DNA of 64,000 bases from Clostridia bacterium (GTDB taxonomy: Bacteria > Bacillota > Clostridia > Oscillospirales > QAKW01). Location of the stretch: positions 1-64,000 of the forward strand of contig JAGBEI010000015.1 in assembly GCA_017937065.1 (NCBI GenBank). Direction: 5' to 3'. The position numbers and the translations under genes are program-made. The notes under the pieces are model-generated. The model worked only from the letters and a program-made list of their open reading frames with translations. It searched no databases and was not told the DNA's origin. Of this stretch, positions 1 through 64,000 are shown piece by piece; position 1 is the stretch's first letter; each line of letters begins with the position of its first letter.

Positions 1-118
1 AGTCGGTGTAGATTACGCGAAGGTTCCACCCGTTCCCTTTCCGAACACGGCAGTTAAGCTTCGTTGTGCAGACAATACTTGGTTGGTCACGACCCGGGAA
101 GATATGTTATGCCGACTC
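1..118 (+). rRNA. rrf: 5S ribosomal RNA
   Basis: The conserved 5S core (cccgttccc... ccgaacacgg cagttaag) lies near 28-57. The first seven bases pair with 111-117 to close helix I. The molecule begins at, or one to two bases before, the window edge. It is followed at once by three tRNA genes, so this is the 3' end of an rRNA operon whose 16S and 23S genes lie upstream of the window. Confidence 0.95.
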
Positions 119-122
119 TTTT

Positions 123-198
123 GCACCATTAGCTCAGCTGGTAGAGCAACTGACTCTTAATCAGTGGGTCCCGGGTTCGAGTCCCTGATGGTGCACCA
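123..198 (+). tRNA. tRNA-Lys (CTT anticodon)
   Basis: A 76-nt cloverleaf. The acceptor stem pairs 123-129 with 188-194, followed by discriminator A and an encoded CCA (196-198). The anticodon loop ctcttaa gives anticodon CTT, reading AAG. The T-loop gttcgag is intact. It sits 4 nt after the 5S gene in the same transcription unit. Confidence 0.97.
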
Positions 199-201
199 AA
201 C

Positions 202-276
202 GGCCCCTTGGTCAAGCGGCTAAGACGTCAGCCTCTCACGCTGAAAACAGGAGTTCGATTCTCCTAGGGGTCACCA
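202..276 (+). tRNA. tRNA-Glu (CTC anticodon)
   Basis: Cloverleaf with anticodon loop ctctcac, giving CTC and reading GAG. The acceptor ggcccct pairs with aggggtc, and CCA is encoded. Only 3 nt separate it from tRNA-Lys, so both are processed from the rRNA operon transcript. The acceptor contains a GGCC tetranucleotide, relevant to the HaeIII-like system further on. Confidence 0.96.
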
Positions 277-284
277 TTTAATAT

Positions 285-360
285 TCCTCCTTAGCTCAGT
301 TGGTAGAGCATGCGGCTGTTAACCGCAGGGTCGTTGGTTCGAGTCCAACAGGGGGAGCCA
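285..360 (+). tRNA. tRNA-Asn (GTT anticodon)
   Basis: Cloverleaf with anticodon loop ctgttaa, giving GTT and reading AAC/AAT. The acceptor tcctcct pairs with aggggga with one T-G wobble, and CCA is encoded at 358-360. It is the last gene of the rRNA operon and runs directly into an intrinsic terminator. Confidence 0.96.
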
Positions 361-400
361 AAGAATAAAGACACCCAAAAGGGTGTCTTTATTCTTGTGT
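361..400 (+). terminator. rRNA/tRNA operon intrinsic terminator
   Basis: A perfect 16-bp inverted repeat (361-376 with 381-396) around an AAAA loop begins at the base after the tRNA-Asn CCA end. It ends the 5S-tRNA transcript. Confidence 0.9.
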
Positions 401-762
401 TTAACCGTAAGCAGCTGTATCATAGCGCTCGTTTATAAAGGGGTCAATTCTCACCATTATTGGTGCTTCTCGGCGCGAATATGGTAATCACTGCTTTTGA
501 GACCGTTCTGACAATTAATACAACAGCCGGTGATATGAAAAGCATATCATTCTTGGTTTTTGAAAAGTCAAAAGCAGAAACGGCTGAATTACAAATAAAC
601 AAATGATTTCAGACAGGCTTGATAATACAAATGTAAGAACACAAAATAACAGTCTCGGTGACAGAACAGCAGAAGCAATAAATAGCTTTGGTTTTTTAAA
701 GGCTGATCTTGATTTACCGTAAAATACATATCATCGGCTGTGAAAATCACTGCATTAAAAAT
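401..762. other. Intergenic stretch with a possible gene remnant
   Basis: There is no convincing gene in this stretch. On the plus strand a short frame without a ribosome binding site runs from TTG 460 (or ATG 481) to TGA 604-606, encoding about 41-48 residues. Its composition looks protein-like (VITAFETVLTINTTAGDMK), so it may be the end of a decayed gene. A minus-strand frame at 589-777 is low-complexity Leu/Phe/Tyr and has no ribosome binding site; I regard it as chance. Confidence 0.3.
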
Positions 763-792
763 CATGGCGAAAGACATATGTCTTTCGCCATG
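763..792 (-). terminator. Terminator of the glycosidase-like gene
   Basis: A perfect 30-bp palindrome (763-777 with 778-792). On the minus strand it is followed by ATTTTTAA, so it terminates the gene that ends at 798. Confidence 0.8.
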
Positions 793-797
793 CGGTT

Positions 798-2873
798 TTA
801 TTTCAGCTTGTCGATAAGATAGTTACAATTCAGTATTTTTTCACAAATCATGCCCTTTGAAAAATAGTAGTGATTTGCAGCTTCAAAACCGAGCGCGGCA
901 TTTTTGTTCATAAGCCTCAGCATTTCACTTGCACATTCAAGCTCAAGCTCTGCCGCCTTCAGCATGGCGCTGCGGTCGCCCGCATCCCTTGCCGTGTAAA
1001 AATGCACCTGTTCAAGACTTGATTTGTAGATGCAGTACCCTGCACGTGCCATAATCACCGTTTCGTTTTCCGGCTCGTCTTCAAGCTCGCAAAGCCCCTG
1101 CTCCCACAGCGTGCACAGTCGGTTCAGCTGTTTTTCAAATACGTCAAGCGGATAGAAAGACCGCCATCTCTCAACATCGTCGTATGCGTAGCAGGTCATT
1201 GTTGCGGCATATCCTGTCGGCTTTTCAAACAGCAGGTTTGACGGTCCTCCGTTCTGCGGCCCTCTGTAAAGCACTGAGATATCAAACGGAAACTCCTGAA
1301 ACGCCTTGGCAAAAATACCGCATGCTCTGCTTATTCTGTCACTGACCGTCGGAATTTTCACCTGACTGTAAAAATACTTTGCCGCGTGCATGAGGTTTTC
1401 GGACGGATACCCGCCCAGCGTCCAGCTGAGCATCAGGTGCCGCACGCCCTCGTCCTTCAGACGCCTTATATGTTCTTCAACAAGCGGGAACACAGGCAGT
1501 GCCGGAACGGTTGAGCCCTCCCACGTCGTGTTTACCTGTACCTTGGCAGACGTCTCAAGTCCGCATTCGCGCGCCGTTTTCCACTCCGACTTTGCGCGCT
1601 CTCCGGGACCTACTATACCCATGGAATAGTCGCGCACAGTGCCCTTGTATCCTCCGAATTCAAACGGAATTTCCAGCTCGCTCTGGCTTTGAAATATAAC
1701 TCCTTTCGGCAGATGTCTAATGATTTCATGATTAAATTCAACCCATGCCCAGCTCCAGGCGATGACCTTGATTTTCGGGTCTACCCGGTCAGCGCCGCGG
1801 CGGTAGCATGCGACAACCTCGCCGATAACCTCGCCGACGCTGCGCTTTTTACAGCGCGGGCAGCTGCAAGTGTCTGGCGTTGAATGAGAATAACAGTTTG
1901 TGCGGTTTTCGGAACGGGTAATAGTAAAGAATCCGCCTATAAGCGGCGCGGCGCGGCAGATGCTCTCCACTGCGTCTGTCAGATAGTCCTGTACCTCTTT
2001 GGTGGATGTGCACATGCAGATTTTATTCGGATCTGATCCTGAATGCCCGCGCAGGTGCGGATACCTTTCAAAAAATTCTTCCGGCATGGTACGCGGCTCG
2101 TTTAGATACAAAAACAGCTTTATTCCGTATTTGTCCAGACGCTCGGTAAATTTCCTCAGCCTTTCAAGGCGCTGCTCAAAGCCCGCGGATAGATTTTTGT
2201 CAAACGGGAATTCGCTGAGCTGAAACAAGACTCCCTGAGTCCAAACGGCATTTATGCCAAGCCTTTTGTAGCTTTCAAGCATGCTGTCCGAGCAGTATTC
2301 CTCGCTGTCCACATCGAACGCCTTTTGATACAGTCCCGAAAATAGGTAAATCATGCGTGTATCAAACACCGTGTCACCCGAAAACTCAATCTCCGGCTGT
2401 ATATATTCAAAGTCAAATGCCTGCCGACCGCCTGTGTTAAGCGAGCGCATGGTTTTGGCAATGTATTCGGTCGCTTTCAGCTCGTCCTTTGTGAGCTCGC
2501 GCCATCTGAGCGGCTCGCAGACCGGCTTGTCACTTAGCTTTATATCGAGAAAGTCCTCCTCGCGCAGTAAAACCGCCAGCGAGTTGGCATCAGTCTCCAG
2601 CAGCTCCAAAAGCTGTTCGTAAGGTAAAATGTGCCACATACTGCGAATAATCGTTATGTACCCCTTTTCAAGCCAGACGCGGCTTTGCGCCGCCTGTTCA
2701 AGCCCCATCTGCGCCGCAGTTTTTTTTACGTTTTCTACATCGGTTTTAAGTATCTGCGCCATTTTTTCAAACGACACAAATTCACATGCACGGAAAATAA
2801 ACGCCTGAAGGCGTGTGGGAAAATGGGAAAGCGGCACCGGCTGCTTTCCCGCTTTGGGCAGGCTGAATTCCAT
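798..2873 (-). CDS. Putative TIM-barrel glycoside hydrolase-like protein
   Basis: A 691-residue cytoplasmic protein with no signal peptide or membrane segment. The middle part (about 150-560) alternates predicted strands and helices as in an (alpha/beta)8 barrel. It carries phrases typical of GH20/GH-like barrels (YKRLGINAVWTQG, GIKLFLYLNEP, VIAWSWAW, LMLSWTLGGYPS). A Cys cluster, ICMCTS and then CSCPRC, lies about 300-350 and may bind a metal. The N-terminal 120 residues look helical. I know similar sequences only as uncharacterised glycosidase-like proteins, and the substrate is unknown. It stands alone, with no transporter or regulator beside it and its own terminator. The ATG at 2873 is the natural start, near the divergent queH promoter. 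Confidence 0.6.
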   Translation of the reverse strand: MEFSLPKAGKQPVPLSHFPTRLQAFIFRACEFVSFEKMAQILKTDVENVKKTAAQMGLEQAAQSRVWLEKGYITIIRSMWHILPYEQLLELLETDANSLAVLLREEDFLDIKLSDKPVCEPLRWRELTKDELKATEYIAKTMRSLNTGGRQAFDFEYIQPEIEFSGDTVFDTRMIYLFSGLYQKAFDVDSEEYCSDSMLESYKRLGINAVWTQGVLFQLSEFPFDKNLSAGFEQRLERLRKFTERLDKYGIKLFLYLNEPRTMPEEFFERYPHLRGHSGSDPNKICMCTSTKEVQDYLTDAVESICRAAPLIGGFFTITRSENRTNCYSHSTPDTCSCPRCKKRSVGEVIGEVVACYRRGADRVDPKIKVIAWSWAWVEFNHEIIRHLPKGVIFQSQSELEIPFEFGGYKGTVRDYSMGIVGPGERAKSEWKTARECGLETSAKVQVNTTWEGSTVPALPVFPLVEEHIRRLKDEGVRHLMLSWTLGGYPSENLMHAAKYFYSQVKIPTVSDRISRACGIFAKAFQEFPFDISVLYRGPQNGGPSNLLFEKPTGYAATMTCYAYDDVERWRSFYPLDVFEKQLNRLCTLWEQGLCELEDEPENETVIMARAGYCIYKSSLEQVHFYTARDAGDRSAMLKAAELELECASEMLRLMNKNAALGFEAANHYYFSKGMICEKILNCNYLIDKLK

Positions 2874-2943
2874 ACTTTAGTACCGTCCTTTGTTATTAAT
2901 GTTGCGTGACCCTTGCCACGGCTAAATTTTATTGCAAAGAATC

Positions 2944-2972
2944 TTGAAAGTCAATACGTAATGATATATAAT
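2944..2972 (+). promoter_or_regulatory. Sigma-A promoter of queH
   Basis: TTGAAA (2944-2949), a 17-nt spacer, then TATAAT (2967-2972). Transcription should start about 2979, one base before the queH ATG. That leaves no room for a ribosome binding site. Confidence 0.7.
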
Positions 2973-2979
2973 TGACAAT

Positions 2980-3564
2980 ATGACAAATTATCATAACGAT
3001 CTTATAAATTACATATCCCGAATGGACGCCCGGCGAAAGCTTGCGCTGCACAGCTGCTGTGCGCCGTGCAGCAGCTACGTGCTTGAATTTTTAAGCGAAT
3101 ACTTTGATGTGACGGTGTTTTTTTACAATCCGAACATTCATCCTCAAAGCGAGTATGAACATAGGCTGTCGGAGCAGCGCCGGCTGTGCGGACTTTTAAA
3201 TATACCGCTTGTCGAGTGCGTTTATGATACGCAGAGCTTTTTTGACTCCGCACGCGGTCTGGAGCAGGAGCCGGAGGGCGGGGCGCGCTGCCGAAAATGC
3301 TTTGAGCTTCGCCTTGACAATACGGCGCGTCTTGCAAAGGCGGCGGGGTTTGAGTTTTTCACGGCGACCCTCACCGTAAGTCCGCATAAAAACGCAGGCG
3401 CTGTAAACGACGCGGGGCTTGCCGCCGCACGCAGGCACAAAATTGAATGGCTGCCGTGTGATTTTAAAAAGCGCGGCGGCTATCAGCGCTCAATCGAGCT
3501 GTCACGGCAGTATGAGCTTTACCGCCAGCATTACTGCGGCTGTACTTTTTCAAAACAGGATTGA
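2980..3564 (+). CDS. queH: Epoxyqueuosine reductase QueH (DUF208)
   Basis: A 194-residue protein for the last step of queuosine synthesis, reduction of epoxyqueuosine to queuosine in tRNA. QueH is the non-cobalamin replacement for QueG. The family's metal/redox cysteines are visible: LHSCCAPCSS (C26, C27, C30) and the CRKC pair (C104, C107). YNPNIHP and the TLTVSPHKNA segment are also typical, and length fits the family. The ATG at 2980 has no Shine-Dalgarno, and the promoter implies a leaderless message; a later Met16 start would also keep every motif. An AlkD-like gene follows after 4 nt, so the two are probably co-transcribed. Confidence 0.92.
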   Translation: MTNYHNDLINYISRMDARRKLALHSCCAPCSSYVLEFLSEYFDVTVFFYNPNIHPQSEYEHRLSEQRRLCGLLNIPLVECVYDTQSFFDSARGLEQEPEGGARCRKCFELRLDNTARLAKAAGFEFFTATLTVSPHKNAGAVNDAGLAAARRHKIEWLPCDFKKRGGYQRSIELSRQYELYRQHYCGCTFSKQD

Positions 3565-3568
3565 AAAT

Positions 3569-4261
3569 ATGGATAAACCACAAACAGAAATACAAAATAG
3601 GCTTTTCGCGCTTGCCGACGCGCAGTACCGTGACTTTCAGTCACGGCTTATGCCGACGGTGGACAAGGGCAAAATTATCGGCGTGCGCACCCCGTGTATT
3701 CGCGCGCTTGCCCGTGAGTACGTTGGCACCGACGCTGCGTCGGCGTTTATGTCGTGTCTTCCTCACAGGTACTATGAGGAGGACAACCTCCATGCCTGCT
3801 TTTTGGCAATGATAAAGGATTATGATGAGCTCATGACACAGCTTGAGCGGTTTTTGCCATATATAGATAACTGGGCGACCTGCGATATGCTGCGCCCGAA
3901 AATCTTAAAAAAGCATACGGAAAAGCTGCTTGACAGTATTAAAGGGTGGCTGGTCTCCGACAGGGTATATACAGTCCGCTTCGGCATCGGAATGCTTATG
4001 TCTTTTTATCTGGACGAGCAGTTTAAGCCGGAATATTCAGAGCTTGTGTGCTCTGTTCATTCCGATGAATATTATATCCAAATGATGGCGGCATGGTATT
4101 TTGCAACGGCGCTTGCAAAGCAGTATGACGCCGTGCTGCCCTATCTGAAGCAGAGGCGGCTTGACGCTTTCACGCATAATAAGGCTATTCAAAAAGCCGT
4201 TGAGAGCTATCGCATAACGCCTGAGCAAAAAGCGTATCTGCGTACTCTGAAAATCAAGTAA
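3569..4261 (+). CDS. DNA alkylation repair protein, AlkD-like
   Basis: A 230-residue all-helical HEAT-repeat protein of the AlkC/AlkD DNA glycosylase superfamily, which removes bulky or cationic alkylated bases. Family signatures include GKIIGVRTPCIRALAREY near the N-terminus, FLPYIDNWATCDMLRPK in the middle (the DNWA-x-CD motif) and YYIQMMAAWYFA further on. The start at 3569 is 4 nt after queH and has an AGGA-like site overlapping the queH end; longer in-frame extensions lie wholly inside queH. Some AlkD-like proteins lack the catalytic residues, so activity is inferred. Confidence 0.85.
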   Translation: MDKPQTEIQNRLFALADAQYRDFQSRLMPTVDKGKIIGVRTPCIRALAREYVGTDAASAFMSCLPHRYYEEDNLHACFLAMIKDYDELMTQLERFLPYIDNWATCDMLRPKILKKHTEKLLDSIKGWLVSDRVYTVRFGIGMLMSFYLDEQFKPEYSELVCSVHSDEYYIQMMAAWYFATALAKQYDAVLPYLKQRRLDAFTHNKAIQKAVESYRITPEQKAYLRTLKIK

Positions 4262-4265
4262 AAAT

Positions 4266-4312
4266 ACAGCCGCAGGACGCATATTGATTTATGCTCCTGC
4301 GGCTGTTTTCGG
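4266..4312. terminator. Bidirectional terminator between convergent genes
   Basis: A 12-bp stem (4266-4277 with 4295-4306) followed by TTTTC, with AAAA-type flanks on the other side. It serves the AlkD-like gene and the convergent ferredoxin-like gene. Confidence 0.8.
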
Positions 4313-4316
4313 ATTT

Positions 4317-5039
4317 TTAGTCTGTTATTCTGCCGTCGACTGAGACGGTGTATACCTGCCACGGAATCATTTTGCCGCTTGCCGCCAGCGCAGCTTTGAC
4401 GGCGTTTTCGATGCCTTTGCAGCAGGGTACTTCCATGCGCACAACCGCTACGCTTTTAATGTTGTTTTGCCTAATAATTTCCGTCAGCTTTTCCGAGTAA
4501 TCGGTAAAATCCAGCTTGGGGCACCCGATAAGGGTTACATGCCCCTTTACAAACCTGTCGTGAAAATCACCGTAGGCAAACGCCGTGCAGTCTGCGGCAA
4601 CAAGCAGCTTTGCCCCGTCAAAATACGGCGCATTTGTCGGAACAAGCTTTATCTGCACGGGCCACTGTGACAGCTGTGAGCAGGGGCGCGCTACGGCAGA
4701 TGAAATTTCCGATAAGTCGCTGTCGTCCTTTCGTATAATTGTTTTGGAGTGCGTTCCCGGGCAGCCGCAGGGCAGGGGCGCCGACCCCGTTTTTTCATCT
4801 GCCGTTTTTTTGTTTTCGGCAACGGCTTTTTCGTTGTACGCCGCGGCGTCTCTTTCAACAAAGTGTATGGCGCCGCGCGGGCAAGCCGGCAGACAGTCCC
4901 CCAGCCCGTCGCAGTAATCATCCCGCAAAAGCTCCGCCTTGCCGTCGATAATTCCGATTGCTCCCTCGTGACACGCCTTGGCGCAAAGTCCGCAGCCGTC
5001 GCATTTTTCTCTGTCTATTTCAATGATTTTTCTTATCAT
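4317..5039 (-). CDS. 4Fe-4S ferredoxin-type protein with C-terminal extension
   Basis: A 240-residue cytoplasmic protein. The N-terminal 60 residues hold two iron-sulfur motifs: CDGCGLCAKAC, and a second with wider spacing (CDGLGDCLPACP). The C-terminal half has many cysteines (PCGCPG, GCPKLDF, EVPCCKG) and reads like a small alpha/beta domain. Proteins of this layout are common in anaerobic Clostridia and usually called iron-sulfur or 4Fe-4S binding protein; their electron-transfer partner is not established. The ATG at 5039 is chosen because GGAGG lies 7 nt upstream; a longer frame to 5120 has no such site. An ATATTGTACAATAT palindrome lies 29-42 nt upstream. Confidence 0.8.
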   Translation of the reverse strand: MIRKIIEIDREKCDGCGLCAKACHEGAIGIIDGKAELLRDDYCDGLGDCLPACPRGAIHFVERDAAAYNEKAVAENKKTADEKTGSAPLPCGCPGTHSKTIIRKDDSDLSEISSAVARPCSQLSQWPVQIKLVPTNAPYFDGAKLLVAADCTAFAYGDFHDRFVKGHVTLIGCPKLDFTDYSEKLTEIIRQNNIKSVAVVRMEVPCCKGIENAVKAALAASGKMIPWQVYTVSVDGRITD

Positions 5040-5067
5040 ATTGTACCTCCGTTTTTGTTTTATAATG

Positions 5068-5081
5068 ATATTGTACAATAT
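5068..5081. promoter_or_regulatory. 14-bp palindrome upstream of the 4Fe-4S gene
   Basis: ATATTGTACAATAT is a perfect palindrome in the presumed promoter region of the minus-strand iron-sulfur gene. A gapped version with the same arms (TATTGT-GT-ACAATA) sits at 51447-51460, upstream of the hydroxyacid dehydrogenase. It may be an operator; no regulator is identified. Confidence 0.3.
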
Positions 5082-5175
5082 GTTCAGAATAATTTCTGTT
5101 GCAAAAACAACGAAAATCAAAACGGCGCAGAGAAATAAGTGATGTTCTTAACACAGCTTTATTTTAAAGCAAGCA

Positions 5176-5345
5176 AAGAACCGTCAGCTATTCGTTGACG
5201 GCTCCTTTACTATGGGCTGCTGCCCGACTGTATTTATACGCACAAATGTGATGCCGGTTCTTCTCTCCATGATATCAAACAGATAAATCCAACGGGAGAG
5301 ACCTTATATTTTTTGTTCTTTTTCCTTTAACAAGCATATTTAAAT
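5176..5345 (-). repeat. Extragenic hairpin element and terminator, gene-poor stretch
   Basis: Most of 5082-5345 has no gene. A hairpin with arms ccgtcagc and gttgacgg (about 5181-5201) works as a minus-strand terminator for the SGNH gene. A closely similar hairpin is at 17440-17466. A minus-strand open stretch (about 5304-5184) has no start codon context and looks like the non-coding flank of the element rather than a gene. Confidence 0.4.
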
Positions 5346-6071
5346 TTATGTATTGCAGATTTCCTCAACACATTTTTTGGCTATTTCAATATTTACGCAA
5401 GAAATTTCTTCATCAAAATCCGAAAAGGTATTACTGCCCGCTTTGTTTCCTGTCAGTTTTGCATACCACAACAATCCGAGTGCATATCTGCCAAGTCCGT
5501 AGCTTGCATGAAATGTATCCCTGTGTATTTTTTCAACGCCTGAAGCAATAAGCCTTTGAAAAAGCTGCCCCGAGGGAATTATAAAATCAGCCTTGATGTC
5601 TTTTGCGGCGTTTTTATAGGCATTTTCAATGTCGTTAAACATTTTCGTATGCGTGTCATATCCCAGCTCAGCATTCAGACGCCGAGAATCCTGTTCATAT
5701 GCCCATGTTTGATGTATCACGATTTTTGCTTTAGGTACACAAGCTCTCACAAATTCGGCAATTTTATTAAGATATGGCTGAAATGTTTCATAGCAGGTTG
5801 ATTTATGGCTAACCTGTTGAACGGTAACAAAATCCCAATCACGATTTAAAAGCGCATCTTTTAAAGAAACCTTAAACCCCGTACCCACTCCATTCATTTC
5901 AAGATAATATGCATTTTCTTCGCTAATCATATTTCTGTAGTGAAGCGAAAGCGGGCATCCCCCTATATATAGATTATAGGTATTTAAAGTAACTCCGTCC
6001 GCATGCGCAATTTGGTGCAGATATCTTTGAGAATCCTGTGAAAAGCTGTTTCCTATAGATAAAACATTCAT
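5346..6071 (-). CDS. SGNH-hydrolase-like protein (DUF4886)
   Basis: A 241-residue protein beginning MNVLSIGNSFSQDS. The GNSFS block is the nucleophile-Ser block (block I) of SGNH hydrolases in its DUF4886 form. FVTVQQVSH fits the region of block III, and HASYGLGRYALGLLWY near residue 205 carries the likely catalytic His. There is no signal peptide, so it is predicted cytoplasmic. Family members are often linked to carbohydrate or sialic-acid esterase roles, but the substrate here is unknown. It is monocistronic, with a GAGAGGATAATT-like site just before the ATG. Confidence 0.8.
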   Translation of the reverse strand: MNVLSIGNSFSQDSQRYLHQIAHADGVTLNTYNLYIGGCPLSLHYRNMISEENAYYLEMNGVGTGFKVSLKDALLNRDWDFVTVQQVSHKSTCYETFQPYLNKIAEFVRACVPKAKIVIHQTWAYEQDSRRLNAELGYDTHTKMFNDIENAYKNAAKDIKADFIIPSGQLFQRLIASGVEKIHRDTFHASYGLGRYALGLLWYAKLTGNKAGSNTFSDFDEEISCVNIEIAKKCVEEICNT

Positions 6072-6227
6072 AATTATCCTCTCTGAAATCGTATTTATAC
6101 GAATTAACTATATCATAATCTCCTGCATATTTTCAATAAAAAGAAAGAAGGCTGTAAAAATACCTTCTCTCAAAACTCCGCTAAGGCACTGCCTTGAATT
6201 TCGCACTGTTTTTACTATTTCCGAAAT

Positions 6228-7016
6228 TTATTTTTTCAGTTTTGCGGTTTTATCATATGCAGCGGTGACAGCGCTTGCCGCTGCACTGCGGAAAGCGCTC
6301 TTTTCAAGCGCAAGAACGCCCTCTATGGTAGTGCCGCCGGGCGAGCACACCTCGTCCTTGAGCTTTCCGGGGTGCTTGGGACTGTTAAGCGCCAGCTTTG
6401 CCGCGCCGAGCACCGTTTGCTTTGCATACAGCTCCGCCTTTGCCCGCGGCAGACCGCAGCGCACGGCGCCGTCTGCCAGCGCCTCTATAAACATGTATAC
6501 AAATGCGGGACCGCAGCCTGACAGCGCCGCGGCGGCGTCAATCAGCGACTCGTCGATTTTGTCTACCAAGCCGCATTTTTCCATCAGCGACAAAAACCCG
6601 CTTTCGTCTTTCACGCCGCTTGCAGTGCAGTAGAGTATGGTGCCTTCACCGACATCTGCGGGCGTATTGGGCATAATTCTGATAACTCTGTCTGTTTTGA
6701 GCTCACGGCAGAGAAAATTAAGGTCAACTCCCGCAGCCATGGAAACCACGGTGCTGCTGTCCGTAATAATCTCCCGTATATCTGCGCATACAGACGCTGT
6801 GACATTCGGTTTTACTCCCAAAAATATATATTCGCTCTGTAAAATCAGCTCTTTCATCGGCAAAACGGCGGCGCCGGCATTATCTGCCGCGGACTTTGCC
6901 TGATTTGCGTTTATATCGTACACCGCGGTATTGCTGCCGCCCGCCGCTTGGGCAACTGCCCTCAGAAGCGTGCCGCCCATGTTTCCGGCGCCGATAAATC
7001 CTGCCTTGTATTTCAT
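6228..7016 (-). CDS. proC: Pyrroline-5-carboxylate reductase
   Basis: A 262-residue enzyme for the last step of proline synthesis, NAD(P)H-dependent reduction of pyrroline-5-carboxylate. The N-terminal Rossmann motif GFIGAGNMGGTLL is present. The C-terminal signature is also clear (LSGCGPAFVYMFIEALADGA, then the SPGGTTIEG segment). It is the third gene of a proB-proA-proC operon, 21 nt after proA with an AAGGAGT site. Confidence 0.97.
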   Translation of the reverse strand: MKYKAGFIGAGNMGGTLLRAVAQAAGGSNTAVYDINANQAKSAADNAGAAVLPMKELILQSEYIFLGVKPNVTASVCADIREIITDSSTVVSMAAGVDLNFLCRELKTDRVIRIMPNTPADVGEGTILYCTASGVKDESGFLSLMEKCGLVDKIDESLIDAAAALSGCGPAFVYMFIEALADGAVRCGLPRAKAELYAKQTVLGAAKLALNSPKHPGKLKDEVCSPGGTTIEGVLALEKSAFRSAAASAVTAAYDKTAKLKK

Positions 7017-7037
7017 GCGTTTTACTCCTTATTAATT

Positions 7038-8297
7038 CTATCTTATATTTCCGTCGCCGACTATTACGTATTTATAGGTTGTGAGCTCGCGCAGTCCCAT
7101 GGGGCCTCTGGCGTGCAGCTTTTGCGTCGAAATTCCCATTTCGCAGCCCAGCCCGAATTCGCCGCCGTCGGTAAAGCGGGTGGAGGCGTTTACGTATACC
7201 GCGGCGCTGTCCGTATTAGCTGTGAAGAAATCGGCAGCGCTCTTGTTTTGCGTGACGATGGCGTCGCTGTGACCTGTCGAGTGTGAAAGAATGTGGCATA
7301 CCGCATCTTCAAGCGAGGAAACGGTTTTTACCGCCAGAATGTAATCGAGAAATTCTGTGTTGAAATCCTTTTCCTCCGCTGCCTTTGCATGCTTTAAAAA
7401 GGCTTGCGCCTCTTTGTCGGCGCGCAGCTCGACAGGCGGCAGACCTGAGTTTTTTCTGTCGTCTGTAAGCGCCTTTTCAAGCATAGGGAGAAATTTTTGC
7501 GCTATGTCCTTATGCACTATGCACACCTCTGCCGCATTGCATACGGACGGACGGCTGACCTTGGCGTTTGTTACTATTTTGAGTGCCTTGTCCGTGTCGG
7601 CGTCCTTATCGACGTATATATGACAGATGCCCGTGCCCGTTTCGATACACGGAACAGTGGCGTTTTCCACGCACGCGCGGATAAGTCCCGAACCGCCCCG
7701 CGGTATGAGCAGGTCTATATATCCCTTGCCGCACATAAGCTCTCTTGCGCTGTCGCGCGATGTGTCGTCAATCAGCATGACAAGGTCGCGTGAAAGTCCG
7801 GCGCGCTCAAGTCCGTCCTGAAGCGCAAGCGTTATCGCCTTGGCGCTTGCATGCGCCTCCTTGCCGCAGCGCAGTATGCAGGCGCTGCCGCTTTTTATCG
7901 CAAGCGCCGCCGCGTCGGAGGTGACGTTGGGGCGGCTCTCGTAGATTATCGCGATAACGCCCATCGGCACCGATATTTTGTTTATTGTAAGTCCGTCGGG
8001 GTGCGTGATTGTTTCCAGCACCTGCCCTGTCGGGTCGGGCAGCTCGGTAACCTTGAGTATTCCGTTTGCCATTGCCTCTATTCTGTCGGGGGTGAGCAGC
8101 AGCCTGTCCAGCATTACCTCTGTTATTTTACCCCGCGCCGCCTCCATATCGGCGCTGTTTGCCGCAAGGATTTTATCTGACGCCGCTGTTACGGCGTCTG
8201 CCATTTCTCTCAGCGCAAGGTTTTTTTGTTCTGTCGCTGCGGTACACAGCCCGCGCGAGGCAAGCTTGGTGCGTTCCATTATCTCTTGTGTTGTCAT
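7038..8297 (-). CDS. proA: Gamma-glutamyl phosphate reductase
   Basis: A 419-residue member of the aldehyde dehydrogenase superfamily that reduces gamma-glutamyl phosphate to the semialdehyde. The catalytic Cys lies in [25 protein letters not shown] and the C-terminal [14 protein letters not shown] are diagnostic of ProA. It overlaps the end of proB by 4 nt (ATGA), indicating translational coupling and channelling of the labile acyl-phosphate between the two enzymes. Confidence 0.97.
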
Positions 8298-9067
8298 TTG
8301 GTTTTGTCTCCTATAAAGCGTGTTCCGACGTTCTTTCCGTCAATTATGTCATACAGTACGGACGGGTCTTTGCCGTTGGCGATTATCATGTCGCAGCCGT
8401 TTTGAACGCAGATGCGGGCGGCTTTCAGCTTTGTGACCATGCCGCCGGTGCCCACTGCAGAGCCCACGCCTCCTGCCAGAGCCTCAATTTCGGGAGTTAT
8501 TTTTTCCACTCTTGAAATAAGCGTCGCGTTGTGCTTTTTGTGCGGGTCGGCGGTGAACAGACCGTCTATGTCCGACAGCAGTATCAAAAGTTCGGCGCCG
8601 ATGCTTTGAGCTACGACCGCCGCCAGTGTATCGTTGTCGCCTATTACAAGCTCGCTTGTTGCCACAGTGTCGTTTTCGTTGATTATCGGCAGCGCGCCGA
8701 GCTCCAAAAGCCTTAGCATTGTACTGATGAAATTCTGCCGCCTTTCACTGTCGTTTATATCCTGTGCGGTAAGCAGTATTTGTGCGACTGTGTGATTGTG
8801 CTCTGAAAAGAGCTTGTCGTATGTATACATAAGCTCGCACTGCCCGACCGCCGCCGCCGCCTGCTTTAGCGACAGCTCACTCGGTCTTTCCCTGAGCGCC
8901 AGCTTGCCCATACCCATGCCGACTGCGCCCGACGACACAAGGATAACCTCATACCCTGCGTTTTTAATATCGCTCAATACCTTGCACAGACCTTCCATAT
9001 GGCGTATGTTGAGGTTGCCCGTGGAGTACGCAAGCGTTGAGGTGCCGACCTTTACAACTATTCTCAT
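8294..9067 (-). CDS. proB: Glutamate 5-kinase, short form
   Basis: A 257-residue amino-acid kinase that makes gamma-glutamyl phosphate. [11 protein letters not shown] at the N-terminus, [12 protein letters not shown] and NENDTVAT are the ATP/glutamate-site motifs; [18 protein letters not shown] is the family signature. It ends after the kinase domain, so the C-terminal PUA domain of the enterobacterial enzyme is absent, as in many Firmicutes. First gene of proBAC; GGAGG stands 7 nt before the ATG. Confidence 0.96.
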
Positions 9068-9165
9068 ATAAATCCTCCGTAAATCTTATTTTATTATTCT
9101 ATCCTTATCCGTGAAAAAATGCAATAGTATACGGCAATAAAATTTCAACCCGCTGTCAAAATTAA

Positions 9166-9194
9166 TTGACACGGCACGTAAACTGTGATATCAT
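9166..9194 (+). promoter_or_regulatory. Promoter of tRNA-Gly
   Basis: TTGACA (9166-9171), a 17-nt spacer, then TATCAT (9189-9194). The expected start at about 9201 lies 4 nt before the tRNA. Confidence 0.75.
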
Positions 9195-9204
9195 ACTTGT
9201 GTAT

Positions 9205-9278
9205 GCAGATGTAATTCAATGGCAGAATGTCAGCTTCCCAAGCTGAATACGCGGGTTCGATTCCCGTCATCTGCTCCA
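9205..9278 (+). tRNA. tRNA-Gly (CCC anticodon)
   Basis: A 74-nt cloverleaf with acceptor gcagatg pairing catctgc, anticodon loop ttcccaa (CCC, reading GGG) and encoded CCA. It is a single tRNA gene with its own promoter and terminator. Confidence 0.95.
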
Positions 9279-9281
9279 GCG

Positions 9282-9328
9282 TGACGCCGACCCTGATTTG
9301 TTTTCGGGCTCGGCGTTATTTTTTTTAT
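9282..9328 (+). terminator. tRNA-Gly terminator
   Basis: A GC-rich stem (ACGCCG at 9284 with CGGCGT at 9311, extended by CCC/GGG) is followed by a T-run at 9317-9328. Confidence 0.85.
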
Positions 9329-9373
9329 TGCTGCCCGATTTTTGCGTGCTGTTGTAAAAATCATGTATTATTA

Positions 9374-9402
9374 TTGCAAATTAAAAAAATATTTGATATA
9401 AT
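9374..9402 (+). promoter_or_regulatory. Promoter of the MATE transporter
   Basis: TTGCAA (9374-9379), 17 nt, TATAAT (9397-9402). It lies about 50 nt before the ATG. Confidence 0.6.
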
Positions 9403-9451
9403 ATCTAAATGCTCTGATGCAAAATTCAAGAGAGTATACGGAGGATTAGAT

Positions 9452-10822
9452 ATGTCAGGCGACAGTAGAGTCGAATTGTTTGAAACGGCGCCGATTCCCA
9501 AAGCGGTTCTGAAGCTTTGTATACCGACGGTGCTCAGTTCTCTTGTAATGGTGCTGTATAACCTTGCGGACACGTTTTTTGTCGGAATGCTCAATGACCC
9601 CGTTCAAAACGCCGCGGTTACGCTTGCAGCTCCGGTTCTGCTTGCTTTCAACGCGATTAATAACTTGTTCGGTGTCGGTACGTCAAGCATGATGAGCCGC
9701 GCGCTGGGAGTTAAGGAGTATGAAACGGTTTACCGCAGCAGTGCTTTCGGATTTTACTGCTCGGCTTTCTGCGGCGTGATTTTCTCGCTGCTTGTTACCG
9801 TATTGCAGTCCCCTCTTTTGAAAATTCTCGGTGCGGACAGCGTTACCTCACAGCCGACGTCACAGTATATGTTCTGGACGGTGACGCTGGGCGCCGCGCC
9901 GTCGATACTGAATGTTGTTCTTGCATATCTTGTGCGCGCCGAGGGCTCTGCTCTCCATGCAAGCATAGGCACTATGAGTGGATGCCTGCTGAATATTATA
10001 CTTGACCCTGTATTTATTATGCCGTGGGGTCTTGACATGGGCGCCGCGGGCGCGGGGTGCGCAACCTTTATATCCAACTGCGTTGCCTGCCTCTATTTTG
10101 CGGTCTTGCTTTTTGTTAAACGCGGCAAAACCTATGTCTGCGTCGATTTCAGAAAATTCAGGCTTGATAAGCACATAGCGGGCGGGGTCTGCTCTGTCGG
10201 CATTCCCGCAATGATTCAGAATCTTTTGAATGTTACGGGCATGACGGTGCTCAACAACTTTACCTCCGCATTCGGCGAGCAGGCGGTATCCGCCATGGGC
10301 ATCGCGCAGAAGCTGGCAATGATACCGATGCAGGTTAGTATGGGTCTGGGACAGGGCATCATGCCCCTTGTCGGGTATAATTATTCCTCAAAAAATATAA
10401 AGCGTATGAAAAACGGTTTTTTCTATGCCTTCAAAATATCGCTCGGTATAATGCTTTGCGCGACTGCTCTGTATCTCATTTTTGCCGAGCCTCTCATACG
10501 CTCGTTTATGGACAATGAGCAGGTTGTCTCTTACGGAAAGAGCTTTCTGCGCGGGCTTTGTCTTGCTCAGCCGTTTCTCTGCGTGGATTTTCTTGCGGTC
10601 GGGCTGTTCCAGGCATGCGGTCTCGGCAAACATTCCCTGATTTTTGCATTCATGAGAAAGATATTATTGGAAATCCCCGCTCTGTTTATTTTGAATATTA
10701 TCTTCCCGCTTTACGGTCTGGCGTACGCTCAGCTTTGCGCGGAGTTTGTGCTCGCGTGCGCTGCCGTTATAGTTCTGCTGCGCCTGTTTAAACGCCTTTC
10801 GAAGGAAAAACAGTCCGAGTGA
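9452..10822 (+). CDS. MATE family efflux transporter
   Basis: A 456-residue integral membrane protein with about 12 hydrophobic segments, built as two homologous halves. Family features are visible: LCIPTVLSSLVMVLYNLADTF in segment 1, FVGMLND after it, GAAGAGCATF mid-protein and GIAQKLAMIPMQVSMGLGQG in the second half. MATE proteins export drugs and metabolites in exchange for Na+ or H+. The start at 9452 follows GGAGG; longer extensions would run back into tRNA-Gly. It is monocistronic and its substrate is unknown. Confidence 0.92.
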   Translation: MSGDSRVELFETAPIPKAVLKLCIPTVLSSLVMVLYNLADTFFVGMLNDPVQNAAVTLAAPVLLAFNAINNLFGVGTSSMMSRALGVKEYETVYRSSAFGFYCSAFCGVIFSLLVTVLQSPLLKILGADSVTSQPTSQYMFWTVTLGAAPSILNVVLAYLVRAEGSALHASIGTMSGCLLNIILDPVFIMPWGLDMGAAGAGCATFISNCVACLYFAVLLFVKRGKTYVCVDFRKFRLDKHIAGGVCSVGIPAMIQNLLNVTGMTVLNNFTSAFGEQAVSAMGIAQKLAMIPMQVSMGLGQGIMPLVGYNYSSKNIKRMKNGFFYAFKISLGIMLCATALYLIFAEPLIRSFMDNEQVVSYGKSFLRGLCLAQPFLCVDFLAVGLFQACGLGKHSLIFAFMRKILLEIPALFILNIIFPLYGLAYAQLCAEFVLACAAVIVLLRLFKRLSKEKQSE

Positions 10823-10842
10823 TATACTCGGACTGTTTTATA
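10808..10842 (+). terminator. MATE gene terminator overlapping the stop codon
   Basis: A 13-bp stem (10808-10820 with 10826-10838) ends in TTTTATAT. The TGA stop (10820-10822) falls at the top of the stem and in the loop, so the last codons double as terminator. Confidence 0.8.
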
Positions 10843-10857
10843 TATTCGCTTATTTGA

Positions 10858-11919
10858 TTACCAGCCTTTTGCACGGTGCTTTCTTTTGATTTTCGTATGC
10901 TTTCTCTTGCCGCCGGACAGTCTGTTCTGCTCGTCAAGCCAAACTGTCGTATCCCTGACCGTTTCCGTCAGCTTTCGTGTTTTGAAATTCAGCTGCGCCC
11001 TTGCCTTGGCGTTTGAAAAATTGGCGTTTGAGCCGAGCGTGTAGAGCGAGTATTTGGTGTAAAGCGGCGGTTGCTTTTGGACAGAGTAGTACAGCTCCGA
11101 CAGCGGCGCCGTCAGCTTGGCAAACCACATCGGCAGCACAGACTTTATACGCTTTATGCCGCGCACCCCGGTGATTGTGTCAAGCAGCTCACGTACCTTT
11201 ACATATCTGTTTGACAGGATATAGCATTCACCGTCTTTTCCGTTAAAGCACGCGCTGATTATGCCGTCAGCAACGTCTCTTACGTCTACAAAATCGTAGC
11301 CTCCGTTCACGCCCGCCTTAAGCTTTCCCGCGGCAACGTCTATAATCAGCTGGGTGAGGTGACTGCTGCCGAAGTCATACGGTCCTATCATTCCCGACGG
11401 GTGGACGATACATGCGCGCAAGCCGCGCCCGCGTACGGTATCGAGAATATAGTTTGCAATTTCCGCCTTTGTCTTTGCGTACTGCCCCACAACCTTGTCG
11501 GGCTCAAATCTTGTGATTTCGGTCATAACGGCGCCGTTTGGCTTTTCCGTTATGGCGTGAACGCTGCTTACATATACGAGCTTTGCGTTTTTTTCCAGTA
11601 CCTTATCTATTACGTTTTTTGTCCCGTTTACGTTGACGTCGTATACCTGCGGGATAAATTTCGATTTTATATACACGATGGCGGCACAGTGAATTACATA
11701 AACCTCTGCGTTACCGGTATCCTCAAAAACAGCCGTCAGCGTCTCCTTTTTGGTTACGTCTCCGTGAAAAATGCGGCAGTGCAGCCCGTCCAGCGATTTC
11801 AGCGCGTCGCCGGGGAGCACAAGCGCCCGCACCTCGTTTTCAGCATCTTCGGTTAATTTTCTTACGATATTGTTGCCTAAAAATCCGTTTGCGCCTGTTA
11901 TTATAAAAATCCTTTTCAT
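10858..11919 (-). CDS. NAD-dependent epimerase/dehydratase (extended SDR)
   Basis: A 353-residue extended short-chain dehydrogenase. The glycine-rich NAD(P) motif TGANGFLGNNIV is at residues 8-19. VYVSSVHAI supplies the catalytic Ser, and GQYAKTKAEI the Tyr-x3-Lys pair. FDVRDVADG-type sequence (YDFVDVRDVADGII) and a basic C-terminal tail (RKHTKIKRKHR) follow. The nearest families are dihydroflavonol-reductase-like and 3-beta-HSD-like epimerases; the substrate cannot be read from sequence. GGAGG precedes the ATG. Single gene. Confidence 0.85.
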   Translation of the reverse strand: MKRIFIITGANGFLGNNIVRKLTEDAENEVRALVLPGDALKSLDGLHCRIFHGDVTKKETLTAVFEDTGNAEVYVIHCAAIVYIKSKFIPQVYDVNVNGTKNVIDKVLEKNAKLVYVSSVHAITEKPNGAVMTEITRFEPDKVVGQYAKTKAEIANYILDTVRGRGLRACIVHPSGMIGPYDFGSSHLTQLIIDVAAGKLKAGVNGGYDFVDVRDVADGIISACFNGKDGECYILSNRYVKVRELLDTITGVRGIKRIKSVLPMWFAKLTAPLSELYYSVQKQPPLYTKYSLYTLGSNANFSNAKARAQLNFKTRKLTETVRDTTVWLDEQNRLSGGKRKHTKIKRKHRAKGW

Positions 11920-12074
11920 TGTTTTTACCTCCGTTTAGATTCAGTCGGATTATTTACCGTAAGTAAAATATCTGCTGTTCATTCTATTATTATTGTACTG
12001 CAATGTTTGGTTACAGTAAACATAATATATGTGAATTTTTTGAAAATAATCATCATTTTATAAAAGGAGTCACA

Positions 12075-12557
12075 ATGGAAGACTTTGAATTTAAAAGCAT
12101 CATTAAAATCAGCGACCGACCGGAACTGATTTCACGCGCCGCCGCATGGTTTTCGGATAAGTGGTCGGTGCCGCAGAGCGCGTATGAAAAGAGTATGCGC
12201 GAGGCGGTCAGCGCACGCGGCGGCGTGCCGCAGTGGTATGTAATTCTTGACAACGACGGCAATATAATTGCCGGTGCGGGGCTTATTCAAAATGATTTTC
12301 ACGACCGCCCCGACCTTGCTCCCAACCTCTGCGCGCTCTATGTGGAGGAAAATTTCCGTTTGCGCGGCATAGCGGGGTTTATTCTGAACTTTATACGGGC
12401 GGACGCGGCAGGGCTTGGCATCGGGCGCCTGTACCTTGTGACCGACCACACGGGCTTTTATGAAAAATACGGCTGGAGCTATCTTACAAATGTGAATGAT
12501 AATCACGGCGTGCCGGAAAGGATGTATACTGCGGGCACGTCTCTGACGCTTTTATAA
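12075..12557 (+). CDS. GNAT family N-acetyltransferase
   Basis: A 160-residue acetyltransferase. VILDNDGNIIAGAGL and LCALYVEENFRLRGIAGFIL carry the strand pair and the acetyl-CoA pyrophosphate loop (R-x-x-G-I-A), and TDHTGFYEKYGW the C-terminal GNAT signature. The substrate is unknown. The ATG at 12075 is chosen for the AAGGAGT site 7 nt upstream; a longer frame from 12003 lacks one. It lies upstream of an ABC operon with its own promoter. Confidence 0.85.
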   Translation: MEDFEFKSIIKISDRPELISRAAAWFSDKWSVPQSAYEKSMREAVSARGGVPQWYVILDNDGNIIAGAGLIQNDFHDRPDLAPNLCALYVEENFRLRGIAGFILNFIRADAAGLGIGRLYLVTDHTGFYEKYGWSYLTNVNDNHGVPERMYTAGTSLTLL

Positions 12558-12574
12558 AATATTATTAAAAGCTC

Positions 12575-12603
12575 TTGAAAACGTATTCTTGTACTGCTAT
12601 AAT
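12575..12603 (+). promoter_or_regulatory. Promoter of the ABC exporter operon
   Basis: TTGAAA (12575-12580), exact 17-nt spacer, TATAAT (12598-12603). Confidence 0.75.
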
Positions 12604-12633
12604 AATACAAGAATGAATTTAGGAGTGAAAACT

Positions 12634-13347
12634 ATGCTGAGGATAACAAATCTTACAAAGACATACGGCGACAAGCGCGCTGTGGACAGCTTGTCTTTGC
12701 ATATACAGCCGGGCGAGATTTACGGCTTTATCGGACATAACGGCGCGGGGAAAACGACGACGATAAAGGCGTGCTGCGGTATTTTGGATTTTGACGGAGG
12801 AGATATTTATGTCGACGGCGTATCCGTCAAGGAAAATCCGCTGTCCTGCAAGGCGAAAACGGCATATATCCCCGATAATCCCGACCTTTATGATTTTATG
12901 AGCGGGATTCAGTATCTGCAGTTTGTCGCCGATGTTTTCGGAGTGTCCAAAGCCGCGCGGCAGGAGGCGATTGACAAATACGCCGATATGTTTTCCCTGA
13001 CAGGGGACCTTGCCCAGCCGATAGGCTCGTATTCGCACGGAATGAAGCAGAAGCTTGCGGTGATTTCGGCGCTGCTGCATGAGCCGCGCCTTATTATAAT
13101 GGACGAGCCGTTTGTAGGGCTTGACCCCAAAGCATCACATATTTTAAAGGAAATTATGCGGGATATCTGCAACCGCGGCGGCGCGATATTCTTCTCGACG
13201 CATGTGCTGGAGGTTGCGGAAAAGCTGTGCGACAAGGTCGCCATAATAAAGGACGGACGACTTATAAAATCGGGCACTATGGAGCAGGTGCGCGGAGACA
13301 CGTCGCTGGAGGATGTATTTTTGGAGCTGGAGGACGACAATGCTTAG
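12634..13347 (+). CDS. ABC transporter ATP-binding protein
   Basis: A 237-residue ATPase. Walker A is GHNGAGKTTTIK (about 37-48), the signature is YSHGMKQKLAV and Walker B is LIIMDEPFVGLDP, then the switch His in FFSTHVLE. It matches the exporter-type (ABC-2, CcmA/EcsA-like) ATPases. The start at 12634 has AGGAGT upstream; an ATG eight codons earlier has none. Its last 8 nt overlap the permease gene, so the pair is translationally coupled. Confidence 0.93.
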   Translation: MLRITNLTKTYGDKRAVDSLSLHIQPGEIYGFIGHNGAGKTTTIKACCGILDFDGGDIYVDGVSVKENPLSCKAKTAYIPDNPDLYDFMSGIQYLQFVADVFGVSKAARQEAIDKYADMFSLTGDLAQPIGSYSHGMKQKLAVISALLHEPRLIIMDEPFVGLDPKASHILKEIMRDICNRGGAIFFSTHVLEVAEKLCDKVAIIKDGRLIKSGTMEQVRGDTSLEDVFLELEDDNA

Positions 13348-14917
13348 AGCACTGATTAAAAAGCAAACTCTTGAGATAATGTCTTTTCTGTTCAAAAGCG
13401 GCAAGACGGGCAAAATGCGCTCCAAGGGCAGCGCCGCGCTTTACGCACTGCTTATGCTCTATGTAGTGGGCGTGTTCGGCTGGATGTTCTGGGTGGTTGC
13501 GTCAACGCTTTGCGCTCCTTTTGTTCAGCTCTCGCTTGACTGGCTGTACTTTTGCGTTATGGCGCTGACGGCAACGGTCATGGGCGTATTTTTCAGTGTG
13601 TTTGCAACACAGAGCCAGCTGTATGAGGCAAAGGATAACGAGCTTTTGCTGTCTATGCCGATTCCGCCGCGTATGCTGCTCTTGTCGCGTATGCTGACGC
13701 TTTACATACAGACATTCTTTTTTGAGGCGCTTGTTATGGTGCCGGCGCTTATCGTATATTATCCCTTCGGCGGGATAAGCGTGCCGGGTATACTGATGCT
13801 GTTTATACTGCCGTTTGTCGCGCTTGCCCTTTCGTGCGTGCTCGGATGGGTTGTGGCGCTTATTGTCAGCAGAATGAAGAATAAAAGCCTGTTTTCCGTC
13901 CTGCTGTCGGTTTTGTTCCTTGCGGTATACTTTATTGTGTACTCAAGGATAAACAGCTACCTGAATTTACTGCTTGCCAACATTGAACGAATAGGCAAAA
14001 ACCTCGGCGCGGTATTTCCGCTAAGGCAGCTGGGGCTTGCGTTTTCGGGCGATTTTGTGTCAATGCTCATTTTCCTGGTTTTTACCGCCGTGCTGTTTTG
14101 TGCGGTTTACGCCGTGCTTTCGCTCAGCTTTATAAGGATTGTAACCGCAAAGCGCGCCGCGTCCAAGCGCAGGTATGTCAAACGTGAGCTTGAGGTCGGG
14201 AGTGTTTCCGGTGCACTGCTTAAAAAGGAGTTTTTGCGTTACCGCTCGCTTCCGTCGTATATTATGAACTGCTCTCTCGGTTCGGTTTTCATGCTTGCGG
14301 GAGCCGTGTACGTGTTTATAAAGGGAGCGCAGCTGCGTGAAATGCTTGTGCAAATTTCCGGGTGGGAGGCGTATCTGCCGCTGCTCGGCTGTGCGGCGGT
14401 CTGCCTTGCTTCGACTATGAACGATATCACAGCCCCGTCTGTCTCCCTTGAGGGGAAAACCCTTTGGCTTTCCAGGGCGCTGCCCGTTTCGGCGATACAG
14501 GTGCTGTCTGCGAAAATCAAGCTGCATCTGTATATTACGCTTCCGTTTGTTCTGCTGTTTTCGGTTTCAGCGGTAACTGCGGCAAAAGCGGATTTCCTTG
14601 CAGCCGCTTTAATGCTGGCGGTGCCGCTTGCGTTTGTTCTGTTTACGGCGCTGTTCGGTATAATCTTAAACCTGAAATTTCCCAATTTTACGTGGATAAA
14701 CGAGACGGTGGCGGTAAAGCAGAGCGCCAGCGTTTCGATTGCGCTGTTTGGCAGCTGGGGAGTTATAGTGCTGTTTTGCGGGCTGTTTTATCTTGTTCAT
14801 GCGGCAGTCTCGGCAACTGCATTTCTGGCGCTGACGCTTGCTGTTCTTTTGCTTGTGTGCGCGCTGCTTTGGCAGTGGATTGTAAAGCGGGGAACGCGGA
14901 TTTTCAATTCTTTTTAA
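13340..14917 (+). CDS. ABC-2-type exporter permease
   Basis: A 525-residue membrane protein with roughly 10-12 hydrophobic spans and an N-terminal cytoplasmic stretch. Loops such as LYEAKDNELLLSMPIPPRMLLLSRML resemble the EcsB/YthQ-like permeases of Firmicutes. It partners with the preceding ATPase in exporting an unidentified substrate, possibly a peptide, lipid or drug. The start at 13340 lies inside the ATPase end (8-nt overlap). Confidence 0.85.
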   Translation: MLRALIKKQTLEIMSFLFKSGKTGKMRSKGSAALYALLMLYVVGVFGWMFWVVASTLCAPFVQLSLDWLYFCVMALTATVMGVFFSVFATQSQLYEAKDNELLLSMPIPPRMLLLSRMLTLYIQTFFFEALVMVPALIVYYPFGGISVPGILMLFILPFVALALSCVLGWVVALIVSRMKNKSLFSVLLSVLFLAVYFIVYSRINSYLNLLLANIERIGKNLGAVFPLRQLGLAFSGDFVSMLIFLVFTAVLFCAVYAVLSLSFIRIVTAKRAASKRRYVKRELEVGSVSGALLKKEFLRYRSLPSYIMNCSLGSVFMLAGAVYVFIKGAQLREMLVQISGWEAYLPLLGCAAVCLASTMNDITAPSVSLEGKTLWLSRALPVSAIQVLSAKIKLHLYITLPFVLLFSVSAVTAAKADFLAAALMLAVPLAFVLFTALFGIILNLKFPNFTWINETVAVKQSASVSIALFGSWGVIVLFCGLFYLVHAAVSATAFLALTLAVLLLVCALLWQWIVKRGTRIFNSF

Positions 14918-14937
14918 TAAAAAGGAGAATGTAGTAT

Positions 14938-15408
14938 ATGGCTATTGAAAAGGTAAGGGAATATTTTAAAAAATTCGGAATAGAGGACAGAATACGGGAG
15001 TTTAACGTATCCAGCGCGACGGTTGAGCTGGCGGCTAAAGCGCTCGGCTGTGAGCCGTGCCGTATTGCCAAAACCTTATCCTTTGACGTACAGGGCGGCG
15101 CCGTTCTTGTTGTATGCGCGGGGGACGCCAAAATAAGCAACCCGAAATTCAAGGCGCAGTTTCAGACAAAGGCAAAAATGCTCGCATATGATGAGGTGGA
15201 GCGCCTTGTCGGGCATGCGGTCGGCGGCGTCTGTCCGTTTGCCGTAAACGACGGCGTACAGGTATATCTTGACAGGTCGCTTGAGCGGTTTGATACCGTG
15301 TTTCCGGCATGCGGCAGTGCCAACAGCGCCGTTGAGCTGACAATAGACGAGCTTGAAAGGTATTCGTCTTTTGCGGCATGGGTAGATGTCTGTCAGGTTC
15401 AATATTAA
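14938..15408 (+). CDS. YbaK/ProX-type aminoacyl-tRNA deacylase
   Basis: A 156-residue protein of the YbaK/prolyl-tRNA-editing superfamily, which hydrolyses misacylated tRNA. AAKALGCEPCRIAKTLSF contains the invariant active-site Lys. KISNPKFKAQF, GHAVGGVCPFAV and CGSANSAVELTIDEL complete the family pattern. GGAG lies upstream of the ATG, 20 nt after the permease gene, so it may be the third gene of that operon. Confidence 0.9.
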   Translation: MAIEKVREYFKKFGIEDRIREFNVSSATVELAAKALGCEPCRIAKTLSFDVQGGAVLVVCAGDAKISNPKFKAQFQTKAKMLAYDEVERLVGHAVGGVCPFAVNDGVQVYLDRSLERFDTVFPACGSANSAVELTIDELERYSSFAAWVDVCQVQY

Positions 15409-15431
15409 ATATATATTTTGTGCTGCAATAT

Positions 15432-15474
15432 AAAACAGAAGTCAGGGAAACATTGTTTCCCTGACTTCTGTTTT
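15432..15474. terminator. Bidirectional terminator, 20-bp perfect stem
   Basis: A perfect 20-bp inverted repeat (15432-15451 with 15455-15474) with A-rich and T-rich edges on both strands. It separates the plus-strand YbaK gene from the convergent methyltransferase, whose stop codon touches its edge. Confidence 0.9.
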
Positions 15475-16366
15475 AGCCGTCTAACCTTTTACAAACAATA
15501 TTATAGTAATCCGGGTTTATTTCAATGCCAATATATTCTCTGCCTAATTCTTTTGCAGCCAGCAAGGTTGAACCGCAGCCGCAAAACGGATCTAACACAG
15601 TCTGTCCTTTTAAGGTTGTTAATTCAATAAGATATTTCATAAGAGAAATAGGCTTTTGAGCAGGGTGCAATCCTCTGTCTGATTTTTCCGTCCTGCATTT
15701 AATGATATTGGAACAAATCTCTATTCCCTGATTTAAGAGAGGTTGGTTCTTTACGGCATTTTCGTTGTATCCGCCGACTTCATGCTGAACAATATTATCA
15801 GTTAAAGTGTCACCAATAGCATAAGGTTTCATAAACCATAAAATCGGTTCAAAAAGCGGTCTTAAATTTCCTAATTTCCAACCCGCCCACTTTTTTGCAT
15901 TGACAGTGTCGTCTCTTTTGTCAAATACAACAGATACATTTTGCGCTCTGTGTGCCGCTGCGTCTTTTTGCCAGGAAAGCATATCCTTAAAAATAAAGCC
16001 TGCGTCTTCTAACGCACATATACATCTGTGGGCATATCTGCGACCGGCAAAAACAAAACAACTGGCTCCCGGTTTAAGAACCCTTAACCATTCCGAAGCC
16101 CATTTCGTACACCATTGATAATATTCCAATGGTATTTGCTTATCTGCCTCAGACCACCCGTTCAAAGGTTTTCCACGCGTTTTAAAGAGGTTGCTTTTAC
16201 TTTGTGCAGGACTTTTCCCAAGCAACGCGGAATTTGTGTTATTATGTAGAACATCCCACTTATCAAAGGAAATTCCGTAAGGAATATCAGAAAGAATTAA
16301 ATGTATGAAATTATCATCTATTTTTTTTATTTCCTTAATTGAATCTCCGCAAATTACAGTGCTCAT
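15473..16366 (-). CDS. HindIII-like adenine-N6 DNA methyltransferase
   Basis: A 297-residue beta-class amino-methyltransferase. The catalytic motif IV is SDIPYG (26-31), a D-x-P-Y variant. Motif I is DPFCGCGSTLLAAKELG near 259-275, so the order IV then I marks the beta class. LHPAQKP before motif I is the usual PEKP-like element. By its position directly after a HindIII-like endonuclease it should protect the same site, AAGCTT, by N6-adenine methylation; that specificity is inferred. Its SD AGGAG overlaps the endonuclease stop codon. The gene is AT-richer than the core genes around it. Confidence 0.9.
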   Translation of the reverse strand: MSTVICGDSIKEIKKIDDNFIHLILSDIPYGISFDKWDVLHNNTNSALLGKSPAQSKSNLFKTRGKPLNGWSEADKQIPLEYYQWCTKWASEWLRVLKPGASCFVFAGRRYAHRCICALEDAGFIFKDMLSWQKDAAAHRAQNVSVVFDKRDDTVNAKKWAGWKLGNLRPLFEPILWFMKPYAIGDTLTDNIVQHEVGGYNENAVKNQPLLNQGIEICSNIIKCRTEKSDRGLHPAQKPISLMKYLIELTTLKGQTVLDPFCGCGSTLLAAKELGREYIGIEINPDYYNIVCKRLDG

Positions 16367-16375
16367 ATTTTTCTC

Positions 16376-17254
16376 CTACAAAGATGATACAAATTTTTCA
16401 ATCGTTGAAATCCTTTCTAAAACCTTTTTGCTTTTTAACAATTCATATATAGCCTCGTCCCTGGTTAATGCTGTTATTGCTTCTTTTTCTGTGTTGAGGT
16501 ATTCTAATTCATAATTACCTCTACTGCGAATAGTTTCTTTACAATTATTTAATTGTTCATTAAATTTTTCGACTGGGATTGAAATACGATCGCAAAGCAT
16601 TTGATTTATATACGGAAATTGACAATTCATTCTATCCGCATATGCAATTCTGGTATCTCTTGCAAGCCTGACCGGAGCGTTCCAAACAGCCTCTAAACTT
16701 AAAGTGTCAGATTCCGCTACATTGTTTACTAACAAAAACAAAATGTGTTCCCACGAAAGCAAACATACCTGTTTATCTAATGCAGACGAGTATATTTGGC
16801 TTACGGTGTTAGGATATTGAAAATATGGGGCAACAAGTAATGCAAAATCGTGTTCTGAGCCACGCCAATTACTCAAAGTATCGATTTTAAAATCCTTTTG
16901 GTTCTTTGCTGTTCGGCTCAGTCTAAATGTTTTTGCATCGGCGACTAAAGTATAGCCGTGTATACTTCGTGCAACGATATCTGCGCTGTTACCTCGCTCA
17001 TTTACGGCAATAGACGGTAAACCTAATTCTGAAAAACAACGCGCTAAAATACAATCCGATGCTTTGGAAAACAATTTTTCGGAAGAAGAACTTGCTTCAA
17101 TACATTCAGGTATAGTTCCGATATCTTTTACGATCTCGATAACTGTTTGTCTGTCTAAATCATTAACATAACTCTTAATTTGTTCAGTAGCTTCAATGAA
17201 TTTCTTTGTCGCAGAAAGTTTAATTATTATTTCTGTAAAATGGTTAAAACTCAT
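16376..17254 (-). CDS. HindIII-like Type II restriction endonuclease
   Basis: A 292-residue protein (R.HindIII is 300). The central block VADAKTFRLSRTAKNQKDFK is nearly the same as in R.HindIII, and SEKLFSKASDCILA and FQYPNTVSQI also match it. The catalytic PD-(D/E)XK triad is predicted as D92, D106 and K108. The start at 17254 is chosen for the AGGCGGTG site and the promoter 22 nt upstream; a longer frame to 17452 would cross a hairpin and that promoter. It comes first in the operon and the methyltransferase follows after 9 nt. No controller gene is present. Confidence 0.9.
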   Translation of the reverse strand: MSFNHFTEIIIKLSATKKFIEATEQIKSYVNDLDRQTVIEIVKDIGTIPECIEASSSSEKLFSKASDCILARCFSELGLPSIAVNERGNSADIVARSIHGYTLVADAKTFRLSRTAKNQKDFKIDTLSNWRGSEHDFALLVAPYFQYPNTVSQIYSSALDKQVCLLSWEHILFLLVNNVAESDTLSLEAVWNAPVRLARDTRIAYADRMNCQFPYINQMLCDRISIPVEKFNEQLNNCKETIRSRGNYELEYLNTEKEAITALTRDEAIYELLKSKKVLERISTIEKFVSSL

Positions 17255-17275
17255 ATCAACACCGCCTTTTGATAA

Positions 17276-17304
17276 ATTATAGCATAAATTTATTATATTA
17301 TCAA
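17276..17304 (-). promoter_or_regulatory. Promoter of the HindIII-like R-M operon
   Basis: On the minus strand: TTGATA, 17 nt, TATAAT, ending at 17276. The start would be about 17269, giving a leader of about 15 nt ahead of the endonuclease ATG. Confidence 0.75.
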
Positions 17305-17439
17305 ATGTTTTTAGTAAAGGGCAGATTTCACTCCTGTTAGCCTTATCTGTATAAAAGTTAAAGTAAAGAAGAAGCGGCGTCGCACTTGTAGATACAAATG
17401 CCGTTGGGCACAAGCCCGAACCTACTTTATATAACGAAA

Positions 17440-17466
17440 AAACCGTCAACATATCGTTGACGGTTT
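17440..17466 (-). terminator. Terminator of the der-plsY operon
   Basis: A perfect 11-bp stem (17440-17450 with 17456-17466) with a five-base loop, followed on the minus strand by TTTTCG. Arms CCGTCAAC/GTTGACGG are shared with the hairpin near 5181. The stretch 17305-17439 holds no other recognisable feature. Confidence 0.65.
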
Positions 17467-17515
17467 CTTTTGTAAATCTTTGTTGAGAATACTACGCAGC
17501 AGCGTGAGGGTATTT

Positions 17516-18151
17516 TTATTTTTTCTTAAATGACAGCCGGCTTTCCTTTCCCGTTACTATGCGCACGATATTTTTGCGGTGCAAAAATATGATAAGCGCG
17601 GCGACAAGTGCTGCAATTATAAGCGTTGTCACGTCCTGCTTGCTTGAAAAGTCCGTGAAAAACGCAAGCGATACGGGAAACGCCGCGGCACCCATAACTG
17701 AGCCGAGCGAAACATATTTTGAGATTGCGACAAAAATCAAAAATGCCGCAAAAACCGCAATTCCGCAGCGCCAGTCCACCATGATAGACATGATTCCGCC
17801 GACTGCAACGCCTTTTCCTCCCTTGAACTTAAAAAACACGGGAAAGCAGTGCCCCAGACAGCAGCAAAACCCTGTCAGCGCGACGGCGGGCTGCACCCAC
17901 TGCGGGCAGTTAAGCGTAAAAATCGCCCATGCGCCGACGGTTGCGACAAAGGTTTTTGAGAAATCCGTTATCAGCGTAATGACGCCGGCGCGCCAGCCGT
18001 AGCTGCGCATCATGTTGGTGCTGCCCGCATTGCCGCTGCCGCTTGAGCGCACATCGGAGTGCATAAACACCTTTGAAAAGATAATGGAATAGTTCAGACT
18101 TCCTATGAGATACCCGCCGACTGCAACGAGCGCAAACCAGAAAAACATCAT
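17516..18151 (-). CDS. plsY: Glycerol-3-phosphate acyltransferase PlsY
   Basis: A 211-residue membrane enzyme that transfers acyl groups from acyl-phosphate to glycerol-3-phosphate, the first step of phospholipid synthesis. Its conserved loops are SSGSGNAGSTNMMRSYG, and GHCFPVFFKFKGGKGVA with the GGKG motif. About five hydrophobic spans are visible. It overlaps der by 4 nt (ATGA) as the last gene of the DUF512-der-plsY operon. Confidence 0.95.
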   Translation of the reverse strand: MMFFWFALVAVGGYLIGSLNYSIIFSKVFMHSDVRSSGSGNAGSTNMMRSYGWRAGVITLITDFSKTFVATVGAWAIFTLNCPQWVQPAVALTGFCCCLGHCFPVFFKFKGGKGVAVGGIMSIMVDWRCGIAVFAAFLIFVAISKYVSLGSVMGAAAFPVSLAFFTDFSSKQDVTTLIIAALVAALIIFLHRKNIVRIVTGKESRLSFKKK

Positions 18152-19479
18152 ACCTTCCCGTCCTCTCCGCGTTCTCTGACAATAAATCGCACAGGACTGC
18201 CCTCAAACCCGAACACCTCGCGCAGTCTGTTTTCAAGATACCGCTTATATGAAAAATGGAACAAATCCGAACGGTTTACAAAAAAGATAAAGGTCGGCGG
18301 ACATACCGATGCCTGCGTCATGTAGTAAATCTTCAGCCGCTTGCCCTTGTCGGAGGGCGGCTGAACGCGGGCTGTCGCGTCGCTCAGAAAGTCATTCAGC
18401 ATTCCTGTTGTGACGCGGCGCTTGTTCTGCTGTGCCGCCTGATAAATGAGCGCCATCAGCCTGTCTGTGCGCTGACCTGTTTTTGCCGATATGAACACAA
18501 TCGGTGCAAAATCCATAAATGACAGGTCGCGGTAGATATCCTTTTTCAGCCTTTCCATCGTTCCCGTCTCCTTTTGGGCTATGTCCCACTTGTTGACGGC
18601 GATTACAAGCGCCTTGCCCTTGTCGTTTGCAAAGCCTGCGATTTTTGTGTCCTGAACCGTGACTCCCTCGTTGGCGTCCAGCATTATAACGCATACGTCC
18701 GCGCGGTCTACTGCGGCAAACGAGCGCAGCACGCTGTACCGCTCAATCGTCTCGTCCACCTTTTTCTTTTTGCGTATGCCCGCGGTGTCTATCAGACAAA
18801 ATCTGCCGTGCTCGTTTTCAATCTGCACGTCCACCGCGTCGCGCGTTGTGCCGGGGATATCCGATACAATCATTCTGTTTTCGCCCAAAAGACAGTTTGT
18901 GAGCGACGATTTGCCGACATTGGGCTTGCCTATAAGCGCAACCCTGATGATATCCTCGTCTTCGTTCTCGAATTCGCTGAAATCAATGTGCTCAAACGCC
19001 GCGTCCAAAAGGTCGCCCGTGCCTGTGCCGTGTATGGAGGAAACGGCGACGGGCTCACCCAGTCCGAGGTTGTAAAATTCGTAAAATTCGCTCGGCACCG
19101 CGCCGACGGCATCCACCTTGTTGACGCACAGCACAACCGGCTTTGACGCGCGCCGCAAAAGCGTAGCAATATCGCGGTCCGCCGAGGTGACGCCTGTTTT
19201 TACGTCGGTTATAAGTATAATAACATCGGCAGTGTCGATTGCGATGCTTGCCTGCTCACGCATCTGCGACAGGAGAACGTCTTTGCCCTCAGGCTCGATT
19301 CCGCCCGTGTCTATAATGGTAAAGCTTTTGCCCGACCACTCGGCGTCCGCATAAATGCGGTCTCTTGTTACGCCCGGCGTATCCTCAACTATGGACAGCC
19401 GTTTCCCGGTAATTTTATTGAAAAGCGAGCTTTTTCCCACGTTGGGACGTCCTACTATTGCAATTATTGGTTTAGACAT
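18148..19479 (-). CDS. der: Ribosome-associated GTPase Der (EngA)
   Basis: A 443-residue ribosome-assembly GTPase with two tandem G domains. P-loops are GRPNVGKS (8-15) and GKPNVGKS (about 182). G3 motifs DTGG and DTAG and G4 motifs NKVD and NKWD are intact. The C-terminal KH-like domain follows (FIFFVNRSDLFHFSYKRYLE). It overlaps the DUF512 gene upstream by 8 nt. Confidence 0.97.
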   Translation of the reverse strand: MSKPIIAIVGRPNVGKSSLFNKITGKRLSIVEDTPGVTRDRIYADAEWSGKSFTIIDTGGIEPEGKDVLLSQMREQASIAIDTADVIILITDVKTGVTSADRDIATLLRRASKPVVLCVNKVDAVGAVPSEFYEFYNLGLGEPVAVSSIHGTGTGDLLDAAFEHIDFSEFENEDEDIIRVALIGKPNVGKSSLTNCLLGENRMIVSDIPGTTRDAVDVQIENEHGRFCLIDTAGIRKKKKVDETIERYSVLRSFAAVDRADVCVIMLDANEGVTVQDTKIAGFANDKGKALVIAVNKWDIAQKETGTMERLKKDIYRDLSFMDFAPIVFISAKTGQRTDRLMALIYQAAQQNKRRVTTGMLNDFLSDATARVQPPSDKGKRLKIYYMTQASVCPPTFIFFVNRSDLFHFSYKRYLENRLREVFGFEGSPVRFIVRERGEDGKV

Positions 19480-20791
19480 CGCAGTTTAACCTTTCATCAA
19501 GTATTTTTTCCACAAGCTCATGCCCGTCGCAGCCGGTAATTATGAGCTTTCTGTCAATGGCTTTTTCGACCTGCTCCACTGTTATGCTGTCAAGAAACAT
19601 ATCCTGCTGCGCTCTGAGCATGGATGACGGGATGAGCACGCGCTGCGGCAGACTCTCGTTTTTTAACTGGTCGATGATATCGGCTGCGGTCACAAGTCCC
19701 GCAACGGTTATTTCCTCGCCGAAAAACCGGTTGACTATCGGATATATTTTACAGTTAAGCCGCGGTCTTTTAAGGGCGATTTTTGTCGCGATATCCTGCA
19801 TAAGTTTTGCGGGCAGAACCCCCGTTATGATTGCACATTCCGCGGGCTTGTCGCAAAAGCTCAGCAAGCTTACGGCGTCATCGACCTCCGTCAGAAGGCT
19901 TGTTGACAGTCCCACGCCGTTTTCAATCTGCGGATACCCGTCGTAGTACTGCTCATCCGGCAAGGGAATGCCTGCCTTTATGAAAAACTCGTCGGACGGA
20001 TAAAACAGCCGTATGCCCAGCTGCTTTTTACAGCTTTCGGCTATCTTATGTATGTCGTTGATGACGGCGGCGCAGTCCTTTTCCGTAAAGCTCTCAAGCG
20101 GATACAGCCCTTTGCGGTGACGGGACAGACCGACAGGCACTATGGATACGGAATTTACGGCGGGATACAGCTTTTGAAGGTCGCAGAGGGTACGGGTGAG
20201 CTGCTTTCCGTCGTTTACGTTTTTGCACAGGACTATCTGACAGTTCATGGTAATGCCCGCGTCCGCAAAGCGGCGCATTATCTCGTTTATCCTTGCCGCA
20301 TTAGGATTTTTCATCATTTTAACGCGAAGCTGCGGGTCTGTTGTGTGCACCGACACGTTAATCGGGGAGATGCGCATTTTGCAGATTCTGTCTATATCCT
20401 TTTGGTTAAGGTTTGTAAGGGTAATATAATTTCCCATTAAAAATGACAGGCGCGCGTCATCGTCCTTAAAGTAGAGCGAGGGGCGAAGTCCGGGGGGCAG
20501 CTGGTCGATAAAGCAGAAAATACATTTGTTTTTACAGCTTCTCTGACTGTCTATGAGGTAGGTTTCAAAATTCAGCCCCAGCGGCTCACAGGCGTCCTTT
20601 TCAATGTCAAACTCCACCGCCTGCCCGCCGCACAGCGCCTTTATTTCAAGTGTTTCGCACTCACTGTAATACATATAGTCGATAACGTCTGTTATCTCCT
20701 GTCCGTTTATGCTTATGAGCGTGTCGCCCTTTTTGAAGCCGAGCTGACAGGCGATGGAATCGGGGGCTGTTCCCGATATTACAGCAGGCAT
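19472..20791 (-). CDS. DUF512 family radical-SAM-like protein with PDZ domain
   Basis: A 439-residue protein. An N-terminal PDZ-like segment (1-60, GFKKGDTLISINGQEI) is followed by a radical-SAM-type cluster motif CKNKCIFCFIDQLP (CxxxCxxC) at about residue 92. The DUF512 region makes up the C-terminal half (GVLPAKLM, ITVAGLVTAADI, VLIPSSMLRA). The family is widespread in Clostridia, usually beside der, with no assigned reaction. It is the first gene of the der-plsY operon. Confidence 0.85.
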   Translation of the reverse strand: MPAVISGTAPDSIACQLGFKKGDTLISINGQEITDVIDYMYYSECETLEIKALCGGQAVEFDIEKDACEPLGLNFETYLIDSQRSCKNKCIFCFIDQLPPGLRPSLYFKDDDARLSFLMGNYITLTNLNQKDIDRICKMRISPINVSVHTTDPQLRVKMMKNPNAARINEIMRRFADAGITMNCQIVLCKNVNDGKQLTRTLCDLQKLYPAVNSVSIVPVGLSRHRKGLYPLESFTEKDCAAVINDIHKIAESCKKQLGIRLFYPSDEFFIKAGIPLPDEQYYDGYPQIENGVGLSTSLLTEVDDAVSLLSFCDKPAECAIITGVLPAKLMQDIATKIALKRPRLNCKIYPIVNRFFGEEITVAGLVTAADIIDQLKNESLPQRVLIPSSMLRAQQDMFLDSITVEQVEKAIDRKLIITGCDGHELVEKILDERLNCDV

Positions 20792-20832
20792 TTATAATCC
20801 CCCCCTTTTTTTGTAAAATCCTCAATTAAAAC

Positions 20833-20862
20833 AAAAAGAGAAGGCGAGCCTTCTCTTTTTAA
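20833..20862 (-). terminator. Terminator of the DUF177-rpmF operon
   Basis: A 13-bp stem (20833-20845 with 20848-20860) with an A/T-rich flank. It lies 11 nt past the rpmF stop on the minus strand. Confidence 0.8.
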
Positions 20863-20870
20863 CTACTAAA

Positions 20871-21122
20871 TTACTCAGCGTCTTTTTTGCTTTCGGTCTT
20901 CTGAGCCTTAGCGTCGGCCTTCTTAGCAGGCTCTTTGGCAAGCTTGCCGTCCTTGAGTACTTCCTTGCCGTCGTAGAAACCGCAGCTGGAACATACCTTG
21001 TGGGGAGCGGTCAGCTCATGACAATTAGGACATTCTACCATGTCGGGAGCGTTGAGCTTCCATACGCTTGATCTTCTTTTGCCCTGTCTTGAGTGAGATG
21101 TCTTTCTCTTCGGAACTGCCAT
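20871..21122 (-). CDS. rpmF: 50S ribosomal protein L32
   Basis: An 83-residue protein. [17 protein letters not shown] is the canonical L32 N-terminus. Four cysteines (CPNC...CSSC) form the zinc-binding version. A Lys/Ala/Glu-rich tail of about 25 residues ([19 protein letters not shown]) extends beyond the usual 57-60 residue length. It follows DUF177 by 12 nt, the standard pairing in Firmicutes. Confidence 0.97.
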
Positions 21123-21134
21123 TTTTATATCCTC

Positions 21135-21635
21135 CTAATTATTATCAATTAATTTTCTGAGAACGTCCAGACGCGGGTCTGCCGTTTTAATATCACACGA
21201 ACAGCTGCCTGCATTAAGATCGCATCCACATACGGAACACAGTCCCTTACAATCCTCGCGGCAAAGCGGTTTCGCGGGAAATTCAAAATATATCTGCGCG
21301 CGTGCCTCCTTGGCAATATCAAAGCAAAAACCGCCGTCGGCAAAGATGACGTCTTCAAATTCGCCGTCGTCGCGCCGCTTTATCTGCTTTACAGAGAAGG
21401 AACGAAACGGGAGTGTAAATTCTGCCGCACAGCGGCTGCAAATTACACTGAAATCGGCACTGACCGTCAAAGCGCAGCTCACAATGCCGTCACGTGCGGA
21501 AATTTCCGCTCTGACATCTACGCTGTCTGTCACGGCACCGTGCGGAAAATCCGATATCTGCGTATTGTCAAGGACAAAGCTGTATTCTTTACGGTAGCAA
21601 TCGGACGCAAACGCGTCACGCACACAAATTTTCAT
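21135..21635 (-). CDS. YceD/DUF177 family protein
   Basis: A 166-residue protein upstream of rpmF, linked in other bacteria to 23S rRNA processing or accumulation. Conserved elements are ICSRCAAEFTLPF and the C-terminal PLCREDCKGLCSVCGCDLN cluster, which is probably zinc-binding. It forms an operon with rpmF. Confidence 0.88.
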   Translation of the reverse strand: MKICVRDAFASDCYRKEYSFVLDNTQISDFPHGAVTDSVDVRAEISARDGIVSCALTVSADFSVICSRCAAEFTLPFRSFSVKQIKRRDDGEFEDVIFADGGFCFDIAKEARAQIYFEFPAKPLCREDCKGLCSVCGCDLNAGSCSCDIKTADPRLDVLRKLIDNN

Positions 21636-21767
21636 ATTTCACCCTTTTGGCAGCCCTCAAAAAAATACAGGCTGCTTCAAAATAGCAATTAATATTATAA
21701 ATACACTTGCCCGAATTGTCAACTGAAATTTTCATTTGTAACAAATATTTTTAATGATTTGCCGATA

Positions 21768-22469
21768 TCAGAAGGTTTTTCTGCCCTCCTCGTATACTAT
21801 GGAGGACATGGACACGGTGAGGTTGGCGTTTATCGTGCGTATCTCGTCCAAAAATTCTTTTTGCTTTGTGCCGTCCCTCAGCGCCGTTGTAAACTGTATC
21901 TGGTACAGAGAGCCGAAGTCGGCGGTCTTTACTCTGTCCAGCTTGTGGAACTTGGTGTATTTGTCAAACACGTCTTCAAATGCGTTCTCAAAGTCGAGAT
22001 CCTCCGGTATGGTTATTTTGAGCATCATCGCCTTTTGGTTTTGCTTGCCGAAGCCCGCGGCATTTATGATTATGAGCAAAAGCGTGATTAAAACCGCAAA
22101 GATAACGCCGTAGCCGATATATCCCGTGCCGCACGCAAGCCCCGACGCCATTGTGACGCATATGTAGGTTATATCGCGCGGATTTCCCGGCTCCGAGCGA
22201 AAGCGTATAAGAGCGAACACGCCGCCCAGCGAAAAGGCGCGGGCAATGTTGCTGCCTATCATCATGATTATGATTGCGATAACGGCGGGGAGCACAAGCA
22301 GCGCCGTCACAAAGTAGGACGAGTACCCGTCGCGGCGGTTGACAAGCATGTAGCCGCCTGCGATGATGACGCCGATGAGAATTGCAAAAAGCATGGTTAT
22401 AAGCATACTGCCGACTGTCAGCGAAAGTCCGACGGACGGTACAAAAAGATTCTCAAAAAACTCTTGCAT
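21768..22469 (-). CDS. DUF4956 membrane protein
   Basis: A 233-residue protein with four hydrophobic segments in the first 140 residues and a soluble alpha/beta C-terminus. IGSNIARAFSLGGVFALIRFRSEPGNPRD is cut here to its core, ARAFSLGGVFALIRFR, the DUF4956 hallmark. It overlaps the VTC gene by 17 nt. DUF4956 and VTC genes are often adjacent in bacteria, suggesting a joint role in polyphosphate or a related phosphate polymer. That role is inferred. Confidence 0.85.
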   Translation of the reverse strand: MQEFFENLFVPSVGLSLTVGSMLITMLFAILIGVIIAGGYMLVNRRDGYSSYFVTALLVLPAVIAIIIMMIGSNIARAFSLGGVFALIRFRSEPGNPRDITYICVTMASGLACGTGYIGYGVIFAVLITLLLIIINAAGFGKQNQKAMMLKITIPEDLDFENAFEDVFDKYTKFHKLDRVKTADFGSLYQIQFTTALRDGTKQKEFLDEIRTINANLTVSMSSIVYEEGRKTF

Positions 22470-23190
22470 TTTCTTTTATCTCCTCAGAATTATAAATATT
22501 ATTCGTATAATAAGTACCGTATTTTGAAAAGCCCTGCCTGAATATGCGGTTTTCGGTCAGTATCCTGACAATGGGCAGCGGGATATGGTCGCTGACCTTA
22601 ATTTCCATGAGATACAGACCGTCCTTCAGCAGCGGGACGCAGCCTGACGCACCGTACTGCGCGGGACCTGCACGGACATTCGTGTCAAAGGTAAGCCGTA
22701 TTTTTTTGTCCGTTTTTAAAAAGTATGCCGCACGGTCGTAGGCTATGAATACCTTCGGTGAAACCCTGCGGGATTTAAGAAAATACTCAATCTCGTGCGC
22801 CACCATGTCGTGCATATAATCGCCTGTCTTTTCACAGACGCCCGTATCAAGAAACCTCAGCGCGTCGGCGTATTTCATGGTTACACGTCTTTTGTTGACG
22901 CAGCCGTCCGCTTTCTTTTTAAGCTCTATAAATACCCTGTCGTCATTGGCGGGATTTTCATAATACGAGCGCAGCCGCAGCTTTTCCTTGAACGGCGGCT
23001 TGGATACCGAGTGTCTTATAATCGCATAGTCGTCCGTATCGTAGTAGATGTTGAAAAGACCGTATGTTTTGCCGCCGACGCAGTAGGCGTCCGTCTCTAC
23101 GTACGGCGCAATTCCGGTTATGACAGCGTCGTACTGCTTACGATCAAGAATATATTTCAATTCGTACCGCTTAAAGGTTTTTATAGCCAT
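22453..23190 (-). CDS. VTC domain protein (polyphosphate polymerase-like)
   Basis: A 245-residue triphosphate-tunnel enzyme with a VTC domain. FKRYELKYILDRKQY, NIYYDTDDYAIIRHS, KLRLRSYY, VFIELKKKADGCVNKRR and LYLMEIKVSDHIP line up with the tunnel-lining basic and acidic residues. In yeast Vtc4 this fold makes polyphosphate from ATP; bacterial homologues are mostly untested. It is the first gene of a two-gene operon with DUF4956. Confidence 0.88.
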   Translation of the reverse strand: MAIKTFKRYELKYILDRKQYDAVITGIAPYVETDAYCVGGKTYGLFNIYYDTDDYAIIRHSVSKPPFKEKLRLRSYYENPANDDRVFIELKKKADGCVNKRRVTMKYADALRFLDTGVCEKTGDYMHDMVAHEIEYFLKSRRVSPKVFIAYDRAAYFLKTDKKIRLTFDTNVRAGPAQYGASGCVPLLKDGLYLMEIKVSDHIPLPIVRILTENRIFRQGFSKYGTYYTNNIYNSEEIKENARVF

Positions 23191-23374
23191 AAACTCAACT
23201 CTTTCTTTGCACTGTATTAATTTTACAGCGCAAATATAAATAAATCTTTAAGTCTGAATAAATATGAATTAAAAATACTGTGACTATTTTAACATAATCG
23301 CAGGCGATTGTACAGCTTTTTTTGCTGTTTTCGATAAAATTTAAAGCGAAATTCAGACGTATGGGTATGTGTTC

Positions 23375-23403
23375 TTGACAATCGGTTATGTTTATAGTAA
23401 AGT
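23375..23403 (+). promoter_or_regulatory. Promoter of typA
   Basis: TTGACA (23375-23380), 17 nt, TAAAGT (23398-23403), about 36 nt before the ATG. Confidence 0.65.
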
Positions 23404-23438
23404 AATATGGTTAAAAACAAATAAAAGAAGGAAAAAAC

Positions 23439-25265
23439 ATGACAAAAAGAGAGGATTTAAGAAATATCGCTATCGTGGCGCACGTCGACCACGGAAAGAC
23501 AACTCTCGTTGACCAGATGCTCAGGCAGAGCGGGACTTTCCGTGAAAACCAGGTTGTTGCCGAGCGTGTTATGGACAATAACGATTTGGAGCGCGAGCGG
23601 GGGATTACGATTCTTGCAAAAAACACGTCGATTCATTATAAGGACGTCAAGATAAATGTTATCGACACACCGGGGCACGCAGATTTCGGCGGCGAGGTGG
23701 AGCGTGTGCTCAAAATGGTGGACGGTGTTATCCTGCTTGTGGACGCTGCGGAGGGACCGATGCCGCAGACCCGCTTTGTGCTGCAAAAGGCGCTTCAGAT
23801 GGGGCATAAGGTTATTGTTGTCATAAATAAAATCGACCGCCCCGACCAGCGTGTGAACGAGGTGGTGGACGAGGTGCTGGAGCTGCTTATAAGCCTTGAC
23901 GCAAACGACGAGCAGCTTGACAGCCCCGTGCTCTTCTGCTCCGGCAGGGACGGCACGGCGTCGCTGTCGCCCGATGTGCCCGGTACAGACCTTGTGCCGC
24001 TGATGGACGCGATACTTGAGCATATCGACCCGCCCGTTATCGAGGAAAACGGCGGCACCCAGATGCTTGTGTCCTCTATTGACTATAACGAGTATGTGGG
24101 TCGTGTGTGTATCGGTAAGATAGAGCGCGGGTCTATGGTGAAAAATCAGGAAATAAAAATCTGCGAATATCACGGCGCTCATGCGCCGTACAGCGCCAAA
24201 ATCGTAAACCTGTATCAGATAGAGGGGCTTAACCGCGTTCCCGTTGACAGTGCGTTCGCCGGAGATATCGTCTGCATATCGGGCGTTGCGGATATTACAA
24301 TAGGCGATACGGTCTGCGCGCCCGACGCGGTCGAGCCGCTGCCGTTTGTGAAGATATCGGAGCCTACGGTTGAGATGACCTTTTCCGTAAACAACGGCCC
24401 GTTTGCGGGCAGGGAGGGTAAGTTTGTCACCTCCCGCCATCTCCGCGAGCGCCTGATGCGCGAGCTTTTAAAGGATGTGTCGCTGCGTGTCAGCGAAACC
24501 GACAGCACAGAGAGCTTTCGTGTCGCGGGCAGGGGAGAGATGCACCTGTCAATCCTGATAGAGACTATGCGCCGCGAGGGCTATGAGTTTATGGTCGGCG
24601 CGCCGAAGGTGCTTTATAAAGATGAAAACGGCAAAAAGCTGGAGCCGGTTGAGCGGTTTGTGTGCGATGTTCCGTCCGATTATATGGGCGCAGTTATGGA
24701 AAAGCTGGGCAGCCGCAGGGGCGAGCTGATTCAGATGTCTCCGGCGGGCGACCGTATGCGCCTTGAGTATCTTGTGCCGTCCCGCGGGCTTTTCGGATAT
24801 AAAAACGAATTTCTGACAGATACGCGCGGCGAGGGCGTTATGAGTACGGTCTTTGACAGCTACGCACCCTATAAGGGTGAAATAAACAGCCGCACGACAG
24901 GCTCGCTTGTCGCCTTTGAGACGGGCGAGGCGGTAACCTACGGGCTTTATAATGCGCAGGAGCGCGGGGTTTTGTTTATTACTCCGGGAACGCCCGTTTA
25001 TGAGGGCATGATTGTCGGCATGTCTCCGAAAGCCGAGGACATCAATGTAAATGTATGCAAGAAAAAGCACGTCACAAATATGCGCGCTTCAGGCTCGGAC
25101 GAGGCGCTGCGCCTTGTTCCGCCGCGCATAATGAGCCTGGACGCCTGTATAGAGTTTATTTCGGATGACGAGCTTATCGAGGTGACTCCCGAAAATCTGC
25201 GCCTGAGAAAGACTATCCTTTCCAACACTCAGCGCGCCAAGGTGAAGTTCGGCGGAAAAAATTAG
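23439..25265 (+). CDS. typA: Ribosome-binding GTPase TypA/BipA
   Basis: A 608-residue translational GTPase for ribosome assembly and stress adaptation. The G1 motif is [13 protein letters not shown] (14-26), G2 RGITI, G3 [12 protein letters not shown] and G4 NKIDRPDQR. The EF-G-like domains and BipA-specific C-terminus ([17 protein letters not shown], then [18 protein letters not shown]) are complete. AGAAGGA precedes the ATG. Single gene with promoter and terminator. Confidence 0.97.
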
Positions 25266-25293
25266 GCTTTTCTACTTTATATTATATAAATCC

Positions 25294-25336
25294 GTCAGCC
25301 GCGTAAAATTCAATCATTTTACGCGGCTGTTTTTCA
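25294..25336 (+). terminator. typA terminator
   Basis: A 14-bp stem (25296-25309 with 25316-25329) followed by TTTTT. The minus-strand XRE gene ends nearby, so it may act in both directions. Confidence 0.85.
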
Positions 25337-25355
25337 GATATACACTGAATGTCAT

Positions 25356-25586
25356 CTACTTTTTGCGTTCATTCAGCGGTCTGCATACGTTTGTAAACCC
25401 CAGCATGTAATCCGCCGATACGTTGTAATAACGGCACAGTGTAATAAGATGATGAATAGGCAGCTCCCGCTTTCCGTTTTCATACTGAGCGTAATAGCTT
25501 TGTGTAGTTTGCAGAATTCTGGCGATTTCTTTTTGAGTCTTGTCGCTGTCTTCACGTAAATCACGAATCCTTTTTACATAATCCAA
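25356..25586 (-). CDS. XRE-family transcriptional regulator
   Basis: A 76-residue single-domain Cro/C1-type repressor. The helix-turn-helix is KTQKEIARILQTTQSYYAQYENGKRELP (core TQSYYAQYENGKRELP). NVSADYMLGFTN is the usual end of the domain. The start is TTG at 25586 with AAGGA about 10 nt upstream. A perfect 25-bp gapped palindrome 53-77 nt upstream of the start is its likely autoregulatory operator. Confidence 0.9.
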   Translation of the reverse strand: MDYVKRIRDLREDSDKTQKEIARILQTTQSYYAQYENGKRELPIHHLITLCRYYNVSADYMLGFTNVCRPLNERKK

Positions 25587-25638
25587 ACCTTTTCATTCCT
25601 TTTTTTGATAATTTTTCAAAATCCTATCATAGCTTAAA

Positions 25639-25663
25639 TATAGACTAATAACTTTAGTCTATA
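25639..25663. promoter_or_regulatory. Palindromic operator upstream of the XRE gene
   Basis: Two perfect 10-bp arms, TATAGACTAA and TTAGTCTATA, are separated by five bases. A related half-site (TTAGTTTACA, 25801-25810) lies in the spacer of the plus-strand promoter at 25795-25823. Both may be bound by the neighbouring repressor. Confidence 0.6.
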
Positions 25664-25714
25664 TATCGACTTAGTGTGCTTGTTTTATCCGCATTTATAC
25701 AAAACTATGAAAAA

Positions 25715-25740
25715 TAAAAAGCGCACATGAGTGCGCTTCA
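25715..25740 (-). terminator. Small terminator-like hairpin
   Basis: GCGCAC-ATGA-GTGCGC with a T-rich run on the minus strand (GCTTTTTATTTTTC). It would stop minus-strand transcription entering from the 26-kb side. Confidence 0.45.
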
Positions 25741-25794
25741 TATCTCCGTATTTGTCATATATTCACATTATTTCCATAGTTTAGATATTTGCTA

Positions 25795-25823
25795 TTGACT
25801 TTAGTTTACATGTAGATTATAAT
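25795..25823 (+). promoter_or_regulatory. Promoter of the candidate small RNA
   Basis: TTGACT (25795-25800), 17 nt, TATAAT (25818-25823). Initiation should occur about 25830. The spacer contains a half-site resembling the XRE operator. Confidence 0.65.
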
Positions 25824-25829
25824 AATTAC

Positions 25830-26110
25830 TAAGTAATATATTACTTGTTTTTAAAGCTTTTGAAAGCTAAAGACAAGATTGTGAAAAATCAGACAAAATT
25901 CGACAAAAAAATTGCATTTCATACATTATAATACGGGTATAGTATGTAATGCGAAAATATTGAGATGAAGACGTACGGCTGTAATTACCGATTCATCTTT
26001 TCTGTCTTGTTGTTATATTTAAGGCTACACATACTCGGTATATGCACGTTTTTCAGTGCAAAAAACAACACTATCCGCTTTATGACCCCTGCGGATAGTG
26101 TTGTTTTTTT
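25830..26110 (+). ncRNA. Candidate structured small RNA
   Basis: No convincing protein is encoded, yet the segment has a consensus promoter at one end and a 17-bp perfect terminator at the other. Internal structure includes a 16-bp palindrome at the 5' end (25831-25846). A 7-bp long-range pairing joins AGTATGT (25941) and ACATACT, and a nested hairpin is closed by AGATGAA/TTCATCT with an inner CGG/CCG. A second TATAAT (25927-25932) without a good -35 could give a shorter form of about 170 nt. No Rfam family was recognised. A 54-codon frame inside has no ribosome binding site and runs through the terminator, so I discount it. Confidence 0.45.
26061..26110. terminator. Bidirectional terminator shared by small RNA and spoVM-like gene
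   Basis: A perfect 17-bp stem (26061-26077 with 26091-26107), with a T-run on the plus strand and TTTTTTGC on the minus strand. The TAA of the minus-strand 25-codon gene lies at its outer edge. Confidence 0.85.
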
Positions 26111-26187
26111 TATGAGTTATGTATCTTGAAAATTCTTTTCAGGATTCCTGCAATCATGCGGGGCGGTTTTATAACGACAACTTTCAA
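26110..26187 (-). CDS. spoVM: SpoVM-like sporulation peptide (25 aa)
   Basis: TTG start at 26187 with AAGGAGG about 10 nt upstream, stop TAA at 26112-26110. The peptide begins MKVVVIKPPRMIAGILKRIF. Against B. subtilis SpoVM (26 aa) it shares Met1, Lys2, Ile6, Lys7, Pro9, Gly14 and Ile15, and has conservative Arg10, Leu16 and Lys17. Pro9 is the residue needed for curvature sensing. SpoVM is an amphipathic helix that binds the convex forespore membrane and anchors SpoIVA at the start of coat assembly. It is the last gene of a minus-strand cluster and ends at an intrinsic terminator. The short length limits certainty; the SD, Pro9 and neighbours support the call. Confidence 0.7.
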   Translation of the reverse strand: MKVVVIKPPRMIAGILKRIFKIHNS

Positions 26188-26203
26188 CTGCGGCTCTCCT
26201 CCT

Positions 26204-26353
26204 TCAGCATTTCAGCAAAAATATACCGATAACAAGCAGAACGCATGCGAATATCAGCACCAAGAAAATATCCGGAATGAATATCTGCATTATCGTGCCG
26301 AGCGAAAAGCAGGTGAGCGCCAGCCCGAAAATCTTTAAATTACGTTGATTCAT
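26204..26353 (-). CDS. Small membrane protein (49 aa)
   Basis: ATG at 26353, TGA at 26206-26204. An AAGGCGGTG site sits about 10 nt upstream. After a basic start (MNQRNLKIFGLAL) there are two hydrophobic segments, broken by FIPD, that nearly fill the rest (ending IFLLKC). That predicts a two-span or hairpin membrane peptide. It lies 16 nt upstream of the spoVM-like gene and 59 nt after the DUF4363 gene, in the same orientation. I do not recognise a family; a role in the envelope or sporulation is suggested only by position. Confidence 0.6.
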   Translation of the reverse strand: MNQRNLKIFGLALTCFSLGTIMQIFIPDIFLVLIFACVLLVIGIFLLKC

Positions 26354-26412
26354 CGTTGACACTCACCGCCTTTGCGTTCTTAACCTATATTATGCAGAAC
26401 GGCGGATATTGG

Positions 26413-26766
26413 TTAAAATATCCCGGCGTTGTGTATTTCCTGGTTGCAGATTTTCAGGCTGTTCAGTGCGCGCCTGAAATTTTTTTCGTCTTTATATTCG
26501 GCATATATTATAAGGTCACTGAGTCCCCGGCTGATTTTATCTATTAACTCGCGTGAAAAAAACAGCTCGTTGAGCACTTCTTTGCCGTCAAACCTGTCGG
26601 ATAGCTCCCTGCAAAGTCTTGCTTTTTCGTCAAAGTCCGAGCTTTGACACTGATTTATCGTCCTGTCAATGTTCCGTGCCAATGAGTTGGAATAGAATAT
26701 CTCCGAAACAGCCCCCGCAGCTACCATAACAAAGAGCAGGCTAAAGCAGATGACGCTTCTTTTCAC
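26413..26766 (-). CDS. DUF4363 family protein
   Basis: A 117-residue protein with one N-terminal membrane anchor (SVICFSLLFVMVAAGAV) and a helical extracytoplasmic part. It overlaps the DUF421 gene by 26 nt, the usual arrangement of this pair in Clostridia. Function is unknown; it is probably an accessory partner of the DUF421 membrane protein. Confidence 0.75.
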   Translation of the reverse strand: MKRSVICFSLLFVMVAAGAVSEIFYSNSLARNIDRTINQCQSSDFDEKARLCRELSDRFDGKEVLNELFFSRELIDKISRGLSDLIIYAEYKDEKNFRRALNSLKICNQEIHNAGIF

Positions 26767-27445
26767 GCTGTTTTTTCTCCTTTTTCACAATAAATGTCTT
26801 GCCGCTGCTGTCGCGCGTCAGTAAAAATATTTCCTTGGGGTCGGACACTCCCTGGGCTGCCAGCACGCGGTCAAGCCAGCCGTCCGACAGGTCTTTGGGC
26901 ATATTCTCTTTTATTATCCTGCCGTCTATTATAATATTGTCGGGCATTTCGTTTTTATCGGCGGGCTTTACCTTCATATCCTGAGGAGTAAGCGGCAGCT
27001 TTTCCGGCTTTGATATTATGCTTACGTTTCCGTTTGTCTCAAGTATCGCGTAGTCAATGTCCTCGATTTTCATTACTCCCGACGTGCGCATTGCTTCTGT
27101 CAGGTCGTCTATGGATACCCGCGCGCGTTCCATCTCATGCTGGTATATCTGACCCTTGTATACCATCACAATGGGCTTTCCGTAGAAAAAATATCGGGTT
27201 TTTATTGATTTCAGGGTAATAAGCGATATGCCCAGCTCAATCGCCGCGAGCGTGAAAATGGGCAGTATGCCGGACAGAATCGGCTGGTCGGTATCCTGTA
27301 TCGGCATGGACGCCAGCTCGGAAATAAGTATTGTAATAACAAGCTCGCTCGGCTGAAGCTCGCCTATCTGGCGCTTGCCCATTATTCTCACTGCCAGAAT
27401 TACCGCAAAATATAAGATAAAGCACCGTAAAATAATAAAAGCCAC
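26741..27445 (-). CDS. DUF421/YetF-family membrane protein
   Basis: A 234-residue protein with three N-terminal hydrophobic spans and a cytosolic YetF domain. AVRIMGKRQIGELQPSELV and DYAILETNGNVSIISKP are hallmark segments. I use the GTG at 27445: GAGGTG lies 9 nt upstream, and the protein then begins directly with the expected first membrane span. An upstream extension to 27610 would be basic and polar and would cover the end of the carboxypeptidase gene. YetF-type proteins occur in spore-formers and influence spore or envelope properties; the molecular role is unsettled. Confidence 0.85.
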   Translation of the reverse strand: MAFIILRCFILYFAVILAVRIMGKRQIGELQPSELVITILISELASMPIQDTDQPILSGILPIFTLAAIELGISLITLKSIKTRYFFYGKPIVMVYKGQIYQHEMERARVSIDDLTEAMRTSGVMKIEDIDYAILETNGNVSIISKPEKLPLTPQDMKVKPADKNEMPDNIIIDGRIIKENMPKDLSDGWLDRVLAAQGVSDPKEIFLLTRDSSGKTFIVKKEKKQREKKRHLL

Positions 27446-27465
27446 GGGGTTAATCACCTCGTGGC
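27436..27465 (-). terminator. Hairpin at the VanY/DUF421 junction
   Basis: On the minus strand AGCCACG pairs with CGTGGCT around GG/CC, followed by TTTATTATTTT. It resembles a terminator for the carboxypeptidase gene, but the stem contains the DUF421 GTG and most of its ribosome binding site, so it may also gate DUF421 translation. Confidence 0.5.
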
Positions 27466-27506
27466 TTATTTTGCACACAATTCCTTTATTTATGCAAATT
27501 TGTATT

Positions 27507-28508
27507 TTACAGTCCGGCTTCTGCCTTTGCCTCATCACGCATTTTCTCAAGCATTTCATAATACTCCTCGTAGGTAAGAGAAAGCTCTGTGCACGCCTTT
27601 GCGTGGTCAACGCCGATATAGCGGTAGTGCCACGGCTCGTATAAAAAGCCGGTTATGTCCTCCGCATCCTTGCGGTAACGCATGATAAATCCGTATTCCG
27701 CACAGTGCTCCTTCAGCCATTTGTACTCGTCGGTGCTGTCAAAGCTGTCGTCGAGATAGCCGAATTTCGAGACGATTTTCGATGAGCAGACGTCTGCCGC
27801 AAGCCCTGTGTGATGCTCGCTCGAACCGGGCGGCGCGATGTATTCGCCTGCCTTTTCTTCAGCCTGAGCCTGTGAATACCCTTCGTTCAGGTACCGCTGC
27901 GTTCTCGTTTCGAATTTATTTTTCTGAGACGCATATGTTCTGTATCCCGAGTAGAGAATAAGGTCGCTGTACCCGTCCGCCCTTGCCGCCGCCAGCATGT
28001 TTGTAAGCGCCTTTGCCGCCGTCTGCTCCATCTGATAGTCGCAGCCGGCGGGAACCGTAAGATTGTCGGGGGCGTAGTCGGAGCCGACCTTGTGCTGCTT
28101 GTTTATTAAAATCGAGTATTTTGAGCTTAAAAATGAGTCGAGATATTCATATGCCTGAGCGGCGCTCATTCCGCTTGTCAGCGAAAAGCTTTTATATCCG
28201 CTGCCGCCGTCATTTGGCTTGCCGCTTCCGTCCGATGTGTCGTTTTCGTTTGTATCCGGCTTGTCGTTTTCGTCCGGCGTGTTGTTTGTATCCGGCTTGT
28301 TGCTCTCGTCGGGTGTGTCGCTTTCGTTCGGCGTGTCGTTCTCGTTGGGAGTGTCGCTCTCGTTGGGCGTGTCGTTTTCACCCGTATCGGGCTTGCCGTT
28401 TTCGTCCGTTTTTTTGCCGCCGATAATATTTGTCGCGGATACAACCGTGACGGCGGCGATTATCAGTATAATAACGCACAGTATTGCAGTAAGCTGTTTT
28501 CTCTTCAA
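27507..28508 (-). CDS. Membrane-anchored D-Ala-D-Ala carboxypeptidase (VanY/DacY type)
   Basis: A 333-residue protein. An N-terminal transmembrane anchor (QLTAILCVIILIIAAVTVV) is followed by a 65-residue Asn/Asp/Thr/Pro repeat linker and a peptidase M15B domain. Zinc and catalytic motifs are SSEHHTGLAADV and EPWHYRYIG, and YSGYRTYASQ lies before them. It trims D-alanine from peptidoglycan stem peptides outside the membrane. I use TTG 28508, preceded by GAGGTG; a 38-residue extension upstream has no such site and no hydrophobic logic. Confidence 0.9.
   Translation of the reverse strand: MKRKQLTAILCVIILIIAAVTVVSATNIIGGKKTDENGKPDTGENDTPNESDTPNENDTPNESDTPDESNKPDTNNTPDENDKPDTNENDTSDGSGKPNDGGSGYKSFSLTSGMSAAQAYEYLDSFLSSKYSILINKQHKVGSDYAPDNLTVPAGCDYQMEQTAAKALTNMLAAARADGYSDLILYSGYRTYASQKNKFETRTQRYLNEGYSQAQAEEKAGEYIAPPGSSEHHTGLAADVCSSKIVSKFGYLDDSFDSTDEYKWLKEHCAEYGFIMRYRKDAEDITGFLYEPWHYRYIGVDHAKACTELSLTYEEYYEMLEKMRDEAKAEAGL
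28215..28400 (-). repeat. Low-complexity repeat encoding the VanY linker
   Basis: Tandem, imperfect 12-21 bp units encode NDTPNESDTPNE-type repeats. Both strands are open through it, giving spurious long frames. Units differ by point changes, so this is a coding minisatellite prone to length change. Confidence 0.75.
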
Positions 28509-28613
28509 TTTTTTCACCTCATAATCAGTATAACTTTTTTGATGTGTTTTTTCAATATATATTATAAATTTCATATTTTCTGATACAATAAATTGAGAAC
28601 GGAGAGTGTGAAA

Positions 28614-29234
28614 GTGAAGCAATATACAAAAAATTGGATGATGGCGTTTACTATATCGCTGCTTGTCTGCGCGTGCTTTGTGCTTGCGTTTATGCTGTAT
28701 CTCAATTCGCAGGGCGGCACAGCTGAGGAGCAGCCCGCGCCGAGTCAGAAAGAAACGGATGACAAAAGCGGCACGGAGGAGTTTACGGATGTACCCGACA
28801 ATGTCGGCGCCGTTTCGTTTACGGAGGATCAGATAACGGAGCTTGCGCGCAATATTTTTTCTCTTGACGGGTTTTTGAACAATGTCAGCGTAGAGTTAAA
28901 GTCGGACAGCGAAATAAAGGTCGGGGCAAAGATAAAGGATAAGGATGCGCTTTTGGAGCAGTACCCCGAGCTTGAAAAATATTCTCTTTTGCTGTCCGCC
29001 GTGGAAAACCGCAACATTGAGGTTATCGGCGGACTTTCGGATAACGGCGGAATGGCGGCATTTGAAATAGAGTCGGTCAGCGTGTCGGGCGTGCCCATTG
29101 ATAAGGGGCTTATCAGTCCGTTTATCGAGGAGGACGACTTTTCCGAGCTTTTCAGCGTGGAATACGACAGCGTTGAGGTGGACGACGGGCTGCTGGTGTT
29201 TAAAAACGGTGTGCCGGATATTCTCAAGTATTGA
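28614..29234 (+). CDS. Membrane-anchored protein of unknown function
   Basis: A 206-residue protein starting at GTG 28614, eight bases after GGAGAG. One N-terminal transmembrane segment (AFTISLLVCACFVLAFMLYL) leads into an acidic extracytoplasmic region with a linker (EEQPAPSQKETDDKSGTEE) and a mixed alpha/beta domain (EDQITELARNIFSLDGFLN, VSVELKSDSEIKVGAKI). It could be a small lipid- or wall-interacting domain; I recognise no family. It is divergent from the carboxypeptidase gene and followed by the DivIVA-like gene. Confidence 0.65.
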   Translation: MKQYTKNWMMAFTISLLVCACFVLAFMLYLNSQGGTAEEQPAPSQKETDDKSGTEEFTDVPDNVGAVSFTEDQITELARNIFSLDGFLNNVSVELKSDSEIKVGAKIKDKDALLEQYPELEKYSLLLSAVENRNIEVIGGLSDNGGMAAFEIESVSVSGVPIDKGLISPFIEEDDFSELFSVEYDSVEVDDGLLVFKNGVPDILKY

Positions 29235-29307
29235 AAAAGCAGTTGATTTTTGCCGTCCGCGATGATATACTGTTATAAATAACGGCTTTCATGCGGGGGA
29301 CTACGTA

Positions 29308-29940
29308 ATGAGTGAGATTTTCAAAACCGAATTTCGCGGCTATAACAAGCAGGACGTCGCGGATTATATAATGACGCTTAATTCTCAGATGGAGGAGCTG
29401 AAAGCGCAGCTGGACAGCAAGGAGACCGAGCTTTCCCGTCTCAGGGTTCGGGTGAGCGAGGCGGAAAATGCAGGCTCGGCGGATGCGGAAAGCGAGCTGC
29501 GCCGGCAGATTTATGCCGATGCCGAGCGCGAGCTTAGGGTAAAGCTGGAGCTGGAGCTTGAAAATAAGTACAAGCAGGACAGCGAGGGCGGCGTTTATAT
29601 CATTCGCGAGGAGCTGGATGCGCTGCGTGAAAAATCGGCGATGTACGACGAGCAGAAGGAAATGCTGGCAGAGCTTATGATAAAGGCGCGCACCGACGCG
29701 GCGGAGGTTATGAATGACGCGCAGAAGCAGTCGGGCGAGCTGCTGGAGGAGACCTTTGAGAAGATGGCGCGGCTTGAGGGCGATTTCAGGGAAATGAAAA
29801 AGAATGTTATGCTCTCGAAATCCGAAATGGATACCCGTCTTACCACAATCCGCCACTATCTTGACGATTTTACCCAGTACCTTGACCTTGCCGAAAGGGA
29901 TATCTCAAATACCGTTGAGAATTTCAAACAGAATATCTGA
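29308..29940 (+). CDS. DivIVA-like coiled-coil protein
   Basis: A 210-residue protein. The first 25 residues (FKTEFRGYNKQDVADYIMTL) match the DivIVA membrane-binding motif F-x-G-Y-x-x-x-x-V-x-x-Y. Nearly all the rest is charged coiled coil (about 25-90, 105-165 and 170-205). DivIVA-type proteins mark cell poles and division sites or organise envelope synthesis. The start has GGGGGA 8-12 nt upstream. Confidence 0.75.
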   Translation: MSEIFKTEFRGYNKQDVADYIMTLNSQMEELKAQLDSKETELSRLRVRVSEAENAGSADAESELRRQIYADAERELRVKLELELENKYKQDSEGGVYIIREELDALREKSAMYDEQKEMLAELMIKARTDAAEVMNDAQKQSGELLEETFEKMARLEGDFREMKKNVMLSKSEMDTRLTTIRHYLDDFTQYLDLAERDISNTVENFKQNI

Positions 29941-29941
29941 C

Positions 29942-30030
29942 CGAAATTGATATTTCGTTATTTTTCCCCGCTCCCGGACGCGCACGGCGCTTTGGCGCCT
30001 GCCGCCCTGTCTGCGGGGTTGTTTTTTATA
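29942..30030 (+). terminator. Two consecutive terminators before rpsB
   Basis: First, CGAAAT-TGAT-ATTTCG followed by TTATTTTT (29942-29965). Second, a longer GC hairpin closed by CCCCGC (29966) and GCGGGG (30013), with an inner GGCGC/GCGCC stem, followed by TTGTTTTTTA. They separate the DivIVA-like gene from the rpsB unit. Confidence 0.7.
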
Positions 30031-30065
30031 TCTGAAAAAGTCTGTTAAAAAATGTTTCCAAACAC

Positions 30066-30094
30066 TTGAAATTGCGGCATTTATATGATATAAT
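30066..30094 (+). promoter_or_regulatory. Promoter of rpsB-tsf
   Basis: TTGAAA (30066-30071), 17 nt, TATAAT (30089-30094). Expected start is about 30101. Confidence 0.75.
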
Positions 30095-30100
30095 AGCAAA

Positions 30101-30199
30101 CCGTAATACGCACACCTCGGTGCACGCCGCTGTTGCCGCTCTGTCGGTTTGGCGAATACGCGCCGGGTGGAGGTATAAACTAAAAAGGAGGACATTGTT
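30101..30199 (+). promoter_or_regulatory. rpsB leader, probable S2-responsive mRNA structure
   Basis: A leader of about 100 nt is GC-rich and can fold (for example CACCTCGGTG; GGCGAATACGCGCC). It ends with a second purine-rich block, GGTGGAGGTATAAAC, upstream of the true AAAAGGAGG site. Firmicute rpsB messages often carry autoregulatory leaders bound by S2; membership is inferred. Confidence 0.45.
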
Positions 30200-30943
30200 A
30201 TGTCAGTAGTTTCAATGAAACAGTTGTTGGAGGCAGGCGTTCATTTCGGACACCAGACCAGAAGATGGAACCCGAAAATGAGCGAGTACATCTTCACGGA
30301 AAGAAACGGTATTCACATCATCGACCTGCAAAAAACCGTCAAGAAAATCGAGGAAGCGTACATGTTTGTCCGCGATACGGCGGCGGCAGGCGGCACCGTT
30401 TTGTTTGTCGGCACCAAAAAGCAGGCGCAGGATTCTATCCGCGATGAGGCAAAGCGCGTTGATATGTTTTACGTCAGCGAGCGCTGGCCCGGCGGTATGC
30501 TTACAAACTTTAAAACCATCAAAAAGAGCATTCAGCGTCTGCGCCAGATAGAAAAGATGGAAGAGGACGGCACATTTGAGCTTCTGCCCAAAAAGGAAGT
30601 GCTCGGTCTCCTGCACGAAAAGGAAATTCTTGAGAAAAACTACGGCGGTATCAAGGATATGCCGAGTGCTCCGTCGGTTATGTTTGTGGTTGACCCCAAG
30701 AAGGAAAGAATTGCAATTTCGGAAGCACATTCGCTGGGTATTCCGGTTGTAGCTATTGTTGATACAAACTGCGACCCCGATGAAATCGAATATCCCATTC
30801 CCGGAAATGACGATGCTATCCGTGCGGTTAAGCTTATAGCCGAGACGATGGCAAACGCCGTTTTAGAGGGTAAACAGGGCGAGCAGCTTGAAGACGAAGC
30901 AGAAGAAGGGGCAGCCGCGGACAGCGAAGAGACTGCCGAGTAA
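30200..30943 (+). CDS. rpsB: 30S ribosomal protein S2
   Basis: A 247-residue S2. [21 protein letters not shown] at the N-terminus (core [18 protein letters not shown]) and [27 protein letters not shown] (core [18 protein letters not shown]) are canonical. The C-terminus is an acidic tail ([17 protein letters not shown]). It binds the 30S platform and S1 region. tsf follows after 19 nt. Confidence 0.98.
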
Positions 30944-30962
30944 TACAAAAGGAGATTGTAGT

Positions 30963-31883
30963 ATGAGCTTTACGGCAAAAGACGTCGCGGCTCTTCGCGA
31001 GAAGACAGGCTGCGGCATGATGGATTGTAAAAAAGCGCTTACGGAGGCAAACGGCGACCAGGATAAGGCTATCGAGCTTCTGCGCGAGAAGGGACTTGCC
31101 GCTCAGGCAAAAAAGGCGGGCAGAATTGCCGCCGAGGGCATGGTAAGCGTATATATTGACAAAGAAAAGAAAGTCGGAGCTATCATCGAGGTTAACTCGG
31201 AGACCGATTTTGTTGCGAAAAACGCGGAGTTTCAGGAGCTTGTAAACGGCGCGGCAAAAGCAGTTGCGGATTACAGCCCCGCCGATGTGGACGCGCTTCT
31301 CAAGTGCAAATTCAAGGACACCGAGTTTACGGTTGAGGATATACTCAGAGAAAAAATTCTCAAAATCGGCGAAAACATGAAAATCCGCAGATTTGCAAGA
31401 CTTGAGGGCGACCTTGTAAGCTACGTTCACGGCGGCGGCAGCGCAGCCTGTATCGCCAAGTTCGAGACAGGCAACGCCGACAGTGCTCAGTTCCAGGAGC
31501 TGGGCAAGAACATCTGTATGCAGGTTGTTGCAATGACTCCCGAGTATCTCTCGCCCGACGATGTTTCGGCTGAGGTTATCGAGCACGAGAAAAATATTCT
31601 TATCGCTCAGATAAAGAACGACCCCAAAACAGCAGATAAGCCCGATGCCGTCGTAGAAAAGATGGTAATGGGTAAAATCAATAAGTTTTATCAGGAAAAC
31701 TGTCTGCTCAAGCAGGCTTATGTCAAGGAGCAGAAGATATCCGTCGAGCAGTATATCGCTCAGTCGGCAAAGAGCCTTGGCTTTGATATAAAGCTCGTTT
31801 CGTTTGTAAACTACGAAAAGGGCGAGGGTCTTGAAAAGAGACAGGACGACTTTGCAGCAGAAGTCGCCAGTATGAATAAGTAA
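30963..31883 (+). CDS. tsf: Translation elongation factor Ts
   Basis: A 306-residue guanine-nucleotide exchange factor for EF-Tu. VAALREKTGCGMMDCKKALTE (core REKTGCGMMDCKKAL) and IEVNSETDFVAKN are the EF-Ts signatures. The start at 30963 follows AAAGGAG; an upstream extension lies in the rpsB tail. Usual partner of rpsB. Confidence 0.98.
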   Translation: MSFTAKDVAALREKTGCGMMDCKKALTEANGDQDKAIELLREKGLAAQAKKAGRIAAEGMVSVYIDKEKKVGAIIEVNSETDFVAKNAEFQELVNGAAKAVADYSPADVDALLKCKFKDTEFTVEDILREKILKIGENMKIRRFARLEGDLVSYVHGGGSAACIAKFETGNADSAQFQELGKNICMQVVAMTPEYLSPDDVSAEVIEHEKNILIAQIKNDPKTADKPDAVVEKMVMGKINKFYQENCLLKQAYVKEQKISVEQYIAQSAKSLGFDIKLVSFVNYEKGEGLEKRQDDFAAEVASMNK

Positions 31884-31894
31884 AAAGTTTATAT

Positions 31895-31928
31895 AAGCGA
31901 CTTCGGAATTTTCTGAAGTCGCTTTGAA
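31895..31928 (+). terminator. rpsB-tsf terminator
   Basis: A 13-bp stem (AAGCGACTTC.. with ..GAAGTCGCTT) with a weak T-tract. Confidence 0.65.
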
Positions 31929-31959
31929 AAAATTCGGGTAACTTGGAGTTGCTGACGCT

Positions 31960-33594
31960 ATGAAAAGAAAAGTCATTTCATGTATTTTGGTATTTGTACT
32001 TCTTGTTTCTATGATACCGGCGCAGGTCTTCGCGGCGCCCCGTTACGGAAATCTCCCGATATACCTCGGCTATATCGACGTTGATTATATGGCTGATGAA
32101 ATCCTGAAGGAAATTCCGACGGCGGGTAAATCACCGGTTGAAAAAATACGCGCGGTTTATGACTGGATTATTTTGCACTGCACGCGCTATGAAAACGAAT
32201 GGAACGGTACTTATTATTTTAACGAGAGTGCGGTCGCCGAAAAATCGGCGGCATATGCCGACAGAATGAAAGCAAATGTCGAGAGCGGCAAGGCTGTTTT
32301 GAGAGAAGAGCTAACATCATATTTCAATACGTACAGTCCGTTTGACACTCAGTGGGCGGTCGGTGCTTATGCTTATAATATGATGCTGACGCGCAACGGA
32401 AACTGTGTTCACTATGCAGCTCTGCTTACGGTGCTGCTGGGGCATCTGGGCTTTGACTGCCGTATTATAGAGGGCGACTTTATTAATGCCGACGGCTCGA
32501 CCTATATGCACAAATGGAATTATGTGCTTGTCGACGGTCAGTATTACTGGCTCGATGTGCGCATGGATCATGCCAATTATGCAAGAACGGGCAAAATTAA
32601 TTATCAGTATTTTATGATAACCGATTTGGCAAGGTGGGAGCGCTCTCACAGCTGGGACCATTCCTATTCCGACGTCCTCGGACAGAATGCCGCCGCGGTT
32701 GCCGCGCTTTACAATGAAACAGCGGTTAAATACGAAACGGCAAAGCTCATAACGGTACAGGCATCGCGGTCGGGCGCCGCGTCGGGCGGCGGCAAGTACT
32801 TTATTGACGATACCGCCGGTCTTACGGCAGTGTCAGACAGCGGAAAGCCGTTTGTCGGCTGGTATGACCAATGGGGAAACCTTGTGAGCACGGACAGCTA
32901 TTATGAATTTACCGTAAAAAACAACGCGACGTATTACGCGCTGTTTGAAGGCGATGTTTTTGCGGATATTCCCGCCGGCTCCTGGTATCTTGAAGCTGCG
33001 CTTGAGGCGTACGAGCGCGGGTATGTAAACGGCATGACAGCCGCCACCTTTGAGGGCAAGGGACAGTTTACCCGTGCTATGGTTGCGACCGTTCTGGCGC
33101 GCATGGCGGGCGACGATATTACGGGCTTGCCGAAATCTCCGTTTGCCGACGTGCCGGACGGCGCGTGGTATACGGACGCGGTAAACTGGGCGTATGAAAA
33201 CGGCATTGTGCTCGGTCGCACTCAGACTTCTTTTGCGCCCAAGGAGCAGGTTACGCGCCAGGAATTTCTCACAATGGCGGTGCGCTACCTTAAATCCAAG
33301 GGCTTTGAGGCGCAGCCGGCGGACATGACTTACAGCGACAGGGCGGACATTTCCGATTATGCCGTCGAGACAATGGGCATTGCGCAGGCGATAGGTCTTA
33401 TAGACGGCTATCCCGACGGCACGATTAAGCCGCGCGGCGTGCTTACCCGCGCCGAGGGTACGACAATAGTGCTTCGCCTTGCGGATTATATGGAAAAAAA
33501 CAGTCCCGCGCAGGATACGCCGGACGGCGGACAGCAAACATTAAATCCCGATGATACATCGTCTTTTGACGGTACGGAAACGGTATCGGAATAA
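31960..33594 (+). CDS. S-layer-anchored transglutaminase-like protein with SLH domains
   Basis: A 544-residue secreted protein. Signal peptide 1-25 (cleavage after AQVFA), then a transglutaminase/protease-like domain about 40-240. Its Cys lies in TRNGNCVHYAALLTVLL, its His in MHKWNYVLV and its Asp in YYWLDVRMD. A short repeat-like module follows (FVGWYDQWGNLVS, InlB-type). Three SLH domains come next, about 325-505 (FADIPAGSWYLEAALEAYERG, core SWYLEAALEAYERGYVNGM; FADVPDGAWYTDAVNWAYENG). The tail is Pro/Asp-rich. SLH domains bind pyruvylated wall polymers, so it sits on the cell surface. It may cross-link or cleave surface proteins. Confidence 0.85.
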   Translation: MKRKVISCILVFVLLVSMIPAQVFAAPRYGNLPIYLGYIDVDYMADEILKEIPTAGKSPVEKIRAVYDWIILHCTRYENEWNGTYYFNESAVAEKSAAYADRMKANVESGKAVLREELTSYFNTYSPFDTQWAVGAYAYNMMLTRNGNCVHYAALLTVLLGHLGFDCRIIEGDFINADGSTYMHKWNYVLVDGQYYWLDVRMDHANYARTGKINYQYFMITDLARWERSHSWDHSYSDVLGQNAAAVAALYNETAVKYETAKLITVQASRSGAASGGGKYFIDDTAGLTAVSDSGKPFVGWYDQWGNLVSTDSYYEFTVKNNATYYALFEGDVFADIPAGSWYLEAALEAYERGYVNGMTAATFEGKGQFTRAMVATVLARMAGDDITGLPKSPFADVPDGAWYTDAVNWAYENGIVLGRTQTSFAPKEQVTRQEFLTMAVRYLKSKGFEAQPADMTYSDRADISDYAVETMGIAQAIGLIDGYPDGTIKPRGVLTRAEGTTIVLRLADYMEKNSPAQDTPDGGQQTLNPDDTSSFDGTETVSE

Positions 33595-33621
33595 ATTGTA
33601 CAGAACAGGGAGTAAATCTTT

Positions 33622-34143
33622 ATGGCAAAAGAAATAAATAAAACGGAAAACGAAAAGGTAGTAAAGCTTACCGCTCAGGGCAAGCAGAAAATCGAAGAGG
33701 AGCTTTTGGAGCTTCGCACCGTAAAGCGTAAGGAGATTGCGGAAAAAATCAAGCTCGCGCGCTCCTACGGCGACCTTTCGGAAAACAGCGAATACGACGA
33801 GGCGAAAAATGAGCAGGCTATGGTGGAGGCAAAGATTGCCGAGCTGGAGCAGACGCTGAAAATCGCCGTGGTTATCGACGAAAACAGCGCGGAGTCCGCA
33901 GATAAAATCCGCCACGGTTCGGTTGTAAAAATCCAGTTTACCGATACCAAGGAAACAAAGGTTGTTGAGATTGTAAATTCCTATGACGTTGTAAACTCCG
34001 GCGGTGTCGGCGGCGATACCGTGAAGGTATCCGAGGACAGCCCGATAGGCAGTGCGCTTATCGGCAAAAAGGCGGGCAGCCGCGTGACTGCCGAGGCGCC
34101 TGTCGGTACGGTAAAAATAAAAGTTATGGAAATCGTAAAATAA
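33622..34143 (+). CDS. greA: Transcription elongation factor GreA
   Basis: A 173-residue factor that rescues backtracked RNA polymerase. The N-terminal coiled coil has ARSYGDLSENSEYDEAKNEQ, including the acidic tip residues. The C-terminal FKBP-like domain ends SPIGSALIGKKAGSRVT. AGGGAG precedes the ATG. It is upstream of lysS by 12 nt, a common Firmicute pairing. Confidence 0.96.
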   Translation: MAKEINKTENEKVVKLTAQGKQKIEEELLELRTVKRKEIAEKIKLARSYGDLSENSEYDEAKNEQAMVEAKIAELEQTLKIAVVIDENSAESADKIRHGSVVKIQFTDTKETKVVEIVNSYDVVNSGGVGGDTVKVSEDSPIGSALIGKKAGSRVTAEAPVGTVKIKVMEIVK

Positions 34144-34155
34144 GCGGAGAAAAAT

Positions 34156-36099
34156 ATGAGTAATCAAAACAGTACACAGGCAAACGAGCTCTCTTTAAAC
34201 GAGGTGCTTCAGATTCGCCGTGACAAGCTCTCTGAGCTTCAGGCGTCGGGCAACAACCCGTATGCCGTTACAAAGTACGACTTTACCGATTATGCGCAAA
34301 GCATAAAGGATAACTTTGAGGCGTACGAGAATAAGACAGTGAAAATTGCCGGCAGAATGATGAGCCGCCGCATAATGGGCAAGGCGAGCTTTTATAATGT
34401 GCAGGATTCCACCTGCGGTATTCAGGTGTATGTCCGCCGTGACGATGTGGGCGAGGAGAGCTACAAGCAGTTCAAAAAGTACGATATCGGTGATATTGTG
34501 GGCGTTGAGGGCATTGTTTTCAAGACCAAGACGGGCGAAATATCCGTGCATACTCAGAAAATAGAGCTGCTGTCAAAATCGCTTTTGCCGCTGCCTGAAA
34601 AATTCCACGGTCTGCGCGACCTTGATATGCGTTACCGTCAGCGTGAGGTTGACCTTATAATGAATCCTGAGGTAAAGGACATATTTTATAAGCGTTCAAT
34701 GATACTTAAAGAGATACGCAATTATCTTGACGGCAAGGGCTTTTTAGAGGTGGATACGCCGATACTCGTGCCTCTTGAAATCGGCGCGTCGGCGCGCCCG
34801 TTCAAAACTCACCACAACACGCTTGATATGGATATGTTCCTGCGGATTGAGACCGAGCTGTATCTAAAGCGTCTAATTGTAGGCGGTATGCACCGTGTGT
34901 ATGAGGTCGGGCGTATATTCAGAAACGAGGGAATGGACACCAAGCACAATCCCGAATTTACAACCATTGAGCTTTATCAGGCATTTACCGATTACTACGG
35001 CTTGATGGAGCTTGTTGAGGAGCTTTATAAGCTGCTTGCGGATAAAATCTGCGGCACGCGCAGGATAACCTATCAGGGACAGGAAATCGACCTTGACCAC
35101 TGGGAGCGCATGACCATGACAGAAGCTGTCAAAAAGTACAGCGGCTGTGACTATTACAGCTGGCAGTCCGACGAGGACGCACGCCGCTGCGCCGCCGAAA
35201 AGCATGTGGAGGTGCCGGGCGACGCGACTCGCGGTACTGTTCTTGCCGAGCTTTTTGACGCATTTGTCGAGGAAAATCTTATACAGCCTACGTTTATATA
35301 CGATTATCCTGTTGAAAACAGTCCGCTTGCAAAGCGCAAGCCGGACGACCCCGCGTTTACGGAGCGGTTTGAGTACTTTATCAATGCCACCGAGTTTGGC
35401 AATGCCTTCTCCGAGCTGAATGACCCCATTGACCAGCGCGCACGTTTTGAGGCGCAGGTTGCAAAAAAGCGGGCGGAAGACCCGAATACAAGCGCACAGG
35501 TCGATTATGACTTTGTAACCGCGCTTGAGTACGGAATGCCGCCGACGGGGGGACTTGGCTTCGGCATCGACAGGCTTGTTATGCTGCTTACCGACTCTGC
35601 GTCTATACGTGAGGTATTGCTTTTCCCGACAATGAAGCCGCTGGAGGGTAAAAAGGACGAGGCGGAAAAACCCGCCGAGCAATCCTCAAACGCGCAGACC
35701 GAAGAAAAGCCGCTTGAGAAAATAGATTTCTCCAAGGTGAAAATCGAGCCGCTTTTTGAGGACGAGGTTGATTTTGATACCTTCAGCAGGTCGGATTTCC
35801 GCGCCGTTAAAATCAAAGACTGCGCGGCGGTGCCCAAAAGCAAAAAGCTGCTTTGCTTTACGCTTGATGACGGGACGGATACCGAGCGCACTATTTTAAG
35901 CGGTATTCATGAGTATTATGAGCCGGAGGAGCTTATCGGAAAAACGGTAATCGCCATTGTAAACCTGCCGCCGAGAAAGATGATGGGCATTGAGTCCTGC
36001 GGTATGCTTATTTCCGCCGTCTATGAAAACGACGGCAGGGAGGGTCTGAACCTTCTTATTGTTGATGATAAAATTCCCGCAGGCGCTAAGCTTTACTGA
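34156..36099 (+). CDS. lysS: Lysyl-tRNA synthetase (class II) with C-terminal tRNA-binding domain
   Basis: A 647-residue enzyme. The OB-fold anticodon domain is about 60-165. Class II motif 2 is VGRIFRNEGMDTKHNPEFT and motif 3 GLGFGIDRLVMLL (about 475). A charged linker (PAEQSSNAQTEEKPLE) follows. Residues about 540-647 form a Trbp/EMAPII-like OB domain (FSRSDFRAVKIKDCAAVPKS, NLPPRKMMGIESCGMLISA), normally found at the end of MetRS or as a free protein. Most bacterial LysRS end near 490-510 residues, so the extra domain is unusual and probably adds general tRNA affinity. Confidence 0.95.
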   Translation: MSNQNSTQANELSLNEVLQIRRDKLSELQASGNNPYAVTKYDFTDYAQSIKDNFEAYENKTVKIAGRMMSRRIMGKASFYNVQDSTCGIQVYVRRDDVGEESYKQFKKYDIGDIVGVEGIVFKTKTGEISVHTQKIELLSKSLLPLPEKFHGLRDLDMRYRQREVDLIMNPEVKDIFYKRSMILKEIRNYLDGKGFLEVDTPILVPLEIGASARPFKTHHNTLDMDMFLRIETELYLKRLIVGGMHRVYEVGRIFRNEGMDTKHNPEFTTIELYQAFTDYYGLMELVEELYKLLADKICGTRRITYQGQEIDLDHWERMTMTEAVKKYSGCDYYSWQSDEDARRCAAEKHVEVPGDATRGTVLAELFDAFVEENLIQPTFIYDYPVENSPLAKRKPDDPAFTERFEYFINATEFGNAFSELNDPIDQRARFEAQVAKKRAEDPNTSAQVDYDFVTALEYGMPPTGGLGFGIDRLVMLLTDSASIREVLLFPTMKPLEGKKDEAEKPAEQSSNAQTEEKPLEKIDFSKVKIEPLFEDEVDFDTFSRSDFRAVKIKDCAAVPKSKKLLCFTLDDGTDTERTILSGIHEYYEPEELIGKTVIAIVNLPPRKMMGIESCGMLISAVYENDGREGLNLLIVDDKIPAGAKLY

Positions 36100-36118
36100 T
36101 AAGTAAAAGTAAGCAGAG

Positions 36119-36152
36119 AAAACCGCCGTGCTTTTCAGCACGGCGGTTTTTA
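36119..36152. terminator. Bidirectional terminator between lysS and EF-G-like gene
   Basis: A perfect 13-bp stem, AAAACCGCCGTGC with its complement (36119-36131, 36138-36150). Confidence 0.88.
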
Positions 36153-36172
36153 ATACGCAAGGCTATTTGAAA

Positions 36173-38230
36173 CTATTCGTTGTCCGACTTGGAGGCGGCT
36201 ATTATTTTCTGTGCCTGTGCAGCGGGGACCTCATCATAGCGTGCAAAAGAAAAGTTGTACTTTCCGCGCCCCTGCGACATGGCTTTGAGCGCTATGGTGT
36301 AGTCTGTCATCTCTGCTTCGGGCGCCTCTGCCTGAACTAAGGTGTAACCGGGGCGGTTCTCGTCGGGATTCATACCCATGACGTGCCCGCGGCGCTTGTT
36401 CAGGTCGCCCATTATGTCGCCTACCATATCCTTTGGCACCGATACGTTAAGTGTTCCAATCGGCTCGAGCAGTACGGGATTTGCCTTGGGCAGCCCCTCC
36501 TTGTATGCAAGCTTGGCAGCAAGCTTAAAGGATATCTCGTTGGAATCGACCGGGTGATATGACCCGTCGAATAAGTCTGCGGCAAGATTTACAACGGGAT
36601 ATCCTGCCAAAACGCCTTTCTGCATTGCTTCAAGCAGCCCCTTTTCGACAGCGGGGTAATAGCCCTTGGGCACGCTGCCTCCGACTACGCTCTGCGTAAA
36701 AGTCAGCCCCTCGGCCTCACCGTGTGAGAATGTAATTTTTACATGCCCGTACTGACCCGAGCCTCCCGATTGCTTTTTGTGCTTGCCTTCTGCCTGAACG
36801 CTCTTTTTGATAGTTTCGCGGTAGGCAATTTTAGGCTCGGATAAATTTATACTTATACCGTAGCGCGATTTAAGCTTTGATGTAATGACATCAATATGTA
36901 TATCACCCATGCCCGAAATCAGCATCTGCTTTGTTTCGGAGTTGTTCTCGTATTTCATGGTCGGGTCTTCGTCAAGCAGCTTTTGTATCGCCGAAGATAT
37001 CTTATCCTCGTCGCCCTTGGCGGCGGTTACTATTGCGCGCCGCATGTACGGTACTGGAAAATGTATTCTGCGGTACTCCGTATCTCCGCCCGCGCTGAAG
37101 GTATCGCCCGTTGCTGCCGATGCCAGCTTTGATATCATTCCGATATCACCGCAGCAGAGCTCGCTGACCTCCGTCTGCTTGTTGCCTTTAAGTATGTAAA
37201 TATGCGAGAATTTTTCCTGTGTCCCTGCACGTTTGTTTTTCAGTACGGTATCGCGTTTGAGCGTGCCGTTCATGACCTTGAAAATACTCATTTTTCCGAA
37301 CTGGTCTACCAGTGTTTTAAAGATAAACACCGCGCATGCACCGTCTGGGTCTATGGCGATATCGTCTGCGTCCTCCGCCTTTTCTTCTTTTTTGGCGGTG
37401 TGGCGCGGGAATGAGTCCGCAATGGTGTCCATGAGACCCTTGATTCCCCACAGTCTGACGGCAGCGCCAGAAAATACGGGTACAATCGAGCCTACTATCA
37501 GCCCCTCATGCAGGGCGAGCACCATTTCGTTTAGTGAGATTTCCTCGCCGTTTAAGTACTTTTCCAAAAGCTCGTCGGAGGTCATGGCGATTGCCTCCTT
37601 AAGCGGCTCAATGTATTTTTCGACCTGAGCTTTTATGTCGTCTGTCATGGGGTGCTCTGTACGTGAGCCCTTGCTGTCAAAGCTGTATATCTTCATGTAT
37701 ATGAGATTTACAAACAGCATATCCGCACCTGATTTTACAGGCACAAACGTGGGGCAGACGTTGCGCCCGAAGGTATCGCGCAGCTGCTCAAACGTGCGCT
37801 CAAAATCACTTTCCGGGTCGTCGCACTTGTTTACGAAAAATGCGCGCGGCAGTGCCTCCTTTTCGGTGTACTCCCATGCAAGCTCCGTGCCCACCTCGAC
37901 TCCTGCCTTGCCGTCAACCGTAATAACGGCGGCATCGGCGGCGCGGATTGCCTGTGCGACCTCCCCCTCAAAATCGAGAAATCCGGGCGCGTCGAGGATG
38001 TTGATTTTTATATCCTTCCACATGAGTGATGCGGTGGCAAGAGAGACGGAGTATTTTCGCTTTTTTTCTTCGCTGTCAAAGTCCAAAACCGTGTTGCCGT
38101 CAGAGATGCTGCCCATTCGCTCTGTCTGACCGGCACAGTAAAGCATCGCTTCCGCAACGGAGGTCTTGCCGCTTCCTCCGTGTCCCAAAAGGCAGATATT
38201 GCGGATTGTTTTTGTTGTTAACTCAGCCAT
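36173..38230 (-). CDS. Elongation factor G-like GTPase (EF-G paralogue)
   Basis: A 685-residue translational GTPase with all five EF-G domains. The P-loop is GHGGSGKTS rather than the AHIDAGKTT of housekeeping EF-G. G3 is DAPGFLDF in place of DTPGHVDF, so the catalytic His is Phe, and G4 is NKCD. These changes mark the EF-G-II / EF-G-like group, whose role (back-up translocase, recycling, or ribosome protection) is not settled. Domain IV is intact (GSGQYGHVKITFSH, VGGSVPKGYYPAVEKG). It is not linked to the str operon. Own promoter. Confidence 0.9.
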   Translation of the reverse strand: MAELTTKTIRNICLLGHGGSGKTSVAEAMLYCAGQTERMGSISDGNTVLDFDSEEKKRKYSVSLATASLMWKDIKINILDAPGFLDFEGEVAQAIRAADAAVITVDGKAGVEVGTELAWEYTEKEALPRAFFVNKCDDPESDFERTFEQLRDTFGRNVCPTFVPVKSGADMLFVNLIYMKIYSFDSKGSRTEHPMTDDIKAQVEKYIEPLKEAIAMTSDELLEKYLNGEEISLNEMVLALHEGLIVGSIVPVFSGAAVRLWGIKGLMDTIADSFPRHTAKKEEKAEDADDIAIDPDGACAVFIFKTLVDQFGKMSIFKVMNGTLKRDTVLKNKRAGTQEKFSHIYILKGNKQTEVSELCCGDIGMISKLASAATGDTFSAGGDTEYRRIHFPVPYMRRAIVTAAKGDEDKISSAIQKLLDEDPTMKYENNSETKQMLISGMGDIHIDVITSKLKSRYGISINLSEPKIAYRETIKKSVQAEGKHKKQSGGSGQYGHVKITFSHGEAEGLTFTQSVVGGSVPKGYYPAVEKGLLEAMQKGVLAGYPVVNLAADLFDGSYHPVDSNEISFKLAAKLAYKEGLPKANPVLLEPIGTLNVSVPKDMVGDIMGDLNKRRGHVMGMNPDENRPGYTLVQAEAPEAEMTDYTIALKAMSQGRGKYNFSFARYDEVPAAQAQKIIAASKSDNE

Positions 38231-38330
38231 TGTGTGTTCTCCTTTATATGTAAATTTAGCTTATTTACCTGAAGTGAACTCAGCCTTCTGCCGAAGTATT
38301 TTTACAAAACTCGCTTTTATAAGTGCATTA

Positions 38331-38359
38331 ATTATATATCACTTTAATGTCGTTTTCAA
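38331..38359 (-). promoter_or_regulatory. Promoter of the EF-G-like gene
   Basis: Minus strand TTGAAA (38359-38354), 17 nt, TATAAT (38336-38331), about 100 nt upstream of the ATG. Confidence 0.65.
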
Positions 38360-38432
38360 TGCTTTGAACAAAAAACTTATTGTAATGATGTAAATTTAGT
38401 CAAATTCAACAAAAAATCGACTATAAAATATT

Positions 38433-38472
38433 AAAATGCCCAACGGAAATTGTTTCCATTGGGCATTTTAAC
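38433..38472 (-). terminator. HAD gene terminator
   Basis: A 17-position stem with one mismatch (38433-38449 with 38453-38469) directly after the HAD stop codon. Confidence 0.8.
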
Positions 38473-39272
38473 TATATTGTGTATACGCCTGACTTATTCG
38501 TCTTTCTGTCAAGCCGTTCAATAAGGTCGAAAACAGCGCCGTCACAGCAAGGCTTTACGATTATATCAGCGGCGGCTTTTACATTGTCGGGCGCCGAGCC
38601 GACCGCGGCGCCGATGTCCGCCATCTCAAGCATGGGGATATCGTTTTCATAGTCTCCGATTGTAACAAGCGTGTGTGAGCCTGTAAGCTCCTTTATATAT
38701 CGCGCCGCGTGACCCTTGGTTGCAAGCGCGCTTGTCAGCTCAACTGCGATATTCCATGAACGGGTGATGCAGCAGTCGTCAAAGCGGCTGTCGTTTAAAA
38801 GCATCTTTTTGAATTCAAGCGCGATTTGTTCGCTGTCAAATACATGTGCGCATTTAAGCGGTTTCTTTCCGTAAAGCTGTTCCGGCAGGTCGCCGAAAAC
38901 AGACGTGACTTCGTTTTCCTCGGTATCGGTCGGATATATGCTGCGTACAAAATGACTGCGAAAATCATTTACCGTGTCTGCAAGCTCATCACAGGTATGT
39001 TCTATATGCCTTGCGTACAGAACCGTGTCAGTTTCGCAGTCGTAAACAGCAGCGCCGTTAAATATGCCGGCGGGTGCGTTTATAAGCGGATAAAGAGGCA
39101 TTTCACTCAAAAAAAACTTATATCTACCGGTGATAAAGGTAAACCTTCCTCCGTTGTCGGTAAAATATTTTACCGCCGCGGCGTTCTTTTCAAAAATACC
39201 GTCAAATTGCGAATTTTGAAGTATAGTCCCGTCAATATCGGAGCATATCAGTATTCCGTCAAATTTCCCCAA
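38472..39272 (-). CDS. HAD-superfamily hydrolase (Cof-type)
   Basis: A 266-residue phosphatase of HAD subfamily IIB. ICSDIDGTIL holds the nucleophile and acid-base Asp. FITGRYKF is motif II, GHAARYIKEL motif III and VTIGDYENDIPMLEMADIGAAVGSAP motif IV (core GDYENDIPML). It dephosphorylates a small sugar phosphate or cofactor; the substrate is unknown. GGAGG lies 8 nt before TTG 39272, so I prefer it over ATG 39287, which sits upstream of that site. Confidence 0.88.
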   Translation of the reverse strand: MGKFDGILICSDIDGTILQNSQFDGIFEKNAAAVKYFTDNGGRFTFITGRYKFFLSEMPLYPLINAPAGIFNGAAVYDCETDTVLYARHIEHTCDELADTVNDFRSHFVRSIYPTDTEENEVTSVFGDLPEQLYGKKPLKCAHVFDSEQIALEFKKMLLNDSRFDDCCITRSWNIAVELTSALATKGHAARYIKELTGSHTLVTIGDYENDIPMLEMADIGAAVGSAPDNVKAAADIIVKPCCDGAVFDLIERLDRKTNKSGVYTI

Positions 39273-39363
39273 AGTCCTTCCCTCCATTGTAAATATATCA
39301 TCATATTATACCACGTATATATCAACAATCAAGTGATTTTTAAAAAAATGATAATTTAATTTC

Positions 39364-39392
39364 TTGCTTTTTATGTAAAAAAGTAGTATAAT
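39364..39392 (+). promoter_or_regulatory. Promoter of carD-ispDF
   Basis: TTGCTT (39364-39369), 17 nt, TATAAT (39387-39392). Confidence 0.6.
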
Positions 39393-39452
39393 TTAATTTA
39401 AGATAAAGGACAAACGGGCTTTTGCCCGCAAAAAAAGAAACGGAGAAGAACA

Positions 39453-39926
39453 TTGTTTAAGGTCGGAGATAAAATCGTATACCCGATGCACGGTGCCGGT
39501 GAAATTGAGGCGATTGAGGAACGGATGATTGATGAAAAGGCCGTTAAGTATTACCGCGTAAAGATTTACAGCGGAAACATCACACTTATGGTGCCGGTGA
39601 ATAATACCTCCGGCGTGCAGCTTCGTCCCGTTGTGTCCAGGACGGAGGCAAGGCGGGTTATCGACGGCTTTGACTGTATGAGAGAAGACCCGGATATTCC
39701 GTGGAACAAGCGGTATAAGGAAAATGTAGACAAGCTGAAGACGGGAACGGTTGACAGTGTGGCGGATGTGCTCAGCGGGCTTATCCAGCGCGAAAAAAAT
39801 CACGGACTTTCCACCAGCGACAGGAAAATGTTTATACTGACAAAAAGTATTCTGTGCTCCGAGCTGAATGCTGCGCTTGAAACGGATACCTCTGAAATAT
39901 TTGAGGAAATTCTGAGTAAATTTTGA
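39453..39926 (+). CDS. CarD/CdnL-type transcription regulator
   Basis: A 157-residue RNA-polymerase-binding protein. FKVGDKIVYPMHGAGEIEAIE is the start of the RNAP-interaction domain (core VGDKIVYPMHGAGEI), followed by a helical C-terminal domain (RKMFILTKSILCSELNAALE). CarD proteins stabilise open complexes. The start is TTG at 39453 with GGAGAAG upstream. In Clostridia carD commonly precedes ispD/ispF, as here. Confidence 0.92.
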   Translation: MFKVGDKIVYPMHGAGEIEAIEERMIDEKAVKYYRVKIYSGNITLMVPVNNTSGVQLRPVVSRTEARRVIDGFDCMREDPDIPWNKRYKENVDKLKTGTVDSVADVLSGLIQREKNHGLSTSDRKMFILTKSILCSELNAALETDTSEIFEEILSKF

Positions 39927-39959
39927 TTTTTTGTTTTTATATTCGGTCGCGGAGGGTGT

Positions 39960-41111
39960 ATGAGTAAAACGGTCAGTGCGGTTGTCGTCTGTGCAGGCAA
40001 TTCCGTCAGAATGGGCGGTACCGACAAAATATTTTCCGAGATAAACGGCGTACCTGTTTTTATAAGAACACTTGCCGCGTGTGCAGCATGTGCTCAGGTA
40101 TGCGAGCTTGTGATTGTGACCAAAGAGGAGAGCTTTGACAGGGTTCATGCGGAAATTGAACGGTTCGGTATTTCCAAGCCGTGTGTTTTGGCGGTAGGCG
40201 GCAGTACCCGTGCCGCGTCTGTCAGGAACGGAGTGCTGGCGGCAAAGGGTGAGTATGTCGCCGTCACGGACGGCGCGCGCCCCATGGTAAAGCCGCAGCA
40301 GATTGAGAGTACCTGCCGCGCCGCGTTTGAATACGGCGCCGCGGCGCTCGGCGTGCCGATGACCGATACCGTGAAGCGCATTGATGACAACGGCGATATA
40401 ACTGTCACCGTTGACCGCAAAAATCTGGTGCGGATTCAGACTCCGCAGGTCTTTTTGCGCGCCGAATATCTTGAGCTTTCGGCAAAGGCGCTTGAGACGG
40501 ATATTGAGTTTACCGACGACTGCGCCGTGTACGAATATTACGGAAGGCGGGTGAAAACCGTGTTCGGTACAAACGATAATATAAAAATTACGGTAAAAGA
40601 GGATTTGGATATCTGTTCCCGCCTTTGCGGCACGGGCGCCGTGCGTGTCGGTCACGGCTATGACGTGCATCGGCTTAAACACGGGCGCGAGCTTTGGCTT
40701 TGCGGCGTAAAGATTGATTTTGATATGGGGCTTGACGGTCATTCCGACGCGGATGTTGCGCTTCATGCTCTCATTGATGCGCTGCTCGGCGCCGCGGCAC
40801 TCGGGGATATAGGAACGCTTTTTCCGGATGACGACCCAAAATATAAGGATATATCGAGTATGCTGCTTCTGAAAGCTGCCGCGCAAAAGGTGCTTGACAG
40901 GTTTTCTGTCGTAAACTGCGATATTACTATAATTGCCCAAAAGCCCAGGCTATCGGGGTATATCCCGCAGATGCGCAGCAATATTTCGGGCGTGCTCGGA
41001 GTTTTGCCGGGGACTGTTAATGTCAAGGCAACGACCGAGGAAAAGCTCGGCTTTACAGGTGCGCTTGAGGGTATTGCAGCGCACGCCGTCTGCTCTCTGA
41101 TACAAAAATAA
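39960..41111 (+). CDS. ispDF: Bifunctional IspD-IspF isoprenoid enzyme
   Basis: A 383-residue fusion of two enzymes of the MEP pathway. Residues 1-225 are IspD (MEP cytidylyltransferase): VVVCAGNSVRMGGTDK nucleotide loop, VTDGARPMV, RIQTPQVF. Residues about 226-383 are IspF (MEcPP synthase): VRVGHGYDVHRL with Asp/His zinc ligands, LDGHSDADVALHALIDALLGA (core GHSDADVALHALIDA), DIGTLFPDDD, and KATTEEKLGFTG. The fusion is known in several bacterial groups, where IspE is separate. GGAGGGTGT stands before the ATG. Confidence 0.96.
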   Translation: MSKTVSAVVVCAGNSVRMGGTDKIFSEINGVPVFIRTLAACAACAQVCELVIVTKEESFDRVHAEIERFGISKPCVLAVGGSTRAASVRNGVLAAKGEYVAVTDGARPMVKPQQIESTCRAAFEYGAAALGVPMTDTVKRIDDNGDITVTVDRKNLVRIQTPQVFLRAEYLELSAKALETDIEFTDDCAVYEYYGRRVKTVFGTNDNIKITVKEDLDICSRLCGTGAVRVGHGYDVHRLKHGRELWLCGVKIDFDMGLDGHSDADVALHALIDALLGAAALGDIGTLFPDDDPKYKDISSMLLLKAAAQKVLDRFSVVNCDITIIAQKPRLSGYIPQMRSNISGVLGVLPGTVNVKATTEEKLGFTGALEGIAAHAVCSLIQK

Positions 41112-41112
41112 A

Positions 41113-41136
41113 ACCACTGTGCTTTGCCACAGTGGT
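41113..41136. repeat. 24-bp hairpin repeat, left copy
   Basis: A hairpin with arms ACCACTGTG and CACAGTGGT lies 1 nt after the ispDF stop. The identical 24 bp recur at 42736-42759. This copy lacks a T-run, whereas the right copy has one. Confidence 0.85.
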
Positions 41137-41148
41137 CATAAAACAGTT

Positions 41149-41198
41149 AATGGAGCATATCAGGGTTACTTCACTTTTGATATGCTCCATTTTTATTT
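41149..41198 (+). terminator. ispDF distal terminator
   Basis: A 14-bp stem (41149-41162 with 41178-41191) followed by TTTTTATTTG. Confidence 0.8.
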
Positions 41199-41352
41199 GC
41201 ATGGTTTGGGGCAGGCACACCCAAATAAGATAGCCATGGTCAAATTTGGAACCATGGTATAATCTTGCTCTTATCGCAAAAATTAAACATCAAAAAAATA
41301 TAATTGTAATTTTTCCTAAATCACTTTCATTTTTGAAAATAAGTGGTATAAT
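41199..41352 (+). promoter_or_regulatory. AT-rich promoter region of the lipoprotein unit
   Basis: No gene here. A CCATGGT/ACCATGG inverted repeat (about 41234-41258) lies near the left end. A TATAAT at 41347-41352 with a weak -35 (TTTCAT, 16-nt spacing) would start transcription at about 41359-41360, exactly at the base of the helix annotated next. Confidence 0.5.
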
Positions 41353-41359
41353 ATTAAGT

Positions 41360-41508
41360 GCCAAACAAAGCTGAATATTGAAAGAAGGTTAACCTTTAGC
41401 TAATGGGGAGTATACCCTTTTGTATTGTTACCCAAAATGAATTACGGTAAAAACGTAATCCCACTTGGGTAGCATAAGGTTTTCCTTTCTATTCGAGCTT
41501 TGTTTGGC
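41360..41508 (+). ncRNA. Candidate structured leader RNA
   Basis: A 13-bp perfect closing helix (41360-41372 with 41496-41508) continues inward as GAATA/TATTC, GAAAG/CTTTC and AACCTT/AAGGTT, with small bulges. Inside are ACCCAA/TTGGGT (41430/41465) and the hairpin ATTACG/CGTAAT (41441/41454). The unpaired left strand 41402-41429 contains GGGGAGTATACCC. The helix begins at the predicted transcription start and is followed by an attenuator-like hairpin and the lipoprotein start. I match it to no riboswitch class. A palindromic mobile DNA element is the alternative reading. Confidence 0.5.
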
Positions 41509-41531
41509 GACAATCGGGGTTGCGTTTTTCG

Positions 41532-41569
41532 GTGTGTGCGACTTCGGTTGCACACACTTTTTATATTTT
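41532..41569 (+). terminator. Attenuator-like terminator before the lipoprotein gene
   Basis: An 11-bp stem with one G-T pair and a TTCG loop (41532-41557), followed by TTTTTATATTTT. The ribosome binding site GGAGAG starts right after it, so read-through must be controlled for the gene to be expressed. Confidence 0.7.
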
Positions 41570-41582
41570 GGAGAGAAAGAAA

Positions 41583-42518
41583 ATGAAAAGAATCGCAACA
41601 CTGTTTCTCGTGCTTGCAATGCTGTGTTCTCTTGCAGCGTGTGGTGGAGAAACAACAAACAACAATGGCGGAACAAACGGCAATAACTCCGTTAACAATT
41701 CTGACCAAACCACTTCCTCGAAGGACGAGTCAACAACAGGTGAGAAAAACGGCAAAAATGAAATCTCCTTTACCGAAATGGTTGCTGTCGATAATGACGA
41801 GTGCAGCATTAAAATTACTGGCATTGAAGCCGACAATATGTGGGGTTATACCATAAAGGCGTTGCTTGAAAACAAGTCTGCTGAGAAAACCTATATGTTT
41901 TCTGTCGAAACCGCTGCCATAAATGGAGTTCAGTGTGACCCATTCTTTGCAACCGAGGTAGCCGCAGGCAAAAAGTCCAATGAAGAAATTAGTTTTTCCG
42001 GTGATGAGTTAGAGGAAAATGGCATTACCGAGTATACAGATATTGAATTGACTTTCCGTGTATACGATAGTAATGACTGGACTGCTGATGAGGTTGCGAG
42101 AGAAACTATCCATATCTATCCTTATGGCGAGGACAAGGCTGTTAAATTCGTTAGAGAAGCACAGGCAACTGACAATGTGATTATCGACAATAATTATATC
42201 ACTGTTATTGTTACAGGCTATGAAAAAGATGACATTTTTGGCTATACCGTAAACTTGTTCTTGCTCAATAAAACTGATAAAAACGTAATGTTTAGTGTTG
42301 ATGAAGCATCCGTAAATGGTTTTATGGCAGATCCGTTTTATGCAACATCTGTTTCTGCAGGAAAGTGCACATTTAGCTCTATGGCTTGGTCTGATACCAC
42401 CTTTGAGGAAAATAGTATTACAGAGGTAGAAACAATCGAGTTCAAGCTTAGAGCATATGACGAGGATAATTGGTTAGGCGACGATTTCGCTAATGAAACA
42501 ATTACATTGAATCCGTAA
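41583..42518 (+). CDS. Lipoprotein with duplicated extracytoplasmic domain
   Basis: A 311-residue lipoprotein. The signal peptide ends in the lipobox LAAC (Cys20), then a Asn/Thr/Ser/Gly-rich linker to about 60. Two homologous domains follow, about 65-180 and 195-311. They share GYT, MFSV, NG-x3-DPFxAT-x-V-x-AGK, and EENxITE...RxYDxxxW...ETI. The domain resembles uncharacterised DUF5067/immunoglobulin-like lipoprotein modules. Codon use is AT-richer than in ispDF. It is preceded by a structured leader and attenuator, and the whole unit lies between identical hairpins, which suggests acquisition. Confidence 0.8.
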   Translation: MKRIATLFLVLAMLCSLAACGGETTNNNGGTNGNNSVNNSDQTTSSKDESTTGEKNGKNEISFTEMVAVDNDECSIKITGIEADNMWGYTIKALLENKSAEKTYMFSVETAAINGVQCDPFFATEVAAGKKSNEEISFSGDELEENGITEYTDIELTFRVYDSNDWTADEVARETIHIYPYGEDKAVKFVREAQATDNVIIDNNYITVIVTGYEKDDIFGYTVNLFLLNKTDKNVMFSVDEASVNGFMADPFYATSVSAGKCTFSSMAWSDTTFEENSITEVETIEFKLRAYDEDNWLGDDFANETITLNP

Positions 42519-42545
42519 GGAAACATAGCATATTCGTTGCACAAC

Positions 42546-42658
42546 TGTAACGCTTTTACCTGACAAAGTTAGGTTAGGGGTATAATCACCTTACCACCTA
42601 AAAAACAAGTCTTAAAAACCCTCGCATAACAAGGATTTTGATACCAAAAAGCGTTACA
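42546..42658. mobile_element. MITE-like 113-bp element with 12-bp terminal inverted repeats
   Basis: Ends TGTAACGCTTTT (42546-42557) and its exact complement (42647-42658). The interior has an ACCTGAC/GTTAGGT hairpin and no gene. No clear target-site duplication is seen. It could equally be an RNA with a closing helix. Confidence 0.35.
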
Positions 42659-42673
42659 ATCACATAAATGATT

Positions 42674-42711
42674 AAAGGGCGAAGATACTTTTAACGGTAT
42701 CTTCGCCCTTT
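42674..42711. terminator. Strong hairpin, probable terminator
   Basis: A perfect 15-bp stem (42674-42688 with 42697-42711), AAAGGGCGAAGATAC and its complement. The T-tract is short. Confidence 0.6.
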
Positions 42712-42735
42712 GTGATATTTAATAACTGTATTACG

Positions 42736-42765
42736 ACCACTGTGCTTTGCCACAGTGGTTTTTGT
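42736..42765. terminator. 24-bp hairpin repeat, right copy, with T-run
   Basis: Identical to 41113-41136 but followed by TTTTTGTATTTG, so it is a functional-looking plus-strand terminator. It may be the original ispDF terminator, now 1.6 kb away. Confidence 0.7.
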
Positions 42766-42783
42766 ATTTGCCGGACAGACGGC

Positions 42784-43257
42784 TTACTGCTCCGATTTTA
42801 CGTATCCGCTTTCTTTAAGCGATTTTTCGGTGACGGCAAGTGACAGCCTTGAGCTGGAGCCGGTAAATTCCATCAGTCCCTTTTCGGAAAGGATATCAAG
42901 CGTTTCTTTCTCGGCGGGGATTACAGCGTTTATTGTATATACGCCGTCTGTTAAATCGTCTGTGCAGGTGACCCCTTCGATTCCGGCATATACATCGGTT
43001 ATGGAGGTTTTGAAGACATCTTTAAGGCTTGTTATCTCATCTTCGCCGAAATCAGAAAAATTCAGCTTCATATTTTCCGTTATCTGATAAATTATATCGC
43101 CCTTTGCATTGAATGTCAGGGTTTCCGTCACCTTTATGCCGTTTACCTCGTTTTCATTGATGTATACCGCAACCCGCTCTCCCGCACAGGCGGAAACCGA
43201 TACAAGCATGCAGAGCGCGGCGATAACCGTAATAACTTTTAATACTGTCTTTTTCAT
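42784..43257 (-). CDS. DUF1307-like lipoprotein
   Basis: A 157-residue lipoprotein with signal peptide and lipobox VSAC (Cys24). The mature part (ETLTFNAKGDIIYQITENMKL, core LTFNAKGDIIYQITEN; then IEGVTCTDDLTDG) resembles the YehR/DUF1307 family of small secreted lipoproteins of unknown function. The preceding SD is GGAGAAG. It is followed on the same strand by no further gene before the hairpin copy. Confidence 0.75.
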   Translation of the reverse strand: MKKTVLKVITVIAALCMLVSVSACAGERVAVYINENEVNGIKVTETLTFNAKGDIIYQITENMKLNFSDFGEDEITSLKDVFKTSITDVYAGIEGVTCTDDLTDGVYTINAVIPAEKETLDILSEKGLMEFTGSSSRLSLAVTEKSLKESGYVKSEQ

Positions 43258-43333
43258 GACCTTCTCCTTATCTATGGGCGTATTTATAACAGTGTGCGCC
43301 CGTTTGTTATATTTTAAATGAATTTTGCTTATT

Positions 43334-43972
43334 TTATGAGCTTGAGCTCTGATTTTTTGACGCGCGCTGAATTATGGTTCCGAGCTTTGTCGATTTCAGC
43401 CGTGACCAAAGCGCGATTATAATCTGTGCAGGTATGCCTATCACGAATGTAAGCCAGATATTTTCAAACGAAAGAATAAGGCAGAGTGATAAAAGCGTTG
43501 ACCACATGAGAACCGAAATAATAACAAAGTTCAGCGTATGTCTCCCCCATATTGAGTTGAAAACAAGCAGAACAATACAGGAAACTGGTATGGCGACAAT
43601 GTATGCGAGCCATATTTTGGACAGTGTTTCAAGCGATAAGCGCAGAAGTACAAACGCTATCGTTGCGACAAGCCAAACCACCGATACGGCAAGCAGCGTT
43701 ATAATCAGTCTGTTTTTCCGTATTATTTTTGCCGCGTCCTCAGACTGAATCTGAGGCTTGTGGTCGCTGCTCAAAAGGTAGTCCACTCCGACGCCGTACA
43801 TGTCGGCAAGCTGTTTTAGCACCTGCACATCAGGAAGTGATTCTCCGCGCTCCCATTTGGAAACTGCCTTGTCAGAATAGTTCAGCCGATTTGCAAGCTC
43901 TCCCTGTGTGAGACCGGCCGACGTTCTCAGGGCTTTGAGGTTTTCGGCAACGATGCTTTTGAGCTCATCCAA
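43334..43972 (-). CDS. XRE regulator with membrane domain
   Basis: A 212-residue protein. An N-terminal Cro/C1 helix-turn-helix (LRTSAGLTQGELANRLNYSDKAVSKWERGES; core LTQGELANRLNYSDKAVSKW) is joined to four or five hydrophobic segments (about 90-200). This layout is common in Firmicutes, where membrane-tethered regulators sit beside transport or envelope genes. It is 76 nt upstream of the DUF1307 lipoprotein in the same orientation and may regulate it. Confidence 0.85.
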   Translation of the reverse strand: MDELKSIVAENLKALRTSAGLTQGELANRLNYSDKAVSKWERGESLPDVQVLKQLADMYGVGVDYLLSSDHKPQIQSEDAAKIIRKNRLIITLLAVSVVWLVATIAFVLLRLSLETLSKIWLAYIVAIPVSCIVLLVFNSIWGRHTLNFVIISVLMWSTLLSLCLILSFENIWLTFVIGIPAQIIIALWSRLKSTKLGTIIQRASKNQSSSS

Positions 43973-44049
43973 TTAATACGCCTCCTTTCTGCCTGAATAC
44001 AAATATATTACAGTATAACATAAAGTTATTCGTCTTTCAACCGTTTTTT

Positions 44050-44080
44050 AAGCTCATTCTACTGCGGGTAGAATGAGCTT
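44050..44080. promoter_or_regulatory. 13-bp inverted repeat upstream of the XRE-membrane gene
   Basis: AAGCTCATTCTAC and its perfect complement around a 5-nt loop, without a T-run on either strand. Its position between the divergent XRE-membrane and DMT genes makes an operator possible. It also contains no intact AAGCTT. Confidence 0.4.
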
Positions 44081-44200
44081 TTCGGTCGGTAGAGCTGTTC
44101 TTCCCGTAAAAAACGGAGTTTTATTTAATTATATAGACAACGCTTATGCATGATGATATAATACTGAATTGTATATCGGATTTAAAAATGGGGGAAACAT

Positions 44201-45091
44201 GTGAAAAAACATTCATTGCTTATTATTGCGGGCGCGTCGTTTTGGGGAGTTATGGGCATATTCAGCCGCAGCGCCGAGAAAATGGGCTTTTCAACGCTTG
44301 AAGCCGCCGCTTTGCGCATAATCTGGGCAGCTTTGCTGCTGTCTGCAATAATGCTTATAAAGGATAAATCCGCGTTCAGGGTTCGCCTGCGCGACCTCCC
44401 GTTGCTTGCCGTAACGGGGATTGTTTCAATATTCGCGATGTCGTTTTTCTATCTCAGCGCAATTTCCGCGGCATCTATGTCTGTGGCTGCAATACTGCTC
44501 TATACGGCGCCCTTTTTTGTGACGGCGGCGTCTGCCGTAATCTATAAGGAACGGATAACGCCGAAAACCGCGTCGGCGCTTTTGCTTGCGTTTTTGGGCT
44601 GCGTACTGATTGCCGGGGTCGGAGGGAATGTGACGCCTGCCGGTCTTTTTTACGGGCTTATGGCGGGGATTACATATGCGTCTTACAGCATTTTCGGCAA
44701 AAAGGCGCTTGAGCGTTACAGTGCGTATACCGTAACCCTGTGGGCGTTTATTTTTGCGGCACTGTCCGCGCTTTTTGCCGTAAATCCGGTATCGTTGATT
44801 TCAAAGACGGTACAGGGCGGCGCGGGCGCGTTTGCGCTGACGCTTGCCATGGGGCTTGTGACTGCCGTTATACCGTTTTTGCTGTATACACTGGGGCTTG
44901 TCGGAACGCAGGCGGGAAAGGCATCTGTTATGGCTACCGCCGAGCCGATGGTTGCAACGCTGGCGGGTATGCTGGTGTTCGGCGAGATACCCGGTATTGT
45001 TTCGGTTGTCGGAATGCTGCTTGTCATTTTTGCGATTGCGCTGCTGAATAATTTCGGTCGCCGGGACCTGAATTTTAAAGCGGAAAAATAA
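44201..45091 (+). CDS. EamA/DMT-family transporter
   Basis: A 296-residue protein with ten hydrophobic segments in two EamA repeats (ASFWGVMGIFSRSAEKMGFS, core FWGVMGIFSR; GLMAGITYASYSIFGKKALERY, core GITYASYSIFGKKAL). It exports or imports small metabolites; the substrate is unknown. The start is GTG 44201 with GGGGGA upstream. Confidence 0.9.
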   Translation: MKKHSLLIIAGASFWGVMGIFSRSAEKMGFSTLEAAALRIIWAALLLSAIMLIKDKSAFRVRLRDLPLLAVTGIVSIFAMSFFYLSAISAASMSVAAILLYTAPFFVTAASAVIYKERITPKTASALLLAFLGCVLIAGVGGNVTPAGLFYGLMAGITYASYSIFGKKALERYSAYTVTLWAFIFAALSALFAVNPVSLISKTVQGGAGAFALTLAMGLVTAVIPFLLYTLGLVGTQAGKASVMATAEPMVATLAGMLVFGEIPGIVSVVGMLLVIFAIALLNNFGRRDLNFKAEK

Positions 45092-45298
45092 AAGAGCAGG
45101 ATATTCAATGCCTTATAAGCAAGTAATTCGGAAACATTATCGGACAGTGCAAAGGGGACTGTAAAAGACATATACCGAAAAAAATTATGGTTTTCTGTGT
45201 TTTTTAATTTTCTTATTTATTGATAAACCACCTTTGAAGTACAATTATGATAGTAACTTAAAGGTGATTTTCAGGATGAATAAAAAATATTTAATACA
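45092..45298. other. AT-rich intergenic stretch upstream of the R-M locus
   Basis: No gene here. GGGGACTGTAAAAGACATAT (about 45154) is reminiscent of an insertion-sequence end, but no partner end or transposase is present. ACCTTTGAAG / CTTAAAGGT (about 45230-45264) forms a weak inverted repeat. The base composition drops sharply from here, marking the edge of the acquired R-M segment. Confidence 0.35.
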
Positions 45299-45327
45299 TT
45301 GAAATACTCTTGAAGTTATGATATAAT
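45299..45327 (+). promoter_or_regulatory. Promoter of the HaeIII-like R-M locus
   Basis: TTGAAA (45299-45304), 17 nt, TATAAT (45322-45327). It precedes the decayed controller gene and the fused methyltransferase-endonuclease. Confidence 0.7.
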
Positions 45328-45359
45328 AATTGCCGAGATTTGTGAAAGCAAGAGGCACT

Positions 45360-45553
45360 ATGGCAGTAACTTATAACAAATTATTTCACCATGTTGTATA
45401 TCGAAAAATATTAAATATACAGCTTTTTGAACGAGCCTGTATAGGTTTCAATATTATCATATATGTTTATATATTGGAAGAAGATGAAGTGAAAAAAGTC
45501 TGCATATGTTGAATAGCGTCGTATATATCAATACAAACAAAAATCTAATGTAA
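45360..45553 (+). pseudogene. Frameshifted XRE controller-like gene
   Basis: The frame opens MAVTYNKLFHHVVYRK, as do small Cro/C1 regulators commonly found beside cytosine-5 methyltransferases (typically MAVSYNKLFHLL...). It stops after 50 residues (KKVCIC, TGA 45510-45512). The -1 frame then continues [14 protein letters not shown] to TAA 45551-45553, resembling the expected C-terminal LNC-x-V-x-DI end. So one indel near 45505-45510 appears to have broken a gene of about 65 codons. Several recognition-helix residues also look unusual (IGFNIIIYVYILEE), consistent with decay. GCAAGAGG is a poor ribosome binding site. Confidence 0.55.
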
Positions 45554-45567
45554 AAAGGGGTATATAC

Positions 45568-47586
45568 ATGAATGTTATTAGTTTATTCTGCGGTTGTGGC
45601 GGATTGGACTTGGGCTTTGAAAGAGCCGGATTTAATATTCCGGTTGCAAATGAATTCGACCCGACTATTTATGAAACTTTCAAGGTAAATCATCCAAAAA
45701 CACATCTTATTGAAGGTGATGTTAGACAGATTACCAAAGATGATATTATACCTTTTATTTTCGGTGAAGTTGACGGTATTATTGGCGGACCTCCTTGCCA
45801 GTCTTGGTCAGAAGCAGGATCTTTGAGAGGAATTGAGGACGCAAGAGGTCGGTTATTCTATGATTACATAAGAATCCTGAAGGAATTTAAGCCAAAATTC
45901 TTTTTGGCTGAAAATGTAAGCGGTATGCTGGCAAACAGGCACAGCGAAGCGGTGCAAAATATTATTAGCTTATTTGAAGAAGCAGAATATGATGTTTCTC
46001 TCACGCTTGTAAATGCTAAAGATTACGGGGTTGCTGAAGAACGAAAACGTGTATTCTATATTGGATTTAGAAAAGATTTGGGTATTGACTTTGTGTTTCC
46101 GAAAGGTTCAACCACAGAAGATGATAAGAAAATTACTTTGAGGGATATAATTTGGGATTTAAAGGAAACAGCCGTTCCTGCTGCTGAAAAAAACCATCAT
46201 AATCCAGCAGCAATCAATAACAATGAATATTATATTGGAGCATTTTCTCCGATATTCATGAGTCGTAACAGAGTAAAAAGCTGGGATGAGCAGGCATTTA
46301 CAGTTCAAGCGTCGGGGCGGCAGTGCCAACTTCATCCTCAAGCGCCGAAAATGGTTAAATTTGATAAAAACGATTATCGTTTTGTTGAGGGAAGCGAACA
46401 TCTCTATCGTCGAATGTCTATTCGTGAGGTAGCAAGAGTTCAGGGATTCCCGGATGACTTCCGGTTTGTTTACAAAGAAACCAACAATGCATATAAAATG
46501 ATTGGAAATGCTGTGCCGGTAAATCTTGCTTACGAGATTGCAACGGCAATAAAGATGTTTTTACAAGGAGAAGGAGATAAGGTTATCGGTATAGATACAG
46601 AAGAAAAAAAGTCAGGAGGTAAGAAAATGAGTACAAACAGTAATGATTATGGGCGAGCATACGAATATGCTTGGATTGCTGCGTTATTTAAAACACTCAA
46701 TCCTATTAGAAAAACAAGCATTATATGTAATTCAAGTCTGGATGCAAATAAAAGGGCTTGGAACGCTGTAAGTCAGGAAAAACGAGATTTGTTTACTGTT
46801 TCTGCTGATGCTGCTGTAAATGCAATATTAGAACTTGAGCCTCGTATGGAAGAAAACAATGGAGATACATTGTTTCTCGAGTTTCAAAAAGATGAATCCG
46901 GTGAGACTGGCGACGTTCGGGACATTGTTATCCGCAGAGATGATATTGAATGGGAAGTTGGATTGAGTATTAAACATAACCATGCGGCGGTCAAGCATAG
47001 TCGATTGAGTCATGTTTTGGACTTTGGAAACGAGTGGTATGGTATTCCGTGCAGTAATAAGTATTGGAATGACGTTAAACCTGTCTTCGATATGTTGGAG
47101 AGGGAGAAAAACTGCGGTACAAATTGGTCTGATTTGCATGATAAGGAAGACGATGTTTATGTTCCTTTATTACAGGCGTTTTTAGATGAAGTAGAATATT
47201 CTTATAATAAAGATCCTAATGTAGCAATCAGAATGTTTGAGTACTTGGTTGGTATCAAAGACTATCATAAGATTGTCAGCCACGACAGTAAGAGAATGAC
47301 TTTAATTCATACGTTCAATCTTCATGGTACATTGAACAAGCCGGGTCGCATTAAGGTATCCGCTTTTGAAGTTCCGACAGCAGACACGCCTACAGAAATA
47401 ATTTCTATGAGATTCAAAATAGGAAGCAGAACAACGGTTGAAATTTATATGGATAATGGTTGGGCATTCAGTTTTAGAATTCATAGTGCAAGTAATCGAG
47501 TTCAGCCGAGCTTGAAATTTGATGTTCAGTTTATCTCGACGCCTGTTTCGGTCATGAATATTGAATGCAAGTGGAATAGAAAATAA
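45568..47586 (+). CDS. Fused HaeIII-type cytosine-5 methyltransferase and restriction endonuclease
   Basis: A single 672-residue frame. Residues 1-353 are a C5-cytosine methyltransferase: motif [15 protein letters not shown], catalytic GGPPCQSW (Cys77), ENV (115-117), motif [14 protein letters not shown], motif X IGNAVP (312-317). Residues 354-672 are a HaeIII-family endonuclease. GRAYEYAWI, the [15 protein letters not shown] segment, [20 protein letters not shown] and [14 protein letters not shown] match R.HaeIII, and [21 protein letters not shown] also does. A D-E-x-K style active site is plausible at residues 452, 463 and 469. M.HaeIII and R.HaeIII are 330 and 318 residues and separate; here the stop codon between them is missing. 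GGCC is the inferred target. AAGGGG precedes the ATG. Confidence 0.9.
46614..46629 (+). promoter_or_regulatory. Internal Shine-Dalgarno and ATG for the endonuclease half
   Basis: AGGAGG (46614-46619), 7-nt spacer, ATG (46627-46629), in frame with the methyltransferase at codon 354. Initiation here would give a 319-residue endonuclease, almost exactly the length of R.HaeIII. This is the relic, or still active, start of the separate endonuclease gene. Confidence 0.75.
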
Positions 47587-47597
47587 ATATCTGAGCC

Positions 47598-47640
47598 AAA
47601 AGCGATTAGTTGTGTACTCAATTAGTCGCTTTTGTGTTTT
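47598..47640 (+). terminator. Terminator of the HaeIII-like locus
   Basis: A 15-bp stem with two wobble pairs (47598-47612 with 47619-47633), then TGTGTTTTG. Confidence 0.75.
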
Positions 47641-47746
47641 GAAAGATTATTTTACACAGCAGAAATGTTTCCCTGTCTATAGATATAACAAGCATATGTT
47701 TTTTATATAAAAATTCAAACCTGCAGTACTATTGTTTGCCCACTTA

Positions 47747-47783
47747 AAAAGGTGTAACCTCAAAACGAGGTTACACCTTTTCT
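47747..47783. terminator. Terminator of the ADP-ribosylglycohydrolase gene
   Basis: A perfect 15-bp stem (47747-47761 with 47767-47781), AAAAGGTGTAACCTC and its complement, with T/A flanks on both strands. It probably serves the minus-strand gene ending at 47838. Confidence 0.8.
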
Positions 47784-47837
47784 TGCATAGAAATTACTTA
47801 CTATAAACCTTGCCCGTTTATATCCTGCTCTTTTGTA

Positions 47838-49319
47838 TCAGCCCATAATATGAACGGGTAAAAACATAGGCGTCGGGCGGTGGGGGCACTTGATTTGGAT
47901 TACAATATCATTGTCTGCACCGATTGTCTCGCCCGCCGTGATTGTAAAGCGGCACTCGCTTGTCTGTGATTTTCCGGTACGGAAGTTCATCAGCAGATTT
48001 TTGGGACAGTCAACGGTAAAGCCTTCGGGCAGAAACCATTTGACGTTGAGGTGCATCTGGTCGTTTGATTTATCGTCATGCTTTACGGTGATTTTTCCGC
48101 TGATGGTGCCCAGCGGCTTTATTGACGGCTCGCTGTCCAGCTCAACCATAGCCTCCGCATATACGCATTCGGTTGTTATTGAGTAGGGAGAACGCTTTGC
48201 AAGACTCTCAGCAAATTCACAGCCCTTCCAAGAGTTTATATCGAAATTGCCTGTCGATGTCGGCTCGTCTGTGATTGAAACCCATAAATCTGCCGACGGT
48301 CTGCTTTTGCTCTGCGTAAGCCTGAACCGTCTTTCCGAGTTGAGAGTTACGGGCAGTATCCGTTTTACAAGCTCCGTAAGGTCGGAGCATGAGGCAGGGA
48401 AGGATTGTGCTTCCTGACGAATGCAGACGGTCTTTATATCGTCGCCTATGTGGCGGCGCCAGTCGTCTGGAATTCCCTCATTTCCGTACATTATACCCAA
48501 AATCGAGCCGACGGTCGCCGCGGTGCAGTCGGTGTCGTCGCCGCAGTTTACGGCATAAAGCATGCTCTTTTTGAAGTCGCAGCCGCCGTAAAGCAGTCCG
48601 AGTACAACAAACGCCACATTGGCGGGCGCCTGGAACCAGCCCAAATCCTTGGAGTCCTCGACAATCGCATTCCTTGCGTCTTTCCAGTCCATGCCCTTTT
48701 CAAAGCAGTCCATGACAAGCCGGACGCTGCGCGAAACACGGCAGCTTTCGGGAATTTTGGAAAGACCTATCTCCAAAAGCTCGTTTATATTGTTGTTTAC
48801 GAAAGCCACGCTCTCCATTGCCGCAACAAATATCGCGGCGTATGTACCCTCGCCGAAGCCGTGGTCGACGCTGGCGTCTTCAAACGCCATGCGCATAGCG
48901 GTTTCGGGCATTGCCGGGAAGCAGCACGCCCATACCTCGGTGCGTATCCACGCGCCGTTGGAGTGCTTCCAGTCCTCGTTTAATACGCTGCCGGACATGG
49001 GCGGCAGAAATCCGTCCTGCATGTTGGCTTTGCATATTCCGTACTCGTTCCAGCAGGGACCGATATATGTCAGCCAGTATTCGCCCAGTACTTTGGAATT
49101 GATGTTTTTCGGGCCTCTTTCGTACAGCGCCTTAAGCCATACAAGCTGAAGGTCGAGGTCGTCGTTGGGCAGCGGCTTGCCCGCCTCGGTGACAAAGCCC
49201 GTCACGTTTAAAAGCTCGCGTTTTCCCTCATACGGTGCGCCGATGGTGCCGCCGATGTTTTTGCCTATCCAGCACGCGTTGATTTTGTCGTAGAGTTCTT
49301 CTCTGTTGAGTTTAATCAT
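47838..49319 (-). CDS. ADP-ribosylglycohydrolase family protein
   Basis: A 493-residue protein. The first 320 residues form the all-helical DraG/ARH fold. Metal-binding motifs are NDDLDLQLVWL near the N-terminus and NCGDDTDCTAATVGSILG about residue 255. IGGTIGAPYEG matches the start of the fold. The last 170 residues are beta-rich, an extra module with no obvious match. Such enzymes remove ADP-ribose from proteins or cleave ADP-ribosyl compounds; the target is not evident here. AGGAGG lies before the ATG. No partner ADP-ribosyltransferase is seen nearby. Confidence 0.85.
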   Translation of the reverse strand: MIKLNREELYDKINACWIGKNIGGTIGAPYEGKRELLNVTGFVTEAGKPLPNDDLDLQLVWLKALYERGPKNINSKVLGEYWLTYIGPCWNEYGICKANMQDGFLPPMSGSVLNEDWKHSNGAWIRTEVWACCFPAMPETAMRMAFEDASVDHGFGEGTYAAIFVAAMESVAFVNNNINELLEIGLSKIPESCRVSRSVRLVMDCFEKGMDWKDARNAIVEDSKDLGWFQAPANVAFVVLGLLYGGCDFKKSMLYAVNCGDDTDCTAATVGSILGIMYGNEGIPDDWRRHIGDDIKTVCIRQEAQSFPASCSDLTELVKRILPVTLNSERRFRLTQSKSRPSADLWVSITDEPTSTGNFDINSWKGCEFAESLAKRSPYSITTECVYAEAMVELDSEPSIKPLGTISGKITVKHDDKSNDQMHLNVKWFLPEGFTVDCPKNLLMNFRTGKSQTSECRFTITAGETIGADNDIVIQIKCPHRPTPMFLPVHIMG

Positions 49320-49475
49320 GGTAAATCCTCCTTTGCCTGATAGTCATATTATAGAAGAGCTTTTACTGCAAAACAAGGCACTGTTTTGATGAAAAACAGG
49401 TGCTTTTTTGATGTCTTTGTTATATTTTTAAAAAATGCGGGTAAACTTTGAACAAATATTAAGGAGGACGATAAA

Positions 49476-49910
49476 ATGAATAATGACGATACGATAAAGC
49501 TGCTTTGCGAGTGTGATGCGGGAATTAAAATGGGCGTTACCGCCATTGACGAGGTAATGGGCGGCGCTAAGAGCGATAAGATGCGCCAAAAGCTGTGCGA
49601 ATTCAAGTCGGAGCATGAAACACTCAAGGGCGAAACGGAGACCGAGCTTGTGAAAATGGGCGCGGATATAAAGGAACCGAGCGTTATGGCAAAGGGCATG
49701 TCCTGGATTAAGACAAATATGCAGATGGCGATGAATGAGTCGGATAAAACGATAGCGAATATTATGACCGACGGCTGTAACATGGGAATTAAAAATCTCA
49801 ATAAGTATCTGAACGAATACGGTGATGCCGACAGCGGCGCGCGCGGGATAGCAAAGCGCCTGATAGACCTTGAGGAGCGCATGACGCAGGAAATGAGCAG
49901 ATATCTGTAA
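49476..49910 (+). CDS. Small helical protein of unknown function
   Basis: A 144-residue protein, almost entirely helical by composition (LCECDAGIKMGVTAIDEVMG, SWIKTNMQMAMNESDKTIAN). It may be a four-helix bundle of the DUF2383/ferritin-like kind common in Clostridia, but I see no di-iron motif. AAGGAGGA precedes the ATG and a terminator follows. Function unknown. Confidence 0.7.
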   Translation: MNNDDTIKLLCECDAGIKMGVTAIDEVMGGAKSDKMRQKLCEFKSEHETLKGETETELVKMGADIKEPSVMAKGMSWIKTNMQMAMNESDKTIANIMTDGCNMGIKNLNKYLNEYGDADSGARGIAKRLIDLEERMTQEMSRYL

Positions 49911-49922
49911 ACCAATATGTAA

Positions 49923-49954
49923 AAAGCGGTACTTTAAGTACCGCTTTGTTTTTT
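49923..49954. terminator. Bidirectional terminator, perfect palindrome
   Basis: AAAGCGGTACTT and its exact complement (49923-49946), then TGTTTTTTAC. It lies between convergent genes. Confidence 0.85.
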
Positions 49955-50264
49955 ACTTTCCGCACTCCCGGCAGTCTACGTGACTTTTGCCGGTTCTTAC
50001 TTTAACGTCATAGCAAACGGGAACCTTTATAAAGAGGTTCTGGGCGATTACAACCCTGATTGTACCGTCGTGTGTGCATTCGCACTTGACTTCGGGGTCG
50101 CCGCAGCACTCAACTTCAACTTCGCCTACTTTTGCTGTCGGCTCAAACTCAACGGGAACTTTGACGTTGGTGTGAACTTTGGTCTCTCTCTCACAGCCGT
50201 CGCAGCCGCAGGGTTTTTCCGGGCGGTCGGGTCTGCGCTCGATTAAGTCGTTTTTGTATTCCAT
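49953..50264 (-). CDS. Cys-rich small protein, possible SPOCS/spore-coat-like domain
   Basis: A 103-residue protein. Cysteines come in clusters: KPCGCDGCE near residue 20, ECCGDPEVKCECTH in the middle and DCRECGK at the end. Between them IRVVIAQNLFIKVPVCYDVKV recalls the beta-strand pattern of DUF3794/SPOCS domains of spore-coat proteins (core AQNLFIKVPVCYDVKV). The link to spores is tentative. Start at ATG 50264 with GGAAGGA upstream; a seven-codon extension lacks a site. Confidence 0.6.
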   Translation of the reverse strand: MEYKNDLIERRPDRPEKPCGCDGCERETKVHTNVKVPVEFEPTAKVGEVEVECCGDPEVKCECTHDGTIRVVIAQNLFIKVPVCYDVKVRTGKSHVDCRECGK

Positions 50265-50379
50265 GATTTTTGTCCTTCCAAGCATATATATTTATCCCGT
50301 GTATACGGGATACATTACATTCTATGCCGGAACAAAAAAGGTGACCTTAATTTACTTTTTTACCGAAAAATCCGAAATA

Positions 50380-51414
50380 CTAAAAGCAGCGCCCGACTCT
50401 CTGCTTTTGGCACTGGGGGATTTTATCGCAGTGGTAGCAGATTTCGTTTTTGAGCTCCCTGCCTTCGAAAAAGTCGGATATATTCTGCGTTGTAACCTGC
50501 GCGATGTTATCCAGTGCGTCCTCTGTCAGATACGCCTGGTGTGAGGTTATGAGCACATTGGGCATGGACAGCAGCCGTGCAAGATTGTCGTCCTGCATGA
50601 TGTGTCCGGAGTTGTCCTCGAAAAATATGTCCGATTCCTCCTCGTAAACGTCAAGGCATGCGGCGCTTACCGTTTTTGCCTTTATCGCGTCTATAAGCGC
50701 CTCCGTTTCGATAAGCCCGCCGCGTGAGGTGTTGATGAGAACGACGCCCTTTTTCATTTTGGCAAGGCTTTCCCTGTTGATTATGTGGTCCGTTTCGTTT
50801 GTCAGCGGACAGTGCAGGGAGATTATGTCACTTTTGCCGAACAGCTCGTCCAGCTCAACGTAATTTATGTCTGATGCGTTGTCGGGGTACAGGTCGTATG
50901 CTATGACGTTCATGCGAAAGCCGCGGCAGATGTCTATAAAGATTTTTCCGATTTTCCCCGTGCCTATAACGCCCATTGTCTTTCCGTGCAGGTCAAAGCC
51001 GGTAAATCCGTTGAGCGAGAAGTTAAACTCGCGCGTGCGGTTATACGCCTTGTGAATTCTGCGTATGGAGGTCAGCAGCATTGCAATGGCATGCTCCGCC
51101 ACGGCGTAGGGCGAGTAAGCCGGCACCCGCAGAATGTGTATTTTCTTGTATGCGGCTTTTACGTCCACGTTGTTGAAGCCCGCGCAGCGCAGCGCGATAA
51201 TCTTTATGCCGTACTCGTACAGCTTTTCGATAACCTGCGCATTTAGATCGTCGTTTACGAATACGCATATGCCGTCGCAGCCGCGCGCCAGCTCCACTGT
51301 GTCAATGTCCAGCTTTGTTTCAAGATACTTAAATACTATGCAGTTCTTTCTGCCGTACAGGTCAAAGCCCGGTCTGTCATACGGCCGCGCGTCGAAAAAA
51401 GCAAATTTATACAT
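50380..51414 (-). CDS. D-2-hydroxyacid dehydrogenase (D-lactate dehydrogenase-like)
   Basis: A 344-residue NAD-dependent dehydrogenase. The cofactor loop is GVIGTGKIGKIF (about 148-159). Catalytic Arg lies in NTSRGGLIETEAL, and His in LITSHQAYLTEDAL. LRCAGFNNVD is a D-LDH hallmark, so pyruvate/D-lactate is the likely pair. The C-terminus carries an unusual four-Cys tail (ICYHCDKIPQCQKQRVGRC) that could bind a metal. TTAGGAGT precedes the ATG. The adjacent promoter region contains a TATTGT-GT-ACAATA inverted repeat. Confidence 0.88.
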   Translation of the reverse strand: MYKFAFFDARPYDRPGFDLYGRKNCIVFKYLETKLDIDTVELARGCDGICVFVNDDLNAQVIEKLYEYGIKIIALRCAGFNNVDVKAAYKKIHILRVPAYSPYAVAEHAIAMLLTSIRRIHKAYNRTREFNFSLNGFTGFDLHGKTMGVIGTGKIGKIFIDICRGFRMNVIAYDLYPDNASDINYVELDELFGKSDIISLHCPLTNETDHIINRESLAKMKKGVVLINTSRGGLIETEALIDAIKAKTVSAACLDVYEEESDIFFEDNSGHIMQDDNLARLLSMPNVLITSHQAYLTEDALDNIAQVTTQNISDFFEGRELKNEICYHCDKIPQCQKQRVGRCF

Positions 51415-51512
51415 ATTAATACTCCTAATAAAAATACATTTGTATGTATTGTGTACAATATCGGTGCAAATAATCGTAAAATTGTGTTTTTCGACAAAAT
51501 AATTATTGTTTA

Positions 51513-51541
51513 TTGACAGTAAGTTTACTGTGTGTTAATAT
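51513..51541 (+). promoter_or_regulatory. Promoter and possible operator of xpt
   Basis: TTGACA (51513-51518), 17 nt, TAATAT (51536-51541). The spacer and -35 edge contain CAGTAA-GT-TTACTG (51517-51530), a palindrome placed where a repressor would block polymerase. The 120-nt leader that follows shows no purine-riboswitch core. Confidence 0.6.
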
Positions 51542-51662
51542 TTACGTGAAATATTATTGAATAAAAATCGGAAAAACAGCGAGCGTAAGCGGACTTTTAT
51601 CGGTCTGTTTTTTTATTTTCGGTACTGCCGCATGTTGTTTCTGTTCCTTTCGGAGGTACGGT

Positions 51663-52235
51663 GTGGAGCTTCTTGAAAGAAGAATATTGAGCGAGGGCGA
51701 GGTCTTGCCCGGAAACGTTATAAAGGTCGGCAGCTTTTTGAACCACCAGATTGACGTGTCGCTGCTGCTTGAAATGGGGAAGGAAGTAAACCGCCTGTTT
51801 GCCGGCGCGGGCGTGACTAAAATACTTACGGTCGAGGCGTCGGGAATAGCTATTGCGACGGCGTTTGCGACTGTTATGGGCGTGCCCGTTCTGTTTGCCA
51901 AAAAGCACGGGACAAGCAATCTGTCGGGCGATATGCTGTCTGCAAAAACTCATTCGTATACTCATAATACGGACTATAACATGGTTGTCGAAAGAAAATA
52001 TCTTTCAAAGGATGACCGCATACTGCTGGTGGACGATTTTCTTGCCAACGGTCAGGCGCTCAACAGTCTTATAGATATTGTAGCCTTGTCGGGGGCGCAG
52101 CTTGTCGGCTGTGCAATCGCCGTGGAAAAGGGCTTTCAGCACGGCGGCGACAGTCTGCGCGGGCGCGGAATACGCGTGGAGTCGCTTGCAATTATCGACA
52201 GTATTGACGGCGGAACGATAAAATTCCGCAGATGA
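51663..52235 (+). CDS. xpt: Xanthine phosphoribosyltransferase
   Basis: A 190-residue purine salvage enzyme. ILLVDDFLANGQAL (about 118-131) is the PRPP-binding loop, and GVPVLFAKKHGTSNLSGDML (core VPVLFAKKHG) is specific to XPRT. VGSFLNHQIDVSLL is at the N-terminus. The start is GTG 51663 with GGAGG upstream. It heads a group with a BMP-type nucleoside importer, so purine import and salvage are grouped. Confidence 0.95.
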   Translation: MELLERRILSEGEVLPGNVIKVGSFLNHQIDVSLLLEMGKEVNRLFAGAGVTKILTVEASGIAIATAFATVMGVPVLFAKKHGTSNLSGDMLSAKTHSYTHNTDYNMVVERKYLSKDDRILLVDDFLANGQALNSLIDIVALSGAQLVGCAIAVEKGFQHGGDSLRGRGIRVESLAIIDSIDGGTIKFRR

Positions 52236-52293
52236 TTTGGTTATGTAATTTTTTTACATATAAAAAACGGATAAAAAAACGGAGGACAACAAA

Positions 52294-53502
52294 ATGAAAA
52301 AGTTCTTATCCATTGCGCTTATTCTTGTTATGTCTCTCGGTCTGCTTGCAGGCTGTGCAGGCGAGCCGGCAACGCCGTCGGGCGGCGGCAGTGACGCCGA
52401 TTTCAAGGTAGGCTTTATCTTCCTGCACGACGAGAACTCCACTTACGACAAAAACTTTATGGATGCTGCAAGCGCGGCGGCAAAGGCATGCGGTCTCACG
52501 GACGACCAGGTGCTCTTTAAGACCGGCATTGACGAATCCGACGCATGCTACAATGCGGCGGCAGAGCTTGTCGACGAGGGCTGCGACCTTGTTTTTGCCG
52601 ACAGCTTCGGTCATGAGTCCTATATGCTCCAGGCTGCAAAGGAGTTTACCGACGTTCAGTTCTGTCATGCGACAGGTACGATGGCGCATACTGAAAAGGT
52701 TGCAAACTTCCACAATGCCTTTGCATCTATCTATGAGGGCAGATACCTTGCGGGTATTGCCGCTGGCATGAAGCTCAACGAAATGATTGAAAAGGGTCAG
52801 ATTACTGCCGACGGGGCGAAAATCGGTTATGTCGGCGCATTCGACTACGCTGAGGTTGTTTCGGGCATGACCTCCTTCTATCTCGGCGCAAGAAGCGTCT
52901 GCGAGAGTGCGACGATGTCTGTAACGTATACAAACTCATGGTTTGATATAGCCCTTGAAAAAGAGGCTGCTCTTTCACTTATCAACGACGGCTGCGTTCT
53001 CATAAGCCAGCATGCCGATTCCGAGGGTGCTCCCAAGGCTTGTGAGGAAAAGGGCGTGCCCAACGTCGCCTATAATATAAGCACAATTTCAATGGCGCCC
53101 AACACAGCGCTTATCTCTTCAAAGATAAACTGGCAGCCCTATATGGAAATGATTATCAATGCTACAAAAGACGGTACGGAAATCCCGTTTGACTACTGCC
53201 CCGGCATTAAGGACGGCGCGGTAGAGCTTACAGAGCTTAATTCCGCCGTTGCCGCTGCCGGCACACAGGAGGCAATTGACGCTGCCAAGGCTGAGCTTGA
53301 GGCAGGCACGCTTCATGTGTTTGATACTTCAAAGTTTACCGTCAACGGCGAGACCATAACATCATATATGGCTGATGTTGACACAGACGATGCGTTTACT
53401 CCCGACACCGAGGTTGTATCGGACGGATACTTCCATGAGTCGGAAAAACGCTCTGCACCTTACTTTGATATTAAGTATATTGACGGTATCACCGCCAAAT
53501 AA
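52294..53502 (+). CDS. BMP-family nucleoside-binding lipoprotein
   Basis: A 402-residue substrate-binding lipoprotein of the BMP/PnrA/Med family. The lipobox is LAGC (Cys21), then a Gly/Ser linker. FKVGFIFLHDENSTYDKNFM and DLVFADSFGHESYMLQAAKE (core VFADSFGHESYML) are family motifs. BMP proteins bind purine nucleosides for ABC import. ACGGAGGA lies before the ATG. A hairpin follows it, so the abundant binding protein can be made in excess of the transporter. Confidence 0.93.
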   Translation: MKKFLSIALILVMSLGLLAGCAGEPATPSGGGSDADFKVGFIFLHDENSTYDKNFMDAASAAAKACGLTDDQVLFKTGIDESDACYNAAAELVDEGCDLVFADSFGHESYMLQAAKEFTDVQFCHATGTMAHTEKVANFHNAFASIYEGRYLAGIAAGMKLNEMIEKGQITADGAKIGYVGAFDYAEVVSGMTSFYLGARSVCESATMSVTYTNSWFDIALEKEAALSLINDGCVLISQHADSEGAPKACEEKGVPNVAYNISTISMAPNTALISSKINWQPYMEMIINATKDGTEIPFDYCPGIKDGAVELTELNSAVAAAGTQEAIDAAKAELEAGTLHVFDTSKFTVNGETITSYMADVDTDDAFTPDTEVVSDGYFHESEKRSAPYFDIKYIDGITAK

Positions 53503-53518
53503 TTAAAATCCGTAATAT

Positions 53519-53555
53519 AAGGCGGAGCGCAGATACGCTCCGCCTTAAAGTCTTT
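53519..53555 (+). terminator. Partial terminator after the binding protein
   Basis: An 11-bp stem (53519-53529 with 53536-53546), AAGGCGGAGCG and its complement, with a weak T-tract. It is probably an mRNA-stabilising or partial-stop structure inside the importer operon. Confidence 0.65.
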
Positions 53556-53685
53556 TCAATAAGGGACAAAGCCCCCCGACGTGCGGCGTTTTTCCATGGG
53601 GGACGGCACGGTTTATATAAATTTGATTTTGAAAACAGAAAATCAAGCCGGTTTTTTGTTTTGAAAACCAAACGGAGGTAAAGTA

Positions 53686-55221
53686 ATGGGCAGTGCGGCT
53701 ATTGAACTTAAAGGCATAACAAAGCGTTTCGGCAGCGTTGTTGCCAACAATAATGTTAATCTTTCCGTATCACACGGCGAGATACTTTCGCTGCTGGGCG
53801 AAAACGGAAGCGGCAAGACTACGCTTATGAATATGATATCGGGAATATATCATCCCGATGAGGGTCAGATTTTCATAAACGGCAGGGAGGCTGTTATCAC
53901 CTCGCCGCGCGACGCTTACGACTATAAAATCGGCATGATACATCAGCATTTCAAGCTGGTGGATGTGTTTTCAGCTGCCGAAAATATAGTTTTGGGTCTG
54001 AATGACAATCGGAAATTCAATGTTAACGAAGTGTCACAGCGTGTCGCGCAGATAAGCGAGAAATACGGTTTTGATATCGACCCGCGCAAGAAGATTTACC
54101 AGATGTCCGTTTCCGAAAAGCAGACGGTGGAGATTATCAAGGTGCTGTACCGCGGCGCGGATATCCTTATCCTTGACGAGCCGACGGCGGTGCTCACCCC
54201 TCAGGAAACGCAGAAGCTGTTTGCGGTAATCCGCCGTATGCGGGACGACGGCAAGGCGATTATCATTATCACGCATAAGCTGCACGAGGTGCTGTCCGTG
54301 TCCGACCGTGTTTCGGTTCTGCGCCGCGGCGAATATGTCGGGACGCTGGAAACGGCAAAGACAAATGAGACAGAGCTTACCGAAATGATGGTTGGCAAGA
54401 AAATAAGCCTTAACATTGCGCGCAGCGAGCCGAAAAATACGGCTGACAGGCTTGTTGTCAATAATATACGCTGTCTCAGCCGCGAGGGGGTAACGCTGCT
54501 TGACAATGTCAGCTTTACGGCGCGCTCCGGCGAGATTTTAGGCATTGCGGGAATTGCGGGCAGCGGTCAGCGCGAGCTGCTGGAGGCGATAGCGGGGCTT
54601 CAGCACATCGACAGCGGCGAGATAATCTATAACAATCCCAAAACGGGCGCGGCGGACAATCTGAGGGACAAAACGCCGCTTCAGATACGGGATCTCGGCG
54701 TGCGCCTCTCCTTTGTTCCCGAGGACAGGCTGGGCATGGGTCTTGTCGGCAATATGGATATTGTGGACAACATGATGCTTCGGAGCTACCGCCGCGGCAA
54801 GGGCGTGTTTTTGGAGCGGCGCGAGCCGCGTGAGCTTGCCGACAGGATAATCGACCAGCTGAAGGTTGTAACGCCCGGTACCTCAACCCCCGTGCGCAGA
54901 CTTTCGGGCGGCAATGTGCAAAAGGTGCTTGTCGGGCGCGAGATTGCCGCGGCGCCCACCGTGCTCATGGCTGCATACCCCGTGCGCGGACTGGACATAA
55001 ACTCATCTTATACTATATATAACCTGTTGACCGAGCAGAAGGAAAGCGGCGTGGCGGTGATTTTTGTCGGCGAGGATTTGGACGTCCTTATCGAGCTGTG
55101 CGACCGCATTATGGTCATCGGCGGCGGAAAAATCACGGGTATAGTGGACGCCCGCCGCACCACAAAGGAAGAGATAGGTCTGCTTATGACAAAAACGGAC
55201 GGAGGACAGATAAATGAGTGA
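53686..55221 (+). CDS. Nucleoside ABC transporter ATPase (two NBDs)
   Basis: A 511-residue ATPase with tandem nucleotide-binding domains, as in NupA/YufO. The first has Walker A GENGSGKTTLM and Walker B LILDEPTAVLTP. The second has a degenerate P-loop (GIAGSGQRELLEAIAG) and signature LSGGNVQKVLVGREI. In its Walker B region AAYPVRGLDI stands where E-P-T-R-G-L-D is usual, so the second site is probably non-hydrolytic. It overlaps the permease gene by 8 nt. Confidence 0.94.
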   Translation: MGSAAIELKGITKRFGSVVANNNVNLSVSHGEILSLLGENGSGKTTLMNMISGIYHPDEGQIFINGREAVITSPRDAYDYKIGMIHQHFKLVDVFSAAENIVLGLNDNRKFNVNEVSQRVAQISEKYGFDIDPRKKIYQMSVSEKQTVEIIKVLYRGADILILDEPTAVLTPQETQKLFAVIRRMRDDGKAIIIITHKLHEVLSVSDRVSVLRRGEYVGTLETAKTNETELTEMMVGKKISLNIARSEPKNTADRLVVNNIRCLSREGVTLLDNVSFTARSGEILGIAGIAGSGQRELLEAIAGLQHIDSGEIIYNNPKTGAADNLRDKTPLQIRDLGVRLSFVPEDRLGMGLVGNMDIVDNMMLRSYRRGKGVFLERREPRELADRIIDQLKVVTPGTSTPVRRLSGGNVQKVLVGREIAAAPTVLMAAYPVRGLDINSSYTIYNLLTEQKESGVAVIFVGEDLDVLIELCDRIMVIGGGKITGIVDARRTTKEEIGLLMTKTDGGQINE

Positions 55222-56317
55222 GAAAACCAAACATTCCGAACCGCTGCTGCGCATTTCCAAGCGTGACGGACTAATCTGGTGGAAATCGTGGCTTGTCCGC
55301 GCGGCGGCGGTTGCGCTGGCGCTTGTACTGTGTTCCGTTATTATAATTCTTATTACGGGGTATAATCCCGTTCAGGTGTACTCCGCCATGATTCGCGGCA
55401 GCTTCGGCACCGCGCGCAAGTTCTGGATAATGCTGCAAAACCTTGCGATGCTCCTGTGCATTTCGCTGGCGGTAACGCCCGCCTTCAAAATGCGCTTTTG
55501 GAATATCGGCGCGGAGGGTCAGGTGCTGGTCGGCGGTCTTGCCACGGCGGCTGTCATGTTCTATGTCGGGGACAGACTTCCCACGGCGCTGATGATTGTT
55601 ATAATGCTTGCTGCAAGCCTTGCGGCGGGTATAATCTGGGCAATGATTCCCGCGTTTTTCAAGGCGAAATGGAACACCAACGAGACGCTGTTCACGCTGA
55701 TGATGAACTATGTTGCGACTCAGCTTGTTTCGTTTTTCATTATGATTTGGGTGCCCAGCGGCTCCAGCGTTATGGGCATTATCAACCAAAACAGCAGGGC
55801 AGGCTGGCTGCCAGAGCTTTTCGGACAGAAATATCTGCTTAATATTATTATCGTCGCCGTCATAACCGTAGCAATGTTCATCTACCTTAAATACAGCAAA
55901 CAGGGCTATGAGATTTCCGTTGTCGGCGAGAGTGAGAACACGGCTAAATATATAGGAATTAACGTCAAAAGGGTTATTCTGCGCACCATGGGTCTGTCGG
56001 GCGCGCTCTGCGGCGTTGCGGGCTTTCTGCTTGTGGCGGGCACAAACCATACTATAACGACGACAACGGCGGGCGGCATGGGCTTTACCGCCATCATGGT
56101 GTCCTGGCTGGGTAAGTTCAACGCCGGGATTATGGTTGTCACCTCGTTTATCATCGTGTTTTTGCAGCGCGGCGCGGGAGAGATTGCCACAAAGTTCAAC
56201 TTAAATCAAAGCGTTGCCGATATACTCACGGGCATAATTCTGTTCTTTATAATCGGCTGCGAGTTTTTTGTCAATTACAAAATTAATCTTCGCAAGAGCC
56301 AAAAGGAGGGTAAATAA
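55214..56317 (+). CDS. Nucleoside ABC transporter permease 1
   Basis: A 367-residue permease of the YufP/BPD_transp_2 family with about ten hydrophobic spans after a basic N-terminus. FKMRFWNIGAEGQVLVGGL (core NIGAEGQVLVGG) and VRMMGLSGALCGVAGF-like sequence (TMGLSGALCGVAGFLLVAG) are family hallmarks. It pairs with the next permease, whose ATG overlaps its stop (TAATG). Confidence 0.94.
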   Translation: MSEKTKHSEPLLRISKRDGLIWWKSWLVRAAAVALALVLCSVIIILITGYNPVQVYSAMIRGSFGTARKFWIMLQNLAMLLCISLAVTPAFKMRFWNIGAEGQVLVGGLATAAVMFYVGDRLPTALMIVIMLAASLAAGIIWAMIPAFFKAKWNTNETLFTLMMNYVATQLVSFFIMIWVPSGSSVMGIINQNSRAGWLPELFGQKYLLNIIIVAVITVAMFIYLKYSKQGYEISVVGESENTAKYIGINVKRVILRTMGLSGALCGVAGFLLVAGTNHTITTTTAGGMGFTAIMVSWLGKFNAGIMVVTSFIIVFLQRGAGEIATKFNLNQSVADILTGIILFFIIGCEFFVNYKINLRKSQKEGK

Positions 56318-57300
56318 TGATATCGACAATAGCCTCTTTTATCAATGCCGCGATAATACAGGGTATTCCGCTGCTTTACGGTGCAACGGGTGAAATAATT
56401 ACCGAAAAAAGCGGCAACCTTAACCTCGGCATTCCGGGTATTATGTATATAGGCGGAATTTCGGGAATTGTCGGCGGGTATATTTACGAATACTACACTC
56501 CAGAGCCCGTGGCGGCGCTGTGTATACTTATTCCGCTTTTAAGCTCGCTTTTGGCGTCTGCGCTTATGGCACTGATTTACAGCTTTCTGACAATAACCCT
56601 GCGTGCAAACCAGAACGTGACGGGTCTTGCGCTGACGACCTTCGGCGTCGGCGTCGGAAACTTTTTGGGCGGCTCGCTCCAGAGCTTTTTCGGGAAAAGC
56701 GGTTCAATCTCGCTTCTCACAACGGGTAACTATTTCAAGACCGCGCTGCCCTTTGCCGACGATTTGGGCGATTTCGGCAAGGTGTTTTTCTCCTACGGCT
56801 TTCTTGCTTATCTTGCGGTGATTATAGCGATTGCCGCGGGCTTTATCCTCAACAAAACGCGCGTCGGGCTGAATCTTCGCGCGGTGGGCGAGAGCCCTGC
56901 CACGGCGGACGCCGCCGGTATCAACGTGACCCGCTATAAATATGTTGCCACCTGCGTGGGAGGCGCTGTCGCGGGGCTGGGCGGACTGTACTTTGTTATG
57001 GACTATATCGCAGGCGCGTGGACAAACGACGGCTTCGGCGACCGCGGCTGGCTTGCCATTGCCATTGTTATCTTTGCGCTGTGGAAGCCCAATCTTGCCA
57101 TTCCCTGCTCGTTTATTTTCGGCGGACTGTATATTATTTGTACCTATATCCCTGGTCTGTCCAGCGCGGCAAAGGAGCTTATAAAAATGCTGCCGTATCT
57201 TGTGACGATTGTTGTGCTGATTGTCATCAGCGCGCGCAAGCGCCGCGAAAATCAGCCGCCGGCACACCTTGGTCTTCCGTATTTCAGAGAGGAACGCTGA
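56317..57300 (+). CDS. Nucleoside ABC transporter permease 2
   Basis: A 327-residue permease of the YufQ type. GATGEIITEKSGNLNLGIPGI (core EKSGNLNLGIPGIM) and AVGESPATADAAGINVTRYKY (core GESPATADAAGINVTRYK) are diagnostic. About nine to ten spans. It completes the importer: binding protein, double ATPase, two permeases. The last codon is followed by a 59-nt gap to the esterase gene. Confidence 0.94.
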   Translation: MISTIASFINAAIIQGIPLLYGATGEIITEKSGNLNLGIPGIMYIGGISGIVGGYIYEYYTPEPVAALCILIPLLSSLLASALMALIYSFLTITLRANQNVTGLALTTFGVGVGNFLGGSLQSFFGKSGSISLLTTGNYFKTALPFADDLGDFGKVFFSYGFLAYLAVIIAIAAGFILNKTRVGLNLRAVGESPATADAAGINVTRYKYVATCVGGAVAGLGGLYFVMDYIAGAWTNDGFGDRGWLAIAIVIFALWKPNLAIPCSFIFGGLYIICTYIPGLSSAAKELIKMLPYLVTIVVLIVISARKRRENQPPAHLGLPYFREER

Positions 57301-57359
57301 TACAAAGCTTTTTGCAGCCGCCGGTATTTGCGTAAGCCGGTTTAAGGAGGAAACGTATT

Positions 57360-58385
57360 ATGTATCTGTCAGATAAGCTGCCCGACCCGTCGGGACTGGA
57401 ACAACGCGCGATTGTAGACCTGCTGCTGCGTGAGGAATACGGTTATTTGCCCGCGCGCCCGTATCGGGTCAGCGCGAGTCTTGAAAGCGAGGATAAAAAG
57501 TTTTGCGCCGGCAAGGCGTCTTTAAAAAAGCTGATTCTTCGTTGTCAGGCTGAGTGGGGCGAGTTCTCCTTTCCGATATATTATGTGTGTCCGCTATATA
57601 CAGATGCACCTGTACCGTGCTTTATTCACGTCAATTTCCGCAGCCTTATTCCGGATAAGTATCAGCCGACGGAGGAACTTGTAGACTCTGGGTATGCCGT
57701 GCTTACATTTTGCTATCTTGACGTTACTTCCGACAGCGCGGACTTTACCGATGGCTTGGCAGGTGTTATATATCCCGATGGGGAGAGGAAAAGCGATGCG
57801 TGCGGAAAAATCGGGCTTTGGGCTTGGGCGGCAAGCGCGGTTATGGATTATGCCGTAACTTTGCCCGAGCTTGACCGTCATAAAATCAGCGTGGCGGGGC
57901 ACTCCCGCCTCGGTAAAACCGCTTTGCTCGCAGGTGCGCTGGATGAACGCTTTTACTGTGCATTTTCCAATAATTCGGGCTGCAGCGGAGCCGCGCTTGC
58001 AAGAGGGGCTGACGGTGAGACGGTGAAAGCAATCACCGATAAGTTTCCCTATTGGTTTTGTGAAAACTATCTGAAATATTCCGGAAAAGAGGACACAATG
58101 CCGTTTGACCAGCATTACCTGATTGCGGCAAATGCCGCGCACCGTGTCTATGTGGCAAGCGCTGAGGGCGATTTGTGGGCAACTCCGCAAAACGAGTATC
58201 TTGCCTGTGTCGCGGCGAGCGACTATTATAAATCTCAAGGTTTGCGTGGATTTGTGCATCCCGACCGCCTGCCGTATGCGGGTGAATGTATGCATGAAGG
58301 TGATATCGGATATCATCTGCGCTCAGGAGTACACTATCTCAGCCGTGAGGACTGGCTTTGCTATATTAAATATTTAAATAACTGA
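57360..58385 (+). CDS. CE15-like alpha/beta-hydrolase (glucuronoyl esterase-like)
   Basis: A 341-residue alpha/beta hydrolase. The nucleophile elbow is AGHSRLGKTALLAGALD (Ser182), matching the G-x-S-R-x-G-K motif of carbohydrate esterase family 15. SNNSGCSGAALARG follows, as in the family, and GYHLRSGVHYLSREDW near the end supplies the catalytic His. CE15 enzymes cleave lignin-glucuronoxylan esters. There is no signal peptide, so an intracellular role on imported oligosaccharides, or another acyl substrate, is more likely. AAGGAGGAA precedes the ATG. It may be read from the importer operon. Confidence 0.85.
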   Translation: MYLSDKLPDPSGLEQRAIVDLLLREEYGYLPARPYRVSASLESEDKKFCAGKASLKKLILRCQAEWGEFSFPIYYVCPLYTDAPVPCFIHVNFRSLIPDKYQPTEELVDSGYAVLTFCYLDVTSDSADFTDGLAGVIYPDGERKSDACGKIGLWAWAASAVMDYAVTLPELDRHKISVAGHSRLGKTALLAGALDERFYCAFSNNSGCSGAALARGADGETVKAITDKFPYWFCENYLKYSGKEDTMPFDQHYLIAANAAHRVYVASAEGDLWATPQNEYLACVAASDYYKSQGLRGFVHPDRLPYAGECMHEGDIGYHLRSGVHYLSREDWLCYIKYLNN

Positions 58386-58388
58386 AGT

Positions 58389-58432
58389 AAAAGAGAGAGC
58401 TTAAAGCCTTGGATTTAAGTTCTCTCTTTTTT
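58389..58432 (+). terminator. Terminator after the esterase gene
   Basis: A 17-position stem with one weak pair (58389-58405 with 58414-58430), then TTTAG. It ends the purine-import/esterase transcript. Confidence 0.85.
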
Positions 58433-58460
58433 AGAAATACAGGGTGTTTTAAAATAGATA

Positions 58461-58489
58461 TTGATGTCGCCGAAAATATGTAATATAAT
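58461..58489 (+). promoter_or_regulatory. Promoter of the SPFH operon
   Basis: TTGATG (58461-58466), 17 nt, TATAAT (58484-58489). Confidence 0.65.
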
Positions 58490-58523
58490 ATTATAAATAA
58501 CACACCCCGAAAGGAGTATTTTT

Positions 58524-59855
58524 ATGGGTTTGATAAAAGCAGGCATCGGAGCGCTGGGCAGCACGCTTGCCGACCAGTGGAAGGAATTCTTTTACTGCGA
58601 ATCTCTTGATAAGGAAATAATGATGACCAAGGGTCAAAAGCGCGTCAGCGGGCGCTCGTCCAATACAAAGGGCAGTGACAATATCATTTCAAACGGCTCG
58701 GGTATTGCCGTTGCGGACGGTCAGTGTATGATAATCGTCGAGCAGGGCAAGGTGGTTGAGCTTTGCGCCGAGCCGGGCGAGTTTACATACGATATGTCCA
58801 CCGAGCCGAGTATTTTTGCAGGTCCGCTCGGCGAGGGCATTAAGAAAACCTTTTTCACCGTCGGAAAGCGTTTTACCTACGGCGGCGATACGGGCAAGGA
58901 TCAGCGCGTTTACTATTTCAATACAAAAGAGCTTATGGACAATAAATTCGGCACTCCCAACCCCGTGCCGTTTCGTGTCGTTGACAGCAAGATAGGTCTT
59001 GACGTAGATGTATCCGTGCGCTGCAGCGGCGTTTATTCGTATAAAATCGCAGACCCGCTGCTGTTTTATACCAATGTCTGCGGCAATGTGGAGAGGGAAT
59101 ACCGCCGCGATGAGATAGAGACCCAGCTTAAAACGGAATTTATCAGCGCGCTTGCTCCCGCACTTGCAAGGCTTTCCGAGCTGGAAATTCGCCCCAATCA
59201 GATTTCGGCGCATAATGCCGAGCTGGAGGGCGCGATGAACGCGGCGCTTTCGCAGAAATGGGGCGAGCTGCGCGGACTTAAGGTTGTATCCGTCGCGCTC
59301 AATCCCGTGACGCTGCCCGATGAGGACGCAGAGATGATAAAGCAGGCGCAGCGCACGGCAATCATGCGCGACCCATCAATGGCTGCGGCAACGCTTGTCG
59401 GCGCCCAGGCAGATGCGATGAAGGCGGCGGCGGAAAACGACAGCGGCGCCATGACAGGCTTTATGGGTATGGGCATGGCGATGAACGCAGGCGGCGGCAT
59501 GAACGCAAAAGAGCTTTTTGCGATGGGCGACGGTCAGTCACAGAGGTCTGACGGGTCTGACCCGAACCCGAAGCAGAACGGCGCGCCTCAGGCTGATACC
59601 TGGCGCTGTACCTGCGGCGCCGAGGCAGACGGTAACTTCTGCACCGAGTGCGGCTCGCCCAGACCCGCGGGCTGGAAATGCTCCTGCGGACAGCTTAACA
59701 AGGGTAAATTCTGTCAGAACTGCGGCTCCCCCAAGCCTGCCGGCGCGCCGCTTTACAGATGCGATAAATGCGGCTGGCAGCCCGAAGACCCTGCAAACCC
59801 GCCCAAATTCTGTCCGCAGTGCGGAGACAGGTTTGACGAAAACGACGTAAAGTGA
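58524..59855 (+). CDS. SPFH-domain protein with C-terminal zinc ribbons (YdjI-like)
   Basis: A 443-residue protein. The SPFH/band-7-like region covers about 20-290 (GIAVADGQCMIIVEQGKVVELCAEPGEFTYD; core DGQCMIIVEQGKVVE). It has an Ala/Gly/Met-rich stretch about 290-335. Four CxC/CxxC zinc-ribbon modules follow in the last 85 residues (CTCGAEADGNFCTECG, CSCGQLNKGKFCQNCG, CDKCGW...CPQCG). B. subtilis YdjI, in the pspA-ydjGHI operon, has the SPFH part and helps target PspA to the membrane under stress. GAAAGGAG precedes the ATG. Confidence 0.9.
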   Translation: MGLIKAGIGALGSTLADQWKEFFYCESLDKEIMMTKGQKRVSGRSSNTKGSDNIISNGSGIAVADGQCMIIVEQGKVVELCAEPGEFTYDMSTEPSIFAGPLGEGIKKTFFTVGKRFTYGGDTGKDQRVYYFNTKELMDNKFGTPNPVPFRVVDSKIGLDVDVSVRCSGVYSYKIADPLLFYTNVCGNVEREYRRDEIETQLKTEFISALAPALARLSELEIRPNQISAHNAELEGAMNAALSQKWGELRGLKVVSVALNPVTLPDEDAEMIKQAQRTAIMRDPSMAAATLVGAQADAMKAAAENDSGAMTGFMGMGMAMNAGGGMNAKELFAMGDGQSQRSDGSDPNPKQNGAPQADTWRCTCGAEADGNFCTECGSPRPAGWKCSCGQLNKGKFCQNCGSPKPAGAPLYRCDKCGWQPEDPANPPKFCPQCGDRFDENDVK

Positions 59856-59876
59856 TTTGACGGAGAGTAACATTAT

Positions 59877-60956
59877 ATGGCAACACTTCTTGAATATAAA
59901 TGCCCCTGCTGCGGCGGCGCGATAGAGTTTGACAGCTCGGTTCAGAAAATGAAGTGCCCGTACTGCGACACCGAATTCGATGTGCAGACACTTAAATCGC
60001 TGGACGAGGATTTGAATTCCCGGGACGACACCGAATGGGAAACGCAGGCGGGCGGCGAGTGGTCGGAGAACGAACAGGAGGGGCTTTGCTCCTATGTCTG
60101 TAAATCCTGCGGCGGAGAGATAGTCTGCGACGAAAACACAATCGCCGCCGAATGCCCGTACTGCGATAACCCCGTTGTTATGACGGGTAAGGTATCGGGT
60201 ATGCTCAAGCCGGATTATGTGATTCCGTTTAAGCTGAATAAAGAGGCGGCAAAGAGCGGACTTATTAAGCACCTTAGCGGCAAGCGGCTTTTGCCTAAAA
60301 TATTTAAGGACGAAAACCATATCGACCGGATAAAGGGCGTCTATGTCCCGTTCTGGCTGTTTGATACCGACGTCAATGCGGATATGCGCTACAACGCAAC
60401 GCGCACGCGCGTGTGGAGCGACAGCAGGTACAACTATACCGAAACGAGCTTTTTTTCAATCCGCCGCGGCGGCAGTATGCGCTTTGAACGTGTGCCCGTT
60501 GACGGCTCATCCAAAATGGCGGACGATATTATGGAGTCCATCGAGCCGTACGATTTCAGCGAAGCCGTGGATTTCAACACGGCATATCTTGCCGGCTATT
60601 TTGCCGATAAGTATGATGTTGACGCGCAGCAGAGCATAAGCCGCGCCAATGAGAGAATAAAAAACAGCACCGAGACTGCGTTCAGGGACAGCGTGCGCGG
60701 GTATGCCACGGTTTTGCCCGACGGCGGCAGCGTGCGCTTTTCGGGCGGTCAGGCAAAGTATGCGCTTTATCCCGTGTGGATTTTAAACACCACATGGCAG
60801 GATAAGAAGTATGTGTTTGCAATGAACGGTCAGACAGGTAAATTCACGGGCAATCTCCCCGTGGATAAGCGCGCTTACAGGCGCTGGCTTTTCGGTCTGG
60901 GCGCTGCGTGCAGTGCCGCCGTGTTTGCCGTCACGTTTTTAATCTGGCTTTTATAG
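59877..60956 (+). CDS. TFIIB-type zinc-ribbon membrane protein (YdjG-like)
   Basis: A 359-residue protein. Two zinc ribbons stand at the N-terminus (CPCCGGAIEF...CPYC and CKSCGGEIVC...CPYC). A beta-rich middle (GVYVPFWLFDTDVNADM, FERVPVDGSSKMADD) and a C-terminal transmembrane segment (LGAACSAAVFAVTFLIWLL) follow. Databases often mislabel the family as PriA helicase because of the ribbons. It belongs to the SPFH-ribbon-TPM set and follows the SPFH gene by 21 nt. Confidence 0.85.
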   Translation: MATLLEYKCPCCGGAIEFDSSVQKMKCPYCDTEFDVQTLKSLDEDLNSRDDTEWETQAGGEWSENEQEGLCSYVCKSCGGEIVCDENTIAAECPYCDNPVVMTGKVSGMLKPDYVIPFKLNKEAAKSGLIKHLSGKRLLPKIFKDENHIDRIKGVYVPFWLFDTDVNADMRYNATRTRVWSDSRYNYTETSFFSIRRGGSMRFERVPVDGSSKMADDIMESIEPYDFSEAVDFNTAYLAGYFADKYDVDAQQSISRANERIKNSTETAFRDSVRGYATVLPDGGSVRFSGGQAKYALYPVWILNTTWQDKKYVFAMNGQTGKFTGNLPVDKRAYRRWLFGLGAACSAAVFAVTFLIWLL

Positions 60957-60966
60957 GGGGCGGCGT

Positions 60967-61779
60967 ATGAACAGATATATGTTATACAGGCGCGCTTCAA
61001 AACGTGCCGTTGTCTTTGTAATCATGCTTGCCGTATTCTGTCTTTTGTCGGTTACGGCTTTTGCCTCAAGCCCGCGCTTAAATGACGGCGCGGGACTTTT
61101 GAGCAGCTCGCAGCAAAGCAGTCTTCTGTCCGTACTTGACGAGGTGAGTGAGCGCCAGAATTTTGATGTTGTCGTCGTTACGGTGCAAAGCCTTGAGGGC
61201 AGCACACCGATGCAGTATGCCGACGATTATTATGACAGCCGCGGTTACCGTGACGACGGTGCGCTGCTGCTTGTATGCATGGACTCGCGCGATTGGTACA
61301 TATCCACCTGCGGCTTCGGCATCACCGCGGTAACCGACGCGGGACGCGAGTATATGTCCGAGCGGTTTTTGCCATATCTTAGTGACGGTGAATACTATAA
61401 GGCGTTTGACGTCTTTGCGTCCATGTGCGACGATTATGTAACGCAGGCGCGCAGCGGCAGTGCGTACGACGCGGGAAATCTTCCGCGTAAACCGTTTAAT
61501 TTTGTACTCAACCTGCTTATTTCCGTTGCTGTCGGCTTTGCCGCCGCGCTGATATGCGTTACGGCAATGAAGGGAAAGCTGAAATCCGTAAAAAAGCAGT
61601 ATGCGGCAAACAGCTATATAAAGCAGGGCAGCCTTAATATTACGGACAGCAGGGATATGTTCCTGTACTCCAAGGTTGACAGGCATGCCCGCCCGCAGTC
61701 TTCCGGCGGCGGAGGCGGCTCCGGCACGCACGTTTCTTCTTCAGGCCGCACGCACGGCGGGGGCGGCGGTAAATTCTGA
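60967..61779 (+). CDS. TPM-domain membrane protein (YdjH/YgcG-like)
   Basis: A 270-residue protein. Signal/anchor about 14-32, then a TPM domain about 35-155 (LNDGAGLLSSSQQSSLLSVLDEVS, core NDGAGLLSSSQQSSLL; then DDGALLLVCMDSRDWYISTCGFG). A second transmembrane span lies about 178-198. The cytosolic tail ends in a Gly-rich run with HVSSSGRTHGGGGGKF, typical of YgcG-like proteins. It is third of the SPFH-ribbon-TPM operon. GGGGGCGGCGT precedes the ATG. Confidence 0.88.
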   Translation: MNRYMLYRRASKRAVVFVIMLAVFCLLSVTAFASSPRLNDGAGLLSSSQQSSLLSVLDEVSERQNFDVVVVTVQSLEGSTPMQYADDYYDSRGYRDDGALLLVCMDSRDWYISTCGFGITAVTDAGREYMSERFLPYLSDGEYYKAFDVFASMCDDYVTQARSGSAYDAGNLPRKPFNFVLNLLISVAVGFAAALICVTAMKGKLKSVKKQYAANSYIKQGSLNITDSRDMFLYSKVDRHARPQSSGGGGGSGTHVSSSGRTHGGGGGKF

Positions 61780-61788
61780 TTATTTGTA

Positions 61789-61817
61789 TTGACAAACTTT
61801 CAAAAGAGTATTATTAT
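61789..61817 (+). promoter_or_regulatory. Promoter of nadE
   Basis: TTGACA (61789-61794), 17 nt, TATTAT (61812-61817). Confidence 0.7.
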
Positions 61818-61872
61818 TTTGAAAACAGAGGATAAACTGTTTTAAATTTAACGGAGTCAGAGGACGGATACT

Positions 61873-62604
61873 ATGTTTGATGCTGCAAGGGTAAAAAATG
61901 ATATCGTAGAGTGGATACGCGATTTTTTTGAGAAAAACGGCAGGGGCTGTAATGCGGTTGTCGGTATTTCGGGCGGAAAGGACAGCTCTATTACGGCGGC
62001 ACTGTGCGTTTTGGCGCTCGGGCGCGAGCGGGTAATAGGCGTGCTTATGCCAAACGGCGTGCAGGCGGATATAGACTGCGCAAGGCTGCTGGTAGACCAT
62101 CTTAAAATTAAAAGCTACACCGTAAATGTCAAGGCGGCAATCGACGGGCTGGTGTCCGCAATTCCGCATGAGCTGGAGCTTTCGGAGCAGTCGAAAATCA
62201 ACCTGCCTCCGCGAATCAGAATGAGCACCCTTTATGCCGTAAGCCAGAGCTTAAACGGGCGTGTCGCCAACACATGCAATCTGTCTGAAGATTATGTCGG
62301 CTATGCCACGCGCTACGGCGACGGGGCAGGCGACTTTTCCCCGCTTGCCAACCTGACCGTGACCGAACTCAGACAGCTCGGCCGTGAGCTTGGGCTTCCG
62401 ACAGAGCTTGTCGATAAGGTGCCCATTGACGGGCTTTGCGGCAAGACGGACGAGGATAATCTCGGCTTTACCTACGCCGTGCTGGACAGATATATCCGCA
62501 CGGGAGAAATCGAAGACGCCGGGATAAAAGCGCGCATTGACAGACTGCATGAAATGAATATGTTTAAGCTAAAGCCGATGCCGTTTTTCAGATACGACGG
62601 ATAA
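61873..62604 (+). CDS. nadE: NAD synthetase (ammonia-dependent)
   Basis: A 243-residue N-type ATP pyrophosphatase that amidates deamido-NAD. The PP-loop is VGISGGKDSSITAALC. NTCNLSEDYVGYATRYGDGAGDFSPLANLTVTELRQL contains the dimer-interface and substrate motif (core GYATRYGDGAGDFSP). KVPIDGLCGKTDEDNLGFTY is typical (core GKTDEDNLGFTY). There is no glutaminase domain, so free ammonia is the likely nitrogen source. Confidence 0.96.
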   Translation: MFDAARVKNDIVEWIRDFFEKNGRGCNAVVGISGGKDSSITAALCVLALGRERVIGVLMPNGVQADIDCARLLVDHLKIKSYTVNVKAAIDGLVSAIPHELELSEQSKINLPPRIRMSTLYAVSQSLNGRVANTCNLSEDYVGYATRYGDGAGDFSPLANLTVTELRQLGRELGLPTELVDKVPIDGLCGKTDEDNLGFTYAVLDRYIRTGEIEDAGIKARIDRLHEMNMFKLKPMPFFRYDG

Positions 62605-62625
62605 CTAAGGTCGGGGAGCGCTGCT

Positions 62626-63249
62626 GTGATAAAGGGAAAGATTAAGACAATAGCCGATTTTTGGTATTATTATAAGTATTATGTGCTTGTGGGAATCGTG
62701 GCGGTTGTCGCTCTGTGCGCCGTCATAAAAAGCTGTTCGGAAAAGCAGGACTATGATGTGGGCGTGCTGTTTATGACTCACGGCGCTGCCGGCAGTCATT
62801 ATCAGACTGAGGGGCTGTCCGTTTTTTTTGACGGCTATGCAAGCGATGTGAACGGCGACGGAATTTCAAGCTCGCAGGTTGTGGCGATAAATTACGGCAG
62901 TACGCTTCAGGAGGCAAACGCCGCAAACGCATCGCGCTCTGCAAATCTTGCCGCGGGAAATCATCTTATATATCTTATTGATGAGCAGAATTACAATGAG
63001 CTGAAGGCGGGCGGATTTTTCGCGGATATCAGCGCTGCTGGTGAGTCGGAGTATCTGAAGGACGATTGCTTTAATGCTGCCGCAAGCGGCATGCTCACCG
63101 CGGTAAACGGATTTGATGAAGGCGGTAATACGTATTTTCTCTGCCTTCGGGTGTACGATTCAAAACGGGCGGAGTCCGATGAAAAATACGCCGCACGGTA
63201 TGACGCGGCAAAGTCTGCGATTTATAAAATAATAGATGAATACAAGTGA
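62626..63249 (+). CDS. Membrane-anchored protein of unknown function
   Basis: A 207-residue protein starting at GTG 62626 with GGGGAG upstream. The N-terminus is cytosolic with an aromatic stretch (DFWYYYKYYVLVGIVAVVALC) leading into one transmembrane span. The outer domain is alpha/beta (YDVGVLFMTHGAAGSHY, NHLIYLIDEQNYNEL). Similar short proteins with the FWYYYKYY anchor occur in Clostridia without known function. It overlaps the GNAT gene by 14 nt. Confidence 0.7.
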   Translation: MIKGKIKTIADFWYYYKYYVLVGIVAVVALCAVIKSCSEKQDYDVGVLFMTHGAAGSHYQTEGLSVFFDGYASDVNGDGISSSQVVAINYGSTLQEANAANASRSANLAAGNHLIYLIDEQNYNELKAGGFFADISAAGESEYLKDDCFNAAASGMLTAVNGFDEGGNTYFLCLRVYDSKRAESDEKYAARYDAAKSAIYKIIDEYK

Positions 63250-63772
63250 TAATTTTGACATTGAAATACGTTCTGCTACGGTGAATGACGCGGCACGGCT
63301 GCTTGAAATATATGCGCCGTATGTTGAAAATACTGCTGTTACCTTTGAGTATACGGTGCCTTCCGTCAGTGAATTTGAAGGTAGGATTTCAAATACTTTG
63401 AAGCACTATCCGTATATTGCGGCGTGCATCGACGGGCAGCCTGTGGGATATGCCTATGCGGGCGCGCTGAAAAACCGTGCGGCATATGCGCATTCGGTTG
63501 AGCTTTCGGTGTATGTGCGCACCGACTGCCGCGGACGCAAAATAGGCAGCCTTCTTTACAATCGGATGGAAAAGGAGCTGCTGTTACGCGGTATTACCCA
63601 TCTTTATGCGTGCGTTGCGTATACGGAGAAGGAGGATTTTCATCTTGATAATGCAAGCGTGAGGTTTCACTTAAAGCAGGGCTTTGAGGCTGTCGGTCAT
63701 TTCAGCGGCTGCGGCATTAAGTTTTGCAAATCATATGATGTGATTTGGTTCCAGAAAATAATCGGCGGTTAA
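63236..63772 (+). CDS. GNAT acetyltransferase, phosphinothricin-acetyltransferase-like
   Basis: A 178-residue acetyltransferase. IRSATVNDAARLLEIYAPYV and NTAVTFEYTVPSVSEFEGRI fit the PAT group (core ENTAVTFEYTVPS). ELSVYVRTDCRGRKIGSLLYN holds the acetyl-CoA loop (R-x-x-x-I-G). PAT enzymes acetylate small amines such as methionine sulfoximine or phosphinothricin, but housekeeping substrates are generally unknown. The ATG lies inside the end of the previous gene. Confidence 0.88.
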   Translation: MNTSDNFDIEIRSATVNDAARLLEIYAPYVENTAVTFEYTVPSVSEFEGRISNTLKHYPYIAACIDGQPVGYAYAGALKNRAAYAHSVELSVYVRTDCRGRKIGSLLYNRMEKELLLRGITHLYACVAYTEKEDFHLDNASVRFHLKQGFEAVGHFSGCGIKFCKSYDVIWFQKIIGG

Positions 63773-63794
63773 CCGTATAAATAAATTTAATAAT

Positions 63795-63830
63795 AAACGA
63801 CCTGTCTTTTTTGACAGGTCGTTTTGTTTA
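63795..63830 (+). terminator. Terminator after the GNAT gene
   Basis: A perfect 12-bp stem (63795-63806 with 63813-63824), AAACGACCTGTC and its complement, then TTGTTTA. Confidence 0.85.
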
Positions 63831-63886
63831 ACGCCTTGAAACGTGTCTTTTCGCACTTCGGTATTATAATGTAATATATGAAAAAT

Positions 63887-63915
63887 TTGACAAAACCCGA
63901 CGTTTTGATTATAAT
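63887..63915 (+). promoter_or_regulatory. Promoter of a gene beyond the window
   Basis: TTGACA (63887-63892), 17 nt, TATAAT (63910-63915). The transcript would begin near 63922. The last 80 nt hold no complete gene and could be a leader or the start of a coding region. Confidence 0.65.
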
Positions 63916-64000
63916 TATTAAACGTAAAAAAATAGGAATTTTTTTGCTTTTGCCGGGGCAGGCATTGTCGCAGCCTGCTCTGCTGTCAAGGATGACGCTC

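Follow-up and report, generated by a model that had tools for sequence, protein, structure and literature searches.

In the 64,000-nucleotide stretch of Clostridia bacterium DNA analyzed here (the window), the leader at about 41359-41569 on the + strand, 5' of a lipoprotein gene, very probably attenuates transcription in cis and belongs to a new RNA family. It is most likely an orphan riboswitch in which a pseudoknot would mean stop and an antiterminator would mean go. Sequence evidence supports its structure, both alternative pairings, the terminator, and the placement before genes. We infer the cis action on transcription and, likewise, the state that a signal would favor. For the signal, a small molecule, as opposed to a protein or another input, is slightly better than an even guess, and it fits the anatomy of the leader. 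Tentatively, and at somewhat less than even probability, the family may constitute a new, widespread class of clostridial riboswitches that respond to an intracellular signal and, by way of a portable promoter-sensor-terminator cassette, set expression across the accessory surface proteome.

If this is true, mostly uncultured gut-type Clostridia would use one RNA switch for hundreds of surface proteins, among them lipoproteins and BspA-like repeat proteins, and identifying its signal would show what the bacteria are sensing as they alter their surface. The conserved three-way strand choice would also be a clean test system for co-transcriptional folding. To our knowledge, abundant multi-copy RNA families absent from Rfam are rare.

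Promoter, fold, and competing strands of the leader

The following parts were assigned in the window, each given with its basis.

41344-41352, + strand: extended -10 promoter TGG-TATAAT (direct reading; position and TGn conserved in the family)
41359-41372, + strand: 5' arm of the closing helix P1, TGCCAAACAAAGCT, with the expected transcript start (fold; compensatory changes)
41373-41404, + strand: conserved A-rich junction (GAATA) and 5' side of the variable helix P2 (fold, family comparison)
41405-41417, + strand: small hairpin GGGGAGTATACCC, characteristic of long (class A) leaders (predicted fold)
41426-41435, + strand: 5' arm of helix P4, partner of 41465-41474 (MFE fold)
41441-41459, + strand: local hairpin P3 (ATTACG/CGTAAT), overlapping and competing with the pseudoknot strand (fold; family support)
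41449-41462, + strand: pseudoknot strand 1, AAAAACGTAATCCC, in the apical loop (pairing, compensatory changes)
41465-41474, + strand: 3' arm of P4 (MFE fold)
41496-41509, + strand: 3' arm of P1 (fold; compensatory changes)
41511-41529, + strand: switch strand CAATCGGGGTTGCGTTTTT (two alternative pairings, family comparison)
41532-41562, + strand: UUCG intrinsic terminator, with the stem at 41532-41557 and the U tract at 41558-41562 (reading and fold; family-wide)
41537-41550, + strand: 3' strand of the antiterminator, made of the terminator 5' arm, the loop, and the start of the 3' arm (pairing, family comparison)
41570-41576, + strand: Shine-Dalgarno (SD) sequence GGAGAGA (direct reading)
41583-42518, + strand: putative regulated gene, a 311-aa lipoprotein without a Pfam family (Pfam comparison)

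The promoter that the original prediction placed before the leader was borne out by TATAAT at 41347-41352 with TGG just 5' of it, which makes an extended -10. A good -35 was not found in this promoter; TTGAAA at 41333 lies just 8 nt from the -10. The expected +1, at about 41359, is the first base of P1, in agreement with the start that had been proposed. In the family, the extended -10 was found in 91/116 units, and the helix began 4-6 nt past it in 85/116. The perfect 13-bp helix over 149 nt proved to be real as a helix but not in its size, since P1 pairs 41359-41372 with 41496-41509 as 12 perfect Watson-Crick bp inside 14, spanning 151 nt. The segment GGGGAGTATACCC, described earlier as a purine-rich single strand, is instead predicted to form a small GGG/CCC hairpin. 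The UUCG terminator was confirmed with its stem ending at 41557, but the 1-2 nt gap before the SD was not, as a T-rich tail runs up to 41569 and abuts it. The minimum free energy of the whole leader was -88.6 kcal/mol (z -7.3), and none of 200 shuffles was as good.

The pseudoknot and the antiterminator, the parts that would carry the mechanism, were missed by the original prediction. Positions 41516-41529 of the switch strand are predicted to pair with the apical loop at 41449-41462, forming a pseudoknot with P1, and positions 41511-41524 are predicted to pair with 41537-41550 as an antiterminator. Across 117 loci, the mean energy was -17.5 kcal/mol for the pseudoknot pairing (-10.0 when shuffled), -17.9 kcal/mol for the antiterminator pairing (-8.2 when shuffled), and -16.2 kcal/mol for the terminator hairpin. 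By these nearest-neighbor models, which ignore pseudoknot geometry, the three structures are near balance. For both pairings, the partners of the same locus fitted better than partners swapped among loci, and swapped partners still paired at -14 to -16 kcal/mol. The Wilcoxon p was about 4e-20 in the pseudoknot comparison and about 1e-11 in that of the antiterminator, the loci being related and therefore not independent. When the leader in the window was folded as a growing chain without pseudoknots, the antiterminator was present while the 3' end lay at 41546-41552, and the terminator once it had reached 41556.

We propose that RNA polymerase starts at P1 and that P1 and the inner helices then form and present the apical strand. 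The switch strand, made next, would have two mutually exclusive partners. Pairing with the apical strand would close the pseudoknot with P1, so that the terminator could form and the gene would be off. Were the apical strand held in P3 instead, the switch strand could pair with the terminator 5' arm and loop once these are transcribed, and the gene would be on. A signal that stabilizes or breaks the pseudoknot would decide the outcome. In the class A leaders L032, L035, L043, L056, and L069, a GGUAU-type strand can pair with either a nearby AUACC hairpin strand or the far P2 side; lying upstream of the main switch, this may amount to a second exchange of strands.

Conservation and distribution of the family

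About 120 units were examined, and they fell into two size classes, a long one of about 157 nt from P1 to P1, which includes the leader in the window, and a short one of about 112 nt. Their common layout is an extended -10, a P1 of about 13 bp, an A-rich AATA junction, variable inner helices, an apical strand (consensus GGYAAAAAYGCAnnYUCC), the P1 3' arm, a switch strand (consensus CAAUCGGAGnnnYGCRUUUUU), and a terminator. P1 was 99.5% paired, a fraction that is partly by construction because the arms were found by complementarity; the two-sided changes in 6-7 of its 11 columns, counted at fixed positions, are not. The pseudoknot was 93-96% paired per helix, with compensations, and P3 had family support in class B and weaker support in class A. 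In MAFFT alignments, the cells of P1 and the pseudoknot together were 96.4% paired in the short class, with two-sided changes at 11 pairs (slid controls, 35-61%), and 96.8% paired in the long class, with such changes at 12 pairs (slid controls, 34-53%). The covariation score was reached by 0/500 shuffles in both classes. The original prediction had considered that homologues might lack compensatory changes, and many such changes were found. These results indicate a conserved, structured sensor domain with covariation, as expected of a riboswitch.

An intrinsic terminator lies between the promoter and the gene on the same strand, and it follows the switch strand in nearly all units. A mutually exclusive antiterminator is both predicted and conserved: 88.7% of its cells are paired in the short class and 94.6% of them in the long one. 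Its covariation stood out in the short class but was weak in class A, where pairs and pair types with two-sided changes were not more numerous than in shuffles. This modest signal is explained by the near-invariance of the UUCG and CGGAG sequences. In L167, L155, L176, and L177, which have changed terminator stems, the switch strand was altered to match. The fourth copy in the genome of the window (L166) was without a good antiterminator.

Within the same GTDB family, searching at the DNA level returned full-length relatives, together with relatives of the 3' part only that were arranged in the same way in front of unrelated genes. A model of the leader 3' part, built on sequence alone, was then applied at a cut-off of E up to 1e-4 per genome, at which about 0.04 chance matches are expected per sample. 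It matched 140/394 genomes of the same order (74/168 genera) and 92/391 genomes of a class-wide sample; in a phylum-wide sample of 398, it matched the window's own genome only. On these matches, the RNA family is confined to one class. A second model, without the terminator, matched 62/197 genomes and uncovered the fourth copy in the genome of the window (G000:C26). Genomes carried up to 13 copies, four in the case of the window's genome, and many carried a single copy.

Some leaders broke off or were interrupted within the terminator. In L143 (1636 onward) and L161 (near 1500), reverse strand, the terminator loops in different genomes were broken after GGCTTC by one and the same stretch of foreign DNA. 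The first product that this DNA goes on to encode is a large serine recombinase (Recombinase, Zn_ribbon_recom, DUF4368). This appears to be an integrative element using the leader terminator as its attachment site. At contig ends of genome G147 (L136/L168, L169, and L171), three leaders break at the same terminator point into one shared sequence, as if a multi-copy element had inserted at the terminator.

Downstream genes and alternative explanations

An ORF preceded by an SD (SD-ORF) was found within 130 nt in 109/124 units, at a median distance of 20 nt. When the distance was limited to 60 nt and the length to at least 60 aa, such an ORF was found downstream in 71/112 units vs 3/112 in the opposite direction. 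The downstream proteins were mutually unrelated and mostly secreted, lipoprotein, or BspA-like. BspA-type LRR proteins accounted for 14/101 and the copper-amine-oxidase N-terminal domain for five; zinc ribbons, SLH, lectin, collagen, and AMP-binding enzymes were also found. By a crude test, 59% of 99 downstream proteins had a signal peptide vs 9% of 66 neighboring ORFs, and a lipobox was found in 23% vs 5%, the background in both cases being small and drawn from neighboring ORFs rather than genome-wide. In L167 (451-982), L095, and L097, leader units stood in tandem with no gene between, every unit having a promoter and a terminator of its own; in L095 and L167, the SD-ORF came after the last unit only. 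Tandem duplications in L094 and L096 take in the leader plus the opening codons of the gene behind it, giving truncated gene starts.

The same attenuator may be read by a protein, such as an RNA-binding antiterminator or an RNA chaperone, instead of a small molecule. Unrelated targets with only their secreted destination in common would suit a global regulator, and the leaders have U-rich loops and few strictly conserved unpaired bases besides GGY, AATA, and CAATCGG, a smaller number than many riboswitch aptamers have. However, LoaP, the obvious candidate in Firmicutes, is unlikely, as it was below its cut-off (NF033641) in all 44 genomes, and the genome of the window has a single NusG-like gene. 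We consider a protein reader less likely than a small molecule, though worth weighing.

The start at the P1 base, the strong terminator, and the tandem units without genes between them would also be expected of a stand-alone gene for a trans-acting small RNA, with the gene behind it served by read-through. This is improbable, as the SD-ORF so often lies within 60 nt on the downstream side, which leaves no room for another promoter, and as a conserved antiterminator would be purposeless in a plain small RNA gene. It is more improbable still that the copies cross-talk, the apical or switch strand of a terminated leader pairing in trans with another copy's leader as it is made, in the manner of the antisense RNAs of plasmid attenuators. 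The two strands are nearly identical across copies and pair even when swapped, but many genomes have a single copy, and own partners fit better.

A mobile palindromic element lying here by chance, against which the original prediction had cautioned, is hardly credible: there are several copies per genome, near-identical in some tandem arrays, but the units stand in one fixed orientation just upstream of an SD-ORF and show compensatory changes, copies within one genome belong to both structural classes with little in common outside the core, and the leader was not found in viral contigs, plasmids, or phages with one exact pattern and blastn. The earlier claim of a cis-regulatory attenuator and candidate new RNA is supported as the best reading by the terminator, the alternative pairings, the compensatory changes, and the lack of an Rfam match; the ligand- or protein-sensing role proposed with it stays putative.

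Comparison with known RNA families and systems

Rfam 15 gave no match over the leader in the window at the gathering threshold and nothing notable when E was relaxed to 10, and no match covered the leader in 20 homologous loci; this agrees with the earlier statement that no known riboswitch consensus was recognized. A sub-threshold match to Gut-1 RNA (43.4 bits; gathering, 50) was found at L056:265-335, beside the leader and not over it. A search of the open-access literature with words and sequence strings found no description of the family, which may be an unnamed entry in the supplementary tables of a human-microbiome RNA survey (PMC8040213).

Type III toxin-antitoxin systems (ToxIN) likewise consist of a promoter, a structured RNA with a pseudoknot, a terminator, and then an ORF, but a PADLOC scan of 101 downstream ORFs gave no ToxN/CptN/TenpN-type toxin. 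T-box leaders are also long Firmicutes leaders with competing antiterminator and terminator. Unlike them, our leaders matched no T-box covariance model, a T-box sequence and specifier loop were not recognized by eye, and the targets are not amino-acid genes; the conserved GGY was weighed as possibly pairing with a tRNA end, but the base before it varies. In plasmid antisense attenuators of the pT181 and pIP501 type, a leader strand also chooses a pairing that frees or blocks a terminator, whereas here no antisense gene was seen for the leader and the partner strand is in cis.

The c-di-GMP riboswitches (GEMM I and II) similarly occur in many copies per genome before surface or secreted genes, but the leader has no match to their covariance models. 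Since 13/25 RNA-bearing genomes were without a GGDEF enzyme, including the window's own (G000) and, for example, G356, G385, G344, G348, G590, G638, and G658, c-di-GMP is an unlikely input. Compared with transcription-terminating riboswitches in general (preQ1, SAM, and c-di-GMP classes), the family differs in its lack of an Rfam match, its sensor core, the fusion of a conserved promoter to the sensor, and its unrelated surface-gene targets. It shares with them a 5' leader with a sensor fold and a pseudoknot, and a common switching strand that sets an antiterminator against an intrinsic terminator.
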